Shown in pieces: positions 1-64,000 of a stretch of DNA of 64,000 bases. Position numbers and translations under genes: made by a program. Every line of letters starts with the position of its first letter. Position 1 is the stretch's first letter. Origin of the DNA: Pelagicoccus enzymogenes (GTDB taxonomy: Bacteria; Verrucomicrobiota; Verrucomicrobiia; Opitutales; Opitutaceae). The stretch lies in NCBI RefSeq assembly GCF_014803405.1, contig NZ_JACYFG010000040.1, positions 310,001-374,000 on the forward strand, given 5' to 3'. The notes under the pieces are model-generated. The model worked only from the letters and a program-made list of their open reading frames with translations, was not told the DNA's origin and ran no database searches.

Positions 1-1
1 A

Positions 2-742
2 TCCGAAATCCAACGACTGGAAACGATCTTCAGCCTCTACGACGAACGCTCCAGCCTATCCCAGCTCAATAAAGAGAAACGACTCAAGCAAGCCCCTGCC
101 GAACTTCTCGAGCTCCTTCGATTCGCCCAAGAATTCGGAGCCCAGAGCCAAGGCATCTTCGACGTTACCATCCAACCCGTAATTCAGGCCTATCGCGAGC
201 ACTTCGCCCGCCACGACTCCGGCCTTCCCGCTAACCTTTCTCAAGCGCTCAAGTCGGTCGACTACCGCAAGATCCGTATCACAGCCGACACCATAGAAAT
301 CCCGGCTACCGTATCCATCACGCTGAACGGCGTCGCCCAAGGATACATTACAGATAAGATAGCGGCCTTGCTGCGAGAGGAAGGCTTCGGCCACACCCTT
401 ATCGACCTCGGAGAAAAACGCGCCTTGGATTCTCATCCAAGCGGCCGCAACTGGCAGCTCGGACTCGCGAACGGTTTCGGCATACACGACGTGGCAGAGC
501 TCAACAATCAAGCGCTGTCCTCATCCGGCGGATACGGAACGACTTTCGACAAAAGCGGACAGCACCATCACTTGATCGACCCCCGCAACGGCCTTTCGGC
601 CAACCACCACGCTTCCGTTCACGTGCTTGCGAGCGACGCAACCCTCGCCGACGCGCTGTCCACCGCCCTCGCTACCTGCAGCCGAGAGGAGGCTAAGCAG
701 CTGGAGGCCAAGTTCCCAGCAGCGACCGTATTCAGGTCCTGA
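2..742 (+). CDS. apbE: FAD:protein FMN transferase (ApbE family), 5' truncated by window edge
   Basis: Only the last 246 codons are visible; the reading frame is open from base 2, so the start lies outside the window. The visible part matches the ApbE core: an N-terminal ETIFSLYDERSSLSQLN stretch, a FDVTIQPV block, a NGVAQGYITDKIAALL block, HHLIDPRNG, and the metal-binding ATLADALSTAL segment near the C-terminus. ApbE enzymes use FAD and Mg2+ to attach FMN covalently to a Ser/Thr of exported flavoproteins such as NqrC and RnfG subunits or FMN-binding-domain proteins. Family members are usually periplasmic lipoproteins, but the signal region cannot be seen here. The substrate is not in the window. 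Confidence 0.9.
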   Translation, partial: SEIQRLETIFSLYDERSSLSQLNKEKRLKQAPAELLELLRFAQEFGAQSQGIFDVTIQPVIQAYREHFARHDSGLPANLSQALKSVDYRKIRITADTIEIPATVSITLNGVAQGYITDKIAALLREEGFGHTLIDLGEKRALDSHPSGRNWQLGLANGFGIHDVAELNNQALSSSGGYGTTFDKSGQHHHLIDPRNGLSANHHASVHVLASDATLADALSTALATCSREEAKQLEAKFPAATVFRS

Positions 743-883
743 AGGCGGAACGCCCTCTTATCTGTTAGGTAAAAAACACTTCGAGCCCGGCTCGATTCGC
801 TGCAGCCTGACTCTTGGCTAACCCGTAAAGCGATTCAAAGAATCCTTGAACCGGCACCGCGCTTTGCACACTCACTCCTACTG

Positions 884-1843
884 ATGCTACTTCCTATCCT
901 TGCACTCGTAATCGGCCTCGTCGCCCTCATTTGGAGCGCCGACCGCTTCATTGACGGAGCCTCCGGCGTGGCAGGACACTTCGGCATGCCGCCCCTCCTC
1001 ATCGGCATCCTCATCGTCGGCTTCGGCACCTCCGCCCCCGAACTCATCGTCTCCGCCATCGCCGCCGCCCAAAACAATCCCGGGCTCGCTCTCGGCAACG
1101 CCTTCGGCTCCAACATCGCCAACATCGCCCTCATTCTCGGAATCACCACCCTGGTGGTGCCCATCACCGTACGCTCCAGCATCCTGAAGAAGGAGCTGCC
1201 CATCCTTTCCGCCGCCACCGTGCTCGTCGGCTACCTCGTCTGGAACCTCGATATCTCCCGCCTCGACGGGATCGTCATGCTGATCGTCTTTGCCGCCATC
1301 ATGGCATGGACCACCTACGAGGGCATGAAGGGAGAGAGCGACATCCTGGCCGAAGAATTCACCGAAGAGCTGCAAAGCAAGAAAACCTCGCTCGGCATGT
1401 CCTTCTTTTGGTTGTTCCTTGGACTGGCCATCCTTCTGGCCAGCTCGCGCTCCATGGTCTGGGGCGCCGTCGAAATAGCCACCTTGCTCGGGGTGAGCGA
1501 TCTCGTGATCGGATTGACCATCGTCGCCGTCGGCACCTCCCTCCCAGAGCTTGCCTCCTCCATCGCCGCTGCCCGCAAAGGGGAACACGACATCGTGATC
1601 GGCAACATAATCGGCTCCAACATGTTCAACACCCTCGCGGTCGTGGGGATTGCCGCCGTGATCAGCCCTTTCGAAACCGTTTCCGAGGTCCTCAGCCGCG
1701 ACTTGCCCAGCGTCGCCGGCCTCACCCTTGCCCTGTTCCTGATTTGTTTCCGCAAAGGAGGCTCCGGCCGCGTCACTCGACTCGAGGGTGGCCTGCTCGT
1801 CATCGCCTTCGCCGCCTACAACAGCTGGGTCTTCCTCAGCTAA
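884..1843 (+). CDS. Calcium/sodium antiporter, CaCA (YrbG-type) family
   Basis: 319-residue inner-membrane protein. It has the two inverted alpha-repeats that define the Ca2+:cation antiporters: GFGTSAPEL around residues 46-54 and VAVGTSLPEL around residue 215. Each is followed by a GxxxGSN motif (NAFGSNIANIALILG and GNIIGSNMFNTLAVVG). About ten hydrophobic segments, with an acidic cytoplasmic loop near residues 145-165, fit the family topology and usual length. It is expected to exchange Ca2+ for Na+ (or H+/K+) across the inner membrane. The ATG at 884 opens directly into the first membrane segment. It stands alone, with a 440-base spacer downstream, so genomic context gives no clue about regulation. 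Confidence 0.93.
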   Translation: MLLPILALVIGLVALIWSADRFIDGASGVAGHFGMPPLLIGILIVGFGTSAPELIVSAIAAAQNNPGLALGNAFGSNIANIALILGITTLVVPITVRSSILKKELPILSAATVLVGYLVWNLDISRLDGIVMLIVFAAIMAWTTYEGMKGESDILAEEFTEELQSKKTSLGMSFFWLFLGLAILLASSRSMVWGAVEIATLLGVSDLVIGLTIVAVGTSLPELASSIAAARKGEHDIVIGNIIGSNMFNTLAVVGIAAVISPFETVSEVLSRDLPSVAGLTLALFLICFRKGGSGRVTRLEGGLLVIAFAAYNSWVFLS

Positions 1844-2283
1844 TGAGGATTGCTCCGGCAGCGACCTCGGTCGCTGAAGCCCTATCGCGCCACTCCCGGA
1901 TACCAAGAAGCGAGGCCGCTAAAGCAGCCTCGCCTCGCAGAATCCATCTTTTGTAGGAACAATATCTACGTTACAAAAATCCCGAATCCAACAAGCGGGC
2001 CTCTAAACAACGGCTTCCAACGCCAAGCCTTTAGGCAATTCCGCCGAAGGCATGGAGAAAAGCGCTCACGCCCCATGGCCGCTCACCTCATAGAAACGCC
2101 GTAGAGGAGCTCCACAGCGCGACCTGGCTCCCATTTCAGTTTTCGCCGAAAAACCGCACCATTTCCCCCCGCGGTCACCGATAGGTAACATTTAGCTGCT
2201 AAGTTCTGGGCAAAAACCATTTCCAAGCCTCATCCCATGCCTTTCACTAGCACCCTTCCTCACCTCTTCCAGCTCCCTCAGCC
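1844..2283. other. Spacer of 440 bases without a supported gene
   Basis: No reading frame here has a convincing start, composition or recognisable product. It holds one short perfect hairpin (1861-1874) resembling the scattered REP-like elements of the window, and presumably the promoter of the NatAB-like operon near its end. Confidence 0.5.
1861..1874. repeat. REP-like mini hairpin
   Basis: GCGACC-TC-GGTCGC is a perfect 6-bp stem with a 2-nt loop, 17 bases after the antiporter stop. Its GCGACC..GGTCGC arms resemble the arms of the longer repeat at 8120-8183, so it may be a degenerate member of the same family. Confidence 0.35.
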
Positions 2284-3033
2284 GTGATAGAAGCAAAAAA
2301 GCTCACCAAAACCTTCCGCGACCGAAAACGCGGACTCGTGCGGGCCGTCGACCGCGTATCCTTCACCTGCCAGCCGGGCCAGATCTTCGGATTGCTCGGA
2401 GCCAACGGCGCCGGCAAGACCACGACCCTGCGCATGCTGGGCACCCTCCTGGAGCCGACCCAAGGCTCGGCCACCGTCGCCGGCTTCGACGCCGTCAAAC
2501 AGCCCGAAGACGTGCGCCGCTCCATCGGCTTCCTCTCCAACGGCACCGCTCTCTACGGCCGCCTCACCGCCCGCGAAATGCTCGAATACTTCGGTCGCCT
2601 CAACGGTATCGACGGCGCCGCCCTCAGAGTTCGGGTGAACGAGCTGATCGAGCAATTGGAAATCGGAGAATACCAGAACGGGCGCTGCGACAAGCTTTCC
2701 ACCGGACAGAAGCAACGCGTCTCCATCGCCCGTTCCATTATCCACCGCCCGCCCGTCATGATCTTCGACGAGCCCACCACCGGCCTCGACGTCATGACCT
2801 CCCAAACCATCATGAGCTTCATCGAGCAGTGTCGCGACGAGGGGCTTACCGTCGTCTTCTCCACCCACATCATGAGCGAAGTGGAACGCCTCTGCGACCA
2901 AGTCGCCATCGTGCACCATGGCAAAATCGCCACCGAAGGCACCGTATCCGAAATCAAACAGCAAACCGGCGAACAGGTCCTCGAAAACGCCTTCCTTAAA
3001 ATCGCCCACCAACTCGACGACGCCCAAAGGTAG
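2284..3033 (+). CDS. ABC transporter ATP-binding protein (NatA-like)
   Basis: 249-residue nucleotide-binding subunit. It has Walker A GANGAGKTT (about residues 39-47), the signature LSTGQKQR (about 138-145), Walker B VMIFDEPTTGLD (about 158-169) and a switch histidine in STHIMSEVERL. The ordering and sequence are closest to the NatA/DrrA-like group that works with ABC-2 permeases. The start is GTG at 2284, immediately before the conserved IEAKKLTKTF strand. The permease gene follows after 88 bases on the same strand, so the two probably form one exporter. Substrate is unknown; in Bacillus the NatAB pair extrudes sodium. Confidence 0.92.
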   Translation: MIEAKKLTKTFRDRKRGLVRAVDRVSFTCQPGQIFGLLGANGAGKTTTLRMLGTLLEPTQGSATVAGFDAVKQPEDVRRSIGFLSNGTALYGRLTAREMLEYFGRLNGIDGAALRVRVNELIEQLEIGEYQNGRCDKLSTGQKQRVSIARSIIHRPPVMIFDEPTTGLDVMTSQTIMSFIEQCRDEGLTVVFSTHIMSEVERLCDQVAIVHHGKIATEGTVSEIKQQTGEQVLENAFLKIAHQLDDAQR

Positions 3034-3121
3034 CCCCCGCAAGAGGGTAGCGTCCGCTAGTCCAGCGCTCCCCATCCAACGCGATCCCAACAGCCTTCAC
3101 CCTCCACATTTCATAACTCGA

Positions 3122-4315
3122 ATGTCCCTCACCAAAGTCATTTTCCTCAAGGAGCTCCGCGAAACCCTGCGCGACAAGCGGGTCATCCTCGGCGTCATCG
3201 TCTCCCCCCTGCTGCTCACCCCCGCCCTCATGGGAGCCGTCATGTTCTTCGGCAGCAAAAAGGCAGTGGAAAAACAAAACGCCACCCTGGAGGTCGGCAT
3301 CTACCAAGAAGCGGAGTTCCCCGAACTCACCGATGCCATCGAAGCGAACGAAACCATTGAAGTCACCCGATTCGATAGCCGCGAAAGCGCGATCGCAGCT
3401 ATCCAATCCTTCGAAACCCGAGCCGTCGTCGTCATTCCCCAAAACGCCCGCGAAGTCTTCCAGAGCCACGGCACCGCCCCCATAGAAATCCTCTACGACC
3501 AAGCCAACGAAAACTCCAGCAACGCCAACGGCCGCCTGCGAGGCATCCTCAACGACTTCAACGCGGAGCAAATCAAGGCCCGCCTCGATTCCGCCCAACT
3601 TGAAGAAAGCTTCATCAAGCCCACTCACGTCACCTCCACCAACATCGCCGAGGACACTGCCGTTTCCGGCTTCGTGCTCTCCATCTTCCTGCCCTACATC
3701 GTCATCATGGGAGCCGCCTTCGGAGGCCTCAACACCGCCTTCGACCTTTGCGCCGGCGAAAAGGAACGCGGCACCATGGAGACCTTGCTCGTCTCCCCCG
3801 CCTCCCGCAGCGACATCGTGCGCGGGAAGCTCTATACCATCTTCGTAGTCAGCCTCCTCTCCGCCATCTGTTCCATTCTCGGCATCGTGGCCGCCATCAG
3901 TTTCGGCCAGCAAATCGTCACCAGCCTCTTCGGCGAAGCCTTCTCAATCTCTTACCTCAACCTCGCAGCACTCGTGGCCATCGTCGTCCCGCTGGCCCTG
4001 CTCAGCTCCGCCGCCCTCCTGCTGGTCTCCACCTTCGCCCGCAACCCCAAGGAAGCCCAAGCCTACATCTTCCCCTTCATCGTCATCTTCCTCTTTCCCG
4101 CCGCCCTCTCCTTCGTCTTCGACGCGGAAAGCCCCCTCTACGTCGGCTTCATCCCCGTACTGAATATCGCCCTCTCCATGAAGCAGCTTCTCAGCGACGC
4201 CTTCAACCTGCCATTCTTCAGCGTTACCCTCGGCAGCTCCCTCGCCTACGCCTGGATCTCCATCCGCCTCGTCGCCTCCTTCTTCCAACGCGAAACCATT
4301 CTCTTCCGCTCGTAG
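3122..4315 (+). CDS. ABC-2 family transporter permease (NatB-like)
   Basis: 397-residue membrane protein. The N-terminal helix at about residues 20-40 follows [11 protein letters not shown], a pattern typical of NatB/ABC-2 permeases. A large extracytoplasmic domain (about 45-170) comes next, then five or six C-terminal membrane helices. [18 protein letters not shown] in the first cytoplasmic loop of the C-terminal block is the ABC-2 coupling-loop signature. I chose the ATG at 3122 rather than the longer open frame (from 2918), because the extra residues overlap the ATPase gene and are low-complexity Ser/Pro/Lys, unlike a real N-terminus. It is expected to pair with the upstream NatA-like ATPase as an exporter of an unknown substrate. 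Confidence 0.88.
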
Positions 4316-4412
4316 CGCCGAGCTTTAGCCGGCGACCGCACTGCAAGAAGGCCAGAATTCCACCCCTCTGCGATCTCGAGCGAAGCGGGCGGTTTCCAAC
4401 GCTCATGCTTTT

Positions 4413-4449
4413 AATAAGCCTACCTTATTCTGACATTTCTTAGAATAAG
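4413..4449. promoter_or_regulatory. Nested inverted repeats upstream of the carboxyltransferase gene
   Basis: Two overlapping inverted repeats sit in an AT-rich island: AATAAG-cctac-CTTATT (4413-4429) and CTTATTCT-10 nt-AGAATAAG (4424-4449). They share the central CTTATT half-site and lie about 87-123 bases before the ATG at 4536. This suggests an operator or an alternative-hairpin leader; no protein can be assigned. Confidence 0.35.
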
Positions 4450-4535
4450 AATTTGCAATTACACTCTTAGAGCTTACGCTTCTCCACGCTTAAACAATTT
4501 CTAATCGAAAGCGTTTCCGAAGACCCCCAGCAGCC

Positions 4536-6029
4536 ATGAGCAAACCAGTCATATTCAACAACACCGTCCTGCGCGACGGGCACCAATCCCTCGCGGCCAC
4601 CCGCATGCGCACCGAGCAAATGCTCCCCGCCCTCGAAGTCCTCGACGGCCTAGGCTTCGGCTGCCTCGAAACCTGGGGCGGAGCCACCATCGACGCCGGA
4701 CTTCGCTTCCTCAAAGAGTTCCCCTTCGACCGGCTCGACGCCATCCGCTCCCGCACCAAGTCCAAGCACATGATGCTGCTGCGCGGGCAAAACATCGTCC
4801 AGTACGCCCACTTCCCCGACGACATCGTGGAAACCTTCATCAAGACGTCCGCCAAGCACGGCATGGACATCTTCCGCATCTTCGACGCCCTCAACGACCC
4901 GCGCAACATGGGCACCGCCATCAAGGCAGCCAAGGCCGCCGGCAAGGAAGCCCAAGGCGTCATCTGCTACACGACCTCACCCGTTCACAACACCGAAGCC
5001 TTCGTCAAGCTGGGCCAAGAGCTCGAAGAAGCCGGCTGCGCCTCCCTTTGCTTAAAGGACATGGCCGGACTCGTACCGCCGCAGCAAGCCTACGACATCA
5101 TCAAGGGACTCAAGGACCGCGTCAAAATCCCCGTCGTCCTGCACACCCACGACACCGCCGGACTGGGAGCCACCACTTACTACGCCGGCGTCGAAGCCGG
5201 AGTCGACTACATCGACACCTCCATTATCCCCTTCGCCAACGGTACTGGCCAACCGGATACAGCCCGCATGCTCTCCCTGCTGGAAAACCACCCGCGCTGC
5301 CCCAAGTACGACCTCGACGCCCTTCAGTTCCTGCGAGAACACTTCACCAAGGTCTACGAGGAGCTCAAGGACTTCACCAGTTTCTCCAACGAGCGCGTCG
5401 ACTCGGACGCTCTCAAGTACCAGGTCCCCGGTGGCATGCTCTCCAACTTCCGCAACCAGCTCAAAGAGCAGAAGATGGAAGACAAGTTCGAGGACGTCTT
5501 CAAAGAAATCCCCGTCGTGCGCAAGGCCCTCGGCTGGATCCCGCTCGTCACCCCCACTTCCCAAATCGTGGGCGTGCAAGCCATGCTCAACGTCAAGTTC
5601 GGCCGCTGGAAGAACTTCTCTCCCCAAGCCACCGACATCGCCCTCGGCTACTACGGCCGCACCCCCGCGCCCGTCGATCCCGAGGTACAGAAGATCGCCG
5701 CCCAAAAGTCCGGCAAAGACCCCATCACCGTTCGCCCCGCCGACCTCAAGGACCCCGGCATGGACGCATTGAGAAAAGCCCTGGCAGCCAAGAACCTACC
5801 CACCGACGACGAGCACTGCGTCATCCAAGCCATGTTCCCGCAAGAGCTCGACGCGTATTACAAAAGCAAGGACAAGCCCACCGCTACCGCGGCTTCGCAA
5901 GCGGCTGCGGCCTCCCCTGCAGCACCCGCTCCTCAAAAACGCGAAACTATCGAACTCAGCGCATCCGCCCGCCGCTACAACATCGCGGTCGAAGGCAAGA
6001 AGTACAGCGTCGCCGTCGAAGAAATGTAA
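4536..6029 (+). CDS. Carboxyltransferase subunit (OadA / pyruvate carboxylase subunit B type) lacking the biotinyl domain
   Basis: 497 residues. The DRE-TIM-type carboxyltransferase barrel begins with LRDGHQSLAATR (residues 12-23). It carries the expected RGQN, FDALND, LKDMAG and HTHD metal and substrate motifs, and is followed by the conserved PYC_OADA domain (about 300-450, YQVPGGMLSNF onward). After an Ala/Pro linker it ends with YNIAVEGKKYSVAVEEM, which is how a biotin-carrier domain normally begins, but no AMKM biotinylation site follows. A strong terminator comes directly after the stop, so the domain is not lost to a nearby frameshift. It probably moves CO2 between biotin and oxaloacetate, pyruvate or methylmalonyl-CoA, with a separately encoded carrier protein. 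No partner subunits are in the window. Confidence 0.85.
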   Translation: MSKPVIFNNTVLRDGHQSLAATRMRTEQMLPALEVLDGLGFGCLETWGGATIDAGLRFLKEFPFDRLDAIRSRTKSKHMMLLRGQNIVQYAHFPDDIVETFIKTSAKHGMDIFRIFDALNDPRNMGTAIKAAKAAGKEAQGVICYTTSPVHNTEAFVKLGQELEEAGCASLCLKDMAGLVPPQQAYDIIKGLKDRVKIPVVLHTHDTAGLGATTYYAGVEAGVDYIDTSIIPFANGTGQPDTARMLSLLENHPRCPKYDLDALQFLREHFTKVYEELKDFTSFSNERVDSDALKYQVPGGMLSNFRNQLKEQKMEDKFEDVFKEIPVVRKALGWIPLVTPTSQIVGVQAMLNVKFGRWKNFSPQATDIALGYYGRTPAPVDPEVQKIAAQKSGKDPITVRPADLKDPGMDALRKALAAKNLPTDDEHCVIQAMFPQELDAYYKSKDKPTATAASQAAAASPAAPAPQKRETIELSASARRYNIAVEGKKYSVAVEEM

Positions 6030-6052
6030 TCATTTTTCCAATACACCTCCCC

Positions 6053-6079
6053 AAGGCCCGCTCGCGAGCGGGCCTTTTT
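6053..6079 (+). terminator. Rho-independent terminator of the carboxyltransferase gene
   Basis: A perfect 24-base palindrome (12-bp arms, AAGGCCCGCTCG and its complement) starts 23 bases after the stop codon and runs straight into a T tract (6075-6079). Confidence 0.9.
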
Positions 6080-6121
6080 GTAAGGTCATCCGCAAATGCA
6101 GTGAAATTGCTCCTGCAGCAC

Positions 6122-6141
6122 GGACGACACGGAGGTCGTCC
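6122..6141. repeat. REP-like hairpin
   Basis: GGACGAC-acggag-GTCGTCC, a perfect 7-bp stem, in the spacer between the terminator and the DUF6768-like gene. It is flanked by CTGCAG and CCTCC segments that also recur in other spacer repeats of the window. Confidence 0.35.
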
Positions 6142-6267
6142 CTCCATTTTTACTCGCTCAGGAGGGACCGGTGAACGTGTCGCTTCGCTCGGCACCACCC
6201 GGTCCGCAGTGCAAGAGCCTGCCAAAAGTATCATCACCAACTGACCCCTTATTATAGGGTCGGCGCT

Positions 6268-6639
6268 TTACCCCTGCCTCTCCGACCGTTTCTTCACCAA
6301 CAGCAACTCTACCCGTTTCACTTCCCGCAAGACGCGATTCGTGTGCATCTCCATCCAGAAGAAAACCTTCAGGAAGGCGTTCAGCAAAATACCGATCAAG
6401 CACACCACCGCCCATAGGATCTGCGCTCGCGTATCTTCCGCCTCGAAGAAGCGCACCCCGCCCCAAAGGGCGATAGCAAAGCCGGCAAAGCCATAGCAAA
6501 GCCCCACCACATTCACCCAGCGACGCTTGCCGCGAAACGGCGCCACCGCCTCGGCCATCAAGCCCTGCTCCACGAAGAGCTCCTCGCCCTCGCGCGTACC
6601 GGCAAGAGCTTTCCTAATCTTTTCGTCCAAGTCATTCAT
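6268..6639 (-). CDS. Conserved membrane protein, DUF6768-like, partner of an ECF sigma factor
   Basis: 123 residues with a soluble N-terminal third, two hydrophobic segments (about 45-65 and 75-95) and a basic C-terminal tail containing NRVLREVKRVELLL. This arrangement and the FRGKRRWVNVV motif fit the DUF6768 family, which I recognise only by pattern. Its ATG overlaps the sigma factor stop codon (ATGA), so the two are translationally coupled. By analogy with small membrane proteins encoded after ECF sigma factors, it may act as an anti-sigma factor or sensor; no zinc-finger HxxxCxxC motif is visible, so that is only an inference. Confidence 0.7.
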   Translation of the reverse strand: MNDLDEKIRKALAGTREGEELFVEQGLMAEAVAPFRGKRRWVNVVGLCYGFAGFAIALWGGVRFFEAEDTRAQILWAVVCLIGILLNAFLKVFFWMEMHTNRVLREVKRVELLLVKKRSERQG

Positions 6640-7187
6640 TTCAGTGTCCTTTCAATTTCTCGTTTAAGTTTTTCGCGAAGAGCGAAGAGTCGCGACTTCA
6701 CGGTGCCCGCAGGCAATTCAAGAGCTAAGCCAACCTCCTCGACGGTCAGTCCTGTCTCGTAAAACAAATGGATCAACAATCGAGAGTCCGTATCCAACTT
6801 TTGGATCGCCTCCGAAAGAGCCGCGGATTCCGCTGAATCCGCAGTTGGAGGATCCGCGGCGGAAGGCCGTTCTGCTTCCAACTTTCGACGCACCCATCGC
6901 TCGCTCTCCTGCTTGCGTATCCAATCCACGCTGCGGCGACGAGCGATCCTCAAAGCCCAGGCGCGAAAAGCCGAGGGATCTTCCACCCCCCGCAAAGCCT
7001 TGGCGATGGAGATCCATGTCTCCTGGGCGATCTCTTCCGCCGCTTGTCCGTCCCTAACCGCGAATCGGATCAAGCGGAAAAGATCCAACTTCCAAAGCTC
7101 GTAGAGTTCGGAAAAGGCTTCCTCCTCGCCTCCTTGGGCTTTGAGGACGAGCAACTCCGTCAATACCTGTTTCGCGTCTCGCTGCAT
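6636..7187 (-). CDS. ECF-type RNA polymerase sigma factor
   Basis: 183 residues. Region 2 (FSELYELWKLDLFRLIRFAVRD, then AEEIAQETWISIAKAL) and region 4 (LPAGTVKSRLFALREKLKREI) are both present, joined by an acidic Ala/Asp linker. This is the minimal two-domain ECF layout. I prefer the ATG at 7187 because an AGGG sequence lies about ten bases upstream; an in-frame TTG at 7214 would add nine residues. It is coupled to the membrane protein encoded downstream and so probably answers an envelope or nutritional signal. The target promoter and regulon cannot be read from the window. Confidence 0.9.
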   Translation of the reverse strand: MQRDAKQVLTELLVLKAQGGEEEAFSELYELWKLDLFRLIRFAVRDGQAAEEIAQETWISIAKALRGVEDPSAFRAWALRIARRRSVDWIRKQESERWVRRKLEAERPSAADPPTADSAESAALSEAIQKLDTDSRLLIHLFYETGLTVEEVGLALELPAGTVKSRLFALREKLKREIERTLK

Positions 7188-7327
7188 GGTCCGTTGCCCT
7201 AAAAGTCGCAACAAACCCCTTTTAGGTTCGGAAAAAGTGTTCTAAGCCTGACTAAATAGTTTTGAAACGACAAACCGCCTCGCATGCGCAAGCCTTGCAG
7301 AGATCGATAACCCCAAGAACCAACCCT

Positions 7328-8029
7328 ATGCTACGCATCCCTACCCTCGCTACAGCGATTCTCGCAGTTTCCACCCTCATAGCCCTGCCAAGCTGGAAGG
7401 CAACCGCGGAACCGCTCCCCTTCGCTAAAGAGATCGCCGCCTTCGAAACCCGCCGCCAGGAATCGCCGCCCGCCGACGGCTCCATCCTCTGCATCGGCAG
7501 CTCCTCCATGCGCATGTGGGCCGACCGCATGGATGCAGACCTCGCCCCGCTCTCCCTCGTGAAGCTCGGCTTCGGCGGCAGCAAGTTCAAGGACGCCATC
7601 GCTCACTTCGACTCCCTCGTCGCCCCTTACAATCCGCGAGCCATCCTGCTCTACGAAGGCGACAACGACATCAACAGCGGCATGACCCCCTTCGAAGTTG
7701 CCCGCGACTTCCTCACCTTCGCGACGAAGGTACACGAGCAAGATCCCGCCATCCGCATCTACGTCATCTCCATCAAGCCCAGCACCAAACGGGCGGGCGT
7801 GCTGGCCGACTCGCTCAAGGCCAACTCCATCATCGAGACCCTCTGCCTGCAGGACCCGCGCTTCGTCTTCGTAGACGTCATGACACCCCTGCTCGGCCCG
7901 CAAGGAGAGCTGATCGCCGACTACTACGTGGAAGACGGCGTACACCTCAACCAAGCCGGCTACGACGTCTGGGCTCGAGCCATCCGCAACGTGATCGTAC
8001 CCTTGGAACGGGCACACGAGAAAGAGTAA
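7328..8029 (+). CDS. Secreted SGNH/GDSL-family hydrolase
   Basis: 233 residues. The N-terminal LRIPTLATAILAVSTLIALPSW segment followed by KATAE looks like a Sec signal peptide. The SGNH blocks follow in order: block I as GSSSMRMW with the nucleophile serine, block II Gly in KLGFGGSKF, block III Asn in YEGDNDIN, and block V with Asp-x-x-His in DGVHLN. Such enzymes hydrolyse ester bonds in lipids, acetylated sugars or acyl groups; the exact substrate cannot be told. I chose ATG 7328 over the TTG 66 bases upstream because the signal peptide starts there. Its 3' end faces gltD across a repeat-rich spacer. Confidence 0.88.
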   Translation: MLRIPTLATAILAVSTLIALPSWKATAEPLPFAKEIAAFETRRQESPPADGSILCIGSSSMRMWADRMDADLAPLSLVKLGFGGSKFKDAIAHFDSLVAPYNPRAILLYEGDNDINSGMTPFEVARDFLTFATKVHEQDPAIRIYVISIKPSTKRAGVLADSLKANSIIETLCLQDPRFVFVDVMTPLLGPQGELIADYYVEDGVHLNQAGYDVWARAIRNVIVPLERAHEKE

Positions 8030-8032
8030 CGC

Positions 8033-8105
8033 GTAGGGCTGGCGCTCGCGCCACGCCGCAACTTCCAAATCCTGCAATGCGGCGCGTCGCAAGCGACGGC
8101 CCTAC
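8033..8105. repeat. 73-base dispersed repeat, copy A (REP/BIME-like)
   Basis: This segment is nearly identical, in inverse orientation, to 21047-21120: one indel and about three substitutions in 73 bases. It is made of two end hairpins (around GGCGCTCGCGCC and CGTCGCAAGCGACG) flanking a longer stem with GCCGC/GCGGC arms. This is the architecture of bacterial interspersed palindromic elements. It begins four bases after the SGNH hydrolase stop. Confidence 0.85.
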
Positions 8106-8119
8106 AAATAAAAGCTCCT

Positions 8120-8183
8120 GTGGGAAGCGACCTTGCGTCGCGATTTCCTGCCTGATCAATCGCGACGCAAGGTCGCTTCCCAC
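8120..8183. repeat. Perfect 26-bp inverted repeat (REP-like)
   Basis: The arms 8120-8145 and 8158-8183 are exact reverse complements, separated by 12 bases. The arms contain GCGACCTTGCGTCGC, a palindromic core of its own. It lies between two convergent genes and could fold into a long hairpin on either transcript. There is no T tract, so it is probably an mRNA-stabilising or REP element rather than a terminator. Confidence 0.85.
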
Positions 8184-8189
8184 AACCAC

Positions 8190-8222
8190 AAAAAGCGTAT
8201 CGAACAAATCGATACGCCTTTT
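8190..8222 (-). terminator. Bidirectional rho-independent terminator, mainly of gltBD
   Basis: Stem GCGTATCGA / TCGATACGC (8195-8203 and 8209-8217) with a 5-nt loop. It is followed by CTTTT on the plus strand and by TTTTTGTGG on the minus strand. It lies 29 bases beyond the gltD stop and also faces the SGNH hydrolase transcript. Confidence 0.85.
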
Positions 8223-8250
8223 GAAGTTTGTAAACCTTCGCGTTGCTCGC

Positions 8251-9741
8251 TTAGAGCGGGAGCGTGGTTTCGCCCATGAGGTGCATGTCCACCGCGCGTG
8301 CCGCGCCGCGACCTTCGTTGATCGCCCAAACGATGAGGCTCTGACCGCGACGGGCGTCACCCGCTGCGAAGATGCCGTCGACGCTGGTGGCGTACTTGCC
8401 GTAAGCTGCCTTGGCGTTGCTGCGCTCGTCGGTTTCGACGCCGAGCTGCTCGATGATGGTTTGCTCTGGTCCGAGGAAGCCCATGGCGAGAAGAGCGAGC
8501 TGAGCTGGCACTTCCTTTTCGCTACCGGGAACTTCAGCCGGGATGAAGCGTCCTTCTGGATTCTTCTTCCACTCGACTTCTACCGTCTTGAGAGCGCGGA
8601 GGTTGCCGTCTGCGTCACCGAGGAATTCCTTGGTCATGACCAAGTACTGGCGAGGATCTTCGCCTTGCTTGGCGATCGCTTCTTCTTGGCCGTAGTCGAC
8701 CTTGAGCACGCGTGCGTACTGCGGCCACTCGTTGCCAGGAGCGCGTTCTTCGCTGGGGCGAGGCATGATTTCGAGCTGGATAACGCTCTCGCACTCGTGG
8801 CGTAGGGACGTACCCACACAGTCAGTACCGGTGTCACCGCCGCCGATGACGACGACGTTCTTGCCCTTGGCGGAAATGTAGTTGCCGTCGGCGTGCTTGG
8901 AATCGAGCAAGCTCTTGGTGTTTGCTCCGAGGAACTCCATGGCGAAGTGAACGCCCTTGAGCTCGCGGCCGGGAACGGGAAGGTCACGTGGCTTGGTGGC
9001 GCCCGTACAGATGACCACGGAATCGTAGTCGTCCTTCAGGCGAGTCGCGGTGATGTCCTTGCCGATCTCCACTCCGCAACGGAATTGGATACCTTCGTCT
9101 TCCAGCAACTTGATGCGGCGCAGGACCACGTCCTTCTCGAGCTTCATGTTCGGGATGCCGTACATGAGAAGTCCGCCCGGACGATCGGCACGCTCGTAAA
9201 CGACAACCGTGTGACCCGCTTGGTTCAGCTGGTCAGCGCAAGCGAGGCCTGCAGGACCGGAACCAACTACGGCCACCTTCTTGCCTGTGCGCTTGGCTGG
9301 CGGCTTGGCTTCCACCCAACCCATTTCGAAAGCACGGTCGATAATGGAAACTTCGTGGTGCTTGATGGTGACCGGCTTCTGGTTGATGCCGAGCACGCAC
9401 GAGCTTTCACACGGAGCCGGACAAACGCGGCCGGTGAACTCGGGGAAGTTGTTGGTCTTCATGAGACGCCCGAAAGCGTCCTTCCAACGGCCCTTGTACA
9501 CCAAGTGATTCCACTCGGGGATCAGGTTGTTGACGGGGCAGCCAGCGATGCCGGTGAAGTGCTGCGAATCGCCTGCGTGGCAAAACGGTACACCGCAATC
9601 CATACAACGAGCAGCCTGGGCCTTGATCTCGTTTTCCGGCATTTCTTCGTGCACTTCGTTCCAGTCGCCGAGGCGAAGGATTGGGTCACGATCGGTCGCG
9701 TTCTGGCGGTCTTGTTCTAGAAATCCTGTAGGTTTTCCCAT
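8251..9741 (-). CDS. gltD: Glutamate synthase (NADPH) small subunit
   Basis: 496 residues. The N-terminal domain has the cysteine clusters for [4Fe-4S] centres ([28 protein letters not shown]). It is followed by an FAD-binding Rossmann motif ([15 protein letters not shown]) and an NADPH-binding motif ([10 protein letters not shown]). This is the beta subunit of NADPH-GOGAT, which passes electrons to the large subunit for conversion of 2-oxoglutarate and glutamine to two glutamates. The length is slightly above the usual 470-490. It sits 38 bases downstream of gltB on the same strand, so the pair forms a gltBD operon ending in the hairpin terminator at 8190-8222. Confidence 0.97.
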
Positions 9742-9779
9742 GGTCTGTATTCTCCTTCGGGTGTCTTGTTAGCTTCGGG

Positions 9780-12700
9780 TTATGCCATGGAGGCGAGGTG
9801 CATGTCGAAGGCTTCCACCGCGACGTCGTATTCGTTATCGAACTTGTTCGTGGCGCGGGCCTTGTCCATGAGCTCGAGCATGCGCTCGTAGTCGGTTGGC
9901 ATCACGAGAACGAACTTGGCCAGCGAGGCGTCCCAATCTTCCAGCAGCTCGCGAGCTACGTCGGAATCGGTTTCCTTGAGGTGACGCTCGACGAGGCCCT
10001 TCAGTTCCGCCTTGTGCTCTTCCTTTTCGACGGAGCCGAGGCGAACCATCTCCATGTTGCACTTGGCTGGGAAGCTTCCGTCGCGGTCGAGAACGTAAGC
10101 CACGCCGCCGGACATACCGGCTGCGAAGTTACGGCCCGTTTCGCCGAGGATCACCGCGCGGCCACCGGTCATGTATTCACAACCGTGATCGCCGACGCCT
10201 TCCACAACCGCCGTCACGCCGGAGTTACGAACGCAGAAGCGCTCGCCCGCCATACCGCGGATGAAGGCTTGGCCATCCGTACCGCCGAAGAAAGCGACGT
10301 TACCGATGATCACGTTTTCACGCGCCTTGAACGGAGCTGCCTTGTCTGGGTAGACGACCAGCGTTCCGCCCGAGAGGCCCTTGCCGAAGTAGTCGTTGGA
10401 GTCGCCCTCAAGCTCGAAGCGAACACCCTTCGCGGTGAATACGCCGAAACTCTGACCAGCGGAGCCGTGGAACTTCACGTCGATGGTGCCTTCCGGCAAA
10501 CCGTCGCCCTTGTAGATCTTGGAAATCTCGTTGGAGAGCATGGCGCCCACCGAACGGTCTGTATTCACAATCTCATACGATAGCTTAACCGGCTCGCAGT
10601 CCGCCAAGGAAGCGGCCGCGTCCTTGATGAGCTTGCGGTCGATGATGTCGTGGATGAGGTGCTTCTGCTCGATCGTCTGGTACAAGCTGTCGCCTTCGTA
10701 GGCTTCCTGCTTGAAGAGGATCGGCGAGAGGTCGACGTTCTTGTACTTCCAGTGGTCGACGTCTTCGCGGAACTCGAGGCACTGGCTCTGGCCGACCATT
10801 TCGTCAACGGTGCGGAAACCGAGCTCAGCCATGATTTCGCGGAGACCTTCAGCCATCATGGTGAAGAAGTTGACAACGTGCTCAACCTTGCCGCGGTAAC
10901 GGCTGCGGAGCTCGCGGTTCTGCGTAGCAACGCCGACCGGACATGTATTCAAGTGACACTTACGCATCATGATACAACCTTCAACGATGAGGGCCGCTGT
11001 GGCGCTTCCCCATTCTTCCGCGCCGAGGAGCGTAGCGATCGCCAAGTCGCGAGGCGTCTTGAGCTGACCATCCGTCTGTACGACGATACGGCTACGGAGA
11101 CGGTTGCGAACGAGCGTCTGGTGGGTTTCGGCAAGGCCGAGTTCCCATGGAAGACCAGCGTGCTTGATGGAGCTGAGCGGCGAAGCGCCCGTACCACCGT
11201 CGTATCCAGCGATCAATACAACGTCCGCATATCCCTTGCAAACACCGGCAGCGATCGTGCCAACGCCCGCTTCGGAAACGAGCTTCACGTTGATACGCGC
11301 ATCGCGGTTGGCGTTCTTCAAGTCGTAGATGAGCTGGGCCAAGTCCTCGATCGAGTAGATGTCGTGGTGAGGCGGTGGAGAAATGAGGCCCACACCTGGA
11401 GTGGAGCCACGCGTCTTGCCGATCCACGCGTCGACCTTGTGGCCGGGCAGCTGACCGCCTTCACCTGGCTTCGCGCCCTGAGCCATCTTGATCTGCAGCT
11501 CGTCCGCGTTGGTGAGGTAGTAGGAGTTAACGCCGAAACGTCCGGAAGCGACCTGCTTGATAGCGGAACGCATGGAGTCGCCGTTGGCCTCTGGCGTGAA
11601 ACGGATTGGGTCTTCGCCCCCTTCGCCGGAGTTGGACTTGCCGCCGAGACGGTTCATCGCGATCGCGAGCGTGGTGTGCGCTTCCCAAGAGATCGATCCG
11701 AAGGACATCGCTCCAGTCGCGAAGCGCTTGAAGATCTTTTCTGCGGGTTCGACTTCGTCGAGCGGGATGCTGCGGCGGTCCGACTTGAACTTCATCAAGC
11801 CGCGCAAGGTGTAAGCTTCCTTGGACTGGTCGTCGATGTTGCGAGCGTATTCGCGGAAGACGTCCACGTTGTTGGTCGCAGTCGCTTGCTGGAGCAGGCG
11901 GATGGTGGTCGGGTTGAAGAGGTGACGCTCTCCGTCCTTACGCCATGCGTAGCTGCCGCCGGACTCGAGCTCGTCTTCGTCGAAGATGTCGTTGTCCTTC
12001 GGGAAACCGGCGCGGTGCTTGGCAAGCGCTTCCGCTGCGATTTGGTCCATGCCGATACCTTCGATACGGCTAACGGTGCCGGCGAAGTACTTGTCGATGA
12101 CCTTCTTGTTGATGCCGAGCGCTTCGAAGATCTGGGCGCCTTGGTAAGACTGCAGGGTCGAGATCCCCATCTTGGAGAAGATCTTGAGCAGACCGCTGTT
12201 CACCGCCTTGCAGTAACGCTTGTAGAGGGTCTCGTCGTCGAATGTCGCGTCCACTACGCCTTCGTCGCGCAGGGCGGCGAGGGTTTCGAGGGCGAGGTAA
12301 GGATTAACCGCTGCCGCGCCGTAACCAACGAGGGTTGCAACGTGGTGGGTTTCCCAAACGTCACCGGCTTCGACCACGATTTCCGCGTCCGCGCGGAGAC
12401 CCTTGCGAATGAGGTGGTGGTGTACGGCGCCGGTCGCGAGCAGCGAAGGCACGGGAGCGTGGTCGCTGTCTATGCTGCGGTGCGAAAGGATGATGATCTG
12501 ATAGCCTTCGATGGCCGCGTCCGCGGCATCGCGGCAAATGCGTTCGAGGGCATGCTCGAGGGCGCCTTCCTTGCCGTTGGCCGGGAAGGTACAGTCGATA
12601 GCGCGAGCCTGAAAATGGTCATGGTCGATATACTTGATCTTGAGCAGGTCCTCGCTGGAGAGGACGGGCTGGCGGATCTCGATCTTATGGCAATGGCGAG

Positions 12701-14375
12701 GCGTCTCGGAGAGGAGATTGACCGAACCGCCGATGTAGCTCTGCAGCGACATGACCATCTCTTCGCGGATCGGGTCGATCGGAGGATTGGTTACCTGGGC
12801 GAAGAGTTGCTTGAAGTAGTTGGAGAGGTGCTGCGGCTTGTCGGAAAGGACAGCCAACGGGTTGTCGGCACCCATGGAGCCAAGCGGTTCCTTGGCAGTG
12901 CCCACCATGCCGGCGAGAATGAGGTTGAGATCTTCCTCGGTGTAGCCAAAGGCCTTCTGGCGGTTTTGCAGCTTGTACTTGCTTTTGGGAGTCACCGTAA
13001 TCTCTGCCTCGGGTAGCTCTTCAAGGGTGATCTTGTGATCCTTGAGCCACTCGCCGTAAGGCTGACGGGAGCTGATGTCCTGCTTGACCTCTTCGTCGGA
13101 AATGATGCGGCCTTGGGCGAGGTCAGCGATAAAGATCTTGCCGGGCTGGAGGCGTCCCTTGCGAACGACCTTGGACTGGTCGACCTTCAAGCTGCCGGTC
13201 TCGGAGCCCATGACGAGCATGTCGTCGTCGGTAACCAGGAAGCGGGAAGGACGCAGACCGTTGCGGTCGAGGGTCGCGCCGATGACGTTGCCATCGGTGA
13301 AAGAGATGGAGGCTGGACCGTCCCATGGCTCCATGATGCAGGAGTGGTACTCGTAGAAGGCACGCTTGATGGGGTCCATGTCTTCTTGCTTCTGCCACGC
13401 CTCTGGAATTGCCATCATCATGACGTGGGCGAGCGGACGACCGCTGAGCACGAGCAGCTCGATCACCATGTCGAGGTTGGCCGAGTCGGACATGTGGCTG
13501 TCGCAGATCGGGTGGAGCATCTTGAGCTCCTCCTTGGTGAAGTTGCTGGTCTCGAGCAGCACTTCGCGAGCGCGCATCCAGTTGATGTTGCCGCGAACCG
13601 TGTTGATCTCACCGTTGTGGGAGAGAAAACGGAAGGGCTGCGCCAAACGCCACGCCGGGAAAGTGTTGGTCGAGAAGCGGGAGTGGAACATCGCCAAAGC
13701 GGAAACCACCTTCTCGTTCTGCAGGTCGAGGTAGTACTCGCGCACCTGAGCCGTGGTGAGCTGGCCCTTGTAGGTGATGGTGCGAGCCGACATCGAAATG
13801 ATGTAGAAGTCGTCGCCGATGCCGCTCACGGTTTCGCGAGCGAGGTGGATCGAGTAGTTGCGAGCGACGTACAGCTTGCGCTCGAAGCCTTCCGCGTCGA
13901 GATCCTCGGGCTTGGCCACGAAGACTTGCTCCACGTTTGGCTCAGTGTCGAGGGACGCCTGGCCGAGGCCGGAGTTGTCGCGAGGAACCTCGCGGTAGCA
14001 GATGACCTCCAGGCCGAGGGTTTCGAGGTTGCGGTTGAGCAGCTCGCGGCACTCTTCGCGCTTCGCTTCGTCCTTGGGGAAGAAAATCATGCCCACGCCG
14101 TAGTCGCCGGCTTGGGGGAGGCTGATGTCGCGTTTGGCCAAGTCTTCCTTGAGGAAGGCGTGGGGAACCTGGATCAAGAGACCCGCGCCGTCACCACAGC
14201 ATACGTCGTAGCCCGTGCCGCCACGGTGCTCCATGTTGGTCAACATCACCAGCGCGTTCTCGATCACGTCGTGCGACTTGCGGCCCTTCAAATTCGCCAC
14301 AAAACCGATACCACAACTATCGCGCTCCAATTCTGGGCAGTAGAGCCCCTTCTTTTCTTCCTGGTTATCGATCAT
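9780..14375 (-). CDS. gltB: Glutamate synthase (NADPH) large subunit
   Basis: 1531 residues. The N-terminal class II glutamine amidotransferase domain has its nucleophile at Cys21 (ERDSCGIGF), so a 20-residue propeptide should be removed. A central domain follows, then the FMN-binding synthase domain with GGTGASPLSSIKHAG and the [3Fe-4S] ligand cluster CIMMRKCHLNTCPVG. The C-terminal GXGXG beta-helix domain begins around the GSAGQSFG region. I chose the ATG at 14375, giving a propeptide of normal length; the frame stays open to a GTG at 14435. It produces glutamate from glutamine and 2-oxoglutarate with GltD. It is the first gene of its operon, with an AT-rich upstream region containing palindromes. 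Confidence 0.97.
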   Translation of the reverse strand: MIDNQEEKKGLYCPELERDSCGIGFVANLKGRKSHDVIENALVMLTNMEHRGGTGYDVCCGDGAGLLIQVPHAFLKEDLAKRDISLPQAGDYGVGMIFFPKDEAKREECRELLNRNLETLGLEVICYREVPRDNSGLGQASLDTEPNVEQVFVAKPEDLDAEGFERKLYVARNYSIHLARETVSGIGDDFYIISMSARTITYKGQLTTAQVREYYLDLQNEKVVSALAMFHSRFSTNTFPAWRLAQPFRFLSHNGEINTVRGNINWMRAREVLLETSNFTKEELKMLHPICDSHMSDSANLDMVIELLVLSGRPLAHVMMMAIPEAWQKQEDMDPIKRAFYEYHSCIMEPWDGPASISFTDGNVIGATLDRNGLRPSRFLVTDDDMLVMGSETGSLKVDQSKVVRKGRLQPGKIFIADLAQGRIISDEEVKQDISSRQPYGEWLKDHKITLEELPEAEITVTPKSKYKLQNRQKAFGYTEEDLNLILAGMVGTAKEPLGSMGADNPLAVLSDKPQHLSNYFKQLFAQVTNPPIDPIREEMVMSLQSYIGGSVNLLSETPRHCHKIEIRQPVLSSEDLLKIKYIDHDHFQARAIDCTFPANGKEGALEHALERICRDAADAAIEGYQIIILSHRSIDSDHAPVPSLLATGAVHHHLIRKGLRADAEIVVEAGDVWETHHVATLVGYGAAAVNPYLALETLAALRDEGVVDATFDDETLYKRYCKAVNSGLLKIFSKMGISTLQSYQGAQIFEALGINKKVIDKYFAGTVSRIEGIGMDQIAAEALAKHRAGFPKDNDIFDEDELESGGSYAWRKDGERHLFNPTTIRLLQQATATNNVDVFREYARNIDDQSKEAYTLRGLMKFKSDRRSIPLDEVEPAEKIFKRFATGAMSFGSISWEAHTTLAIAMNRLGGKSNSGEGGEDPIRFTPEANGDSMRSAIKQVASGRFGVNSYYLTNADELQIKMAQGAKPGEGGQLPGHKVDAWIGKTRGSTPGVGLISPPPHHDIYSIEDLAQLIYDLKNANRDARINVKLVSEAGVGTIAAGVCKGYADVVLIAGYDGGTGASPLSSIKHAGLPWELGLAETHQTLVRNRLRSRIVVQTDGQLKTPRDLAIATLLGAEEWGSATAALIVEGCIMMRKCHLNTCPVGVATQNRELRSRYRGKVEHVVNFFTMMAEGLREIMAELGFRTVDEMVGQSQCLEFREDVDHWKYKNVDLSPILFKQEAYEGDSLYQTIEQKHLIHDIIDRKLIKDAAASLADCEPVKLSYEIVNTDRSVGAMLSNEISKIYKGDGLPEGTIDVKFHGSAGQSFGVFTAKGVRFELEGDSNDYFGKGLSGGTLVVYPDKAAPFKARENVIIGNVAFFGGTDGQAFIRGMAGERFCVRNSGVTAVVEGVGDHGCEYMTGGRAVILGETGRNFAAGMSGGVAYVLDRDGSFPAKCNMEMVRLGSVEKEEHKAELKGLVERHLKETDSDVARELLEDWDASLAKFVLVMPTDYERMLELMDKARATNKFDNEYDVAVEAFDMHLASMA

Positions 14376-14665
14376 ATGCCTAAAATTTCGGTGTTCTCTA
14401 AAAAATCTAAGTCGCTGATTACGTGGAGTTAACACGACAAAAAAACGGCTACTATTAGTAGTCGTTGTTCTGCGAGTTAAAAACTATAAATTATAGTTAT
14501 ATAAAGTTCTATTCGATAAGGCCGCTCCCACAAGCCAAAATATGGATGCCCCCAATTTTCGCGGAGGCGGAGCGCGGATCTTACCGAAACGAGCCTTTCC
14601 CAGCGGACCGTAGCCTACGGGGAGCGAGCACAAGAGCCATTCCGGGGCGAGCTTTCAAGGCAAAA
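14376..14665. other. gltB upstream region, AT-rich, no gene seen
   Basis: 290 bases between divergent gltB and the end of arfB. The stretch 14430-14515 is markedly AT-rich against the local GC background and contains two palindromes (see 14449-14498). The rest shows no supported gene. Confidence 0.5.
14449..14498 (-). promoter_or_regulatory. Palindromes in the putative gltBD promoter
   Basis: CTACTA-T-TAGTAG (14449-14461) and AACTATAA-A-TTATAGTT (14482-14498) are perfect odd-centred palindromes 74-123 bases before the gltB ATG. Read on the minus strand, the second contains TATAAT, so it could be a -10 box overlapped by an operator. No clear -35 consensus is seen. A nitrogen-responsive regulator would be a reasonable guess but is not shown. 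Confidence 0.4.
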
Positions 14666-15085
14666 TTAATCGGAGGAGCTGGGGCGGCCGCGTAAGCTCT
14701 TGGTCCTGCCGCGGATAGCTTTCCCCTTCAGGCGACGCTCCTTGGCAGCCCGCGTCGGCTTGGAGGGACGCCGCTTCTTGGGGACCACCAGAGCTCCCGC
14801 CACCAATTCCTTCAAGCGGGCCAAAGCCGCCTCCTTGTTCGCCTCCTGCGAGCGCGACTCCTGCGACTTGATCACTACCAAGCCGTCCTCGTTGATCCGA
14901 TGGTCCTTTCGCTCCAGCAGGCGGGCTTTGACGGCTTCCGGCAGGGACGAGGCCCGGATATCGAAGAAAAGCTGGATCGCCGTGGAAACCTTGTTCACGT
15001 GCTGGCCGCCGGACCCCTGCGAACGCACCGCCTTTATCTCAATCTCCTGCAATGGGATCCCTACTCTGGCCGAAACACGCAGCAT
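14666..15085 (-). CDS. arfB: Alternative ribosome-rescue factor / peptidyl-tRNA hydrolase ArfB
   Basis: 139 residues. The release-factor catalytic motif lies in SQGSGGQHVNKVSTAIQL (residues about 23-40), followed by the conserved FDIRASSLPE and KDHRINEDGLVVIKSQ segments. The C-terminal tail from about 105 on is rich in Lys/Arg (KKRRPSKPTR...). In ArfB this tail enters the empty mRNA channel of stalled ribosomes while GGQ hydrolyses the peptidyl-tRNA. Size and layout match the family (about 140 residues), and there is no codon-recognition domain, which distinguishes it from RF1/RF2. It stands alone, divergent from the ABC-F gene. Confidence 0.93.
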   Translation of the reverse strand: MLRVSARVGIPLQEIEIKAVRSQGSGGQHVNKVSTAIQLFFDIRASSLPEAVKARLLERKDHRINEDGLVVIKSQESRSQEANKEAALARLKELVAGALVVPKKRRPSKPTRAAKERRLKGKAIRGRTKSLRGRPSSSD

Positions 15086-15207
15086 CCCGCCACGCTACGC
15101 CAAGAGCGCTCCCACTTGCCACTCTAATAATGCTGCACGCGCTCCGTCATTGACGGGCGACCCGCTCTCACGCACAAGTGGCCGCCATTTCGCCAACGCC
15201 GCTCGCC

Positions 15208-16833
15208 ATGATCGCTCTGCAAAACATCACCCTCCAGTACGGAGAACGCTATCTCTACAAGGAGATCAACGCCACCATAACCTCCCACGACCGCATCGGC
15301 TTGGTAGGCAGCAACGGCGCCGGCAAGAGCACCCTGCTCAAAGTCCTCTGCGGTCTGGAGGAATTCGACAGCGGCAAGGTAGACAAGGCCAACTACGTCA
15401 CCTTCGGCTACCTCCCCCAGGACGGCATCGAGATGCACAGCAAAACCCTTTTCGAGGAAACCGAGACCGCCTTCGCCGACATCCTCGGCCTCAAGGCCAA
15501 GATCGAGGAAGCGGAAGCCCGTCTCGACGAAATGGATACATCTTCCGAAGAATTCTACGAAACCCTCGAGCTCATCGGCAGCTGGGAGCACCGCCTTGAA
15601 GACCTCGACGTCGGCAAGCTGCCCTCCCGCATCGAGTCCGTCCTGCTCGGCCTCGGCTTCTCCACCAAGGACATGAAGCGCAAGACCGAGGAATTCTCCG
15701 GCGGCTGGCAGATGCGCATCGCCCTCGCCAAGCTCATCCTCGCCCAACCTTCGCTGCTGCTGCTCGACGAACCGACCAACCACTTGGACGTCACCTCCCA
15801 GCACTGGCTGGAAACCTACCTCAAGTCCTACGAGGGCTCGCTGCTCATGATCTCGCACGACCGCGGCTTCCTCGACGAGATTTGCAACCGCACCTTCGAG
15901 CTCTCCCTCGGCAACCTCTATACCTACAGCGGAAACTACAGCGTCTACGAACGCCAAAGCGCCGAGCGCAAGGAGCTCCAGCTCAAGGCCTTCAAGAGCC
16001 AGCAAAAGGAAATCGCCCAAGCCGAGCAGTTCATCAACCGCTTCAAGGCCAAGGCCTCCAAAGCCCGCCAAGCCCAGTCCCGCATCAAGCAGCTCGACAA
16101 GATCGAACGCATCGTCATCGAAAAGGAAGAAGACTGGGTCTCCTTCTCCTTCGCCCCGCCGCCTCACTCCAGCCAAACCGTCATCAAGCTGGACAAGCTC
16201 AGCAAGGCCTACGGCGAACACCAAGTCATCAAAGACGCCGACCTGCGCATCGAGCGCGGCGACCGCATCGCAGTCGTTGGCGTCAACGGCGCCGGCAAGA
16301 CCACCATCGCCAAGATCATCGCCGGCGTGGAGCCTTTCCAGTCCGGCGAACGCGAGCTCGGCGGGGCCACCCAGCTCTCCTACTTCGCCCAGCATCAGGC
16401 CGACGAGCTCGACCCCAACCTCACCGTGCTGGAAACCATGGAGGAAGTCTCCGCCGGCAAAAACGGCACCTCCATCCGCGGCATCCTCGGCACCTTCCTC
16501 TTCCGCGGCGACGACGTCTTCAAGAAGGTAAAAGTCCTCTCCGGCGGCGAACGCAACCGCCTCGCCTTGGCCAAGATGCTGGCCCAGCCCGCCAACTTCC
16601 TCATCCTCGACGAGCCGACCAACCACTTGGACATGCGCTCCCAGGACGCCCTGCAAAAGGCCCTCAAGGAATACACCGGCGCCTACCTCATCGTCACCCA
16701 CAACCGCTCCTTCATTGACCCCATCGCCACCAAGGTCCTCGAAGTGCGCAAAGACGGGCTCACCCTCTTCCCCGGCAACGTCAGCGACTACCTCAACCAC
16801 CTCGACCAGCTCGAAGCCGCCACAGCACAGTAA
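15208..16833 (+). CDS. ABC-F family ATP-binding protein
   Basis: 541 residues with two ATP-binding cassettes and no membrane segments. Cassette 1 has Walker A GSNGAGKST (about 35-43) and signature FSGGWQMR (about 164). Cassette 2 has Walker A GVNGAGKTT (about 358) and signature LSGGERNR (about 445). Between them is the charged, helical linker typical of ABC-F proteins (about 245-315, rich in Lys/Gln/Ala). Both Walker B motifs read LDEPTNHLD. These proteins act on the ribosome, in elongation control, rescue or antibiotic protection. I start it at ATG 15208, right at the MIALQNITLQYG strand; a GTG 30 bases upstream is also in frame. The subgroup (EttA, Uup, YheS) cannot be fixed by eye. Confidence 0.92.
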   Translation: MIALQNITLQYGERYLYKEINATITSHDRIGLVGSNGAGKSTLLKVLCGLEEFDSGKVDKANYVTFGYLPQDGIEMHSKTLFEETETAFADILGLKAKIEEAEARLDEMDTSSEEFYETLELIGSWEHRLEDLDVGKLPSRIESVLLGLGFSTKDMKRKTEEFSGGWQMRIALAKLILAQPSLLLLDEPTNHLDVTSQHWLETYLKSYEGSLLMISHDRGFLDEICNRTFELSLGNLYTYSGNYSVYERQSAERKELQLKAFKSQQKEIAQAEQFINRFKAKASKARQAQSRIKQLDKIERIVIEKEEDWVSFSFAPPPHSSQTVIKLDKLSKAYGEHQVIKDADLRIERGDRIAVVGVNGAGKTTIAKIIAGVEPFQSGERELGGATQLSYFAQHQADELDPNLTVLETMEEVSAGKNGTSIRGILGTFLFRGDDVFKKVKVLSGGERNRLALAKMLAQPANFLILDEPTNHLDMRSQDALQKALKEYTGAYLIVTHNRSFIDPIATKVLEVRKDGLTLFPGNVSDYLNHLDQLEAATAQ

Positions 16834-16848
16834 ACCCGCTTCTCACAA

Positions 16849-16873
16849 GTGGGAGCGTGCTTGTCACGCGATT
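16849..16873. repeat. REP-like element, GCGTG-N5-CACGC hairpin
   Basis: GTGGGAGCGTGCTTGTCACG followed by CGATT contains a 5-bp stem GCGTG/CACGC. The first 24 bases differ from 54581-54604 (inside cmoB) at only two positions. It lies 15 bases after the ABC-F stop codon. Confidence 0.7.
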
Positions 16874-16960
16874 ACCTGTCGGCTACTTAACCAAGGAACC
16901 AATCTCCTCGTCTCAGTTCTACCCTTCCGAATCTAAATCAACATCCAACCCCGACACCCT

Positions 16961-17617
16961 ATGAAAACGAAACGCCTGCTGTTAAGCGTGATATCCGCCG
17001 CATCCATGCTCGGCCTCCAAACCCTAATGGCCGATCCGATGCTGCCCGACAACCCAGCCTACGAAGAGACCCTTCGAGCCAAGCTGGAAGAAGCCGGACT
17101 CCCGGTCGACGAAGAGAAATTCCAAAAACTAGTATCCGACCTCAAGAGCAAGAACGTGGACTTGGAAAAAATCCGGTTTCGCGGCCCGTCCGCCGCGCCC
17201 AGCGAGACCGACTTCATCGGCAAGCCCGGACCCGAATTCCACGTAAAGGAATGGATCTCCGAAAAGCCGGAAATGGAAGGCAAGTTCCTGCTCATCGACT
17301 TCTGGGCCACCTGGTGCGGCCCCTGTATCCAAAGCATCCCGCACGTCAACGATCTGCACGCCTCCTTCAAGGAAGAGGTCACCTTGGTTGGCCTCTCCCG
17401 AGAATCCCGCGCCAAGGTCGAATCCATGTCGTCTCCAAAAATGGACTACTACAGCGCCATCGATCCCGAGGGCCGCATGTCCAGCTTCTTCCAAATTCGC
17501 GGCATCCCCCACATGGTTCTCATGAGCCCCGAAGGCACCGTGCTCTGGAAAGGACACCCCGCGCGACTCAGCGCCAGCGCCCTGCAGGAATTGATCTCCC
17601 AACACAAGGAAGCCTAG
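16961..17617 (+). CDS. Secreted thioredoxin-fold protein, TlpA/ResA-like (paralogue 1)
   Basis: 218 residues. A Sec signal peptide (KTKRLLLSVISAASMLGLQT, then LMA) is followed by a helical, charged region (about 30-75) and a TlpA-like thioredoxin domain. The active site is CGPC with Cys119 and Cys122 (FWATWCGPCIQSIP). The cis-proline region reads IRGIPHMVLM. It is likely a periplasmic thiol-disulfide reductase that keeps specific cysteines reduced. Residues from about 86 to 205 closely match the protein at 20461-20952, including YYSAIDP and KGHPA, so the two are paralogues. Substrate is unknown; the gene appears to be monocistronic. Confidence 0.88.
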   Translation: MKTKRLLLSVISAASMLGLQTLMADPMLPDNPAYEETLRAKLEEAGLPVDEEKFQKLVSDLKSKNVDLEKIRFRGPSAAPSETDFIGKPGPEFHVKEWISEKPEMEGKFLLIDFWATWCGPCIQSIPHVNDLHASFKEEVTLVGLSRESRAKVESMSSPKMDYYSAIDPEGRMSSFFQIRGIPHMVLMSPEGTVLWKGHPARLSASALQELISQHKEA

Positions 17618-17802
17618 CTCTCTGTCACGGGTCGAACATCGCATGCGACGCAGCGACCGCTGAGGACAGATCCTGCAGCGCGGCCGCCGGCTAATGCGCG
17701 GCACTACGTTTGATCCATGTCATGCCTCTAGGAGCGCTCGTTCGCTCAACGCTTCGCAAACGGGATTTCACCCGTTCCAAAAATGGGACGTATCCCATCC
17801 GC

Positions 17803-17832
17803 CAAAACCGAGGAAGTTTTCCTCGGTTTTTT
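17803..17832 (+). terminator. Rho-independent terminator
   Basis: AAAACCGAGGAA-gtt-TTCCTCGGTTTT, a stem of about 12 bp with a 3-nt loop running into a T tract, on the plus strand. It is 186 bases beyond the thioredoxin stop, so it either ends a long 3' UTR or an unrecognised small transcript. Confidence 0.85.
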
Positions 17833-17943
17833 ATTTCATTGAGTCAAAGCGACTTAGGTAAAGCCGACCAGCTTTGGCGCGGGGTATGATAAAAGGTAAG
17901 CACGTTCAATCGAACGCAGTTCAACCTTAAAACCATACACACC

Positions 17944-18024
17944 ATGATCACAGTAATCGTATATTCCGTCCTCGTTCTCAGCTCTCTCGTCTACCTCACT
18001 ATCCAAGACCTGCTCCGCGGCTAG
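17944..18024 (+). CDS. Candidate 26-residue single-span membrane peptide
   Basis: ATG-to-TAG frame encoding MITVIVYSVLVLSSLVYLTI followed by QDLLRG: a single hydrophobic helix with a short polar C-terminus. It follows a terminator and has its own upstream region. No obvious ribosome-binding site is present, and a frame this short can occur by chance, so this is only a candidate. No family is recognised. Confidence 0.35.
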   Translation: MITVIVYSVLVLSSLVYLTIQDLLRG

Positions 18025-18144
18025 AACTCGACGTTCCATATTTTGGATACGCCTAAAAACGCCACCAAAGCGAGGGAGACGAAAACGAGAGACGCAGGCA
18101 GCGACCCACTTTCGTTTCCCTCTTTTCGGCGAGCGACAATTCGC

Positions 18145-19689
<1,545 letters not shown>

Positions 19690-19881
19690 GAAGGGATGGG
19701 ATGAAGGGGATAGCGGTCTGTTGGAAATCGCCCTACCAGCAAACCAGCCTGGAAGCAGGGCGCAACCCCCTTCCGGCGGCGTCCGAGCCCCACGCACGCA
19801 GTCATTCGGCCCCAATTCTCGTGGAGTCTACATGGAACTTGACCGCCTCTCGCGGACACGAGAGAACCAAAAGCTTCACGC
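19690..19881. promoter_or_regulatory. Divergent promoter region, sulfatase / TetR regulator
   Basis: The 192 bases between the two divergent starts must carry both promoters, and a TetR protein often represses its divergent neighbour. No unambiguous long palindrome was seen; CTCTCGCGGACACGAGAG (19846-19863) is an imperfect one just before the TetR start. Confidence 0.35.
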
Positions 19882-20454
19882 ATGACCGAAAAGACCAACA
19901 GAAAGAACCAAATCATCGAGGTCGCCTCCAAGCTCTTCTTCGAGCAAGGCTACCACGTGACTGGCATCAAGCAGATCATCGAAGCTGCTGACATCGCCAA
20001 AGGGACTTTCTATTGCCATTTTAAGTCGAAGGAAGAGCTCGGCCTGGAATGGCTGCGCCGCGGCAGCGAAAAGTGGATCGCCTGCCGCAACGCCTACCTC
20101 GAGCAATTCGGCGACGAGCCGGCCCGCAAACTGGTCGCGCTTTTCGACTACCAGGCCAAAGGGGCCGCTGCCTGCAGCTACCGCGGATGCGCCATGCTCA
20201 ACATGCTTGCCGAATCTCCGGACCTCGGCTGCCCCATGCGACAAGCCATCCGCGGCTACAAGAAAGACTTCCTGGCCTTCATACGCAGCCTCGTCGACCA
20301 GCATCTACCGAACGCCTCCGACGCCGACCGCGAGCAACGCGCCGGAGCCATCTACCTGCTTTCCGAGGGAGCCACCGTCGCGGCCCAGAGCTTTTGCAAG
20401 ACCGGCCCCATCGAGATCGCCAAGAAGCAGGTGGAAAAGATTCTTGCGGAATAG
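19882..20454 (+). CDS. TetR/AcrR family transcriptional regulator, cysteine-rich
   Basis: 190 residues. The N-terminal DNA-binding domain spans about 8-55, with the recognition helix in IAKGTFYCHFKSKEEL, the standard TetR pattern. The C-terminal ligand domain has several cysteines (CSYRGC at about 97-102, another in LGCPM, one in SFCKTG). This is unusual in number and could allow redox or electrophile sensing, as in NemR. The gene is followed after only 6 bases by a thioredoxin-like gene, so the two are likely cotranscribed, which supports a thiol-related role by inference. The divergent sulfatase is another possible target. Confidence 0.92.
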   Translation: MTEKTNRKNQIIEVASKLFFEQGYHVTGIKQIIEAADIAKGTFYCHFKSKEELGLEWLRRGSEKWIACRNAYLEQFGDEPARKLVALFDYQAKGAAACSYRGCAMLNMLAESPDLGCPMRQAIRGYKKDFLAFIRSLVDQHLPNASDADREQRAGAIYLLSEGATVAAQSFCKTGPIEIAKKQVEKILAE

Positions 20455-20460
20455 GCTGCC

Positions 20461-20952
20461 GTGAAAAAAGCCCTCCCCTCCCTCTTGCTCGTCGTCGCCC
20501 TCGTCGGCTTTGCCTACTGGCAAAACAAGCCCCGCCCCGCCAACGACGCCGACCTGTTCGTCGGCAAGCCGGGCCCAGCTTTCGAGGTTGCGGAATGGAT
20601 TTCCGAGCCCCCCCAACGAGAAGGCAAGTACTTGCTCATCGACTTTTGGGCCACTTGGTGCGGGCCCTGTATCCGAGCGATCCCTCACATGAACGAGCTG
20701 CACGCCACCTATCAGGACCGGCTCACCGTCGTAGGCGTCTCCCGCGAGTCGCGCCAAAAGGTGGAGTCCATGAAATCGCCTCGCATGGAATACTACAGCG
20801 CCATCGACCCTCAGGACCGCATGGCCGACTTCTTCCAGATCCGCAGCATCCCTCAAGTCGCCCTCATGGATCCCAACGGCATCGTGCTGTACAAAGGGCA
20901 CCCCGCCTACCTCACCGAGGAAAAGCTCGAGGAATTGCTCTCCGCCAACTAG
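20461..20952 (+). CDS. Membrane-anchored thioredoxin-fold protein, TlpA-like (paralogue 2)
   Basis: 163 residues starting at GTG 20461. The N-terminal KKALPSLLLVVALVGFAYW segment is a signal anchor, so the domain is expected on the periplasmic side. The active site is CGPC with Cys67 and Cys70 (FWATWCGPCIRAIP). The shared block GVSRESRQKVESMKSPRMEY, the YYSAIDP motif and KGHPAYL tie it closely to the protein at 16961-17617, but it lacks that protein's helical N-terminal insert. It lies 6 bases behind the TetR gene, suggesting a redox-responsive two-gene operon. Reaction: disulfide reduction or exchange; the partner is unknown. Confidence 0.88.
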   Translation: MKKALPSLLLVVALVGFAYWQNKPRPANDADLFVGKPGPAFEVAEWISEPPQREGKYLLIDFWATWCGPCIRAIPHMNELHATYQDRLTVVGVSRESRQKVESMKSPRMEYYSAIDPQDRMADFFQIRSIPQVALMDPNGIVLYKGHPAYLTEEKLEELLSAN

Positions 20953-21046
20953 GAGTGGCCAATTCAAAGAGTCGCCCAGCGGCATCCCTATCCGGTTGCC
21001 GCTTTTCTTGGTTCATCACCCAAAGCAGTGGAATCGCTAATTACCT

Positions 21047-21120
21047 GTGGGGGCCGTCGCTTGCGACGCGCCGCGTTGCAGGATTTGGAAGTTGCGGCGT
21101 GGCGCGAGCGCCAGCCCCAC
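21047..21120. repeat. 73-base dispersed repeat, copy B (REP/BIME-like)
   Basis: Inverse-orientation copy of 8033-8105, with the same hairpin-stem-hairpin layout and the same central TTGCAGGATTTGGAAGTTGC. It is preceded by AATCGCTAATTACCTGTG, which recalls the GCGATTACCTGTC that follows the repeat at 16849. This suggests a larger composite element. Confidence 0.85.
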
Positions 21121-21344
21121 CTTCGAGAGAGTCTCCCCGCAATATGGTGATGCTTTTTGTACCCCCAAGCATTTTGAGGTCCTGAGTCTCGCGGCGCTCC
21201 TGATTAGCAATCCATCCCCCTAGGAGAGAACCCGCAAACCGGACTTTATCTTCTGATCATCAAAGCCTTATCCGTTCGCATCCCGATCATACCAAACTTT
21301 TTCCTAGAACTTTTTCCAGAATTCGGAAACTATCGGCAATCAAA

Positions 21345-21361
21345 CCGACCGACCGGTCGCT
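21345..21361. promoter_or_regulatory. TetR-type operator-like palindrome upstream of an ECF sigma gene
   Basis: CCGACCGACCGGTCGCT carries a perfect CGACCGGTCG core. ACCGACCGGTC-type sequences are typical binding sites of several TetR regulators such as NemR. The site is about 41 bases before the ATG of the sigma gene, where a repressor would act. The TetR protein encoded 1 kb upstream is an obvious but unproven candidate. Confidence 0.4.
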
Positions 21362-21401
21362 TTATGTGTTACAACAGCAAACACTAACCTTTCAGATCGC
21401 C

Positions 21402-21920
21402 ATGAAATCCAATATTGAGTCCTCCCCCGTCCAAGCCGCATCGGAGCTGATCCGCCAAGGCCGCAACTACGCCTACGGCTTTACGCGCAACAGCCACGAC
21501 GCCGAGGACCTCGCCCAGCAAGCCTGGCTCAAGCTCGTGCAGAAGTACGGCGAAGTCACCGACCGCCGCCTGCTCTACCGGGCGATCCGCAACCTTTTCA
21601 TCGACGGCGTACGCCGCTCCAAGATCGTGCAATTCGACTCGCTCGAGGACCGCGACTTCGCCATTGGACGCGAGCAAAGCTTCGGCGCCAACACCGACAT
21701 CGACTCCCTGCTCAGCGTGCTCAGCGACAACGAACGCACCTATCTCAGGATGAACGTAGTCGAAGGCTACACCGCTTCCGAAATCGCGGAGCGCACTGGC
21801 GTGCCGCGCGGAACCATCCTCAGCCACACGCATCGGGCTCGCAAGAAGCTGCACAAGCACTTCGAGTCCGAGTTCAACGACACGGCCGAGCAAGAAGCCG
21901 AATTGGCAGTAGCGGTTTAA
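21402..21920 (+). CDS. ECF-type RNA polymerase sigma factor
   Basis: 172 residues. Region 2 is recognisable in YAYGFTRNSHDAEDLAQQAW and the RRLLYRAIRNLFIDGVRR helix that follows. Region 4 lies in ERTYLRMNVVEGYTASEIAE and VPRGTILSHTHRARKKL. I start it at ATG 21402; the longer frame from 21366 adds residues that overlap the operator-like region. No anti-sigma gene follows. Instead an LpxR-like outer-membrane gene lies 118 bases downstream in the same direction, which may be its target or simply a neighbour. The acidic C-terminal tail (EFNDTAEQEAELAVAV) is unusual. Confidence 0.9.
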   Translation: MKSNIESSPVQAASELIRQGRNYAYGFTRNSHDAEDLAQQAWLKLVQKYGEVTDRRLLYRAIRNLFIDGVRRSKIVQFDSLEDRDFAIGREQSFGANTDIDSLLSVLSDNERTYLRMNVVEGYTASEIAERTGVPRGTILSHTHRARKKLHKHFESEFNDTAEQEAELAVAV

Positions 21921-22038
21921 GGCCGCCGCACGGCAAACACACTTCTTTTTAGGAGAGGAAACAGCAAATCCTGCTGCTGGGGCGGAGCCTTGCCTATACA
22001 CTCGCTCCGCCCCTCAGCGGGCCAAACGAATCACTCAG

Positions 22039-23031
22039 ATGACTAAGAACGCAGTCAGGCTGATGAAGCGGTATTTCCTGCGCGGAACCGTCTTCCTGCA
22101 AGCGGCCCTGTTCGCATCGACGCTCCAAGCGAGCCGAGAGATCGACTCCTTCACCCTGCGCTTGGAGAACGACGCTCCGGGCGGAACCGACTCCCGCTAC
22201 ACCGCCGGCACCGAATTCGAATTCGCCTACAAGCCGTGGAGCAAAACGGACGACAATGCCCGCTTTCACAACACCCTCGCCTTGGGACAGCTCATTTTCA
22301 CCCCCGACGACCTTGACGCGATCAACGTGGTGGAAGATGACCGTCCCTACGCAGGCTGGAGCTACCTTCGCTACGGGCAGCATCGCAGCACAGCGGACTC
22401 AACGCACTCTTGGCAGCTTACCTTGGGTCTCGTAGGTCCGAGCTCCTTCGCCGAGGACATTCAACGCGCCGTACACGAACTCATAGACGACCGTATGCCG
22501 CTTGGCTGGCACAACCAGCTGTCGGACGAATTTGGATACGCCCTAGAGCGCAGTCGCAACAAGACGCGATACACCTGGCAGTTCGGCAACGAACGGAGCC
22601 TGCAGTTCTCCGAAAACACTCGGGTCTCCCTCGGTAACATCGACAGCAGCCTCAGCCAAGGCTTCCAAATCCGCCTCGGCAAACGTCAGCTCGGCGGGCC
22701 TTCGCCCGATCGGCTTGGTTCGCCCGCTCGATATGTCGACAGCAGAGCGAAGTACCGGCATCTTCCCCAAGAACTGCGACCGAAGCGGTTCTACTGGATC
22801 CTCGGCGGAAAATCCAGCTACGTCGCGCAGAACCTTTTTCTCGACGGAAACCGTAACGGAAAGAGCCATAGCGTCACCCGCAACCCATGGGTACACGAAG
22901 CCGAAGCCGGATTCGCGTATTCGAAACCTGGATTCAAGCTATCCTTCCTGATGGTCTATCGTAGCGAAGAGTTTCGCGAGCAGGTCGGCGGGCAGAGCTT
23001 CGGATCGCTCTCCTTCACTTTCCGCCGCTAA
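22039..23031 (+). CDS. LpxR-like lipid A deacylase (DUF2219 family), outer membrane
   Basis: 330 residues with an N-terminal signal peptide (about 8-31) and a 12-strand-type beta-barrel pattern. Family motifs are present: LRLENDAPGGTDSRYTAGTE near the start (Asn and Asp used for Ca2+ binding in LpxR), DDRPYAGWSYLRYG, and GWHNQLSDEFG. Salmonella LpxR removes the 3'-acyloxyacyl group from lipid A in the outer membrane. The function here is inferred from motifs, and the exact lipid substrate is unknown. The start could also be the ATG at 22063. The last 17 bases overlap the 3' end of the convergent YeeE-like gene. Confidence 0.82.
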   Translation: MTKNAVRLMKRYFLRGTVFLQAALFASTLQASREIDSFTLRLENDAPGGTDSRYTAGTEFEFAYKPWSKTDDNARFHNTLALGQLIFTPDDLDAINVVEDDRPYAGWSYLRYGQHRSTADSTHSWQLTLGLVGPSSFAEDIQRAVHELIDDRMPLGWHNQLSDEFGYALERSRNKTRYTWQFGNERSLQFSENTRVSLGNIDSSLSQGFQIRLGKRQLGGPSPDRLGSPARYVDSRAKYRHLPQELRPKRFYWILGGKSSYVAQNLFLDGNRNGKSHSVTRNPWVHEAEAGFAYSKPGFKLSFLMVYRSEEFREQVGGQSFGSLSFTFRR

Positions 23032-23434
23032 AGCGCTCCAGCAACCTGTCGGCCGAAAAGATGCCAACCAGCAGGAAGCCGAAGAAGAGAAAGACAGGAA
23101 GCGTCCCTTGCCCTAAGATCACGATCGAGGGGCCAGGGCAGATTCCAACCATGCCCCAACCGATCCCGAACAGAACGCAGCCGACGAAGAATCGCGTATC
23201 CATCCGCTCAGGTTCCGAGTCGCAAACGAAGCGCTTGGGAGATAACTTATCGGCAAGTCGCGTACCCAATACGTAGATACCGACGGCAGGGCCAAGCACG
23301 AAAAGCAAGGTCATGTCCCACTCCCCAAAGAAGTCGAGAAACCCTCTCACCTTCGAAGGCTGGGACATTCCCGAGAGAGCCAATCCGAACGCAAAAACCG
23401 CCCCGGCTAAAAACGCATAAAGATTTCGTTTCAT
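23015..23434 (-). CDS. YeeE/YedE-family (DUF6691-type) transporter half, subunit B
   Basis: 139 residues with four hydrophobic segments. GLALSGMSQPSKVRGFLDF near the N-terminus and GWGMVGICPGPSIV near residue 100 are the paired glycine/cysteine signatures of the YeeE/YedE sulfur-transport family. In many proteobacteria the transporter is encoded as two short proteins, as here: the partner gene upstream overlaps by 4 bases (ATGA). It is likely an inner-membrane channel for thiosulfate or another small sulfur compound; substrate is inferred from family members only. Its 3' end overlaps the convergent LpxR-like gene by 17 bases. Confidence 0.85.
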   Translation of the reverse strand: MKRNLYAFLAGAVFAFGLALSGMSQPSKVRGFLDFFGEWDMTLLFVLGPAVGIYVLGTRLADKLSPKRFVCDSEPERMDTRFFVGCVLFGIGWGMVGICPGPSIVILGQGTLPVFLFFGFLLVGIFSADRLLERFSGGK

Positions 23435-23847
23435 GCAAAGAACCCTTCCATGAAAAAGACCGTCAGAGCGCCGGAGGCGATGAAGATCAAGGTCGCCACG
23501 ACCGAGTCCAAATCAAGGCTACCCATTCCGCACAAACTGTGACCGCTGGTACAGCCGCCCGCGATTCTCGCGCCACCGCCAACGAGCAACGCCGCAACCG
23601 CGATCAGCCAAAGGTCCGCGCTCAAAGGCTCGGAGATACTTGCCGGATTGAACACGGCCAAGGCGACCGCCGTTGCAAGCATGCCAGCCAAAAAACTGAG
23701 ACGCCAGCCTGCCACCTCAAGCTTGAAGCTCAACGCTTTGCTAAGAAAACCCGAAATCCCCAGAGGGAAGCCGAGAGCGAGCCTCAGGAAGAAAGCTGCC
23801 GCGCCTAGCAAAATTCCGCCCATCAGAGCGCTAAGGTATTGGTCCAT
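23431..23847 (-). CDS. YeeE/YedE-family transporter half, subunit A
   Basis: 138 residues, four predicted membrane helices. Motifs include GFPLGISGFLSKAL and GGCTSGHSLCGMGSL with paired cysteines, the usual signature of YeeE/YedE proteins. In the thiosulfate channel TsuA such cysteines line the path. It is the first gene of a two-gene operon with the DUF6691-type half. Together they make a full-length two-repeat transporter. There is no rhodanese or sulfur-oxidation gene next to it, so the substrate remains open. Confidence 0.87.
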   Translation of the reverse strand: MDQYLSALMGGILLGAAAFFLRLALGFPLGISGFLSKALSFKLEVAGWRLSFLAGMLATAVALAVFNPASISEPLSADLWLIAVAALLVGGGARIAGGCTSGHSLCGMGSLDLDSVVATLIFIASGALTVFFMEGFFA

Positions 23848-24105
23848 GAGCGGCTAACAAAGCCGACAAGGCTGCGAGGTCAACCCTCGCTCGCGCTTCG
23901 CCCAGCCAGTCTGCTCGCGAATTCGTTTATTCGCAGACCGTATTCATCAGAAAATGACAAGTAGGACGAATCTACCGCAAACTACTCATTTGGTAGAGCG
24001 AAATCGAGCCCATAAACGCCCCCTTTGCCCACCTGCAATCCGGGATGCCGTTTGCCTTTGGGCCGAGACCTGCGAGACTTAGGAAACCATTGTCCCCTAC
24101 TAACC

Positions 24106-25266
24106 ATGGATATCCCACGCTACCCAAGAAGAGAGTTTATTAAAAAGTCAGCCCTCGGCCTCGCCGCAGCCGGCCTTGCTCCACGAGCAATCTCCTCCCA
24201 GCCTTCACCCCAAGCCATGAAACCAATGCACCAATCCCTTCCCAAATGGAAGGGATTCAACTTCCTAGACTTTTTCGTGCCCAACCCTGCGGAGGCGCGG
24301 ATCCACACCTCAGAGGAGAGCTTCAAGTGGATGCGCGACTGGGGCTTCGACTTCGTACGCATCCCCATGGCGTATCCATATTTCCTCGACATCGACTACA
24401 GCAAGGACATCACCCCCGAGGAAGTTTACAAATTCTCGGAAAAGAAAGTCGCTGAGGTCGACGCCATCATCGAAAAGGCCCACAACTACGGCCTGCACGT
24501 AAGCCTAAACCTCCACCGAGCCCCGGGCTACTGCATCAACGCCGGCTTCCACGAGCCCTACAACCTCTGGTCCGACCAAGACGCCTTGGACGCCTTTTGC
24601 CATCACTGGGCCATGTGGAGCAAGCGCTACAGCGGCTTGCCGAAAGAGCTCATCAGCTTCGACTTGCTAAACGAGCCTTCCTTGCGTGAGGACATGAACG
24701 ACCAACACGGCAAGCGGGAAGCCGTTCCGGGCGCGACCTACCACCGCGTGGCCAAAGCCGCCGTGGAAAGCATCCGCCAGCACGCTCCCGAGCACCTCAT
24801 CGTCGCCGACGGCAACAACGGCGGACACATCGCCGTGCCGGAGCTAGCGGATCTCGATATCGCTCAGAGCTGCCGTGGCTACGTGCCTTTCAACATCTCC
24901 CATCACAAGGCGCCATGGGTCTACAAGGACCCCGAAAGCCTGCCGCCCCCCAAATGGCCCGACGGACCAGAAGCCAATCGCGAATCCCTCAAAAAGTTCT
25001 ACCAACCTTGGTTCGACTTGCAGGACCAGGGAGTAGGCGTCCATTGCGGCGAATGCGGTTGCTACAACAAGACTCCACACGAGGTCTTTCTCGCCTGGTT
25101 CGGCGACGTGCTGGAGGTGCTGGCCGAACGAAACATCGGCTTCGGACTCTGGGAAATGCATGGCAGCTTCGGCATCCTTGACTCGGGTCGAAGCGACGTG
25201 GACTACGAGGACTGGTACGGGCACAAGCTCGACCGCAAGCTCCTGGAGCTCCTGCAACGCGTGTAA
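24106..25266 (+). CDS. Tat-exported glycoside hydrolase family 5 (cellulase-like)
   Basis: 386 residues. The N-terminus has a twin-arginine signal (RREFIKKSALGLAAAGLAP). The (beta/alpha)8 GH5 domain follows, with FDFVRIPMAYPYFLDI, LNLHRAPGYCIN, the acid/base Glu190 in FDLLNEPS and a nucleophile candidate Glu316 in VHCGECGCYN. GH5 enzymes cleave beta-linked glucans, mannans or related polysaccharides with retention; the subfamily cannot be told by eye. I start it at ATG 24106, where the Tat motif begins, rather than at the upstream in-frame 24025. With the sulfatase and CE7 esterase nearby it points to polysaccharide degradation. Confidence 0.9.
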   Translation: MDIPRYPRREFIKKSALGLAAAGLAPRAISSQPSPQAMKPMHQSLPKWKGFNFLDFFVPNPAEARIHTSEESFKWMRDWGFDFVRIPMAYPYFLDIDYSKDITPEEVYKFSEKKVAEVDAIIEKAHNYGLHVSLNLHRAPGYCINAGFHEPYNLWSDQDALDAFCHHWAMWSKRYSGLPKELISFDLLNEPSLREDMNDQHGKREAVPGATYHRVAKAAVESIRQHAPEHLIVADGNNGGHIAVPELADLDIAQSCRGYVPFNISHHKAPWVYKDPESLPPPKWPDGPEANRESLKKFYQPWFDLQDQGVGVHCGECGCYNKTPHEVFLAWFGDVLEVLAERNIGFGLWEMHGSFGILDSGRSDVDYEDWYGHKLDRKLLELLQRV

Positions 25267-25380
25267 CCGCGGCTTGCAAGGCGATTCCGCATTTCCTGTC
25301 GGCGCGAAACTGTCACTCGCAACCTCATTGCGATGTTGCCAGTCGCGTAGCAGCGAAATCTACTGCAAGGCCATTCGCCC

Positions 25381-26154
25381 ATGAAGTACACGCCCGAATA
25401 CGAAGCCGAACTCAAAGACCTGCAACGCGAGCTCGTCCTCCTGCAGCAGCACGTCGTGCAAAACGACAAGCGGCTCCTGATCATCTTCGAGGGACGAGAC
25501 GCCGCCGGAAAAGGCGGCGCCATCCGACACTTCACCCGCCACCTCAACCCGCGGGCCATGAGGGTCATCGCCTTGCCCAAACCAACCGAAAAGGAAGTCG
25601 GGCAATGGTTCTTCCAACGCTACTTCCTCGGCCTGCCCAATCCCGGCGAAATCATTTTTTTCGACCGTAGCTGGTACAACCGAGCCGTGGTCGAACCCGT
25701 GATGGGCTTTTGCACTCCCGAACAATACGAGGAATTCATGGGCCAAGTGAACAACATCGAGAAGATGCTCATCGACGACGGCATCCAAATCATAAAGTTC
25801 TGGTTCTCCATCAACCGCACCGCCCAACAGAACCGCTTCGAGGCTCGCAAGTCTGATATCCTGAAGCAGTGGAAGCTCAGCACAGTCGACGCCCTCGCTC
25901 AGGAAAAGTGGGACGACTTTACGTACTACAAGGAAAAGATGTTCGAGCGCACCCATACGCTCAGCTCCCCATGGGTCATCGTAAACGGAAACGACAAGCC
26001 TCGTGCCCGTCTCGAATCCATTCGCTACGTGCTTTCCCAAACAGAGTACGCAGGCAAAGGGAAAACCAGCACCCGCCTCCACCCCAACAGCAAGGTCGTC
26101 CGTCCCTACGACCAGGAATACCTCGTAGCCAAGCGAGAGTCGGACAAGCTCTAA
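25381..26154 (+). CDS. ppk2: Polyphosphate kinase 2 (PPK2 family)
   Basis: 257 residues, the usual single-domain PPK2 length. Walker A is in FEGRDAAGKGGAIRHF (about 39-54), Walker B in IIFFDRSWYNRAVVEPVMGF (about 92-111), and the lid helices carry RFEARKSDILKQWKLS. The C-terminal EWVIVN-type strand reads SSPWVIVNGNDKPRAR. PPK2 enzymes transfer phosphate from polyphosphate to nucleoside diphosphates or monophosphates, or the reverse. Whether ADP, GDP or AMP is preferred cannot be read here. No exopolyphosphatase gene is adjacent. Confidence 0.95.
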   Translation: MKYTPEYEAELKDLQRELVLLQQHVVQNDKRLLIIFEGRDAAGKGGAIRHFTRHLNPRAMRVIALPKPTEKEVGQWFFQRYFLGLPNPGEIIFFDRSWYNRAVVEPVMGFCTPEQYEEFMGQVNNIEKMLIDDGIQIIKFWFSINRTAQQNRFEARKSDILKQWKLSTVDALAQEKWDDFTYYKEKMFERTHTLSSPWVIVNGNDKPRARLESIRYVLSQTEYAGKGKTSTRLHPNSKVVRPYDQEYLVAKRESDKL

Positions 26155-26410
26155 GGAGTGTCTTTAGGTCAGCTCTTTGCTGGTTCGAGCCCCTCCTCCC
26201 TGGCCGACAGGGGGAGATTCCTTCCGCTAGTTCGCCCATTTGAACTAGGGATTTCCTGTATATCTGGACAACTAGATTGACCCCTACACCACGTAGAGCG
26301 ATGGTGACGGCGGCCAGATGGCTGCCATCGAAGGACCGCGAGTCCTGACATCCATCGCGCCAGCTGCCCCTTGGCCACCCCCTTTGAGCCAAGCCTAGCT
26401 ACCGCAAACA
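26155..26410. other. Spacer of 256 bases, no gene seen
   Basis: No supported gene. It contains a GGTTCGAGCCC stretch (26184-26194) that resembles a tRNA T-arm but has no matching acceptor or anticodon arm. Confidence 0.45.
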
Positions 26411-29400
26411 ATGAACACCCAAACTTCTTCGGAAGTGCTTCCCCGGGCACTTCCCTTCGGTCGTTTACCATTAGCGTTCCTGATGACGCTCTGGGCCTTT
26501 TGCTTGGCGAGCCCCGCCTTGCGCGGAAAGTTTACCGACGTAACCGAAAGCGTCGGCATCGACGAATACGAGCGGGTCACCCGACTCTTTTCCGACTTCG
26601 TGGTGCGCGGCGGCACGCCCATCGTCATGGACTTCGACGGCAACGGTTGGCTCGACCTCTACATCATCCGCTACCAGCTCGACGACATCATCTACCTCAA
26701 CCAAGACGGCGTCTTCACCAAGACCGTCAACCCCCTCGGCCTCGATACGAAAAACGGCGGAAACGTGGGAGCTTGGGCAGACATCGACAACGACGGAGAC
26801 AACGACATGATCGTGGGCGTCGCCGACGCCAAATCCAACCTCCTCTACCTCAACAACGGTGACGGCACCTTCACCGAGTCCGCCGCCGCCCGCGGTCTCG
26901 ACCTCACCGCGACCCTGGAGGACCACCAATCCACGGCCGTCACGGTGGGCGACATCAACCGAGACGGCTACCTCGACGTCATCACCGGCAGCTGGGGCGT
27001 CGATCTCACCGACGAAACCCGCTATGAGCACTACGCCCTGTTCCTGAACCAAGGAGCCAGCAATCCCGGCCACTTCACCAACGTCACGCAAACCGCCGAG
27101 TACCTCTTCTTCGGCCTTGGCATCAACATCTTCTCGCCCGCCATCACCGACCTCGACCAGGACGGTTGGCCGGACATCGCCACCACCGTCGACTTCGGCG
27201 ACTCCGCCTTGCATTGGAACGATGCAGACGGCACCTTCACCAACGCCACCGCAGCCTCCGGCGTAGGCCTCGCAAACCACGCCATGGGTACAGCCATCGG
27301 CGATATCGACAACGACGGAGACCTCGATTGGTTCGTCACCACTATCGCCAATACCCGCGACATAAACGGCGAGGTCAACCCCCTCTACATCAACCAAGGC
27401 AACCGCCTCTTCGACAACAAGTCCGTCGCCGCCGGCGTCGCCTTTTCCGGCTGGGGCTGGGGTACCAACATGTTCGACTACGATCTGGACGGCGACCTCG
27501 ACATCGTAGACGTCAACCAGGAAGACGTCACTCCGGAAGGGCCGGTCAACGAAGGCCACATGTTCCTCTGGCGCAACGACCGCGACCTCAAGTTCACCGA
27601 CGTCTCCCAAGAGGAGAACGCCTACGAGCTCTCCCGCGGCGCCGGACTCGTCAACTTCGACTACAACAACGACGGCGCGCTCGACCTCTTTTACGTCAAC
27701 CAGCATTCCCGGCCCACGCTGCTCAAGAACGAAAAAACGCGGGCCAACGCATGGCTGAAGATAAAGCTGGAAGGCACCCTCTCCAACCCAGCTGGCATCG
27801 GGGCGTTCGTCACCGTGCAACCCAACCCCAACGGCCAGAGCTACGTTCGCGAGTTCAACCCCACCAACGCCTACCTCGCCCAGCTCAGTCCCTACCTCCA
27901 CTTCGGCTTTCCCGCAGCCACCAAACTACACAAAGTCACCGTTCGCTGGCCAAGCTCCATCGTCCAAGAGCTCCACGACGTATCACCCAGCCAACTACTA
28001 ACCATCGTCGAGGACGAATCCCTTCTCGCAGGAAACACCATCCCCGTCTTCTCCAAGGTACCCCAAGACCAAGTTGCTACCCGCGGTCAGCCCCTCACCC
28101 TCTCCGTAGAAATTGAAGGCGGCTTCCGCCCCACCATCACTTGGTTCCGCAACGGCGTATTGCTGGCTGGATACGAGGGACTCGAAATCACCTTGCCCGA
28201 CATGCAGCCAAACAAGGCAGGCACTTACCACGCCGTCGCCACCAACGCGGCAGGCTCCACCGAGACGAGCAGCTTCGTGGTGGGGGTTCGTTCCGACTTC
28301 TCCAATCGCAATATCGCCCGACGCTGGAACGAACTCGTGCTCGACTCAGCCCGTATCAACTTTCCGGATCCCCCCATCGTAGCCCGTACCTTCTTTCACT
28401 GCTCCGCAGCCATGTGGGATGCCTATTGGGCCTACCAGCCCGAAGGTTGGAGCCACGCGCAAGCCCTCTTCCAAAAAGAGACGCCCAACCTGCCCGCCGA
28501 CGAAGCCACCCGCGCCGCCCAGCAAGCGGAAGCTCTCTCCCACGCCGTATTCACCGTCGCCACCGAACGCTACCGCAAAGCTTTCAACCACGAAGCCATC
28601 CTGCTCGCCCTACGCGACTTCATGACGGACAACGGCTACGACCCCGACGACCTCAGCATAGAAGGTAGCAGTCCGGCCGCCGTAGGCAACCGCATCGGCA
28701 AAGCCATCCTTAGCATCAGCCTCGAGGACGGCTCAAACGAGGCCAACGGCTACGCCGACACCACCGGCTACGCCCCCGTCAACGAGCCGCTCATCTATGG
28801 CAATTCCGGCGTCACCCTGAGCGACCCCAATCGCTGGCAACCACTCAACCTCGCCCGCTCCATCACCAAAAACGGCATCGACCTCGGGCCGGAAGTGCAA
28901 CAGTTCCTCACCCCCGGCTGGAACTGGGTCACGCCCTTCGCTTTGGAAAAGCCGACCGACAGCACCATCCTGATCGATCCCGGCCCTCAGCCCCTATTCG
29001 GTACGGAAACGGAGGCTCAGCTCATCTCCGAAATGGTCGAGGTCATTCGTGCCTCTTCCATCATGGACCCCACCCAAGAGGTCATCATCGACGCCTCGCC
29101 CGGCGGGTTGCAGCAAAACAATCCCTGGCTGACGCAAGACGGCCAAGGCCACGCCCTCAACCCCTTCACCGGCCAGCCCTACGCTCCCAACCCCGTCAAT
29201 CAAGGCGACTACTTCCGCCTCACCGCAGAGTTCTGGTCCGACGGACCTGGCATCGAAGGCCCTCCCGGCGTCTGGAACATGCTGCACAACCAAACCACCG
29301 ACGATCCGCGTTTCACGCGCAAGCTAGGCGGAGTCGGCCCCGAGCTCTCTCCGCTCGAATGGGACGTGCACGCCTACCTCGCCCTAAACGGCGCTCTGCA

Positions 29401-30646
29401 CGACGCCGCCATCGCCGCTTGGACCATCAAGTCAAAGTACGACTCGATCCGCCCGATTTCCATGATCCGCTACCTCGCCTCCCTCGGCCAATCCAGCGAT
29501 CCCCAACTCCCCAACTACCACGCCTCCGGACTTCCGCTCGAGCCCGGCCTCATCGAACTGATAACCGCCGAGTCTTCCGCCGCCGGACAACGCCACGCCC
29601 ACCTGAAAGACTACATCGACGAGCTCGCCATTTACTCCTGGAGAGGCGTGCCCAACAAACCCGACGAGGACATCGCAGGGGTCGGCTGGGTACGAGCTGC
29701 CGACTGGGGTCCCTACCACTTGCGCACCTTCCCAACCCCCAATTTCGCCGGCTACGTTTCCGGACACTCTACCTTTTCACGGGCTGGAGCCGAAGTCATG
29801 GCCTTGCTGACCGGATCGCCCTTCTTTCCCGGAGGGCTCAAGGAATTCAACTTCGAGGCAGGCAAGTATTTACAAGTTGAATACGGCCCCCGAGAAGACC
29901 TCACCATCCAAGTCGCCACTTACTACGATGCCGCCGACCTAACCGGCGTAGCGCGTATCTACTGCGGCGTTCACATCGCCGCCGACGACTTCGTGGGCCG
30001 CAAGGTCGGTGCCCGAGTCGGCGCCGACGCCGTTCTCAAGACCTTAGCCCTACGCCAAGGGGCAAGCGCGCCCGCAGGCGTGCTTGACACGCGTATCCAG
30101 GCGCCCCTTACAAACCACGGCGATGCCCTTCTCGTTTCCTATCAGGCTCCAGCGCCGCTCCTCACCCGTCTCGCCAGCACGCTCGAAGAGGCGCTCGCAA
30201 GCGACGAGAAAGCAGTGTACGCCACGCCCGCCGGAGACGGGGAAATCCAGTTCGTCGTCAGGGGAGAGGCTCTTTCGCGAATTGAAATCCTGAGCCAGGT
30301 AAGCCCTAGCGAAACCGTAACGCTCGACTTCAGCATAGATACCACCGAGCCCGTGGCCCTCCTCGCTACGGGAACCTGCGAGCATGCCGCTAGCTTGACG
30401 CTACACGCCAAGGACGGAGACACCTATCAGTTCCACTCCGCCAACCAGACTTGGATCGATCACCCCAGCGCTTCGCTCGCCTCCACCTTTGCCAACCGTC
30501 GAGACCTCGCCGGCGAAGAACTTGCAAGCACGGATTCCGCCCTTCCCTTGATCCTCAGCCAAGGCAACTACCGACTCACCCTAGCCAGCGAATCAAGCGA
30601 AACGGCCCCTGCCCAGCTCCGCCTGGAATTAGTGCGCGACCAGTAG
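26411..30646 (+). CDS. FG-GAP/ASPIC-UnbV + Ig + vanadium-dependent haloperoxidase-type fusion protein, secreted
   Basis: 1411 residues with an N-terminal signal segment (about 18-38). Residues about 40-440 hold repeated FG-GAP/VCBS blades with Ca2+-binding D-x-D-x-D-G patterns (DFDGNGWLDLY, DIDNDGDNDM, DINRDGYLDV, DLDQDGWPDI, DYDLDGDLDI, DYNNDGALDL). An ASPIC/UnbV domain follows (about 450-540) and then an Ig-like domain (about 543-635). From about 640 to 1200 there is a PAP2/vanadium-haloperoxidase-like domain with phosphate/vanadate-site motifs: KYDSIRP (about 1009), SGHSTFS (about 1117) and ARIYCGVHIAADD (about 1181). A beta-rich C-terminal domain ends the protein. The vanadate-site residues appear intact, so it may oxidise halides with H2O2 or act as an acid phosphatase. 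The fusion is unusual. Confidence 0.85.
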   Translation: MNTQTSSEVLPRALPFGRLPLAFLMTLWAFCLASPALRGKFTDVTESVGIDEYERVTRLFSDFVVRGGTPIVMDFDGNGWLDLYIIRYQLDDIIYLNQDGVFTKTVNPLGLDTKNGGNVGAWADIDNDGDNDMIVGVADAKSNLLYLNNGDGTFTESAAARGLDLTATLEDHQSTAVTVGDINRDGYLDVITGSWGVDLTDETRYEHYALFLNQGASNPGHFTNVTQTAEYLFFGLGINIFSPAITDLDQDGWPDIATTVDFGDSALHWNDADGTFTNATAASGVGLANHAMGTAIGDIDNDGDLDWFVTTIANTRDINGEVNPLYINQGNRLFDNKSVAAGVAFSGWGWGTNMFDYDLDGDLDIVDVNQEDVTPEGPVNEGHMFLWRNDRDLKFTDVSQEENAYELSRGAGLVNFDYNNDGALDLFYVNQHSRPTLLKNEKTRANAWLKIKLEGTLSNPAGIGAFVTVQPNPNGQSYVREFNPTNAYLAQLSPYLHFGFPAATKLHKVTVRWPSSIVQELHDVSPSQLLTIVEDESLLAGNTIPVFSKVPQDQVATRGQPLTLSVEIEGGFRPTITWFRNGVLLAGYEGLEITLPDMQPNKAGTYHAVATNAAGSTETSSFVVGVRSDFSNRNIARRWNELVLDSARINFPDPPIVARTFFHCSAAMWDAYWAYQPEGWSHAQALFQKETPNLPADEATRAAQQAEALSHAVFTVATERYRKAFNHEAILLALRDFMTDNGYDPDDLSIEGSSPAAVGNRIGKAILSISLEDGSNEANGYADTTGYAPVNEPLIYGNSGVTLSDPNRWQPLNLARSITKNGIDLGPEVQQFLTPGWNWVTPFALEKPTDSTILIDPGPQPLFGTETEAQLISEMVEVIRASSIMDPTQEVIIDASPGGLQQNNPWLTQDGQGHALNPFTGQPYAPNPVNQGDYFRLTAEFWSDGPGIEGPPGVWNMLHNQTTDDPRFTRKLGGVGPELSPLEWDVHAYLALNGALHDAAIAAWTIKSKYDSIRPISMIRYLASLGQSSDPQLPNYHASGLPLEPGLIELITAESSAAGQRHAHLKDYIDELAIYSWRGVPNKPDEDIAGVGWVRAADWGPYHLRTFPTPNFAGYVSGHSTFSRAGAEVMALLTGSPFFPGGLKEFNFEAGKYLQVEYGPREDLTIQVATYYDAADLTGVARIYCGVHIAADDFVGRKVGARVGADAVLKTLALRQGASAPAGVLDTRIQAPLTNHGDALLVSYQAPAPLLTRLASTLEEALASDEKAVYATPAGDGEIQFVVRGEALSRIEILSQVSPSETVTLDFSIDTTEPVALLATGTCEHAASLTLHAKDGDTYQFHSANQTWIDHPSASLASTFANRRDLAGEELASTDSALPLILSQGNYRLTLASESSETAPAQLRLELVRDQ

Positions 30647-30793
30647 CGCTCTATCGCTCTAGTCGAAGGAAAAATGAACTTGCTGCACCCGTTGGATTTT
30701 TTCATCTAACCCTCACAATCAAGCACCCCAAACAGGCCGCAAAACCTGAGAAGTTGCCCTGATTGCATCGCCTCCCCCCTTCGAGGTTTACGC

Positions 30794-32434
30794 ATGAAAA
30801 AACAAGTTCTTCTCTCATTCCTTGCTGGGGCCTTGCTCGCGGGAACCATCGTCAGCATCATCTCCCTGCAAAAGGGAAACCTTGCGGAGGAGCCAAGCCC
30901 CAGCAGCTCGCCCCGCTTCGTTTCGCAGGCCGAGCTCGGCATTTGGGAACAGATCGCCGCCCAAAACGACAGCATTCTCCACGCCGCCACCCCGCCACCA
31001 CGTATCGAGCGCATGGTTGCGCCTTGGGAGCCTTCCGAGGCCATCATTCTCTCCATGCAGCTGGAAATCATGCTGAACGAGCCGGAGCTCGCCGAGCTCT
31101 ACATCGAGATCCTTAGCAAAGTGCTTCCCCACACCGACGCCATCGCCCTCTACCACCGCAGCGATCGTCCACTGGTTTCCCGCTTCGTATCCCTCGCCGA
31201 AAAGGATAGCCGGATCGGAGACCTCGTCGAAAGAATCGAGTTCGTGCCCTCGGAAATCGGTTCTCCCTGGATACGGGACTACGGTCCCCTCTTCGGCTAC
31301 GACCGCTCCGGCAAGCTCATCCTTTTCGACACAGCCTATATCGATCCGCGTATCCAATTTTCTAATATACTGAACGCCCGCACCTCTCCCGACCCCAGCG
31401 ACGTGCAACGCATCGAAGCCGGCATCTACGCAGACGTGGAAAACCTTCGCGGATCGGACATATCGCCCTCCATCCTCGCCGGACACCTCCAGGTCAACCG
31501 CTCCTTGCCGACCTTGCTGGTTCGTCCTCCGCTCCTGCTAGCAGGCGGAGATTTCCAATTGCTCGACTCGCGTACGGCTTTCGTATCCCAATCAACCTTG
31601 GAGGCAAACGGTGGTCGCACCGACTTTCTGGAATCCCTCTTTCGCAAGTACCTCGGCATCCAGAACGTGCACTACCTCGCCCCCTTCCCCGGCGAAACCA
31701 TCGAGCACCTGGACTTCGTCATGCAAATCCTCGATTCGCAAACGATCCTCGTCGCCAAGCCACCCGAATTCGAGGACCGCGAAATCACCAGCTTCAAGCT
31801 TCTCAAGCGCGAGGCCGCCCAACGCATGACTCGCAACAAGGCCTACCTGCAAAAACACTTCCCCAAAGCCAGGCTCCTGCCCGTCCCCACCCCGCCGCCA
31901 CTTTTGCCCAGCGAAGCCGATCTTCTCGAAGCCGCCTTCACCGACGCGCTTATCCTGCTCGCCGAAGAGGCGGGGATCGAAGGGGAGGAAGTTATCGTGG
32001 AAAAACGCAACGAACGCGGCCAGCTGACCCGAACCTTGCACGAAGCCATCGCCCTACGCATCCGCAAGGACCTGCCTTCGGTTCGCTCCCTCTCCCTCGC
32101 CCAAGACCAAAAGACCATTGTCTCCCACTACATGGGCGAACCCTACGAGAACCTTCGCCGCGCCACTTCCGAACCGCTCACCCACTACCGGAGCTACCTC
32201 AATTCCCTGCAAATCGTCCTGCCCAACGGCAAGGAGCTCATCCTCATTCCCCGTTACGATCCCCTGCCCGGAGACGATCCGAAGGTCTTCGAACGCATGG
32301 AAGCGGAGACTCTAGCCGCCTACCGGATCGCGCGGCCTCAAGCCCAGCTGGAATGGATCAATTGCAGCAATATCATCGACCGCATGGGGGCCGTGCACTG
32401 CATGACCCTCACCTTGCCGCAGCATCGCCCCTAG
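30794..32434 (+). CDS. Envelope agmatine deiminase / peptidylarginine deiminase-like protein
   Basis: 546 residues. An N-terminal hydrophobic stretch (about 5-25) is a signal peptide or anchor. The rest shows the guanidino-modifying fold as in agmatine deiminase and Porphyromonas PAD: PWIRDYGPLF with Asp162, LLAGGDFQLL with Asp253, ETIEHLDFVM with His305 and Asp307, and a C-terminal NCSNIIDRMGAVHCMT with the candidate nucleophile Cys536. The protein is longer than cytosolic agmatine deiminases (about 350-370), with an insert around 320-450. It would hydrolyse a guanidino group (agmatine or protein arginine) to citrulline-type product plus ammonia. The export signal makes an extracytoplasmic substrate likely. 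Confidence 0.8.
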   Translation: MKKQVLLSFLAGALLAGTIVSIISLQKGNLAEEPSPSSSPRFVSQAELGIWEQIAAQNDSILHAATPPPRIERMVAPWEPSEAIILSMQLEIMLNEPELAELYIEILSKVLPHTDAIALYHRSDRPLVSRFVSLAEKDSRIGDLVERIEFVPSEIGSPWIRDYGPLFGYDRSGKLILFDTAYIDPRIQFSNILNARTSPDPSDVQRIEAGIYADVENLRGSDISPSILAGHLQVNRSLPTLLVRPPLLLAGGDFQLLDSRTAFVSQSTLEANGGRTDFLESLFRKYLGIQNVHYLAPFPGETIEHLDFVMQILDSQTILVAKPPEFEDREITSFKLLKREAAQRMTRNKAYLQKHFPKARLLPVPTPPPLLPSEADLLEAAFTDALILLAEEAGIEGEEVIVEKRNERGQLTRTLHEAIALRIRKDLPSVRSLSLAQDQKTIVSHYMGEPYENLRRATSEPLTHYRSYLNSLQIVLPNGKELILIPRYDPLPGDDPKVFERMEAETLAAYRIARPQAQLEWINCSNIIDRMGAVHCMTLTLPQHRP

Positions 32435-32480
32435 GGAGGAGGCGAAACGACGTAACCAACTTTCAACTACAACCCAAAAA

Positions 32481-32861
32481 TCAAGTCCCCTCGCGCAACC
32501 AAGCCCGAGCGGTATCGATTTCGGAAACGTCGTAGTAGTTCACCGCAGCCTTGGTAAAGGGCTTGCACAAGGTCGCCATCGCCTTTTCCCAAGTCTTGTT
32601 CCCCACGATCGCCATGCGGAAAATGGCGTTGTAGTGATGCAGCCCGAACTTCGCGTCCTCCAGCATGCCATCCAAAGTCCAGCCTTCGAAATCCGCGCAG
32701 TCGAACAGCAGCCGCACTTGACCGAACTTCTCCACTCCCTCGTCGATGACCGGTATGAACTTTTCGCAGTCCGCTTGCGTCAGCTTTCCGCAAACCTTCA
32801 CCTCTACGATCCTGCCGTCCGCCGCGGTACGCACTTGCAGGTCATGCGTATTTGTTGCCAT
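32481..32861 (-). CDS. SpoIIAA-like (STAS-related, DUF3478-type) protein
   Basis: 126 residues, cytosolic, no signal. The beta-alpha pattern with VKVCGKLTQADCEKFIP near residues 22-38, VRLLFDCADFEGWTLDGM near 49-66 and the C-terminal TARAWL motif match the SpoIIAA-like family, which has a STAS-like fold with a lipid- or carboxylate-binding pocket. I start it at ATG 32861; the longer open frame upstream lacks coding character. Its function is not known. It is divergent from the RlmN-type gene, across 207 bases that must carry both promoters. Confidence 0.75.
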   Translation of the reverse strand: MATNTHDLQVRTAADGRIVEVKVCGKLTQADCEKFIPVIDEGVEKFGQVRLLFDCADFEGWTLDGMLEDAKFGLHHYNAIFRMAIVGNKTWEKAMATLCKPFTKAAVNYYDVSEIDTARAWLREGT

Positions 32862-33068
32862 GAGTATCCTTCGTTTAGATCCGGAAAGCCTCTCCTTCCG
32901 ATTGCTGAAACTATAACTGCAGCACCGGCGAATCGCAAATTTGCCCGCGAGAAAATAAGCTCCGCCTTCAAGCGCGAAACGACGCCTTATGGGAAACAAA
33001 CTTGCCCCCGACTCCCTCCTAGCTATTCCCAAGCACACTCGAAACCGCGACGCGAAAGAGACAACGCC

Positions 33069-34097
33069 ATGAAACACTCACTCTACGACCTACCAGAACT
33101 CACGAAGCACCTCAGCCGCAAAGGCTTGGGAGATCGCGAGCTGCGTCGTAGCAACCGACTGCTCTTCCGCGAATTCAAGCCGCTCGAAGCCATCGGCTGG
33201 GATTCCGACATTCTGGAGGAAATAAAAGGAGCCTTCGAAACCTCCTACCTGACCCTCGTCTCCCGTATCGATTCCAACATCGACGGAGCCAGCAAGCTGC
33301 TCTTCGAAACGCGAGACGGAAAGAAGATCGAGACCGTAATCCTGCGCATCGCCACCGGACGCACCAGCATCTGCGTTTCCTCCCAAGTCGGCTGCACCGA
33401 GAAGTGCCGCTTCTGCGCCACCGGCGAGCTGGGATTCTTCCGCAACCTCAAACGCGAGGAAATCCTCGACCAAGTGGTACAGGCCGGCCGCATCCTCGCC
33501 GAGGAAGGGCGCAGCCTGCGCAACATCGTCTTCATGGGCATGGGCGAACCCTTGCGCAACTACCAGAACCTGATGGGAGCCCTCGAGCTGCTCACCACCC
33601 AAAACGTCTTCAACTTCGCCCCCAAACGCATCACCGTATCCTCTTTGGGGATACCGGAACTTATACTCAAGTTCGCCCGCCGCTTCCCCCAGGTCGGATT
33701 CGCCCTCAGCCTCAACGGCTCGAACGACGCAGGCCGCAGCGCCGTAATGCCCATCAACGACCGCCACCCCATGTCCCAATTGCGGGCCATGCTGGAGGAG
33801 CTCGAGGAGATACGCGGCACCGGCGCCATGATCGAGTACATCATGTTCAAGGACCTCAACGACAGCCTAGAAGCCGCCGACGAAGTGGCCGCCTTCCTGC
33901 AGGGACTCGACGCCCACGTAAACTTGATTCCCTACAATCCGGACTACTCGCTCAACAAGTCCTACCTCCCCTCCGACACCGGAACCATCGAAGCCTTCAA
34001 GAGCCGCCTGCAAGCCGCCGGCTACAAGGTCACGCGCCGCTTCTCCCTCGGCCAAGACATCGCCGCCGCCTGCGGCCAGCTGGCCAACAAAGGGTAG
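33069..34097 (+). CDS. rlmN: RlmN-type dual-specificity 23S rRNA / tRNA adenine C2-methyltransferase
   Basis: 342 residues. The radical-SAM cluster motif is CTEKCRFC (Cys109, Cys113, Cys116), preceded by Cys102 in SICVSSQVGC and completed by Cys335 in QDIAAACGQLANK. The last two correspond to the resolving and methyl-carrying cysteines of RlmN, so the full catalytic set is present. FMGMGEPLRNY is the SAM-binding GEP motif. RlmN methylates A2503 of 23S rRNA and A37 of some tRNAs. The protein is shorter than E. coli RlmN (384) because of a short N-terminal accessory domain, so a Cfr-like relative is the alternative. I start it at ATG 33069, since upstream residues are non-coding in character. 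Confidence 0.85.
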   Translation: MKHSLYDLPELTKHLSRKGLGDRELRRSNRLLFREFKPLEAIGWDSDILEEIKGAFETSYLTLVSRIDSNIDGASKLLFETRDGKKIETVILRIATGRTSICVSSQVGCTEKCRFCATGELGFFRNLKREEILDQVVQAGRILAEEGRSLRNIVFMGMGEPLRNYQNLMGALELLTTQNVFNFAPKRITVSSLGIPELILKFARRFPQVGFALSLNGSNDAGRSAVMPINDRHPMSQLRAMLEELEEIRGTGAMIEYIMFKDLNDSLEAADEVAAFLQGLDAHVNLIPYNPDYSLNKSYLPSDTGTIEAFKSRLQAAGYKVTRRFSLGQDIAAACGQLANKG

Positions 34098-34191
34098 GCT
34101 GAAGCTCGCTCCACTAAACAGGGAGAGCGATAGGCCTCGCCTCTCCATTTGACCCGTCGACACCGAGCCTTAGCTTCAGCCCCACCCAGCT

Positions 34192-35487
34192 ATGAAGTTA
34201 CCAAACTCCCTGCTCCGCTCCCTCCTTCTCTCCTTTCCCGCAGTCCTTTCCGCTGCCTCGATCGAGCTCAGTCTCAACCAGCCCTCCGGACTCTACGACA
34301 AGGGCGAGGAAGTGGCTCTTACCATTAAAGGAGAAGGTCTTTCCTCGGCCCCGCTTCAGCTCACGATCCAAAAGAACAACCAAGAGATCCTCTCCCAAAA
34401 ACTCGCCTTCTCCGCAGATTCCGCCACCCACACCCTCTCCTACTCCTTCAATGACCCCGGCAGCCTCATTTTCGAAGTCAGCCACGGCGACGCCTCCGAC
34501 AGCATAGGCATCCTGATCGCAGCCGACACGCTTCAACCCGGCAGCCCGCGCCCCGCAGACTTCGACGCCTACTGGAGCAAGCAAAAGGCGAAAGCGCAAA
34601 AGCTCCGCCTCAAAGTCACCCAATCTCCCATCGAGCTCGACGCTAGCGAATCCGGCTACGAAGCCTTCAACGTGGAGGTAAATAGCCCTGGACCACGCCC
34701 GCTCCGAGCCATTCTCGCCAAACCCGCCGCAGCCGCCCCCGGCTCCCTTCCCATCGTCATCCAATACCGGGCCGCCGGCGTAAAAGGCGAATGGTGCCGC
34801 GCCAAAACCCACGAAGCCCTCGCTCTCGCGAAACGCGGGAACGGCGCTCTCGCTCTCGACACCAACGCCCACGGCATGCTCAACCACGAGGACGAAGCCT
34901 ACTACGAGGAACTGGAAAACGGGCCTCTCAAGAACTACTGGGAACAGGGCAATACCGACCGCGACTTCTTCTACTTTCGCTTCATGTACCTGCGAATGCT
35001 ACGCAGCATCGAGTACATGACCCGGCTGCCCGAGTGGGACGGAAAACGCATTCTCGTCATCGGCGAGAGCCAAGGCGGAGGCCAAGCCCTCGCAGCAGTC
35101 GGACTCGATCCACGCGTGAGCGCCGCAGTCGTTACCGTACCGGCCATGTGCGATTGGGGCGGACCGCTCGCAGGACGCAAAGGCGGATGGCCCCAACCCA
35201 TCGACTGGAACCGGGACAAGCCAGCCGTCATCGAAACCGCTCCCTACTTCGACGCCGCCCACTTGCTCAAAGGCTCGCAGGCGACCCTCGTCGCGGAAAT
35301 CGGCCACATCGACCAAACCTGCCCGTCCACTTCCATCTACGCCGCTCTCAACCAAGCGGATGGAAAGGTGATCGCTTACCCCGTCACCTACCGCACGCAC
35401 GGCTGGCCCGCAGGCGACGATCGCGCTCACTGGGACGCGACCACCCACGCCGCCAAGAACGCCTTCATAGACGACTACCTCAAGTAG
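34192..35487 (+). CDS. Secreted acetylxylan esterase-like (CE7/AXE1) alpha/beta hydrolase
   Basis: 431 residues. A signal peptide (about 1-22, ending near LSAAS) is followed by a beta-sandwich domain (about 22-110, with LYDKGEEVALTIKGEG) and then an AXE1 domain. The nucleophile is Ser293 in VIGESQGGGQALA, the acid lies in EIGHIDQTCP and the histidine in YRTHGWPAGDD. The insert WCRAKTHEALALAKRGN precedes the catalytic core. CE7 enzymes remove acetyl groups from xylan oligosaccharides and cephalosporins. With export and the nearby GH5 gene, hemicellulose deacetylation is likely. The N-terminal extra domain makes it longer than cytosolic CE7 enzymes (about 320). Confidence 0.9.
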   Translation: MKLPNSLLRSLLLSFPAVLSAASIELSLNQPSGLYDKGEEVALTIKGEGLSSAPLQLTIQKNNQEILSQKLAFSADSATHTLSYSFNDPGSLIFEVSHGDASDSIGILIAADTLQPGSPRPADFDAYWSKQKAKAQKLRLKVTQSPIELDASESGYEAFNVEVNSPGPRPLRAILAKPAAAAPGSLPIVIQYRAAGVKGEWCRAKTHEALALAKRGNGALALDTNAHGMLNHEDEAYYEELENGPLKNYWEQGNTDRDFFYFRFMYLRMLRSIEYMTRLPEWDGKRILVIGESQGGGQALAAVGLDPRVSAAVVTVPAMCDWGGPLAGRKGGWPQPIDWNRDKPAVIETAPYFDAAHLLKGSQATLVAEIGHIDQTCPSTSIYAALNQADGKVIAYPVTYRTHGWPAGDDRAHWDATTHAAKNAFIDDYLK

Positions 35488-35538
35488 CAAAAAGCGGCGA
35501 TGCACTCGCCAGCGTTTCGTTAGCGCCGCGGCCCACGC

Positions 35539-35709
35539 TTAGCGGTGCAAGGCCATGCGCCGCTCCCGAGCCGTTCGGTTGAGAGCGCGCTTGATCAGCT
35601 CAGCTCGTCTCTTCTGAGACTCGGTCAGCTGCGGGCGCTCCGCTTGCTTTTCTTCTTCCGGTTGCTTGGTTTCGAATTCTCTGCGGGTGCTGTAAGTTTG
35701 GTAATTCAT
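35539..35709 (-). CDS. Candidate 56-residue charged protein
   Basis: ATG-to-TAA frame on the minus strand. It encodes a very hydrophilic, helix-prone product with MNYQTYSTRREFETKQPEEE at its start and RRAELIKRALNRTARERR near its end. The alternation of acidic and basic residues and a plausible third-position G/C bias look like coding sequence. No Shine-Dalgarno sequence is clear and no family is recognised. Its position downstream of the hairpins at 35811-35854 (in the minus direction) would put them in its leader. Confidence 0.45.
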   Translation of the reverse strand: MNYQTYSTRREFETKQPEEEKQAERPQLTESQKRRAELIKRALNRTARERRMALHR

Positions 35710-35810
35710 GACGGTGACAGGTGGTTATTGGAGGAAACGTCCTCGGAGGACGGGTACAGGTAGCCGAACGCTCGCTTATCGATTCGAGCCGATCGCATTG
35801 CTTTGGCAAA

Positions 35811-35854
35811 GCGCCTCGAGAGGCGCAAAAACCGGAATTCCATGGGAATCCCGG
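35811..35854. repeat. Tandem hairpins in the spacer
   Basis: The first is the palindrome GCGCCTC-GA-GAGGCGC (35811-35826), flanked by A runs. The second is an imperfect inverted repeat with ATTCC/GGAAT arms inside CCGG ends (35831-35854). They could be a structured leader, a terminator pair or part of a small RNA. Confidence 0.4.
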
Positions 35855-36054
35855 TCGTTTCGGATCGAGCCCGCCTCCAGATGCACTCTAATTGCCGAGA
35901 TGGAGACGCCAGCTTCTGATCGCTTGTGACACTAAAGTAGTCAGCTTGCCCGAAAGATAAAGGGCTCAAGTAAAGTTTCCGTTAGAAAACTAGTCCCCTT
36001 AATGCATCACCCTAGGAACGGCCATTCCGCCGCGCCGCGGCTAGCGAGGCGACC

Positions 36055-37584
36055 TCAACGAACCTGCACTTCCTGGAAAAACGCGGCCCGATCTGTCGAC
36101 TCGTTAACGGATTCGATCTCGTAAACGCCGGGCTCCAACCAACCGACGATCCTTCCTTCTTCCCTTTCCTGCAAAGGCAGCGATGCCTCGACAAAGGCCA
36201 TGACTCCCGACCCACCGGAAACGCTCAAGGCATACCGTGACAGCTCAGTGGCTTCCTGAAAATTCGTTCCCAATGCTCGAATCTCCACCTTCAAAGGACC
36301 TCCACCTGACACTTCGTAATCCACCGTCAAGCGGTCCGTCCCTTCGATCGACTTGGCCTTGACCCGCAATTCGCTCGGAACACCCGTCATATCCACGTAG
36401 CCTTGCAGGCTCCCTCGCTGGCTGTCTCCGCCACGAAAACTGGACCAACCGAGCGAAGCCAGCTTGTCTCCGCCTTCCACTGCGTACAAACGTCCGTCGT
36501 TGTTTCCAACGTAAAGCGTTCCGTCCGGAGCGAGCAGCGGCGAGGAATCCACGAAGCTTCCAAAGTCGGTTCGCCAAAGCGCAAGCCCGTCAGCGGAAAG
36601 CGCCAATACGCTGCCCGCCGTTTCTCCGTTCAGCACACCGGCATAAATGCGTCCCATGCCGTCGACGCAAGGAGTGGAATAATAGTTCGCCCCCACAAAG
36701 GTCTTCCAATTGAGAACGCCGTCCCAAGAAAGCGAATACAAATAGCCGTCTCTTCCAACGACCACACAAGAGCGGCCCATCCCCTCCACTGCCGAACCTT
36801 CCAAAATACCCTCCGTTTCGTACTTCCAACGCAATTCGCCATTCGCGGCGTCGAGCGCGTACAAGAAATAGTTCTGGCAGCCGAACACGACATGCCCTTC
36901 GGAGGTAAGCATCGGACTGCTGGTAACCCCAAACTCTCGACCCAAGGAACCTATTTCGAAGGGAACCTCCCAGGTCCAGCGCTCTACGCCCGCCGACGAT
37001 ACGCTGGTAACCAGCCCCGAACTCGACCCCACGTAGACGTTGCCCGCCGCATCGATCGCTGGCGAGGAATCCAATTCACCGCCAACCTCGAACTCCCACT
37101 TAAGACTACCGTCCGGCCGCAAGGCATACAGGTAGCCATCGCTGCTTCCAAAATAAACGGTACCATCCAAGGCCACCGCAGGAGATGCGTAGATCAGACT
37201 GTCAGTATCGAAGCTCCACAACAACGCCCCCGACGCCGCATTCAAAGCCAGCAAACGGTCGCCCCAATTCCCAACATAGAGGGCCGATTCGTCCCGGCTC
37301 AGGGCTGGACTGGAATCCACCCAATCTCCCGTGTCATATCTCCAACGTAAATCCCCGTCACCACTAAGCGAATACACGAAGCCGTCTACGGAACCAAAAT
37401 ACAAATTCCCTTGGGAATCCAAAGTCGGCGAGCTCGCAACGGAATCCCCCGTTTCGTAGCTCCAGAGGACCTTGCCGAATTCCACCTCGCCCACCGCCAA
37501 AGCAGCAGCGCTCCCAACCAGCAAGGAAGCCAGCGACGCTCGCGCCCTCCTTGCCATTCGCTTGCCTAGGCTCACTTCAACCAT
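36055..37584 (-). CDS. PQQ-type beta-propeller repeat protein, exported
   Basis: 509 residues. A signal peptide (about 10-32) leads into a beta-propeller of repeated blades, each with a variant of VYFGSSDGYLYAL (for example LYFGSVDGFVYSL, LYVGNWGDRLLAL, VYFGSSDGYLYAL, LYVGNNDGRLYAV) and a DSSP/ASSP turn. This is the PQQ/BamB-like repeat family; such propellers often serve as protein scaffolds rather than enzymes. From about 395 there is a separate beta-rich domain (LRVKAKSIEGTDRLTVDYEV...). The start overlaps the end of the beta-barrel gene upstream by 13 bases, so they are coupled. I see no catalytic motif. ATG 37557 is an alternative start. Confidence 0.8.
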   Translation of the reverse strand: MVEVSLGKRMARRARASLASLLVGSAAALAVGEVEFGKVLWSYETGDSVASSPTLDSQGNLYFGSVDGFVYSLSGDGDLRWRYDTGDWVDSSPALSRDESALYVGNWGDRLLALNAASGALLWSFDTDSLIYASPAVALDGTVYFGSSDGYLYALRPDGSLKWEFEVGGELDSSPAIDAAGNVYVGSSSGLVTSVSSAGVERWTWEVPFEIGSLGREFGVTSSPMLTSEGHVVFGCQNYFLYALDAANGELRWKYETEGILEGSAVEGMGRSCVVVGRDGYLYSLSWDGVLNWKTFVGANYYSTPCVDGMGRIYAGVLNGETAGSVLALSADGLALWRTDFGSFVDSSPLLAPDGTLYVGNNDGRLYAVEGGDKLASLGWSSFRGGDSQRGSLQGYVDMTGVPSELRVKAKSIEGTDRLTVDYEVSGGGPLKVEIRALGTNFQEATELSRYALSVSGGSGVMAFVEASLPLQEREEGRIVGWLEPGVYEIESVNESTDRAAFFQEVQVR

Positions 37585-38696
37585 CGCAGCCCCAAAGATA
37601 GACTGTTCGCTTCGTAGCTAAAGAAGCTGGCGTTCGAATCCTCGTCCTCAATCGTCGCCCACAGAAAAACGCCCCAACGCTCGCTCAACCTTCGCTCGAG
37701 CTCCAATGTCCAGGACCAGGAGTCGGTGCGCTGCAAACGATCGTCCTCACCCAGCTGGGCATCGTAGCGGTAAGCTCCGAAGTCAGACTCCAAGCGCAAG
37801 CTCGTAGCCTTCCAATCGATTTGCCATTGCAGCAAAACGGAACGCCGACTGCGGTCGTAGTAACCAAAAGCGAGATCGCGACGCCGACGCTCCCCCAGCA
37901 TCAGGCTCAGTTTGTGATCCGCCGCTTCAGTCTGCCGCTCGTACTCCAAGCCCGTTTCAAAGCCGAGCTGCCTCGTGTTCATCAGCGTGTCAGGCAAAGT
38001 AGAACCATCTAAATCTCTCGCGGCTCGATCGAGGTAATTCCTTTCGTATCCAAAAATCCCTGACTTCCAGTTCAGCCCCTCGACGATTCGCTGGTCAATC
38101 TCCACCTCCCAATTGAAGCTATCGTAGTCGCTTCCCTCCTGATCGAACTCCATGCGAGAGAGGCCAATTTCGGCGTCGTACTCAAAGGTCAAAAACAAGG
38201 ACTTCCACCCCAAGAAGAGCTCTGGCTCCTTCGCCTTCACGAGGAAGGTGTTTCTATCCAACACATCGAAGGTCGCGTCGAAAGCCTGTTCCAAGCCGAG
38301 ATAACGCCCGCCCAATCGCCACTTGCTGTACAAGCCCGCGTAGCCTTCAACCTGCGACTGCAGCAAGGCGATCGTTTGACTGGGAACATGCTCGTCGGAC
38401 TCGAAGCTCCGATGCTCCACGAACCCCATCGCGTTCCAATCGAGCGAATCGCTGAAAATCGTACCTTCGAAGTACCCCTCCAGGCTCGCCAGCAAAAAAG
38501 CGGAGTCGACCGGGGCGATTTCGCTGTAGAGAACATTCTCCGCGTATCCGTAACCTAACGACAACGAGGTTTCACCGGAAAATTCGGTGAAGGGATCCTC
38601 GTTCCCCAGCGTCCCCCCGCTGGGAATCACGGCCAAGGCCGCAGCTAGACAAATCCTAGTCATCAGAGAAAAGAGCCACGACAGTTGCTGGTCCAT
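37572..38696 (-). CDS. Predicted outer-membrane beta-barrel protein
   Basis: 374 residues with a signal peptide (about 10-32). After it, stretches of alternating polar and hydrophobic residues with aromatic ends (TSLSLGYGYAENV, FEYDAEIGLSRMEF, TLELERRLSERWGVFLWATI, SLSLGLRWLK at the C-terminus) indicate a beta-barrel; a terminal aromatic or hydrophobic strand is typical of Bam substrates. No known family was recognised. It lies between the small coiled-coil gene (21 bases upstream) and the propeller gene (overlapping) and so probably acts with them at the outer membrane. Confidence 0.7.
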   Translation of the reverse strand: MDQQLSWLFSLMTRICLAAALAVIPSGGTLGNEDPFTEFSGETSLSLGYGYAENVLYSEIAPVDSAFLLASLEGYFEGTIFSDSLDWNAMGFVEHRSFESDEHVPSQTIALLQSQVEGYAGLYSKWRLGGRYLGLEQAFDATFDVLDRNTFLVKAKEPELFLGWKSLFLTFEYDAEIGLSRMEFDQEGSDYDSFNWEVEIDQRIVEGLNWKSGIFGYERNYLDRAARDLDGSTLPDTLMNTRQLGFETGLEYERQTEAADHKLSLMLGERRRRDLAFGYYDRSRRSVLLQWQIDWKATSLRLESDFGAYRYDAQLGEDDRLQRTDSWSWTLELERRLSERWGVFLWATIEDEDSNASFFSYEANSLSLGLRWLK

Positions 38697-38717
38697 CGTG
38701 GCTCTCGAAAACAGGGT

Positions 38718-39101
38718 TTAGCTCTCTACCGTGTCGCGAGCGGCACGGCGGGCTTCGCGTTCAGCGCGGCGTTCAGCCTTCATCGCTTCGAACTGCTCCT
38801 TGTACTCTTCACGAACCGCCTGGCGAGCGGCGTGGATTTGCTCCTTGGTCGCATCTTCTCCCAGCTCCTCGATCGCAGTCTTCAAGCTTTGGCGAACCTG
38901 CAGCTGAAGTTCCAAAACTTCCGCCCGGCGCTCCAAGTAAGCGCGGCGTTGCTCTGGGATTTCGCGTTCCGTGTCGTTCAAGGCAGCCTCGATGCGCTCG
39001 AGTTGCTTGTCCAAGCCGCGCTTGCCGCGGAAGGTGCTAGCCGCGTTCGCGAGAGACGCAAAAACGGTAACGGTCAGTAACAGGGTAATCAGTTTTTTCA
39101 T
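38718..39101 (-). CDS. Secreted alpha-helical coiled-coil protein
   Basis: 127 residues. The Sec signal KKLITLLLTVTVFASLANA is followed by a highly charged, Ala/Glu/Arg/Gln-rich helical region (about 25-127), suggesting a coiled coil. The pattern recalls Spy/CpxP-like periplasmic chaperones in size and composition, but I do not see the LTxxQ motif, so this is only a comparison. The ATG at 39101 has a good GAGGAA ribosome-binding site, which decides the start over the longer open frame. It is the first gene of the three-gene envelope operon. Confidence 0.7.
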   Translation of the reverse strand: MKKLITLLLTVTVFASLANAASTFRGKRGLDKQLERIEAALNDTEREIPEQRRAYLERRAEVLELQLQVRQSLKTAIEELGEDATKEQIHAARQAVREEYKEQFEAMKAERRAEREARRAARDTVES

Positions 39102-39334
39102 AGCTATTCCTCTTTCTAATTTAAATTTCCCAGCCAGTTTGCCCGGGTACCCCAACAGATTGCATGGTTTGCGCCAGCGTGGCTCTAAGTTCATTACCGA
39201 CTATCAATCAGCAATATACAAATTTACAAAGAAGCCGTCTCCTTTTGCATCGCTGGCGTATCGGGAAATATTTCCTAACAATCCGCGGCTACCCTGACTC
39301 CCGTTGGGGAAAACTGCACGGCCGCTCGATCCAC

Positions 39335-39709
39335 CTACAAGCTGTCGAGCGCCCGAATCATCTCCGAAGCCTGAACCGGCTTGTCGAAAAAACGGTCCAC
39401 CCCAACTCGCTCGGCAGCATACCGCAGTCCTGGATCGACGCATCCCGTCAACATGAACACCGGAGCCGAGGAACGAAGCTTCAGCTCGCGAATCACGTCG
39501 ATACCGTTGGTACCGTCCATGCGTTGGTCGACCACCGCCAATTGGTAGTCGATTGGGCGCAAGGCATCGATAACCGTGTCCCCATCTTCCGCGGTAAGCA
39601 CATCCCAGCCGTAGTGAGTAAACAACATGTCCAGCGACTCCAAAACCATCGGGTCGTCGTCAATGATCAACACCCGATTTCGTCTGCCCTGTTTACTCTT
39701 CGCCAACAT
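39335..39709 (-). CDS. Single-domain response regulator (receiver)
   Basis: 124 residues, just one CheY-like receiver. Acidic pocket IIDDDP near residues 15-20, phosphoacceptor Asp61 in LAVVDQRMDG, the Thr in FMLTG and Lys in FFDKPV. There is no output domain, so it may relay phosphate or bind a partner. It begins one base after the stop of the receiver-kinase gene and is the last gene of the five-gene signalling operon. The likely source of phosphate is one of the kinases encoded upstream; this is inferred from context. Confidence 0.93.
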   Translation of the reverse strand: MLAKSKQGRRNRVLIIDDDPMVLESLDMLFTHYGWDVLTAEDGDTVIDALRPIDYQLAVVDQRMDGTNGIDVIRELKLRSSAPVFMLTGCVDPGLRYAAERVGVDRFFDKPVQASEMIRALDSL

Positions 39710-39710
39710 T

Positions 39711-40970
39711 TTATTCTCCGATCAACTTCTTCTCCCAAGCGCGCTCAGCTTCCATCACACGCTGCAGAAAGGCTTCTTCGCCTTGCAAGGAGGGCATCGA
39801 ACTGGGGTCCACAGGCAACCAGATATCGAAACGCACACCGCCTTGCTCAGACTTTTCAGCGCTAATCGTACCGGAATGATGGTGCACCAGAAAAAAGGCC
39901 GCCAGCAAGTTGATTCCGTACTGATCAGGCTGTCCCCTACGGGTGAAGAAGGGATCGAATAGGCACTGCAGGTTCTCCGTGGTGAGCCCCGGGCCATCAT
40001 CTTCCAAGACCACGTGAACCCCAGCCTTGTCGTCGACCGACGCCTGAGGCTCCAAGAAAATCCTCAAAGCCCCGCCTTCGTTCGCGTTGGCGCTCTCGTC
40101 GCGCAGCAGCAGATCAAACAAGCGGGCGATCATGCCCCGACTGGCAGCGATAGCAGGCACTTCCGCCGCGCTGAAGTCTACCGAAATGGAACGATTCGCC
40201 AACTCGCCCTTCACTCGCTCCAGGGCATCGCGGATCACTACGTTTAGGTCCACCTGGTCGTCGTCCGGCACCGGAGGCGGTTCCGGAATCTCCTGAACCT
40301 CCTTGAGCAAATCCAAGACCTTCTGCATCGACTCTTGGGCAGTCGCGTAAAAATCGTTCCAGTAGTTGGGATTTCGCAAGCTCTCCAAGCTCACGTTTTC
40401 GCTCTGCAACTTGAGCGGGGCCAAATCTAAAAAGGTCTTCACCGCCGTCAGGCCGTTGCGCATGTGGTGGTTCAAGCCCGCGGCAAACACGCCCAAGCTG
40501 ATCAAGCGGTCCGTCATCATGAGACGCTGCAGGGCGGATAGCTTTTCCCGCATCAGCAAATCGCGCTCCCGCTGGATCAAGTAGAACTCCATAGCCCGCA
40601 TGATGTTCATCTCAAGCTCCGGCGTTTCCACCGGCTTGGTGATGTACTTGTAAATCGCGCCCTTGTTGACCGAGTCGATGGCTGCGTCGATATCCGCGTA
40701 GGCTGTGCAGAGGATGCGGATCGTGCGCGGCCGCAGGCTGCGGATCTTCTCCAGCAGGTCCGTTCCCTGGTCGCCGGGCATTCGCTGGTCCGTCACCACC
40801 ACTGCAAATGAGTCCGGGTCTTCCTCGAACTTCGTCCAAGCCTCCTCCGCATTGTACGCGGGCACGACTTCAAACGTATCCATGAGGTACTCACAGACGA
40901 GGTCCGTAGTCTGCACTTCGTCGTCCACGAATAGGACACGGTATTTTTGGTAGTCGTATTGGCCTGTCAT
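39711..40970 (-). CDS. Receiver-histidine kinase (cytosolic)
   Basis: 419 residues. The N-terminal receiver has FVDDE and phosphoacceptor Asp61 in VVVTDQRMPG; the lysine is in YKYITKPVE. A helical linker leads to a dimerisation and phosphoacceptor region with His168 in AAGLNHHMRNGL. This is a variant of the usual HExxNPL box: the Glu is replaced by His and the Asn-Pro by Asn-Gly. The ATPase domain follows with DDGPGL and FFTRRGQPDQYGINLL. There is no membrane segment. It overlaps the upstream hybrid kinase by 4 bases (ATGA). The atypical H-box suggests modified phosphotransfer or phosphatase activity, which is inference only. Confidence 0.88.
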   Translation of the reverse strand: MTGQYDYQKYRVLFVDDEVQTTDLVCEYLMDTFEVVPAYNAEEAWTKFEEDPDSFAVVVTDQRMPGDQGTDLLEKIRSLRPRTIRILCTAYADIDAAIDSVNKGAIYKYITKPVETPELEMNIMRAMEFYLIQRERDLLMREKLSALQRLMMTDRLISLGVFAAGLNHHMRNGLTAVKTFLDLAPLKLQSENVSLESLRNPNYWNDFYATAQESMQKVLDLLKEVQEIPEPPPVPDDDQVDLNVVIRDALERVKGELANRSISVDFSAAEVPAIAASRGMIARLFDLLLRDESANANEGGALRIFLEPQASVDDKAGVHVVLEDDGPGLTTENLQCLFDPFFTRRGQPDQYGINLLAAFFLVHHHSGTISAEKSEQGGVRFDIWLPVDPSSMPSLQGEEAFLQRVMEAERAWEKKLIGE

Positions 40971-43654
40971 TTAGAATTGGATACAGAGTTGATAATTTGG
41001 GAATACACAGGAAAAGTCATCGAAAATCTGCACCACTTGCCTGCTTCGCTTTCGACGGAGACCGTTCCCTGATGTTGTTGGATTATACGATGACAAATAC
41101 TTAAGCCCAAGCCCACACCTTGTCCAACCTTCTTGGTGGTAAAGAAGGCGTCAAAAATGCGGTTCAAGGTCTCTTGCTCGATCCCCATCCCGTTGTCTTC
41201 GAAGCTCAAGTGCACGCGCTCCGCATCCACGCGGCAACGAACCTGGATCTGCAAGCCTTCCCCGCCCTTCTCGCGCAAGCTGTCCACCGAGTTCTGCAAA
41301 AGGTTGATAAAAAGGTGCACCAGCTGGTTTTGGTTGCCCCGAACGAGAGCCTCGCCCTCCAAATCCTTCTTCAAGGTAATCTCCGCCGCTGGGATCTGCA
41401 CGAAGCGAATCGCATTCCCCAAGGCCTGACAGAGGTCGACCTTCTCGAATCGCGTGGTGTCGGGATGGGTGAACTCGCGCAGGCTGGAAACAATTTCCGA
41501 AACGCGACGGATCCCGTCGTGCAAGTCGCCCAAGGGCTTTTCCAACAGCTCCGGATCGGGGTGAGGCGAGCGCGAGAGGCGTTTCTTGATGAGGTGGATC
41601 GACGTGGTAGCGAAATTCAAGGGGTTGTTGACCTCGTGCAACAATCCGGCGCTGAGCTGGCCCAGCGACGCCATCTTCGCCTGCTGCACCATTTGCGTCT
41701 CGGTCTGCTTGATCAGCTCCAAGGCCTTTTCCAAGCGGGCGGTGCGATCCTCGATCTGCTGCTGCATCTCGTAGACGGAAGCAAGGTTGCGACAGCGGGC
41801 CAACAGCTCCGTGGAAGAAAAGGGTTTGGTCAAGAAGTCCGTAGCCCCCGCGTCCAGGGCTTGAAACTTCGACTCCTCGTCGGCCCGCGCCGTCAATATG
41901 ACGATAGGCACCCCACGGTGGCTGGGCATCTCCCGCAAGCGACGCGTGGCTTCGATCCCGTCCACTCGCGGCATCATGAAGTCGAGCAGGATCAGGTGAT
42001 GCCGCCGCTTGGCGGCGATCTCCAAAGCTTCGGCGCCGTCTCGCGCCTCATCCACCCGGTAGCGACCTCGCAGCTGGGAACGGAGGAAACGCATCATCTC
42101 CGGCTCGTCGTCGGCGATCAAAATGGAGGGACGTTCCTCGTCCACCTCCATCGGAGCCTTGACTTCATCCCTATCGATTCGCTCCTCCGAGGTCGTTTCC
42201 GGAGCGACGCCTTGCTTGGGCGATGGGAAGAAGTCCGCCCGGCGATAAAGCTGCTCCAACCACTTCGTATCCACCCCTTCCTTACCTCCTGCAGGCTCGA
42301 TCGCAACCGGGTCAACCGGCAAGGTCACATCCAAATTAACGTGCATGGACGTTCCTTCGCCAAGAACGCTCTCCGCGGCCACGCTACCGCCGTGCAATTG
42401 GGCAAGGTCGCGCACCAGAGCCAGACCGATGCCCACGCCTTGATAGCGACGATTCGACGCTGTCTCGGACTGCCAAAAGCGATCGAAAACGCTTTTCAGC
42501 TCTTCGGGAGCGATTCCCTTTCCCGTATCGGCGACTTCGATACGAAGCAGTTTACCGTCACGGCGCCCTCGCAAAACGATCTTGCCACCGGGAGGCGTGA
42601 ACTTGATCGCGTTGAAGAGCAGATTGAGCAAGATCTTCTCCACCTTTTCCCGATCAAGGTGCACAGTCGCTTCCTCTCCCGGTTCGATCTCCCATGAGAA
42701 GTCCAAGTTTCGCTCCTGGGCCATGGGAAAAAACGACCGGCACACGCCCTCCAGGTAAGGCACCAGCTCCACCTTGGCGATGCGCAGCTTTAGCGAGCCC
42801 GCATCGAGGCGAACCAAATTCAGCAAGTCGTTGATCAAGCGCATCAGACGCATCGCGTTCTGCTGCATGATGTCCAAGAGCTCCTCCCGCTCTTCTTCGG
42901 TAAAGGCCTCGTCGGGCCGACGCATCCGGTCTAGCGGCCCGATCAGCAAGGTCAACGGAGTCCGCAACTCGTGGCTGATGTTGGCGAAGAAGTTGGTCTT
43001 GGCCTTGTCCATCTCCACCAACTTCAGGTTCGACGCTTCCAGCTCTGCCCGATTTGCGTCCAATTCATGCCTCAAGCCGAACTCGCGGTAGCGCATTCGA
43101 TTGAGAAAGTAGCTGCCCGTGACCACGATCACTCCGGTCAGAACGATAAAGTAAAGATTGTTGATTAATAACGAGACCGATGAATCGCCATGAAAATAGC
43201 AAGCCGCCCCGTACATGATCAGTGTCAAAAAAACGGATACCAGACTCTCGACGAACTCCACCTGGGCCACCCAGGCCAATCCGATCAACACCAAGTTCAG
43301 ACCCGCGTAATACGGAGAGAAGACGCCCTCCGTATAGTAGATCATCAAGGCGATGAATAGGGACGGCTGCGTATACCAAAGAATCCCCAGGAAGCGATAG
43401 TGCCGCTTGCCAAAGGACTGCCCGAGCGCCCACCAGATTCCGAATACAATCGCCGAACAAAGCACCCGCAGCTGAAAGAAAAAGCCGAGCTCCTCCGGAT
43501 AGACGAAATAGTCGAGCAATGCCCCGAACGGCATCAATAGCACGACCAGCAGGCAGCCCACTCTCGAGTTGGCGATGCGAAACGACTTGTTGTAAGCGAC
43601 AAACCGGTCGCGAAGCTCGTCTTCGCTGCCAAAGGATTGCGCCGCCTCACTCAT
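40967..43654 (-). CDS. Membrane hybrid sensor histidine kinase with two kinase modules and an internal receiver
   Basis: 895 residues. About six membrane helices (30-185) form the sensor with no large extracytoplasmic domain. Then come HisKA 1 with His228 (ISHELRTPLTLLIG), HATPase 1 (N-box LLFNAIKFTPPGG at about 345-357, DTGKG, GVGIGLALV), a receiver with Asp558 (LILLDFMMPRVDG), a coiled linker (about 630-660), HisKA 2 with His673 (LLHEVNNPLNF) and HATPase 2 (LINLLQNSVDS, DNGMG, GVGLGLSI). Kinase 1 - receiver - kinase 2 in one chain permits a phosphorelay or cross-regulation. It overlaps the upstream gene by 8 bases and the downstream gene by 4. Confidence 0.92.
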   Translation of the reverse strand: MSEAAQSFGSEDELRDRFVAYNKSFRIANSRVGCLLVVLLMPFGALLDYFVYPEELGFFFQLRVLCSAIVFGIWWALGQSFGKRHYRFLGILWYTQPSLFIALMIYYTEGVFSPYYAGLNLVLIGLAWVAQVEFVESLVSVFLTLIMYGAACYFHGDSSVSLLINNLYFIVLTGVIVVTGSYFLNRMRYREFGLRHELDANRAELEASNLKLVEMDKAKTNFFANISHELRTPLTLLIGPLDRMRRPDEAFTEEEREELLDIMQQNAMRLMRLINDLLNLVRLDAGSLKLRIAKVELVPYLEGVCRSFFPMAQERNLDFSWEIEPGEEATVHLDREKVEKILLNLLFNAIKFTPPGGKIVLRGRRDGKLLRIEVADTGKGIAPEELKSVFDRFWQSETASNRRYQGVGIGLALVRDLAQLHGGSVAAESVLGEGTSMHVNLDVTLPVDPVAIEPAGGKEGVDTKWLEQLYRRADFFPSPKQGVAPETTSEERIDRDEVKAPMEVDEERPSILIADDEPEMMRFLRSQLRGRYRVDEARDGAEALEIAAKRRHHLILLDFMMPRVDGIEATRRLREMPSHRGVPIVILTARADEESKFQALDAGATDFLTKPFSSTELLARCRNLASVYEMQQQIEDRTARLEKALELIKQTETQMVQQAKMASLGQLSAGLLHEVNNPLNFATTSIHLIKKRLSRSPHPDPELLEKPLGDLHDGIRRVSEIVSSLREFTHPDTTRFEKVDLCQALGNAIRFVQIPAAEITLKKDLEGEALVRGNQNQLVHLFINLLQNSVDSLREKGGEGLQIQVRCRVDAERVHLSFEDNGMGIEQETLNRIFDAFFTTKKVGQGVGLGLSICHRIIQQHQGTVSVESEAGKWCRFSMTFPVYSQIINSVSNSK

Positions 43655-45077
43655 CCGGCTTACGCACTTCCAGGAAGATGTTTACCCCCGTCGCGTCTTT
43701 GTGGACCTTCACCGCCTCCGGATCCGCGCCCTTAGGAGCAAGGTTCGCCAGCTCGTCGGCGTTGCGATAGATCAAGTGCCACTCCATCACGTATTCCATC
43801 ATATAGCGAACCGGATTGCTGGAGTCGACATTGGTGGCGACCAACAAGCCACCGGGAGCCAGCATTTCGTAGAACGTCTCCAAAAGGCGGTGACAGACTC
43901 GGTCTGACAAGTAGTCGAAAAGGCCCGCGCAATAGACGACGTCGTAACGCTGCACGCCCTCTTCGGAGTCACCGATCTTCGCTCCCTCGCGCAGGATCTG
44001 GTTCACCGAGCGCTGGATCATCCGCAAAGGAGTGGAGCGGCGATGCTTCGCCTTGATGTCTCCAAGAATCTGCGACGTGCGGTCGATGGTTTCCTTGTTG
44101 AAGTCAAGCAGGGCGAAGTCCGCTCGCTCGCATAGATCGTCATCCGCCAAAAAGCCCTGCACTTCGCGAGCCGGACCGCAACCGAGATTGAAGATACGGG
44201 CCACCTTGCCCGCTCTCATGCGCCGCCGCGTCTCGGAAGAGAGCATCTCCATCAAGTAGGTGATGCGGTTGCGGTGCGCCTCCGCCGGCGGGGCGGCCAC
44301 GAAAAAGCTGTTCACGATCTTCGCGAAAATGGACGCGCCCTCCTTGGGATCGCGCAGGATCATGTTCACCATCTCGTAGTCGCCCGCATAGCCCAAGGGC
44401 TTTTCGTAAGTGCGGTGCACGAAAGGAGCGCACATGACCAGCGGATGAAGTTGGCGGCGGCAATAAGCGCGATGTATGGAGGCAGCTTCCTCGGAAACCC
44501 GATCCGTCACCACTTCGAACTTCTTGAACTGCTCTGCCACGACGGGCAGGACCATGGAGTTCACCCGTTCGATCACCTTGACCTCGTTGCGGGCTCGGTC
44601 GGGCGGCGGCGAGGAACGAACCGCGATCTCGAGCTGCTCGGTCCAGCGCTGCAAATCGGTCAGCAAGGTTTCGATATCCGATACGATCACCTTCAGCTCC
44701 GGAGATACGGCTTCCAACTTGCTCCAATCCTTGATCAGCCGATCGAAGTCGACCGCCAGCCGCTCCACTTGAAGCGCCGGCGAGAGAATCTCCACATCAA
44801 GCCAGCTCTCCTCGTCTAGCGTAGCTTCGCATACCAGGACCAAGCCCGTGTTCACCATGTTGCTCACGATTGCCCGGCCACTGTAGACCTTGCGGGAGTT
44901 GATGATGATCTCGAACTCGCCAAGGACCTCCGACAGCTGCAGAATGCTGTAGGGATTGTACACCTCGAACGTCACCAAATAACGGGTCATCCGCATCAAG
45001 GTCGCCCTCAGCTGAGTCCCTTGGCTGTTGCGGCAAAGGATGATGCTCTCGTTCTCTAAGTCTTGGCTGCTGTTCAT
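43647..45077 (-). CDS. PilZ-like domain fused to SAM-dependent methyltransferase
   Basis: 476 residues from ATG 45077. Residues about 10-100 resemble a PilZ-type beta-barrel (the TRYLVTFEVYNPYSILQLSE strand pair and SNMVNTGLVLVCEA), although the RxxxR / D-x-S-x-x-G c-di-GMP motifs are not obvious. A helical linker (about 105-205) precedes a class I methyltransferase domain with motif I FNLGCGPAREVQGF (about 296-309) and post-I LLDFN. LAPGGLLVATN is the motif III-like strand. The stop of the upstream receiver-kinase and this ATG share a base (TGATG). It is probably a signalling output that methylates an unknown target. Confidence 0.75.
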   Translation of the reverse strand: MNSSQDLENESIILCRNSQGTQLRATLMRMTRYLVTFEVYNPYSILQLSEVLGEFEIIINSRKVYSGRAIVSNMVNTGLVLVCEATLDEESWLDVEILSPALQVERLAVDFDRLIKDWSKLEAVSPELKVIVSDIETLLTDLQRWTEQLEIAVRSSPPPDRARNEVKVIERVNSMVLPVVAEQFKKFEVVTDRVSEEAASIHRAYCRRQLHPLVMCAPFVHRTYEKPLGYAGDYEMVNMILRDPKEGASIFAKIVNSFFVAAPPAEAHRNRITYLMEMLSSETRRRMRAGKVARIFNLGCGPAREVQGFLADDDLCERADFALLDFNKETIDRTSQILGDIKAKHRRSTPLRMIQRSVNQILREGAKIGDSEEGVQRYDVVYCAGLFDYLSDRVCHRLLETFYEMLAPGGLLVATNVDSSNPVRYMMEYVMEWHLIYRNADELANLAPKGADPEAVKVHKDATGVNIFLEVRKPDE

Positions 45078-46150
45078 CAACAAGCGGGTAACTGGACAGT
45101 GAAGGTCGTGCCGCGACCGGGTCGCGAACAAATCGTGATCGAACCCTTGGCTCGCTCGACGATGTGGCGCGCGATGAAGAGACCGAGGCCAGTCCCCTTC
45201 TTCTTGGTCGTGTAGCGGGGCTCAAAAACGCGTTGCGTTTCGCTCGGCGGTATTCCGTCTCCGTTGTCGCGAATGGTGAACTCGACCGATCCATTCTTTG
45301 GATACGCGCGAATCGTCACCTTGCCCAACGAACGCGGCGAAGCCTCTATCGCGTTCTGCAGCAAGTTTACCAGGATGCGAGCCGTCGCATGTCGATTCAG
45401 CTGCGGCGCCAAATCGCTCGGCTCGGCATCGACCACCAGGGCAATGCCTTTCGCCTCGGCTCGCAGGCTCACGAAGCTCGCCGCATCGTGGGCTATCTCC
45501 GACAGGCTCGCATACTCCTTGGCCAAAGCATGAGGCTCCGAAAACGCCCTCCACTGGTCGATCAAGGAGCTGAGGTAAGATACGTTCTGCTCGATCATGC
45601 GGGTGAGCTTGCGACGGGTCTCTTCGTCATCGCTCCCTTCCTTGAGCAAAAGCGTCAGGGCCTGCAAGCTGGTGAGCGGATTGCTGACGTCGTGCAAGAA
45701 CGCGGACGAAACCAAGCGTTCGTCTTCTTGCGGGTAGCTCGTCTGAGCCTCGGCAACGCTCAGCTCCGCCTCTTCCACCTCCTCTTCCTCGATCAGCTCC
45801 TTCAGCCGCGACCGAAGGACAGCGGCATTGAAGGGCTTGTGCAAGCAGTCGGAGGCTCCCAGCCGCATCGACTCTTCCACTACATCCAAGGTTGCGTAGC
45901 CGGTTAGAATAATGACACGCGCCGATCGGTCTACGCTGCGGATCGACCGCAACGCCTCCAAGCCATGCTGGTCCGGCAAGTGCAAATCCAGGATGACCAC
46001 GCTCGGTTGCAGCGAATCAAAAAGCCGAATTCCTTCTCTCACAGTTTCAGCCGCGTAGGGCTCGTAATCGTCCTTGAGCAGCATCGAAAGCGCGGCGCTC
46101 ACGGAAGGGTCATCGTCGATGAGCAGGATCTTCTTTTTCGTATTCGTCAA
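45077..46150 (-). CDS. Receiver-histidine kinase, first gene of the signalling operon
   Basis: 357 residues if started at TTG 46150. A GGGAGAG ribosome-binding site lies about seven bases before it. The open frame continues to an ATG at 46258, but those residues have poor coding character and run through a repeat-like segment. The receiver has DDD (12-14), phosphoacceptor Asp55 (VVILDLHLPDQHG) and Lys105 (LHKPFN). An acidic linker (120-130) leads to HisKA with His153 (FLHDVSNPLTSL) and an ATPase domain with LVNLLQNAIEAS, RDNGDG and GTGLGLFIARHI. It is cytosolic. The order receiver-then-kinase is less common and matches the fourth gene of the operon. Confidence 0.85.
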   Translation of the reverse strand: MTNTKKKILLIDDDPSVSAALSMLLKDDYEPYAAETVREGIRLFDSLQPSVVILDLHLPDQHGLEALRSIRSVDRSARVIILTGYATLDVVEESMRLGASDCLHKPFNAAVLRSRLKELIEEEEVEEAELSVAEAQTSYPQEDERLVSSAFLHDVSNPLTSLQALTLLLKEGSDDEETRRKLTRMIEQNVSYLSSLIDQWRAFSEPHALAKEYASLSEIAHDAASFVSLRAEAKGIALVVDAEPSDLAPQLNRHATARILVNLLQNAIEASPRSLGKVTIRAYPKNGSVEFTIRDNGDGIPPSETQRVFEPRYTTKKKGTGLGLFIARHIVERAKGSITICSRPGRGTTFTVQLPAC

Positions 46151-46483
46151 AACGGTACTCTCCCAATTCTTAAAAGGACAGTTGTAGGAGCGCGCGGCAA
46201 ACATACAAGAGCCAAAGCCCCCTATATTGGGCCTATCTTCCAGACATTCAAGCTTCACTAACTTCCTTTGCTAGAAAAACTTGGGGAATTGATCTAGCGT
46301 AATATACCGAACGCTGGAGTACATACCCTAAGCGCAAAAACGCAGGCCAAAACTCAGCACCCGCCGACCTCGCCGCACTCTCTTGTCGACATTTCCACAG
46401 ATGAGCGAAAATCATAAGGCAGACGACAGACAGAACCAGAACTGATCCGACACAAGCAGCACCATCCGTTTTCAATCCCCCCG
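46151..46483. promoter_or_regulatory. Divergent promoter region of the signalling operon and the MsbA-like gene
   Basis: 333 bases between divergent starts. No supported gene. It includes TTGTAGGAGCGCGC (46183-46196), like the REP-type repeats. Promoters for both directions are expected here, but no consensus pair stands out. Confidence 0.4.
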
Positions 46484-48223
46484 ATGAAACGAATCGATCC
46501 TCTCAAAGCACCTACACTCTTCGGCTTCCTAAGCGCCCAGCAAGGCCCCTTCGCCTGGTTCCATTTCTGGCGGATCTTCAGCATCCTCTCGGTCGTCCCC
46601 TTCCCCCTCATTACCCAGTACATCGTCGACCACTCGATCCCGCGCGGCGACCTCGTGGAGATGCTCCTCTTCTGCGGCTACGGAGGCCTCCTCATCCTCA
46701 TCCACTACGGTGGCATGTTCTTTGCCCTGCGCATCCTTTCCGAGCGAGTGCAGGTCGTGATGGTCACCCTGCGCTCGCGCATCTTCCGCAAGCTGCAATT
46801 CATGCACTTCGGTTTCCTCGACAAGACCCAGACCGGACGCCTGCTCAGCAAGTACGCCTTCGACACGCAAAACATCGAAGGCGCCATCATTCCCATCCTC
46901 CTCAACATCATCCCCGAGATCATCCGGTCCATCGCCCTCATCGGGGCCCTCGTCTGGATCAACCCCTGGAACGCCCTCTTCGTGTTCACCACCGTTCCCA
47001 TCTTCGCCCTCATCCGCTTCCGCTACACCGGTCGCATCGAGCGCAAAAACCGCGAGGTCCGCCTTGCCCGCGAACGGCTCACCGGCAAGGCCAGCGAATA
47101 CATATCAGCCCTGAAGTTGGTTCGCGGATACGGCCAAGAACCGCAAGTCCAAGGCGAGCTCGACGGCGTCAGCGACGCCTATTCCTCCACCCGAGTCAGC
47201 CAAATGCTGGTCAACCAAGGCATGAACGTGGCGGTCTTCACCATGCACTCCGCCATCAACATCCTGGCGGTCTGCTTCGGCGCCTACCTCGTCATCGTCG
47301 GCAAGATGAGCATCGGGGCCCTCATCGCCCTGGTGGGAGCCCTTCCCACCATCCTCAACCCGATCAACATATTCGCCCAGTTCAGCATCCAGTACCTGCT
47401 GGCCGCCGAAAGCTACAACAGCATCAAGGAACTCATCGACTCAGACTACGTCGAGCAATGGCGCGGCCAAGAACGTCCGGAGCGCCTGCGCGGCGCCATC
47501 GAGTTCCAGAACGTCTCCTTCGCCTACAAGAAGGACGGGGCCAAGGTCCTCGACAATATCCAGCTGAGCATCGCCCCCGGCGAAAACGTCGCCTTCGTCG
47601 GCGGCTCCGGTTCGGGCAAGAGCACCTTGGTCAACCTCCTGCTCGGCCTCTACGCCCCCCTCGAAGGGCACATCCTCATCGACGGCCAAGAGCAAGCCGA
47701 CATCGACATGCGCCACCTGCGTCGGCAGTGCGCCATCGTCATGCAAGACAGCATTCTGCTTTCGGGCACCATCCTCGACAACATTCGCTTCGGCCGCCCC
47801 GAAGCCAGCGAAGAGGAGGCCATCGAGGCCGCCCGCCAAGCCAACGCCTGGGAGTTCATCTCCCAGCTCCCGGAAGGTCTGCAAACCCGCGTCGGAGAAC
47901 GCGGAGCCAGCCTCTCCGGCGGCCAACGCCAACGCATCGCCATCGCCCGCGCCATCCTGCGCGACCCGGCTATCCTGGTACTCGACGAGGCCACTTCCGC
48001 TCTCGACAACGAGAGCGAACGCCTCGTACAGAAAGCCCTCGAAACCCTCGCCCACGGACGGACCACCATCACCATCGCCCACCGCCTCAGCACCATCCGC
48101 AGCGCCGACCGCATCGTAGTGGTCGAGTCAGGACGAATCGCTGAAAGCGGAAGCTACGACGAGTTGGCCGCAAAGGAGGGATCCAAGTTCCAAACCCTCC
48201 TCGCCGCCCAAAACGGCGTTTGA
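46484..48223 (+). CDS. ABC transporter, fused permease/ATPase (MsbA-like exporter)
   Basis: 579 residues. The N-terminal membrane domain (about 25-310) has six helices. The ATPase domain has Walker A GGSGSGKST (373-381), the Q-loop in IVMQDS, signature LSGGQRQR (about 477-484), Walker B ILVLDEATSALD and switch His in IAHRLSTIRSA. This half-transporter, which works as a homodimer, resembles MsbA, the lipid A flippase, and other type IV exporters. The precise substrate, lipid A or a peptide or drug, is not decided by the sequence. It starts 333 bases from the divergent signalling operon and is followed at 100 bases by cmoA. Confidence 0.9.
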   Translation: MKRIDPLKAPTLFGFLSAQQGPFAWFHFWRIFSILSVVPFPLITQYIVDHSIPRGDLVEMLLFCGYGGLLILIHYGGMFFALRILSERVQVVMVTLRSRIFRKLQFMHFGFLDKTQTGRLLSKYAFDTQNIEGAIIPILLNIIPEIIRSIALIGALVWINPWNALFVFTTVPIFALIRFRYTGRIERKNREVRLARERLTGKASEYISALKLVRGYGQEPQVQGELDGVSDAYSSTRVSQMLVNQGMNVAVFTMHSAINILAVCFGAYLVIVGKMSIGALIALVGALPTILNPINIFAQFSIQYLLAAESYNSIKELIDSDYVEQWRGQERPERLRGAIEFQNVSFAYKKDGAKVLDNIQLSIAPGENVAFVGGSGSGKSTLVNLLLGLYAPLEGHILIDGQEQADIDMRHLRRQCAIVMQDSILLSGTILDNIRFGRPEASEEEAIEAARQANAWEFISQLPEGLQTRVGERGASLSGGQRQRIAIARAILRDPAILVLDEATSALDNESERLVQKALETLAHGRTTITIAHRLSTIRSADRIVVVESGRIAESGSYDELAAKEGSKFQTLLAAQNGV

Positions 48224-48323
48224 TTGCCCCTTGGAGGAAGCGAGCTCTCAACGGGCGAAGCTCGTTTGCCGCGCAAAGACTGTTGTCACGCGAATGCCCA
48301 GCGGCCAAAGATAGGGCCTCACC

Positions 48324-49064
48324 ATGCCAGAGCCGAAAGCCAACAAAGACCAAGTCTACGCCGACCCACGCGCCCAAGTCGCCGCCTTCGCATTCGACGA
48401 GCGTGTCGCCGACGTGTTCGACGACATGATCCGCCGCTCCGTCCCTGGCTACGGCATGACGCTTTCCCTGCTCGGCATCATCGCCCAGCACTACGCCAAG
48501 CCCGGCACCCGCATCTACGACCTCGGCTGCTCCCTCGGCGCCGGCATCGCATCCATGGGAGCCCAGCTCACGACCCCTGACGTCAGCTTCGTCGGCGTCG
48601 ACAACTCCGCCGCCATGCTGGACCGCTGCCGTCCCAATCTCGCCACAGTCGAGAAACAGCATACCGTCGAGCTACTCTGCCAGGACATTCAAAAAACCCC
48701 CATCGAAAACGCGTCCATCGTCGCCCTCAACTTTACCCTCCAGTTCATTCCCAAGGACGAACGGCTGGAGCTTCTCACCCGCATCCGCGAGGGCCTCGCC
48801 CCCGGCGGCATCCTCGTGCTCTCCGAGAAAATCCTTTTCGACGACCCGCAAATCCAGGCCGACCTCACCACCCTGCATCACGACTTCAAGCGCTCCCAAG
48901 GCTACAGCGACCTCGAGATCGCGCAAAAGCGAGCGGCAATCGAAAACGTGCTCGTCCCAGAAACCATCGACGCCCACGAGGCACGCCTCTCTGCAGCCGG
49001 CTTCGCCCGCGACGAGATCTGGCTGCAGTGCTTCAACTTCGCCTCCTTCCTCGCCTTCAAGTGA
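48324..49064 (+). CDS. cmoA: tRNA uridine-5-carboxymethylation enzyme CmoA (carboxy-SAM synthase)
   Basis: 246 residues. FDERVADVFDDMIRRSVPGY at about 25-44 and YDLGCSLGAG with the SAM-binding motif I closely match E. coli CmoA, as do ALNFTLQFIP, GGILVLSEKI and LHHDFKRSQGYSDLEI. CmoA turns SAM and prephenate into carboxy-SAM, which CmoB uses to make 5-carboxymethoxyuridine (cmo5U) at tRNA position 34. The cmoB gene is in the same window, about 5.4 kb downstream, so the pathway is complete. The convergent DoxX-like gene ends only 36 bases beyond the stop. Confidence 0.93.
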   Translation: MPEPKANKDQVYADPRAQVAAFAFDERVADVFDDMIRRSVPGYGMTLSLLGIIAQHYAKPGTRIYDLGCSLGAGIASMGAQLTTPDVSFVGVDNSAAMLDRCRPNLATVEKQHTVELLCQDIQKTPIENASIVALNFTLQFIPKDERLELLTRIREGLAPGGILVLSEKILFDDPQIQADLTTLHHDFKRSQGYSDLEIAQKRAAIENVLVPETIDAHEARLSAAGFARDEIWLQCFNFASFLAFK

Positions 49065-49100
49065 AAGCCCCCGCGAGGAGGTTGATATCGTCTCCTCTCC

Positions 49101-49517
49101 CTAGGTGCCGCGCTTCGATCGATGCGCCTTCCCGCCGAACATAGCGTTTAAAAAAAGGATCTTTTCGCGTCGCAAATAAGCGATGGCCCCGCACAACGTC
49201 CAAGCCGCCGTCGCCATGATGGCGGATGACAAAGCGGAACCCGAGAAACCCAGCTCCGTTGCATGGGCGATCAGGGCACCGCTCATCAATCCCCAGCCCA
49301 ATATCGCTCCCCACGCCACTCCTTGCGGGAACAGCAGCAGCAAGATCGCGACCAGTTCCAGTCCCGCTACAATGTAGCGTCCTGTCGGCTCCATGCCAAG
49401 CGTAGTGAAATTTTGGATAGCCGCCTCCGCTCCAGCGAACTTGAAATAGACGGCCGGCCCCAAAACGAGGGCCACCACTACCTGAAAGATCCAACTGCAA
49501 ACCAGGGAAGATTTCAT
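49101..49517 (-). CDS. DoxX-like membrane protein
   Basis: 138 residues with four predicted membrane helices. AVYFKFAGAEAAIQNFTTLG near the N-terminus and YIVAGLELVAILLLL are the DoxX family pattern. The C-terminal tail is basic (MFGGKAHRSKRGT). The function of these proteins is poorly defined; some link to thiosulfate:quinone oxidoreductase or to oxidative stress. It is the last gene on the minus strand before the convergent cmoA and starts 12 bases after the FMN-glutamate-synthase-like gene stop, so it may belong to that operon. Confidence 0.8.
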   Translation of the reverse strand: MKSSLVCSWIFQVVVALVLGPAVYFKFAGAEAAIQNFTTLGMEPTGRYIVAGLELVAILLLLFPQGVAWGAILGWGLMSGALIAHATELGFSGSALSSAIMATAAWTLCGAIAYLRREKILFLNAMFGGKAHRSKRGT

Positions 49518-49528
49518 AACAAATAGGC

Positions 49529-51097
49529 TTACGATTTTTCCCGCAGATCCTCCAGCGTCTTCTTCAAGCTGGGGTCTTCCTGCACCATGCGATACAGATT
49601 GCTGCCGGTTGGTATAAACAAATCGTCAACCGTCAGCTCCGTCGGACAAGCCTTGCCCATCGCCACGGTGACCTCCTCTAAATCGTGCAAAGTATTTTCG
49701 ATATAATGTTTCACCCGTGGGGCCTTGTCCTCCACGACAAGCCCTGCCTGCAGCTTGGGATTTTGTGTCGTAATTCCCACAGGACACGTGTTGTTGCCAC
49801 ACTCTCGGGATTGAATACAGCCGAGCGCGAGCATGAAGCCGCGTGCGCTGTAAATCGCGTCTGCCCCTAGGGCGAACGCGATGCTCTGCCGGGCCGCATT
49901 GATGAGCTTGCCAGCCGCAAAGACCTTCACCCGGTCTCTCACGCCCAACGATTTCAGGGTTTGTACCACCCCGTGAAGAGCTGGGTAAAGCGGCATGCCC
50001 ATGTAGTCGAGAAAGGTTTTCGGCGCGGCACCAGTGCCCCCTTCGCCTCCATCCACGCTGATCCAGTCGGGAAAGGTTTCTTGGCGAGCACACTCCTTTA
50101 CGAAGGCTTCAAACTCATCAAGCGAACCAATACACATTTTGCACCCAACTGGGATGTCTACCAACTTTTGGATACGCTGAATAAAACGCACCGTAGTCTC
50201 CAAATCCTCGCACTCCTTGTGGTACGGAGGGGAAATCGCGTCTTCGCCCAGCGGTATGCCGCGCATCTCCGCGATCTCCTTCGATATCTTCTCCTTGGGC
50301 AGCATCCCTCCCTTTCCCGGCTTCGCTCCTTGGGAAAACTTGATCTCGAGCATCTTCACCTTTTCATTCCCCGCGATCTCCTTGAGCTTCTCTTCGTCAA
50401 GGTCGCCCTCTTCGGTCCGTACGCCAAACTTGGCCGTGCCCAATTGGAAGATGATGTCGGCATCTTCCATGAAGTGGTATTTTGGATACCCACCTTCACC
50501 GCAATTCATGGGTATCCCAGCTTCAGCCGCTCCTCGCCCTATCGCCCGTATCGCGTGGCTCCCCAAAGCCCCATAGCTCATGGCGCTCACCATGAACGGT
50601 TTGGTCAAGGTATACGGCCTTTCCACTCCCCGCACGTCCCCGAGCGTCAGCCGATAGGGTTTCCGCTCCGGCTCACGGGTTGGAAACATGGTGTGACGCA
50701 ACTTGATCTCGTTGGAGTCATACTCCATGAGCGTGCCAAACGAATCGACCGACTCCACATTCTTGGCCTTGCGGTAAACCTCAGCTCTTTCCAAGCGGTT
50801 GAAGGGACGTTCTTCCCGGTCTCCCATGAACCAATACTGGCGGAACTCAGGACCGAGGCTCTCGATTAGATAACGCCCCTGCCCCAAGACCCCAAAATTT
50901 CGCAAGATCGTATGCTCCTTTTGCACATGCCGGTAAAAGAAGTTCACGATCAGCAAAAAGGTAGCGGCCACCGTGAGAAAATGGAAATAGAAAGACACGA
51001 AGTATCCCGCCGCAAAAAAACCGAACGGCAGGGCCAGGACCACCGCGTTGGTGGTGGCAGCCAATTTGTGCAGATCGGTGCGGAGCGCTTTGGGCAT
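49529..51097 (-). CDS. FMN-binding glutamate synthase family protein with N-terminal membrane helices
   Basis: 522 residues. Two hydrophobic helices lie at about 14-55. The FMN-binding glutamate synthase barrel follows, with MSYGALGSHAIRAIGRGAAE, GEGGYPKYH, KFSQGAKPGKGGMLPKEKI, DGGEGGTGAAP and the cysteine cluster CIQSRECGNNTCPVG, which corresponds to the 3Fe-4S ligands of GltB. It lacks the glutaminase domain, so it is not the main GOGAT (gltB is at 9780-14375). Family members act as FMN oxidoreductases of unknown or varied substrate. The gene lies 24 bases behind an aldehyde dehydrogenase gene, so a linked pathway is likely. Confidence 0.88.
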   Translation of the reverse strand: MPKALRTDLHKLAATTNAVVLALPFGFFAAGYFVSFYFHFLTVAATFLLIVNFFYRHVQKEHTILRNFGVLGQGRYLIESLGPEFRQYWFMGDREERPFNRLERAEVYRKAKNVESVDSFGTLMEYDSNEIKLRHTMFPTREPERKPYRLTLGDVRGVERPYTLTKPFMVSAMSYGALGSHAIRAIGRGAAEAGIPMNCGEGGYPKYHFMEDADIIFQLGTAKFGVRTEEGDLDEEKLKEIAGNEKVKMLEIKFSQGAKPGKGGMLPKEKISKEIAEMRGIPLGEDAISPPYHKECEDLETTVRFIQRIQKLVDIPVGCKMCIGSLDEFEAFVKECARQETFPDWISVDGGEGGTGAAPKTFLDYMGMPLYPALHGVVQTLKSLGVRDRVKVFAAGKLINAARQSIAFALGADAIYSARGFMLALGCIQSRECGNNTCPVGITTQNPKLQAGLVVEDKAPRVKHYIENTLHDLEEVTVAMGKACPTELTVDDLFIPTGSNLYRMVQEDPSLKKTLEDLREKS

Positions 51098-51121
51098 GGT
51101 CGTCGGGGCTTCTAGCCGAAT

Positions 51122-52564
51122 CTAGTTCGAGCGAATCACAAGGCTGCGAATTTCGGTCATGTCCTCGATCGCATAGCGCGGTCCTTCGCGCCCCAAGCCA
51201 CTGTCCTTGACCCCACCATAAGGCAGATTGTCCACCCGCCACGAAGGCATCTCGTTGATAAGCACTCCGCCGACCTCCAACTCGTCCCAAGCCTTCATCG
51301 CGTGATCGATACGCGGGGTAAAAACGCCTGCATGAATCCCGTAGCGGCTATCGTTGGCCATCTCCAGCGCTTCGTCGAAATGCGAAAAGCGATCAATGAC
51401 CGCGACGGGGCCAAAGACCTCCTCGCTCTGCAAGGGTTGGTCCTTGGGCACTCCACTCATCAAGGTGGGCTCAACCACCGCATCCTTGCGCCCCCCGCCG
51501 CACAGAATTTTTCCACCAGCCTCCTTCGCTCTCCGTATCCATTCTTCAATACGCTCCGCTTCGGATTTCGATATGATCGGACCCACGAAGACATCCTCAT
51601 CCGCCGGGTCACCTGCTTTTAGCTTCTCCGTTTCGGCGACGAGCTTCTTAGTAAACGCATCCGCGACCGACTCATGCACAAGTATCCGCTGTACGGATAT
51701 ACAGCTCTGGCCCGACTGGTAAAAGGCACCCGTGACGACCCGCGACACGGCATCCTCAAGGTCCGCTCCATCGTCGACGATACACACCGCATTGCCGCCA
51801 AGCTCGAGAATCACCTTCTTTTTGCCAGCCTTGGACTTAAGCTTCCAGCCGACATCCGGCGAACCGGTGAAGCTCAACAGCTTCAGACGCTCGTCCTCCG
51901 TGAAGAGGTCCGCCCCTTCCCGCTTGCAAGGCAGAATCGAAAACGCACCTTCGGGCAATTCCGTTTCCGCCAGGACCTCTCCTATGATCAAAGCTCCCAA
52001 GGGAGTCCTACTTGCCGGCTTCAGGACGAAGGGGCAGCCCGCGGCGATTGCGGGAGCCACCTTGTGGGCCGTCAAGTTGAGCGGAAAGTTGAAGGGAGAG
52101 ATGAAGGAGCAAGGACCTATAGGGACCCGCTTAAACATACCGCGATAGCCCTTCGTCCTCTCGCCCAGCTCGAGGTTCAGAACCTCGCCTTGGGGGTCGC
52201 GTACCGCTTCATGCGCCGCTATTTGGAAAGTCTCGATCAGTCGCGTCACCTCGCCGCGACTATCCTTGATGGGCTTGCCTGCCTCGATGCGAAGCACGGC
52301 GGCGAGTTCTTCCGCCCGCTCTTCGAAGCGTCGGACACAGTGTTCGAGGATCGCCTTTCGCTGGTAAGGGGCAAGCCGCGCCATCGGCTTGGCCGCGTCC
52401 GTTGCGGCCGCGATAGCAGACTCGATAGTGTCCACGCCCGCCATCGCTACCCGCGTGACGACCTTTCCAGAGTACTTGTCGGTCACCTCCAAGTCCTGAT
52501 TGGGCGACTTCGCCTCGTTCGCTAGGTAGAAAGGATAGTTTTGCTTCAACCGTTCGTGTTTCAT
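51122..52564 (-). CDS. Aldehyde dehydrogenase (NAD(P)-dependent)
   Basis: 480 residues, a full-length ALDH. Catalytic Cys288 in YQSGQSCISVQR, the general base Glu in VILELGGNAVCI, the NAD(P)-binding SFTGSPDVGWKL, and the conserved EVFGPVAVIDRF toward the C-terminus are all present. PFNFPLNLTAHKVAPAIAAG is also typical. The substrate range cannot be told; it falls among the succinate-semialdehyde / glyceraldehyde-3-phosphate-like group. It lies 34 bases downstream of the acetolactate-synthase-like gene and 24 upstream of the FMN glutamate-synthase-like gene, on the same strand. Confidence 0.92.
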   Translation of the reverse strand: MKHERLKQNYPFYLANEAKSPNQDLEVTDKYSGKVVTRVAMAGVDTIESAIAAATDAAKPMARLAPYQRKAILEHCVRRFEERAEELAAVLRIEAGKPIKDSRGEVTRLIETFQIAAHEAVRDPQGEVLNLELGERTKGYRGMFKRVPIGPCSFISPFNFPLNLTAHKVAPAIAAGCPFVLKPASRTPLGALIIGEVLAETELPEGAFSILPCKREGADLFTEDERLKLLSFTGSPDVGWKLKSKAGKKKVILELGGNAVCIVDDGADLEDAVSRVVTGAFYQSGQSCISVQRILVHESVADAFTKKLVAETEKLKAGDPADEDVFVGPIISKSEAERIEEWIRRAKEAGGKILCGGGRKDAVVEPTLMSGVPKDQPLQSEEVFGPVAVIDRFSHFDEALEMANDSRYGIHAGVFTPRIDHAMKAWDELEVGGVLINEMPSWRVDNLPYGGVKDSGLGREGPRYAIEDMTEIRSLVIRSN

Positions 52565-52598
52565 ATTTGGATACGTTTACATGTTGAACGACCTGTAT

Positions 52599-54245
52599 TC
52601 AGCCGACCTCCCTGCTCGCTTCGGGAATTTCCTCGAAGAGGGTTTTCACGTTGAGCGAATAATCCACCGGCAGGTCCACCACGTGAACGCCGCCCTCTTC
52701 AAAACAGCGTTCCAATCGCGGCAGCAAATCCTCGCTTGCCTCGATCCGATGCCCCTTTGCCCCATAGCTCTCCGCGTAGGAGACAAAATCCGGATTGCCG
52801 AAAGTCAGCCCGAAATCCTTGAAGCCCATGTCTTCCTGCTTCCAGCGAATCATGCCGTAGGCCGAGTCGTTCAATATCAAAACCACCAGATCCAGCTCGA
52901 GGCGTACCGCCGTCTCCAAGTCTTGAGAGTTCATCATGAACCCTCCGTCCCCGCACACCGCGACAACCTTTTTGCCAGGGTCAACCAACTTGGCCGCAAT
53001 CGCAGAGGGCAACCCCGCCCCCATGCTCGCCAAAGCGTTGTCGAGCAGCACCGTGTTCGGCATCACGGCCGGATAATCGCGAGCGAACCAGAGTTTGTAG
53101 ACTCCGTTGTCCAAGGCCAAAACACCGTCGTGCGGCATTGCCTCCCGCAGCAGGGCGACCAGGCGCTGCGGCAGCATTGGAAACCGATCGTCCGCCTCAA
53201 GCGGTTCGCGGTACCGCCGCGCAGCCTCGCGGGTCCGCAACGCGAAGTCGAAGTCCCAGTGCGATTGAGGCTCCAATCGCTCGTTGATCTGCCAAACACT
53301 GTTGGCGATGTCCCCGATCACCTCCGCTTGCGGGAAATAGACGGGATCTGTTTCGGCCGGCACGAAATTGACGTGAATCACTGTCCGCTCCCCTGAGTTC
53401 ATGAAGAAAGGAGGCTTCTCCACCACATCGTGTCCCACATTCAATATCAGATCCGAGCACGCCAGAGCCCTGTGCGGGAAGTCGTTGTCCGAGAGCGCCG
53501 CATTCCCAAGAAACAACTCGCTCCGCTCGTCTATCACTCCCTTGCCCATCTGCGTAGTGACAAATGGGATACCTTGCTTTTCGGCGAAGGCTCGAAGCAT
53601 CTTGGAGGTTCGCTTCCGATTCGCCCCCGCACCGACAAGGAGGATGGGCCGACGGCTGCTTCGCAGGAGCTCGCACGCCTGAAGGATCGATTTCTCTTCC
53701 GCGACCGGACGACGCCGGGCGCTCGCCTTGATCGGCTTCCCCTCGCCAACCTCCTCGCGCGCCACGTCCTCCGGCAATTCCAGATGCACCGCCCCTGGAC
53801 GCTCCTCTTCCGCCAAGCTGAACGCGTTGCGAACAAGAGAGGGTATGGCTGAGCCACTCACCACCTGTTTCGCTCGCTTAGTGATGGGAGCCATCATGTC
53901 CACCACGTCGATAATCTGAAATTGGCCTTGCTTGCTGCTGTTGATCGGTTTTTGGCCGGTGATCATCAGCAAAGGCATCGCCCCCAACTGGGCATACGCT
54001 CCGGCGGTGACCAGATTGGTGGCACCTGGCCCCAGCGTGGAAAGACAGACCCCAGTTTTCCCCGTCAACCGTCCGTAGGTCGACGCCATGAAGCCGGCCG
54101 ACTGCTCGTGCCTGGTGAGCACGAACTTGATTCGCGAGCGCGATAGGGAATCCAGAAAATCGATGTTTTCCTCCCCCGGGACTCCAAATACATACTCAAC
54201 TCCCTCGGATTCGAGGCAGGCGACAAACAGATCGGAAGCTTTCAT
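52599..54245 (-). CDS. Acetolactate synthase-like thiamine-diphosphate enzyme
   Basis: 548 residues from ATG 54245. The N-terminal Pyr domain has GVPGEENIDF and the catalytic glutamate Glu47 in TRHEQSAGFMA, then LSTLGPGATNLV. The central domain and the C-terminal PP domain follow, with GDGGFMMNSQDLETAVR, the ThDP/Mg2+ motif. Overall it matches the acetolactate synthase large subunit (catabolic AlsS or AHAS-like). No ilvN-type regulatory subunit is adjacent, and its partners are an aldehyde dehydrogenase and an FMN oxidoreductase, so an AHAS role is not certain; a related ThDP decarboxylase or carboligase is possible. The in-frame TTG at 54272 is an alternative start. Confidence 0.87.
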   Translation of the reverse strand: MKASDLFVACLESEGVEYVFGVPGEENIDFLDSLSRSRIKFVLTRHEQSAGFMASTYGRLTGKTGVCLSTLGPGATNLVTAGAYAQLGAMPLLMITGQKPINSSKQGQFQIIDVVDMMAPITKRAKQVVSGSAIPSLVRNAFSLAEEERPGAVHLELPEDVAREEVGEGKPIKASARRRPVAEEKSILQACELLRSSRRPILLVGAGANRKRTSKMLRAFAEKQGIPFVTTQMGKGVIDERSELFLGNAALSDNDFPHRALACSDLILNVGHDVVEKPPFFMNSGERTVIHVNFVPAETDPVYFPQAEVIGDIANSVWQINERLEPQSHWDFDFALRTREAARRYREPLEADDRFPMLPQRLVALLREAMPHDGVLALDNGVYKLWFARDYPAVMPNTVLLDNALASMGAGLPSAIAAKLVDPGKKVVAVCGDGGFMMNSQDLETAVRLELDLVVLILNDSAYGMIRWKQEDMGFKDFGLTFGNPDFVSYAESYGAKGHRIEASEDLLPRLERCFEEGGVHVVDLPVDYSLNVKTLFEEIPEASREVG

Positions 54246-54415
54246 AAGAAGGAAGGTAGGAGGGTTCCTCAAGGCTTACGACTGAGCCCAAGCAGCTGTT
54301 GCGGCGAAATCGGTAACAAAGGATTGCCCTTACTCGATTTCTGCCACTACAAGCCGTCCCTAAACCCTCAAGCGAGGCCCGCCTCCATTTCATCAATTGC
54401 GTTTTTGAATCGACG

Positions 54416-55408
54416 ATGCAGCCGCCACTTTCCACCTACGAAGATCTCTACAAGCTCCTAGCTGACACGGACCTGGAACCCTGGATCGAGCCGCTTCGCC
54501 AAACCGTCGAACCCGCAATCCTCCAGTCCAACAACGGCCACCTCGACAAATGGCTCAACGCCATCGACTCGCTTCCCGATGTAGGAGCGTGCTCGTCACG
54601 CGATCTCGCCTCCTCACCCGCCATCCAAATCGGCCGTCCCCAAGACCTCGATACAGCTCAACGAGCCGCCCTCCCCGACACCCTCCACAACTTCCGTCCT
54701 TGGCGCAAAGGTCCCTTCGACTTCTTCGGCACCCATGTCGACACCGAATGGCGCTCCGACCTGAAGTGGGATCGCCTGATCGGAGGCATCTCCGACCTTA
54801 CGGACCGCCTCGTTCTCGATATCGGATGCGGCAGCGGCTACCACTGCTGGCGCATGGCCGGAGCCGGCGCCAAGCTCGCGCTCGGGACCGATCCCTTCCT
54901 GCTCTACGTCATGCAGTACCTCGCGGCGAGAAAGTACCTGCAAGAGCCCCCTGTTTGGGTTCTCCCCTTCGGCATCGAAGGCCTTCCTCCAGCGCTTCCC
55001 GCCTTCGACACCGTATTCAGCATGGGGATACTCTACCATCGCCGCTCCCCTTTCGACCACCTCTACGAACTGCGCAACTTCCTCCGGCCCGGGGGCGAAC
55101 TCGTGCTCGAAACCATCGTGGTGGACGGACCCAAGGGACATTCCCTTGTGCCGGACCAGTACTACGCCAAAATGAAAAACGTCTGGTTTATTCCCACGGT
55201 CGAAACCCTCGTCCAATGGGTCACCCGCTGCCGCTATCGCGACATCCAAGTGATCGACGTTTCCACCACAACTACCGAAGAGCAACGAGGGACCGAATGG
55301 ATGGTCTTCGAATCGCTCAGCGACTTCCTCGACCCCAAGGATCCCACAAAAACCATCGAAGGCTACCCCGCCCCCAAACGAGCCGTCATCACCGCCAAAG
55401 CTCCCTAA
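54416..55408 (+). CDS. cmoB: tRNA U34 carboxymethyltransferase CmoB, with an in-frame REP-like segment
   Basis: 330 residues. MPWRKGPF-like PWRKGPFDFFG, DTEWRSDLKWDR, LDIGCGSGYHCWRM, VFSMGILYHRRSPFDHL, and EEQRGTEWMVFESLSDFLDP match E. coli CmoB closely along the length, so the assignment is firm. It transfers the carboxymethyl group from carboxy-SAM (made by CmoA) to 5-hydroxyuridine at tRNA position 34. Residues about 56-64 (VGACSSRDL) are encoded by a copy of the dispersed repeat (54581-54605), between the conserved LP and PWRKGPF motifs. There the protein is about three residues longer than E. coli CmoB. The frame is intact, so this is likely a tolerated insertion in a surface region. Confidence 0.95.
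   Translation: MQPPLSTYEDLYKLLADTDLEPWIEPLRQTVEPAILQSNNGHLDKWLNAIDSLPDVGACSSRDLASSPAIQIGRPQDLDTAQRAALPDTLHNFRPWRKGPFDFFGTHVDTEWRSDLKWDRLIGGISDLTDRLVLDIGCGSGYHCWRMAGAGAKLALGTDPFLLYVMQYLAARKYLQEPPVWVLPFGIEGLPPALPAFDTVFSMGILYHRRSPFDHLYELRNFLRPGGELVLETIVVDGPKGHSLVPDQYYAKMKNVWFIPTVETLVQWVTRCRYRDIQVIDVSTTTTEEQRGTEWMVFESLSDFLDPKDPTKTIEGYPAPKRAVITAKAP
54581..54605. repeat. REP-like element in frame inside cmoB
   Basis: GTAGGAGCGTGCTCGTCACG followed by CGATC differs from the spacer copy at 16849-16873 at only two positions in the first 24 bases. It keeps the GCGTG/CACGC hairpin. It encodes part of CmoB without disturbing the frame. Confidence 0.8.
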
Positions 55409-55410
55409 AC

Positions 55411-55701
55411 ATGGCCCGCAAGACCAACACCGCCAATTCCTCAAGCCACTCCTCCACCCTCTTTTGGCTGTTCGCCATCTTCATCACATGGATCCCCATC
55501 GTGAACGTGGTCATGGTCCTTTACTGGGCCTTCGCCGGCGACAACCCCACTCGGAAGAACTACTTCCGCGCCATTATCATTTGGTTCCTCATTGGCTTCG
55601 CCCTCTGGCTCGCCTTCAGCCTAGTGGGCTTGGCCCCCGCTATCGTCGACTTTCTCGACCAAAAGCTAAACGGCAGCGGAAGCAGCGAGCCCCAACAGTA
55701 A
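55411..55701 (+). CDS. Small membrane protein of unknown function
   Basis: 96 residues beginning at ATG 55411, two bases after the cmoB stop, so it is likely cotranscribed. A Ser-rich polar N-terminus (1-16) is followed by hydrophobic segments at about 17-44 and 53-78 and a polar tail. LFAIFITWIPIVNVVMVLYW and NPTRKNYFRAIIIWFL are the main features. No family is recognised. Position next to cmoB gives no functional clue. Confidence 0.75.
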   Translation: MARKTNTANSSSHSSTLFWLFAIFITWIPIVNVVMVLYWAFAGDNPTRKNYFRAIIIWFLIGFALWLAFSLVGLAPAIVDFLDQKLNGSGSSEPQQ

Positions 55702-55776
55702 AACGACACGGCTTGCAGCGCTTCATGCGTTGACGCTCGTTGAAGCGAAAGCAAAGTACCGATACAGACCCTCCGC

Positions 55777-58092
55777 ATGGAAACGACGAACCAACTCCCA
55801 ATCTACCTCATCCAAGACTTCGCAGTCGTCCTCGTGTCCGCCGCCTTCGCGAGTTGGGTCTGCCGCAAGATCGGGCTTTCCTCCATCGTCGGCTACCTGC
55901 TCGCCGGCATCATCGTAGGCACCCCGCAAATTACCTTCCCCTACGTCACGGACGGACTACGCATCCAACTGCTCTCCCAAGTCGGTCTGGTCTTCATCAT
56001 GTTTTCAATCGGCTTGGGATTCCGCTTGCAACGCTTCAAGCAACTGGGGCTCGGAGTGCTCTTCGCTACGTTCTCCACCGCCATCCTCGTTCTCACCCTC
56101 ACCCGCTTCCTAGGGGGGCGCCTCGGATTCAGCGCTGCGGAATGCCTGTTTCTCGCGGCGATGCTCATGGTTAGCAGCTCCGCTGTCATTGGAAAGACAC
56201 TACAAGAGAACGGCCTGACTCACCGCCGCTTCGGTCAACTGGCGCTCGGCATGACCCTCTGCGAGGACATGGTGGCAATCGTCTTGCTCGCATTCCTCGG
56301 AGCCTACACCTCCCTGGACGCGTCCGCTAGCAGCGACTGGGGATCCATGCTGGGAAAAGTCGGCATGCTGTTGGGCTTCGCGAGCCTTATCCTCATTCCC
56401 GGCCTCATCCTCGTGCCAAAGCTCTTGCGGCGCCTCAGCCAAGGAGGCGAAGCCAATCGCGAGCTAGAAAGCTTGGTCGCCCTAGGCCTGCTCTTCAGCA
56501 TGGCCTTCCTCACCCTCTACGCTGGCTACTCGCTCGCGCTCGGCGCCTTTCTCTGCGGCATGATCATCGCCGAAACGCCAAAGGTCAGGCTCTTCAACGA
56601 GAGCTTTTCCGGACTTCGCGACATGTTCGTTGCCGTCTTCTTCGTAGCGATCGGCATGGCGGTCGACATTACCAAATTCCCCTCCGCCCTGGGACTCATC
56701 GCCCTCGGCCTCGGACTCGCCCTGCTGCTGCGTTGGCTCGCGGCTACCCTTTCCCTGCTCCTGGTTGCGGAAGAGCCGGAAGAAGCGCTCAAAGCCGGTC
56801 TCTCCCTCACCCCCGTGGGCGAATTCTCCTTCGTCATCGCCGGCATGGGTGTCGCTGCCGGAGCCATCGGCGAAAACTTCCAGATCGCAGCGGTCGGCAT
56901 CTCCTTCGCAACCACCGTGCTCTCTCCTATCATGATTTCCAAGCGCTCCCAGATCAGTCGCTTGATTCCCATCGGAAAGCTCCCCCTCCTCCCCGCCTAT
57001 CGCCGACTCTGGCAAAAGATTGGGCAACGCCAAAACCAAAGCCTACTCTGGCGTATCGTAGGCCCGCGCCTCTGGCAAATCGGCGGCTGGCTTGTATTCG
57101 TTACAGCACTACTCGTTTTCAGCGAGCCCGTCTCCAACACTCTCCAGCAAAACAACCCCGCATGGAAAAACCACCACAGCTGGATCTATTGGAGCGCCGC
57201 CTCCCTGCTCATCTTGGCTCCGACCCTAGCCCTCTTCCGCAACGTAAACGCGATCGCCGCCCTCATCGGCGAATCCGTCTCGCACGGCCTACGCAACCGC
57301 AAGACCTTCCGCCAAACCGTGATCGTTCTGGTTCGAGCCCTCGGACTGACCGGCCTTGCCCTCTGGATCGCCAACTTCCTCCCCCTCTCCCTCGATACGC
57401 CATACCTGCTGGGCGGCACCGCTCTCACCGTCATGCTTGCCCTCTTTTTCGGCTGGCGCCTGCTTGTCCGCCTGCAAAGCGACGCGGAATTCGCCCTGCA
57501 CACCACCGTTAGCCAAGAAACGCCCACCGAACGCGGAGCCCGATCCTTGCAGGAAGTCGGTTCAGATTGGGGCGTGCGATTGGAAGACTGGGTCATCGGC
57601 GCGTCGGCCCAATCCGGCAAGAGCATCGGCGAGCTTGGCCTCCGCAAACGCTGCGGCGCCACCATCGTCAGCATCGAGCGCCACGGCTATTATCTGCCTA
57701 CCATCGGTCCAAATACGCACCTCTTTCCCGGCGACCATATATTTGCCACCGGCTCGCAAGAGGAACTGCAAAGGCTCCGCCAGTTCCTATCCGAATCTCC
57801 TGCCTTGGAGGACGACGGCATCGACTTCAACGACGCCATCCTCGGCTCCGTGATCGTCGAACCTGGCTCAGCCGCCGAAGGCTCCACCCTCCGAAAACTC
57901 AACTGGCCTCGCCTCCTCGGCATCCAAGTCGTCGCCGTGCGCCGCGACGGGCAAGCCCCTGTGCCCCCCTCTCCCGAAGAGCCTCTCAAAGTCGGCGATC
58001 ACCTGCTACTGGTGGGCACCTCGAAATCGATCGGAGACACGAAACTCCAAACGAGCTCTCCCGAGCCCGAGGAGCCGCCCGAGCGCGGCTAA
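55777..58092 (+). CDS. CPA2-family cation:proton antiporter with two RCK_C domains
   Basis: 771 residues. A Na+/H+-exchanger-type membrane domain (about 8-390) has GYLLAGIIVGTP, GLVFIMFSIGLGF and SLALGAFLCGMIIAETP. Additional hydrophobic segments (about 430-575) follow, then two RCK_C (TrkA-C) domains at about 590-670 (the second half of which has VSIERHGYYLPTIGPNTHLF) and about 685-760 (RRDGQAPVPPSPEEPLKVGD). KefB/KefC proteins instead carry a nucleotide-binding RCK_N domain, which I do not see here. The role is most likely K+ or Na+ efflux coupled to protons; the ion is not decided. It lies 75 bases after the small membrane protein gene. Confidence 0.88.
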   Translation: METTNQLPIYLIQDFAVVLVSAAFASWVCRKIGLSSIVGYLLAGIIVGTPQITFPYVTDGLRIQLLSQVGLVFIMFSIGLGFRLQRFKQLGLGVLFATFSTAILVLTLTRFLGGRLGFSAAECLFLAAMLMVSSSAVIGKTLQENGLTHRRFGQLALGMTLCEDMVAIVLLAFLGAYTSLDASASSDWGSMLGKVGMLLGFASLILIPGLILVPKLLRRLSQGGEANRELESLVALGLLFSMAFLTLYAGYSLALGAFLCGMIIAETPKVRLFNESFSGLRDMFVAVFFVAIGMAVDITKFPSALGLIALGLGLALLLRWLAATLSLLLVAEEPEEALKAGLSLTPVGEFSFVIAGMGVAAGAIGENFQIAAVGISFATTVLSPIMISKRSQISRLIPIGKLPLLPAYRRLWQKIGQRQNQSLLWRIVGPRLWQIGGWLVFVTALLVFSEPVSNTLQQNNPAWKNHHSWIYWSAASLLILAPTLALFRNVNAIAALIGESVSHGLRNRKTFRQTVIVLVRALGLTGLALWIANFLPLSLDTPYLLGGTALTVMLALFFGWRLLVRLQSDAEFALHTTVSQETPTERGARSLQEVGSDWGVRLEDWVIGASAQSGKSIGELGLRKRCGATIVSIERHGYYLPTIGPNTHLFPGDHIFATGSQEELQRLRQFLSESPALEDDGIDFNDAILGSVIVEPGSAAEGSTLRKLNWPRLLGIQVVAVRRDGQAPVPPSPEEPLKVGDHLLLVGTSKSIGDTKLQTSSPEPEEPPERG

Positions 58093-58120
58093 ATGCCAAT
58101 CGAAAGAATCCAAGAAACAA

Positions 58121-58675
58121 CTACAGATCCGCAGCGATCGCCTTAGCCAAAAGCTCCAACGCCCGCACATGTCCTCGGGCCGCTTCAGCGTAACCGTTGC
58201 CCTCCAACCCTGTCTTGATGGAAAAGAGGTGGCCCTGCCCATCCTCGCCTTGCAATCGCCAACCGCCCTTCAGAAGCACGTCGCCCGATTGCGTGACGTG
58301 AAAGAGCTCCACTTCCAAATCGATGCGAATGGGCAATACATCCTTGTCCACGTACTTCAGCTGGCCGACGAGTTCCGCTTCCAAGACCCGACGTACGCCC
58401 TCCTGCAAAGGCTCGCTCCACAAATGATATTGGGCCGGACGTATCTCTAGATCGGATACCGCCATCATGAGGTTCGCAGCCTGCAGGTAGGCCGGCATCT
58501 TCACCTCTGCAATCTCCACGATTCCCCGCCCCACCTCGTGGTTTGATGCTTGCAGCAAGTAGTAGTGAGTCTCTGGTGACGGCCGAGACTGGCACGCACT
58601 CAAAGCGATGCCGACAAAAACGAGGAGCCCCGCGATGACGCTTCGGCAACCGACTGTATTCTCAAGGTACTTCAT
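58121..58675 (-). CDS. pqiC: PqiC-like outer-membrane lipoprotein (ABC-type transport auxiliary)
   Basis: 184 residues. An ALSAC lipobox places the lipid-modified Cys28 after a hydrophobic segment (about 12-27). The rest matches the ABC_trans_aux/PqiC fold: THYYLLQASNHEV, the VEIAEVKMPAYLQAANLMM block, RPAQYHLWSEPLQEGVRRVLE. PqiC sits in the outer membrane and receives the PqiB tunnel, forming a transenvelope lipid transport system. The ATG overlaps the pqiB stop codon by 4 bases, which fits an operon with pqiA and pqiB. Confidence 0.88.
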   Translation of the reverse strand: MKYLENTVGCRSVIAGLLVFVGIALSACQSRPSPETHYYLLQASNHEVGRGIVEIAEVKMPAYLQAANLMMAVSDLEIRPAQYHLWSEPLQEGVRRVLEAELVGQLKYVDKDVLPIRIDLEVELFHVTQSGDVLLKGGWRLQGEDGQGHLFSIKTGLEGNGYAEAARGHVRALELLAKAIAADL

Positions 58676-60309
58676 TTGCTAGCCTTCGGTTCTGGATCCG
58701 CTTTTGCAGGTTTGGAGAAGAGAATCGCGTTGGGCTGTCGCTCCAACTTCTGGGCGAGCCGCTGCAAGTCCGAGAGCGCCGCGTTCAGCTTGCGAACGCT
58801 CGACTCCAGCTCCTCGTAAACCGGCGAATCGGGAGCCACTCCGCGCATTGCCGCTTCGACCGCTTCCAAGGTCGTCTCGAAACGAGCCGGAAGGCCCTGC
58901 GTTTGCTCGCTGGAAAAGAGGCTACCCAAGCCTTCGATCATGGCAGAGGAGTTGTCGAACATGCTGCGGGCATGGGCAATCGCATCCCTCACCTCCGTCG
59001 TCAACGCAGCCAAGGGCAAGCCATCCACTGTATTCAAAATGTCCACGACACGCCGCTCGATTTGCTCCAATCCGACAGATTGGGTGGGAAAAACGTCATA
59101 GCCCCAATCCAGGGCAGCTTCCGCCAGCGGCTCGTCGCTTTGCTGGTAGAAATCGATGCTGACAAACAAGTTGCCCGTGAGCAGGCTTCCACGATGCAAC
59201 GCAGCTCGCAGGCCAGAAGCCGTGTGCAGCTCCACTAAGCCCTTCATCTTAGCCAAACCTTCCTCCGAGTCGTCCAACTGGAAGTGCCCCGGATAAATGC
59301 GGATCAGGGCGGGCACCGGAACCTCGTCCACCCCGAAGAAATCCCGATCGCGAAAGTAGGAGAACGACACGTCCACCACATGCCCTACCTGAATGCCGCG
59401 ATACTCAACCGGAGCCCCCGTTTTCAGTCCTCGCACCGAGTCATGGAAGAAAAGCAGGTACTCCGCGTAGTGATGGTAAGGAAAACGGTCGATGTCCTCC
59501 TGGTTGCTGTAGAGGAGGAAGCTCGCACCATCCTCCACGCTTTTGCCTGGCACTGCTCCCGACGGCAGGTCAAAGGCGATACCCCCCGCCAAGATCGACT
59601 CCAGCGAATCTGCGTTGATCGAAAAGCCATCGGCATCCGCCTTCATCTCGATCGCGCTCGCCTTCCAAAAGCGGGTTGGCTCCGTGATCAGAGAATCGTA
59701 AGGTGACTCAACAAACACGTCGTAGCGAAACCGGTTGCGCTCAATCTCGAACTCCGCCGCATCGACCTGCCCTACCCTGCGTCCGCGGTAGAGAATGGGA
59801 TCCCCCAAGTTGATCGCTCCCGAATCCTCGCTGTAGAGCCTCAAGCGCACTCCCTCCGCCGTCGGTGGCGTCATGGGAGGGGCCTCCAAGCCCACGAAAT
59901 CGATCCGCCGCCGCCCGCTCTTTCCCGGCTCCAGCACAATGTACGCTCCCGACAACAGAGTCCCCACCCCGGAAACCCCACCTAGGCCAATACGGGGACG
60001 GGCAACCCAAAACTGCGTTTCATCCGTCAGCAAGGCCGCGGAACTCCGCTTGATGCGAGCCGTCACCGTGACCGACTCGAACCCGTCGCTGAGCTGCACG
60101 CTCTCCACAAGCCCGATCTCGATGTTTCGCGTCCTGATCTTCGTCTTTCCCGCCTCGATCCCATCCGCCGTTTCAAACTGGATGGTAACCGTGGGATCCG
60201 CATTGACGATGGAATTGAAAAGCATCCAAGCCCCCAGCAAGAGCGCCAGCCCCGGGATGATCCAGACCGACGAGATTCGTCGTTGATTTGTAACTACAGC
60301 CTTATCCAT
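58672..60309 (-). CDS. pqiB: PqiB-like MCE (MlaD-domain) protein
   Basis: 545 residues, the same length as E. coli PqiB (546). An N-terminal membrane anchor (about 12-32) is followed by three MCE/MlaD domains. Repeated signatures are GIEAGKTKIRTRNIEIGLVE, GDPILYRGRRVGQVDAAEFE and GAPVEYRGIQVGHVVDVSF, each with the Gly-x-Val pattern of MCE domains. The C-terminal helical region (about 430-540, including YEELESSVRKLNAALSDLQR) forms the tunnel needle. It carries lipids between the inner and outer membranes with PqiA and PqiC. I start it at ATG 60309, which overlaps the end of the pqiA second-half gene by 8 bases. Confidence 0.93.
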   Translation of the reverse strand: MDKAVVTNQRRISSVWIIPGLALLLGAWMLFNSIVNADPTVTIQFETADGIEAGKTKIRTRNIEIGLVESVQLSDGFESVTVTARIKRSSAALLTDETQFWVARPRIGLGGVSGVGTLLSGAYIVLEPGKSGRRRIDFVGLEAPPMTPPTAEGVRLRLYSEDSGAINLGDPILYRGRRVGQVDAAEFEIERNRFRYDVFVESPYDSLITEPTRFWKASAIEMKADADGFSINADSLESILAGGIAFDLPSGAVPGKSVEDGASFLLYSNQEDIDRFPYHHYAEYLLFFHDSVRGLKTGAPVEYRGIQVGHVVDVSFSYFRDRDFFGVDEVPVPALIRIYPGHFQLDDSEEGLAKMKGLVELHTASGLRAALHRGSLLTGNLFVSIDFYQQSDEPLAEAALDWGYDVFPTQSVGLEQIERRVVDILNTVDGLPLAALTTEVRDAIAHARSMFDNSSAMIEGLGSLFSSEQTQGLPARFETTLEAVEAAMRGVAPDSPVYEELESSVRKLNAALSDLQRLAQKLERQPNAILFSKPAKADPEPKASK

Positions 60310-60958
60310 CTCTAGACTCCTCGCATTTTCTCTTGGCGATCGCATCCCAAATCAAGCGCGGATCAAACGCATGAGCCGCAAGCATGGTACTGATGACCAC
60401 CCCCGCGAACGCAAGCCCCGCTGCACCCGATTCGATCCTTAAGAGCGAACCGAACTGTACCAAAGAAACCAATACCGCAACGACGCAAACATCCACCATC
60501 GACCAACGCCCGAGCAATTCAGTCCATTCGTAAAGCTTGCTGTGTTGCTCTCGGCTCTGACGATACCCAAACGAGCTGATCCAACAGAGCCACGCGAGCG
60601 AAAGAATCTTTGCCACCGGGACCACCACGCTTGCCAAGAAGATGATACTGGCTGGGAAATACGACTCGTGATGCCAAAGCTGGATTACGCCGCCGACAAT
60701 CGTGCTCTCGGTAGGAGCTCCCAGATATCGAGTGGTCATGATCGGTAACGTGTTGGCCGGCACGTAAAGCACGACTGCGGTGAGCAACCAAGCGACCGTG
60801 CGCTGCAAGCTGTGAGGTCTTCGAGCGGCGAGCGGAGACGCGCACACCGCACACGATTTCCCCGCACCTGCTTCGTTCAAGCTGCCACATCGCTCGCATA
60901 AACACCTCCCGCTGTCCGCCGCTCGGTAAACCACCTTTTCCACGCTCCTAATCGGCAT
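60302..60958 (-). CDS. pqiA: PqiA-domain membrane protein (second half of a split PqiA)
   Basis: 218 residues. An N-terminal zinc-ribbon-like pair (CERCGSLNEAGAGKSCAVCA) precedes about four membrane helices; WLLTAVVLYVPANTLPIMTT is the PqiA signature. In E. coli PqiA (417 residues) two such modules are fused, whereas here they are separate genes. The start overlaps the end of the first-half gene by 11 bases and the stop overlaps pqiB by 8. PqiA is the inner-membrane partner that feeds lipids into PqiB; its zinc ribbon may regulate it. Confidence 0.9.
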   Translation of the reverse strand: MPIRSVEKVVYRAADSGRCLCERCGSLNEAGAGKSCAVCASPLAARRPHSLQRTVAWLLTAVVLYVPANTLPIMTTRYLGAPTESTIVGGVIQLWHHESYFPASIIFLASVVVPVAKILSLAWLCWISSFGYRQSREQHSKLYEWTELLGRWSMVDVCVVAVLVSLVQFGSLLRIESGAAGLAFAGVVISTMLAAHAFDPRLIWDAIAKRKCEESRDG

Positions 60959-61568
60959 TGCGATGAAGATCAGAGATTACTCGCTTCGTATCCAAACTCG
61001 AATACGCGGCGACAAGGTAAACGACAAAAAACACGAATCCCCAGAACGAGGCGCCAAAGGTCACCTCAGCCAGCGAGGCGATCTTGATCAGGCTGACCAG
61101 AGTGCCGACCAAAAAGACGTCGGCCATGCACCAAGGTCCCAGTCGCTCGATCAAAGCCGCCACGTGCCTCCACCGCAAACTCGGCTGGCCTCGCAGAAAG
61201 GCAACTGATAGTCCGAAGATAGCCACGCACTGCAAAGCTGGGACTCCCACGAAAAACAAGCCCACCAGACTGCCCAGCAGCGGACGCTCCAATATCATCG
61301 CCCACGCCACTCCCACCACCGATGCGGAAGAATCCCCAGCCCCACCGCTTAGGGACAGGTAGCTGAATCCAAGGGCAATAAACAAGGCCACCAAGGAAAT
61401 GGTAGCAAACGCAGCCACTCGGCGCCATCCGCCACGGAAGCGCTTGGCAACCACGGCTCCGCAGCGAGGGCAGCAAGCAGCCTGCCTTTGCTCTAAGGCT
61501 GGAACCTCCATCGGCAAATCGCAATGCGAGCAAGCAATGAGGCGTTGGGGGAAGTCGTCAGGCATCAA
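60948..61568 (-). CDS. pqiA: PqiA-domain membrane protein (first half of a split PqiA)
   Basis: 206 residues. The zinc-ribbon-like pairs are CSHCDLP and CCPRC (about 13-36), followed by four membrane helices, including SLVALFIALGFSYLSLSGG and LGPWCMADVFLVGTLVSLIK. The C-terminal half carries the PqiA-domain loop ALIERLGPWCMADV. It is the first gene of the pqi operon. The split into two short proteins is not a frameshift: the frames overlap by 11 bases and each has its own cysteines and start. Confidence 0.9.
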   Translation of the reverse strand: MMPDDFPQRLIACSHCDLPMEVPALEQRQAACCPRCGAVVAKRFRGGWRRVAAFATISLVALFIALGFSYLSLSGGAGDSSASVVGVAWAMILERPLLGSLVGLFFVGVPALQCVAIFGLSVAFLRGQPSLRWRHVAALIERLGPWCMADVFLVGTLVSLIKIASLAEVTFGASFWGFVFFVVYLVAAYSSLDTKRVISDLHRNAD

Positions 61569-61741
61569 TCGAGGAGGACAGGAGCCACAAACTGCCCCGC
61601 TGAGCTCGAGAGGTCAAGCGCCGCTGCTCAAAGCAAACCTACAACGCCACCGAACCGATCGCCTCGCAGAAATTTTAAGATTTCACCCCCACAGAAATGA
61701 GCTAATCTGACTGGCGAATCCATAACCCCACCAACTCTGTC

Positions 61742-62434
61742 ATGAAAAGAAGACCTATAACAGTCGTCCTCTACGCCCTCGCAATCTTTTGCCTCGTCGG
61801 CTGCGAATCCACCTCCAGTTCCGGAATCTCAACCCGCACCCTTTCCAAAGTCGCAAAACCGGGCGAGGGCTACGTCCTTTTCAGCTTCACCTTCGCTGGC
61901 GAAATTGAACCGCCGGGCAGCGAAAAAGTAGTGCCGCGCTTCGACAGCTACACCTTCAAAATCCGTCCCCTCGGGGACCCGTTCACAACCTACGAGGTCG
62001 GCCTCGTCTCCACCAGCCAAGGCGGCTACTACCGAGACTTCGACGTGAGACAAGGCATGGGCTTCGTTTTCGCGGAACCCCTGCCAGCTGGCGAATACGA
62101 ACTCTTCAGCTACGAGGTCACCCTGCAAACCTTGATGAAGAAGACAGCCATCTACCCACAGGCCCAAGCAAGCATCCCCTTTACCGTATCAGAAAATCAA
62201 TACAGCTACCTGGGACGGATCGAGTGCCAGCACAAATTCGAAAATCTTGAAACCGATTGGACAAACCTCATTCACCCCTCCGGTCTCACCTTGTCTTGGA
62301 GCGACCACCAGTCCGAGGACAAGTCCCACGCCTACATGAAATTTCCCCACCTGATCCCCCTCACGCTGCGTGAGGACAAGATCGGAAGCCAAATAGAATC
62401 CCTCAACGGCCCTACCAATTCGATCCTTTTTTAG
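61742..62434 (+). CDS. Lipoprotein of unknown function
   Basis: 230 residues. The signal sequence RRPITVVLYALAIFCLVG ends in a lipobox with Cys21 (CLVGC), predicting a lipidated envelope protein. Beyond that the sequence is beta-rich with LPAGEYELFSYEVTLQ at about 118-133, which recalls carboxypeptidase-like or Ig-type folds found in surface lipoproteins. No family is recognised. It stands alone on the plus strand, convergent with the exosortase gene (22 bases between stops). Confidence 0.75.
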   Translation: MKRRPITVVLYALAIFCLVGCESTSSSGISTRTLSKVAKPGEGYVLFSFTFAGEIEPPGSEKVVPRFDSYTFKIRPLGDPFTTYEVGLVSTSQGGYYRDFDVRQGMGFVFAEPLPAGEYELFSYEVTLQTLMKKTAIYPQAQASIPFTVSENQYSYLGRIECQHKFENLETDWTNLIHPSGLTLSWSDHQSEDKSHAYMKFPHLIPLTLREDKIGSQIESLNGPTNSILF

Positions 62435-62456
62435 AAGCTCGCCTGCAGCGGACCAT

Positions 62457-63881
62457 CTAAAAAACCTGAGAGCCTTCCACGGGTACCGACTCCGCGTACC
62501 CTACCCAAGGCCCCTCCGATCGTCCCAGCATCGCGGACCAGAACCAGGAGGACGGATCCGTCCAGCTCTGCCCATCCAAGGAGACGACTCGCTCCCTGAC
62601 CTCCACTTTTTCTCCGTCGCGGCTTGCCAAAACCCTTCCCCACATCGATCCATCCACCTCGCGAAAAAGCGGCATTGGCTCCGTCGCATAGCCAATCGCT
62701 CGATAACAGTCAGCCGACAGGTGATACCTCCGCGTCGCTCGCTCGATCACCCTGACCACCAAGCGACGCTCATCCTTGCCAAACAATTCAATCGCCCCCG
62801 GAAACCCTTTCGCGTACGCCGCGGAGTGCTCGTCGAGAGGAAACGCAACCCAGCCCTCCTCGAACAACTCGCTTCGAATCGTATCCATAATATCCGTGCG
62901 CACAACCCGACCTTCCGGCAAAGCAGATACAGTATCCGGCCGGGTCACTACCAGCAAGGCCAAGACAAGAAACAAGAACAGAGGACAAGAAGCGGAAACT
63001 GCGGAGCGCCTCGGATCTACCGCCCGAGGAGGCGATGCTACTTTCGCCCGAAGCTGGCTTCCCGCAGCCACAATTACCGCCAGCACCAGGGCAAAGACAA
63101 TCATCCCCACCCCATCATGCCCCCAATCGGGAAGGTCCCAAAGCTTCGACTCCACGAAAAAGAGCAAAACGTTCCTCAAAACATTTCCGATAAACGCGCT
63201 GAAACTGGCCACTTGTAGCAAAAGAACGGAGCCACGCAGATTCGGTTTCTGGATACAAATCATCACGCAAGCGAGAAAAGCGGAACCCCACAGCATCTGG
63301 ACCCCGCTACACGGTGCATCGATCACGACCATCTCGCCGCGCCAATGCATCACGGTTCCTCGCGCCTCCACTCCCCAACCGAGAAAGCTCAATACGGCAG
63401 CGCTCATCTTCCCAATTAGCCAACGTAAGGGAAAGCCGCCATAGAACTGCAGCGAGGAGATCAAGGGCAATGCCAGCACAAACAACCCTGCGTGCCCGAT
63501 CCAGATCCGTGAATCCGCCCAAAGCGCCGCCACTGCCAGGAACACAAAAAGAGCATAAACCAAGGGAGTCATTAAAAACGGAGCCGCGAGCGGCACGAGC
63601 AAGAACCCAGCCGCCATCACGTATCGACACGAAGGCACCGGGCGACGACGTCCAAGGAACGCAAAGCCGACAGCCGCCCCCAAAGCTAAAACGCCCCAAG
63701 GCTCGTCCGAACCGTCCACCATACGAGCCGCATACCAACGCACCGTCGGCCAACAAACCACAAGCAAGGCAAGGCTGCACAAAAACCTGAAGGAACGAAC
63801 ATCGCCTCGTCCGCGCCACGAAAGAAACCTCCCGATACATCGCAGCCAAGGACTGCCACCTAACGCACCCCTAGCATCCAC
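62457..63881 (-). CDS. Exosortase with C-terminal EpsI-like domain
   Basis: 474 residues with about nine membrane helices. The catalytic triad is visible: Cys191 in IDAPCSGVQML, Arg236 in GNVLRNVLLFF and His255 in WGHDGVGM. These are the three conserved residues of the exosortase/archaeosortase family, which cleaves C-terminal PEP-CTERM signals. A further membrane helix (about 296-313) is followed by a periplasmic region with YHLSADCYRAIGYA (His387, Cys392), similar to the H-x-x-x-x-C-x-x-x-x-G pattern of EpsI. The start codon is GTG 63881; it overlaps the PEP-CTERM gene by 11 bases. The XrtX subtype was not assigned. Confidence 0.87.
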   Translation of the reverse strand: MDARGALGGSPWLRCIGRFLSWRGRGDVRSFRFLCSLALLVVCWPTVRWYAARMVDGSDEPWGVLALGAAVGFAFLGRRRPVPSCRYVMAAGFLLVPLAAPFLMTPLVYALFVFLAVAALWADSRIWIGHAGLFVLALPLISSLQFYGGFPLRWLIGKMSAAVLSFLGWGVEARGTVMHWRGEMVVIDAPCSGVQMLWGSAFLACVMICIQKPNLRGSVLLLQVASFSAFIGNVLRNVLLFFVESKLWDLPDWGHDGVGMIVFALVLAVIVAAGSQLRAKVASPPRAVDPRRSAVSASCPLFLFLVLALLVVTRPDTVSALPEGRVVRTDIMDTIRSELFEEGWVAFPLDEHSAAYAKGFPGAIELFGKDERRLVVRVIERATRRYHLSADCYRAIGYATEPMPLFREVDGSMWGRVLASRDGEKVEVRERVVSLDGQSWTDPSSWFWSAMLGRSEGPWVGYAESVPVEGSQVF

Positions 63882-64000
63882 GACGTATCAGTATCCAGGT
63901 TATCGCGACAAGAACGAGTCCCATCAAAGCCCACATCTCAGGCTCTGGAGTCACCGGCACAGATCCGCCGCCCATGGTCGGATGCATCCCCTTCGGGCTT
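63871..64000 (-). CDS. PEP-CTERM protein, 3' end only (window edge)
   Basis: About 42 codons are visible. The C-terminus has the sorting signal VTPEPEMWALMGLVLVAITW followed by ILIRRGC: a PEP motif, a hydrophobic helix and an arginine-rich end, all as required for exosortase recognition. The protein would be exported, cut at the PEP motif and anchored at the cell surface. Its 3' end overlaps the exosortase start by 11 bases, so this is probably a dedicated substrate of that enzyme. The rest of the gene is outside the window, so the function is unknown. Confidence 0.8.
   Translation of the reverse strand, partial: SPKGMHPTMGGGSVPVTPEPEMWALMGLVLVAITWILIRRGC

Follow-up and report, generated by a model that had tools for sequence, protein, structure and literature searches.

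The cmoB gene of Pelagicoccus enzymogenes carries, in frame, a 24-base palindromic repeat that belongs to a dispersed REP family, which we call family A, and this RAYT-type element is very probably tolerated by a linker of the CmoB protein rather than useful to it. How would such a repeat come to lie there? A family-A copy moved by a RAYT would have landed in the linker that leads from the N-terminal helices of CmoB to the next strand, and would have been retained because it is open in that frame and because the linker tolerates changes in sequence and length. The repeat would add no known function; its presence is presumably neutral, with CmoB presumably still active.

A REP in frame in the CmoB linker

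The window, the 64,000-nucleotide stretch of the P. enzymogenes genome analysed here, contains cmoB at 54416–55408 on the plus strand, an uninterrupted ORF for a tRNA U34 carboxymethyltransferase of 330 amino acids. An earlier sequence-only reading of this DNA had named the host gene CmoB and its frame intact, and we confirmed both: the protein matches the TIGR00452 equivalog with 440.5 bits (cut-off 275) and the CmoB structure 4qnu with an E-value of 1.4e-105. Its predicted structure, with a mean pLDDT of 91.4, superimposes on structure 4qnx with a TM score of 0.90.

The repeat itself, GTAGGAGCGTGCTCGTCACGCGAT, occupies positions 54581–54604 (plus strand) and is read as codons 56–63, VGACSSRD. 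Nine residues, VGACSSRDL, had been ascribed to it; eight are indeed encoded by the 24 bases, and the ninth, L, comes from the next codon, CTC. The GCGTG/CACGC hairpin proposed earlier was recovered as the minimum-energy fold (−6.3 kcal/mol), with a 5-bp stem formed by the arms at 54587–54591 and 54597–54601 (both plus strand) and a loop of 5 bases, although the fold energy of the lone cmoB 24-mer is no better than that of its shuffles (z −0.36). A second family-A REP, GTGGGAGCGTGCTTGTCACGCGAT, lies at 16849–16872 on the plus strand, where a stop codon is seen by eye 15 bases before it; reading both copies bears out the two-position difference noted between them. At up to 3 mismatches the degenerate 24-mer was found at only these two places in the window, 54581 and 16849 (expected, 0.00 from 100 shuffles), and when all 63,976 plus-strand 24-mers of the window were scored against the family pattern, 17 or more matches occurred only within the two REPs. 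The window also holds a REPIN-like doublet at 8120–8183: the family-C-like REP GTGGGAAGCGACCTTGCGTCGCGAT, which has 3 mismatches to the family-C string used here, lies there twice in inverted orientation, at 8120 on the plus strand and at 8159 on the minus strand.

In the predicted structure, residues 53–69 form a loop (pLDDT block means, 88 and 84) preceded by a helix at 43–52 and followed by a strand at 70–72. Comparison of 86 orthologues delimits the variable linker as the 13 residues between LPD and AIQIG, residues 56–68, encoded at 54581–54619 on the plus strand. This set was obtained from 94 rows (the window and 93 loci) by dropping 8 duplicates, and one source of the rows was the best 80 of 312 matches. 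The linker has 11 residues in 76 of the 86 sequences, so that of P. enzymogenes exceeds the usual length by 2. Thirteen residues are shared with SDUM812002, G002 and one cellvibrionalean bin; longer linkers occur in P. mobilis (18), a Kiritimatiellales bin (24) and DG1235 (26), and lengths of 12, 10 and 6 are represented by one sequence each. Within the genus alone, loop lengths span 11–26 residues. Relative to E. coli CmoB, the excess between LP and PWRKGPF, put earlier at about three residues, was found to be exactly 3, with one gap in the linker and two just after it. The description of CmoB as a highly conserved enzyme holds for the protein as a whole and fails for the linker that houses the repeat.

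Because the linker gained only 2 residues and a clean insertion of 24 bases would have added 8, ancestral bases must also have been lost or replaced: either part of the old CmoB linker was lost, or the repeat took its place.

The distribution of the gene is patchy. All 8 genomes of the genus gave strong full-length CmoB matches, as did 2 of the 29 further family members searched. Among the best 80 of 312 matches, the nearest CmoB relatives bear the name Pelagicoccus, and the best ones outside the genus are from Haliea. Haliea is a gammaproteobacterium, and horizontal transfer of CmoB is possible.

Family A, its likely mover and other in-frame copies

The GTRG-tagged pattern that defines family A, GTRGGAGCGTGCTYGTCACGCGAT, occurs at 72 places in the 6.2-Mb genome of P. 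enzymogenes at up to 3 mismatches, and at none when the pattern is reversed as a control. The 24-mer is therefore a genome-wide family, the outcome that the sequence-only reading had named as support, and the cmoB copy is a perfect representative of it (24/24). The GTRG tag stands at the 5′ end of the REP and is unpaired in the fold, in agreement with a GTAG/GTGG tag; the 5-bp stem lies within the 5–13 bp of the GTAG superfamily (PMC3733652, Table 1), and the many dispersed copies in a single genome are a further mark of such repeats. Seven inverted close pairs were seen by eye among the 72 copies, with starts 37–49 bases apart; the cmoB copy is single. Family A is a GTRG-tagged REP; such small palindromes are non-autonomous and are presumably mobilised by RAYT transposases. 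In the genus it is present in 6 of 8 genomes, with 72 copies (at up to 3 mismatches) in P. enzymogenes, 58 in P. mobilis, 16 in SDUM812002 and 0 in G002. A stricter pattern that left the stem free was applied to 61 sampled genomes of the taxonomic family, of which only two (P. enzymogenes and G002) represent the genus; P. enzymogenes alone matched, and G002 did not.

What moves family A? Y1_Tnp genes are present in all 8 genomes of the genus, and P. enzymogenes has 8 Y1_Tnp matches, one of them below the curated cut-off. In P. mobilis, one Y1_Tnp gene (G004, contig C15) is flanked on both sides by exact family-A REPs in inverted orientation, which is the arrangement of REPs around RAYT genes given in PMC2817692. 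At the P. enzymogenes RAYT loci, family-A REPs (up to 5 mismatches) were found at 0 of 8 within the flanks examined, in an assembly of 60 contigs. The P. enzymogenes homologue of the P. mobilis RAYT is 52% identical, syntenic and surrounded by similar adjoining sequence, and it is flanked by family-C-like REPs with 1 to 4 mismatches (locus L170; L165 in P. mobilis), a picture that would fit either a joint change of this RAYT and its REP or an exchange. Other RAYT-like loci of the P. enzymogenes genome (L156, L162, L173 and L176) bear GTAG hairpins of their own on their flanks, with a sequence that differs from locus to locus. By analogy with P. mobilis, a RAYT is the probable mover of family A in P. 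enzymogenes as well.

Family-A copies are read in frame in other proteins of the same genome, as RVTSTLL in ImuB, RVTSTLP in DnaE2 and RVASTLP in a MocR-type regulator. Comparison with relatives (8 genomes each for ImuB and DnaE2 and 7 for the MocR-type regulator, beside the 86 CmoB sequences) places all three in linkers whose sequence and length differ from one congener to another. Two more copies, with 2 mismatches each, lie in a fused hydantoinase A/B ORF that is supported by Pfam and NCBIfam. At least 6 of the 72 family-A copies are thus inside ORFs with family support, a lower bound in which the CmoB, ImuB, DnaE2 and MocR copies were compared with orthologues and the two hydantoinase copies are counted on family support only. 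We also scanned with Pfam 20 long REP-spanning ORFs picked by length and position: 15 had no family, 4 carried the REP N-terminal of the family match and were not counted as intragenic, and the twentieth was the hydantoinase ORF.

We rechecked the imuB, dnaE2 and MocR sites with four REP families, A to D, at up to 4 mismatches. ImuB contains A, B and C in P. enzymogenes, B in SDUM812002 and none in the other six genomes, and the SDUM812002 B lies, in opposite orientation, in the linker that holds A in P. enzymogenes. The late DnaE2 linker contains A, C and B in P. enzymogenes and D and C in SDUM812002; A adjoins the shared C in the former, and D adjoins C in the latter. At the early DnaE2 site we found B and C in P. 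enzymogenes, A and C in P. mobilis and B in G002, and no such repeat in IP29b_bin.57, G006 or DG1235. Inspected by eye, this early site shows in SDUM812005 an A copy split by a partly palindromic insert of about 40 bases, which looks as if a repeat had entered another repeat, and in SDUM812002 a C-like remnant. SDUM812005 has one more B in its dnaE2 ORF, so close to the N-terminus that it may lie ahead of the start. The MocR site has A in P. enzymogenes and no repeat in six others. Less expected is that the linkers of CmoB, ImuB and DnaE2 are occupied by REPs in several congeners, often by different ones. One region of the P. enzymogenes genome, 406–412 kb of contig C50, gathers 3 in-frame REPs in ImuB and 5 in DnaE2, from three families (up to 4 mismatches), the congeners having fewer or none. 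The ImuB and DnaE2 REPs agree with the published observation that such repeats frequently decorate repair genes.

The cmoB site among congeners and the history of the repeat

Among the 86 orthologues, matches in register with the family-A pattern number 24/24 in P. enzymogenes, 22/24 in SDUM812002 and 17/24 in G002, where the copy is decayed; the next best, G006, has 12/24. The repeat has the same boundaries and the same net length in the three carriers and encodes VGACSSRD, VGGCLSRD and VGPLPPHD, respectively. Orthologues without the repeat have unrelated residues at the site, an outcome that the sequence-only reading had proposed as a check, and VGACSSRD is missing from these relatives. SDUM812005 lacks the repeat residues in a CmoB that is 90% identical to that of P. 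enzymogenes, and no clear repeat was found at the cmoB site in SDUM812005, G006 or IP29b_bin.57. P. mobilis has a variant repeat, GTGGGAGGCTGCTTGTCAGCCGAT, which starts 9 bases further on and has the stem GGCTG/CAGCC; since its four differences from family A are two exchanged base pairs, the hairpin is kept. A genus-wide search for this stem at 0 mismatches found no second copy beyond P. mobilis cmoB. The DG1235 linker contains an unrelated 15-residue expansion that includes GGAGCCTTGGCGAAGGAGGAA. Tested as another repeat family, this string has 8 matches in G007 at up to 2 mismatches; the sole exact one is its own site, so that the result is no more than suggestive of a relation to a loosely dispersed repeat.

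The state of the cmoB copy strains the view of a tolerated relic. Four-fold Jukes–Cantor distances from P. enzymogenes cmoB are 0.87 for SDUM812002, 1.03 for G002 and 0.49 for P. mobilis. For a shared insertion that drifts, the P. enzymogenes branch should have accumulated about 10 changes in the 24 bases by our estimate (half of 0.87 × 24), and 0 are seen. This estimate of age is shaky because the P. mobilis distance is smaller than that of SDUM812002, against the four-gene tree; in that tree the order of P. enzymogenes, SDUM812005 and SDUM812002 has a support of only 71, and IP29b_bin.57 lacks one gene. A mismatch-free copy among congeners that are far diverged at silent sites is nevertheless not explained by a long-standing neutral relic: the copy is pristine, its site seemingly old. 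Nor is neutrality agreed upon, as a survey (PMC3733652) argues that repair proteins may have changed in activity through the REPs in their genes.

Could the repeat have been put to use, as the term exapted in the sequence-only reading implied? Residues encoded by the REP would then have been co-opted and kept by selection on CmoB, for example for tRNA contact or oligomer packing, and both the 24/24 agreement with the family, at a site of such age that change is expected, and the identical boundaries and length in SDUM812002 and G002 speak for it. A domesticated REP should show residues conserved among its carriers, which we did not find: they differ between carriers, are unrelated in other congeners and are absent from SDUM812005. 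On these grounds we disfavour co-option and judge it improbable. The loop length of 11 to 26 residues within the genus, the prediction of a loop at this place and the presence of the same element in unrelated proteins of the genome (ImuB, DnaE2 and the MocR-type regulator) point instead to general tolerance. That a coding sequence resembles the repeat by chance is scarcely conceivable, given 0 expected in window shuffles and a perfect match to a family of 72, and we found no point in its favour.

If the repeat is merely tolerated, when did it arrive? The linker may be a preferred or tolerant site hit recently and separately in several Pelagicoccus lineages, which we regard as a fair possibility short of probable. 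The P. mobilis variant, with another stem found only there in the genus and a start 9 bases further on, argues for separate hits, as do the unrelated expansion of DG1235 at the linker, the little-changed copies of P. enzymogenes and SDUM812002, and the ImuB and DnaE2 linkers that were also struck in several congeners; however, identical boundaries and net length in three species are unlikely to arise in this way unless the target is very specific. Alternatively, and with nearly equal standing, a single REP would have entered before G002 split from the clade of P. enzymogenes; other REPs in the genome would since have served to rewrite the cmoB copy, through gene conversion or the insertion of one REP into another, and it would decay where donors are lost. 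This would account for the three species that agree in register and boundaries (24/24, 22/24 and 17/24, with 12/24 the next best), and for the pristine state of a copy on whose branch about 10 changes are expected; where the copy is decayed, in G002, the genome has 0 family-A copies, against 72 in P. enzymogenes and 16 in SDUM812002, and families have been exchanged at shared sites (A and B in ImuB; both the early and the late DnaE2 site). Several observations resist rewriting: SDUM812005, of the same clade, has no REP; P. mobilis has 58 family-A copies, yet its cmoB repeat has another stem; the silent distances of cmoB depart from the four-gene tree, in which the order of the nearest three species is weakly supported (71); and A and B in ImuB are opposite in orientation, which speaks for separate insertions there. 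Nor did we find a conversion tract, as the flanks of the cmoB copy match those of none of the other copies of the 72 clearly above random. In the comparison of downstream flanks, ImuB, whose 24-mer is identical, scored 7, which is no evidence because it just reaches the 99% level set by 2000 random stretches and is one of 71 comparisons.

A wider version of the tolerated-REP reading would be that the linkers of CmoB, ImuB and two places of DnaE2 are long-lived REP sites of Pelagicoccus, repeatedly overwritten in place, via gene conversion or REP-into-REP insertion, by the REP family then active in each genome. The cmoB copy would stay pristine while donors persist (72 copies and 24/24 in P. 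enzymogenes) and decay once the family dies out (0 copies and 17/24 in G002). We put this forward as a conjecture, doubtful as it stands but made slightly more likely by the other REPs found at the ImuB and DnaE2 sites of congeners; if true, the linkers would form a readable record of REP-family turnover.

Comparison with known REP systems

REPs inside coding sequences have a precedent. A 2013 survey of GTAG and CGTC repeats (PMC3733652, BMC Genomics) describes REPs wholly inside ORFs and reports most intragenic GTAG repeats from Opitutus terrae, also of the Verrucomicrobia, with DnaE2 and other repair genes and tRNA pseudouridine synthases among the targets. In recB, two Xanthomonas species differ in the REP found at roughly one position. 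The survey holds that linkers or loops may take up insertions neutrally, yet also that the presence of repair genes among the targets may be more than coincidence. Like those GTAG REPs, family A is a GTAG/GTGG-tagged stem-loop, dispersed, associated with a RAYT gene in P. mobilis and found in frame in ORFs. It differs from them in its host, Pelagicoccus, in its target, CmoB, and in coding sites that can be compared across eight congeners. The parts of the survey's main text consulted here do not name CmoB as an intragenic target; a literature search found no paper on palindromic repeats in Pelagicoccus, and the two found for cmoB appear to concern other subjects. As far as these sources go, the in-frame REP is a known phenomenon and CmoB is new as a target.

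The REPs and REPINs of Pseudomonas, as presented in the parts consulted of PMC3116915 (PLoS Genet 2011) and PMC2817692 (BMC Genomics 2010), are very similar in design, for example GTAGGAGCCAGCTTGCTGGCGAA and GTGGGAGGGGGCTTGCCCCCGAT, and share with the repeats studied here the inverted doublets and the inverted REPs that flank a RAYT, here in P. mobilis. They are described as extragenic; in family A, supported ORFs contain at least 6 of the 72 copies. The RPE of Rickettsia, as cited in PMC3733652, resemble the cmoB copy as palindromic repeats in frame in genes for likely functional proteins; unlike family A, the intragenic RPE-4 and RPE-6 of R. conorii are of the CGTC type and have no associated transposase genes.

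CmoB thereby joins the proteins, and Pelagicoccus the hosts, in which in-frame REPs are known. Across the eight congeners, the coding sites can be read in fresh, decayed, variant, exchanged and absent states, and whether REPs spread by clean insertion or by replacement of an older repeat is testable there. The cmoB copy is thus an ordinary REP in an unusual yet precedented place, and the comparison of shared sites is the part worth following.
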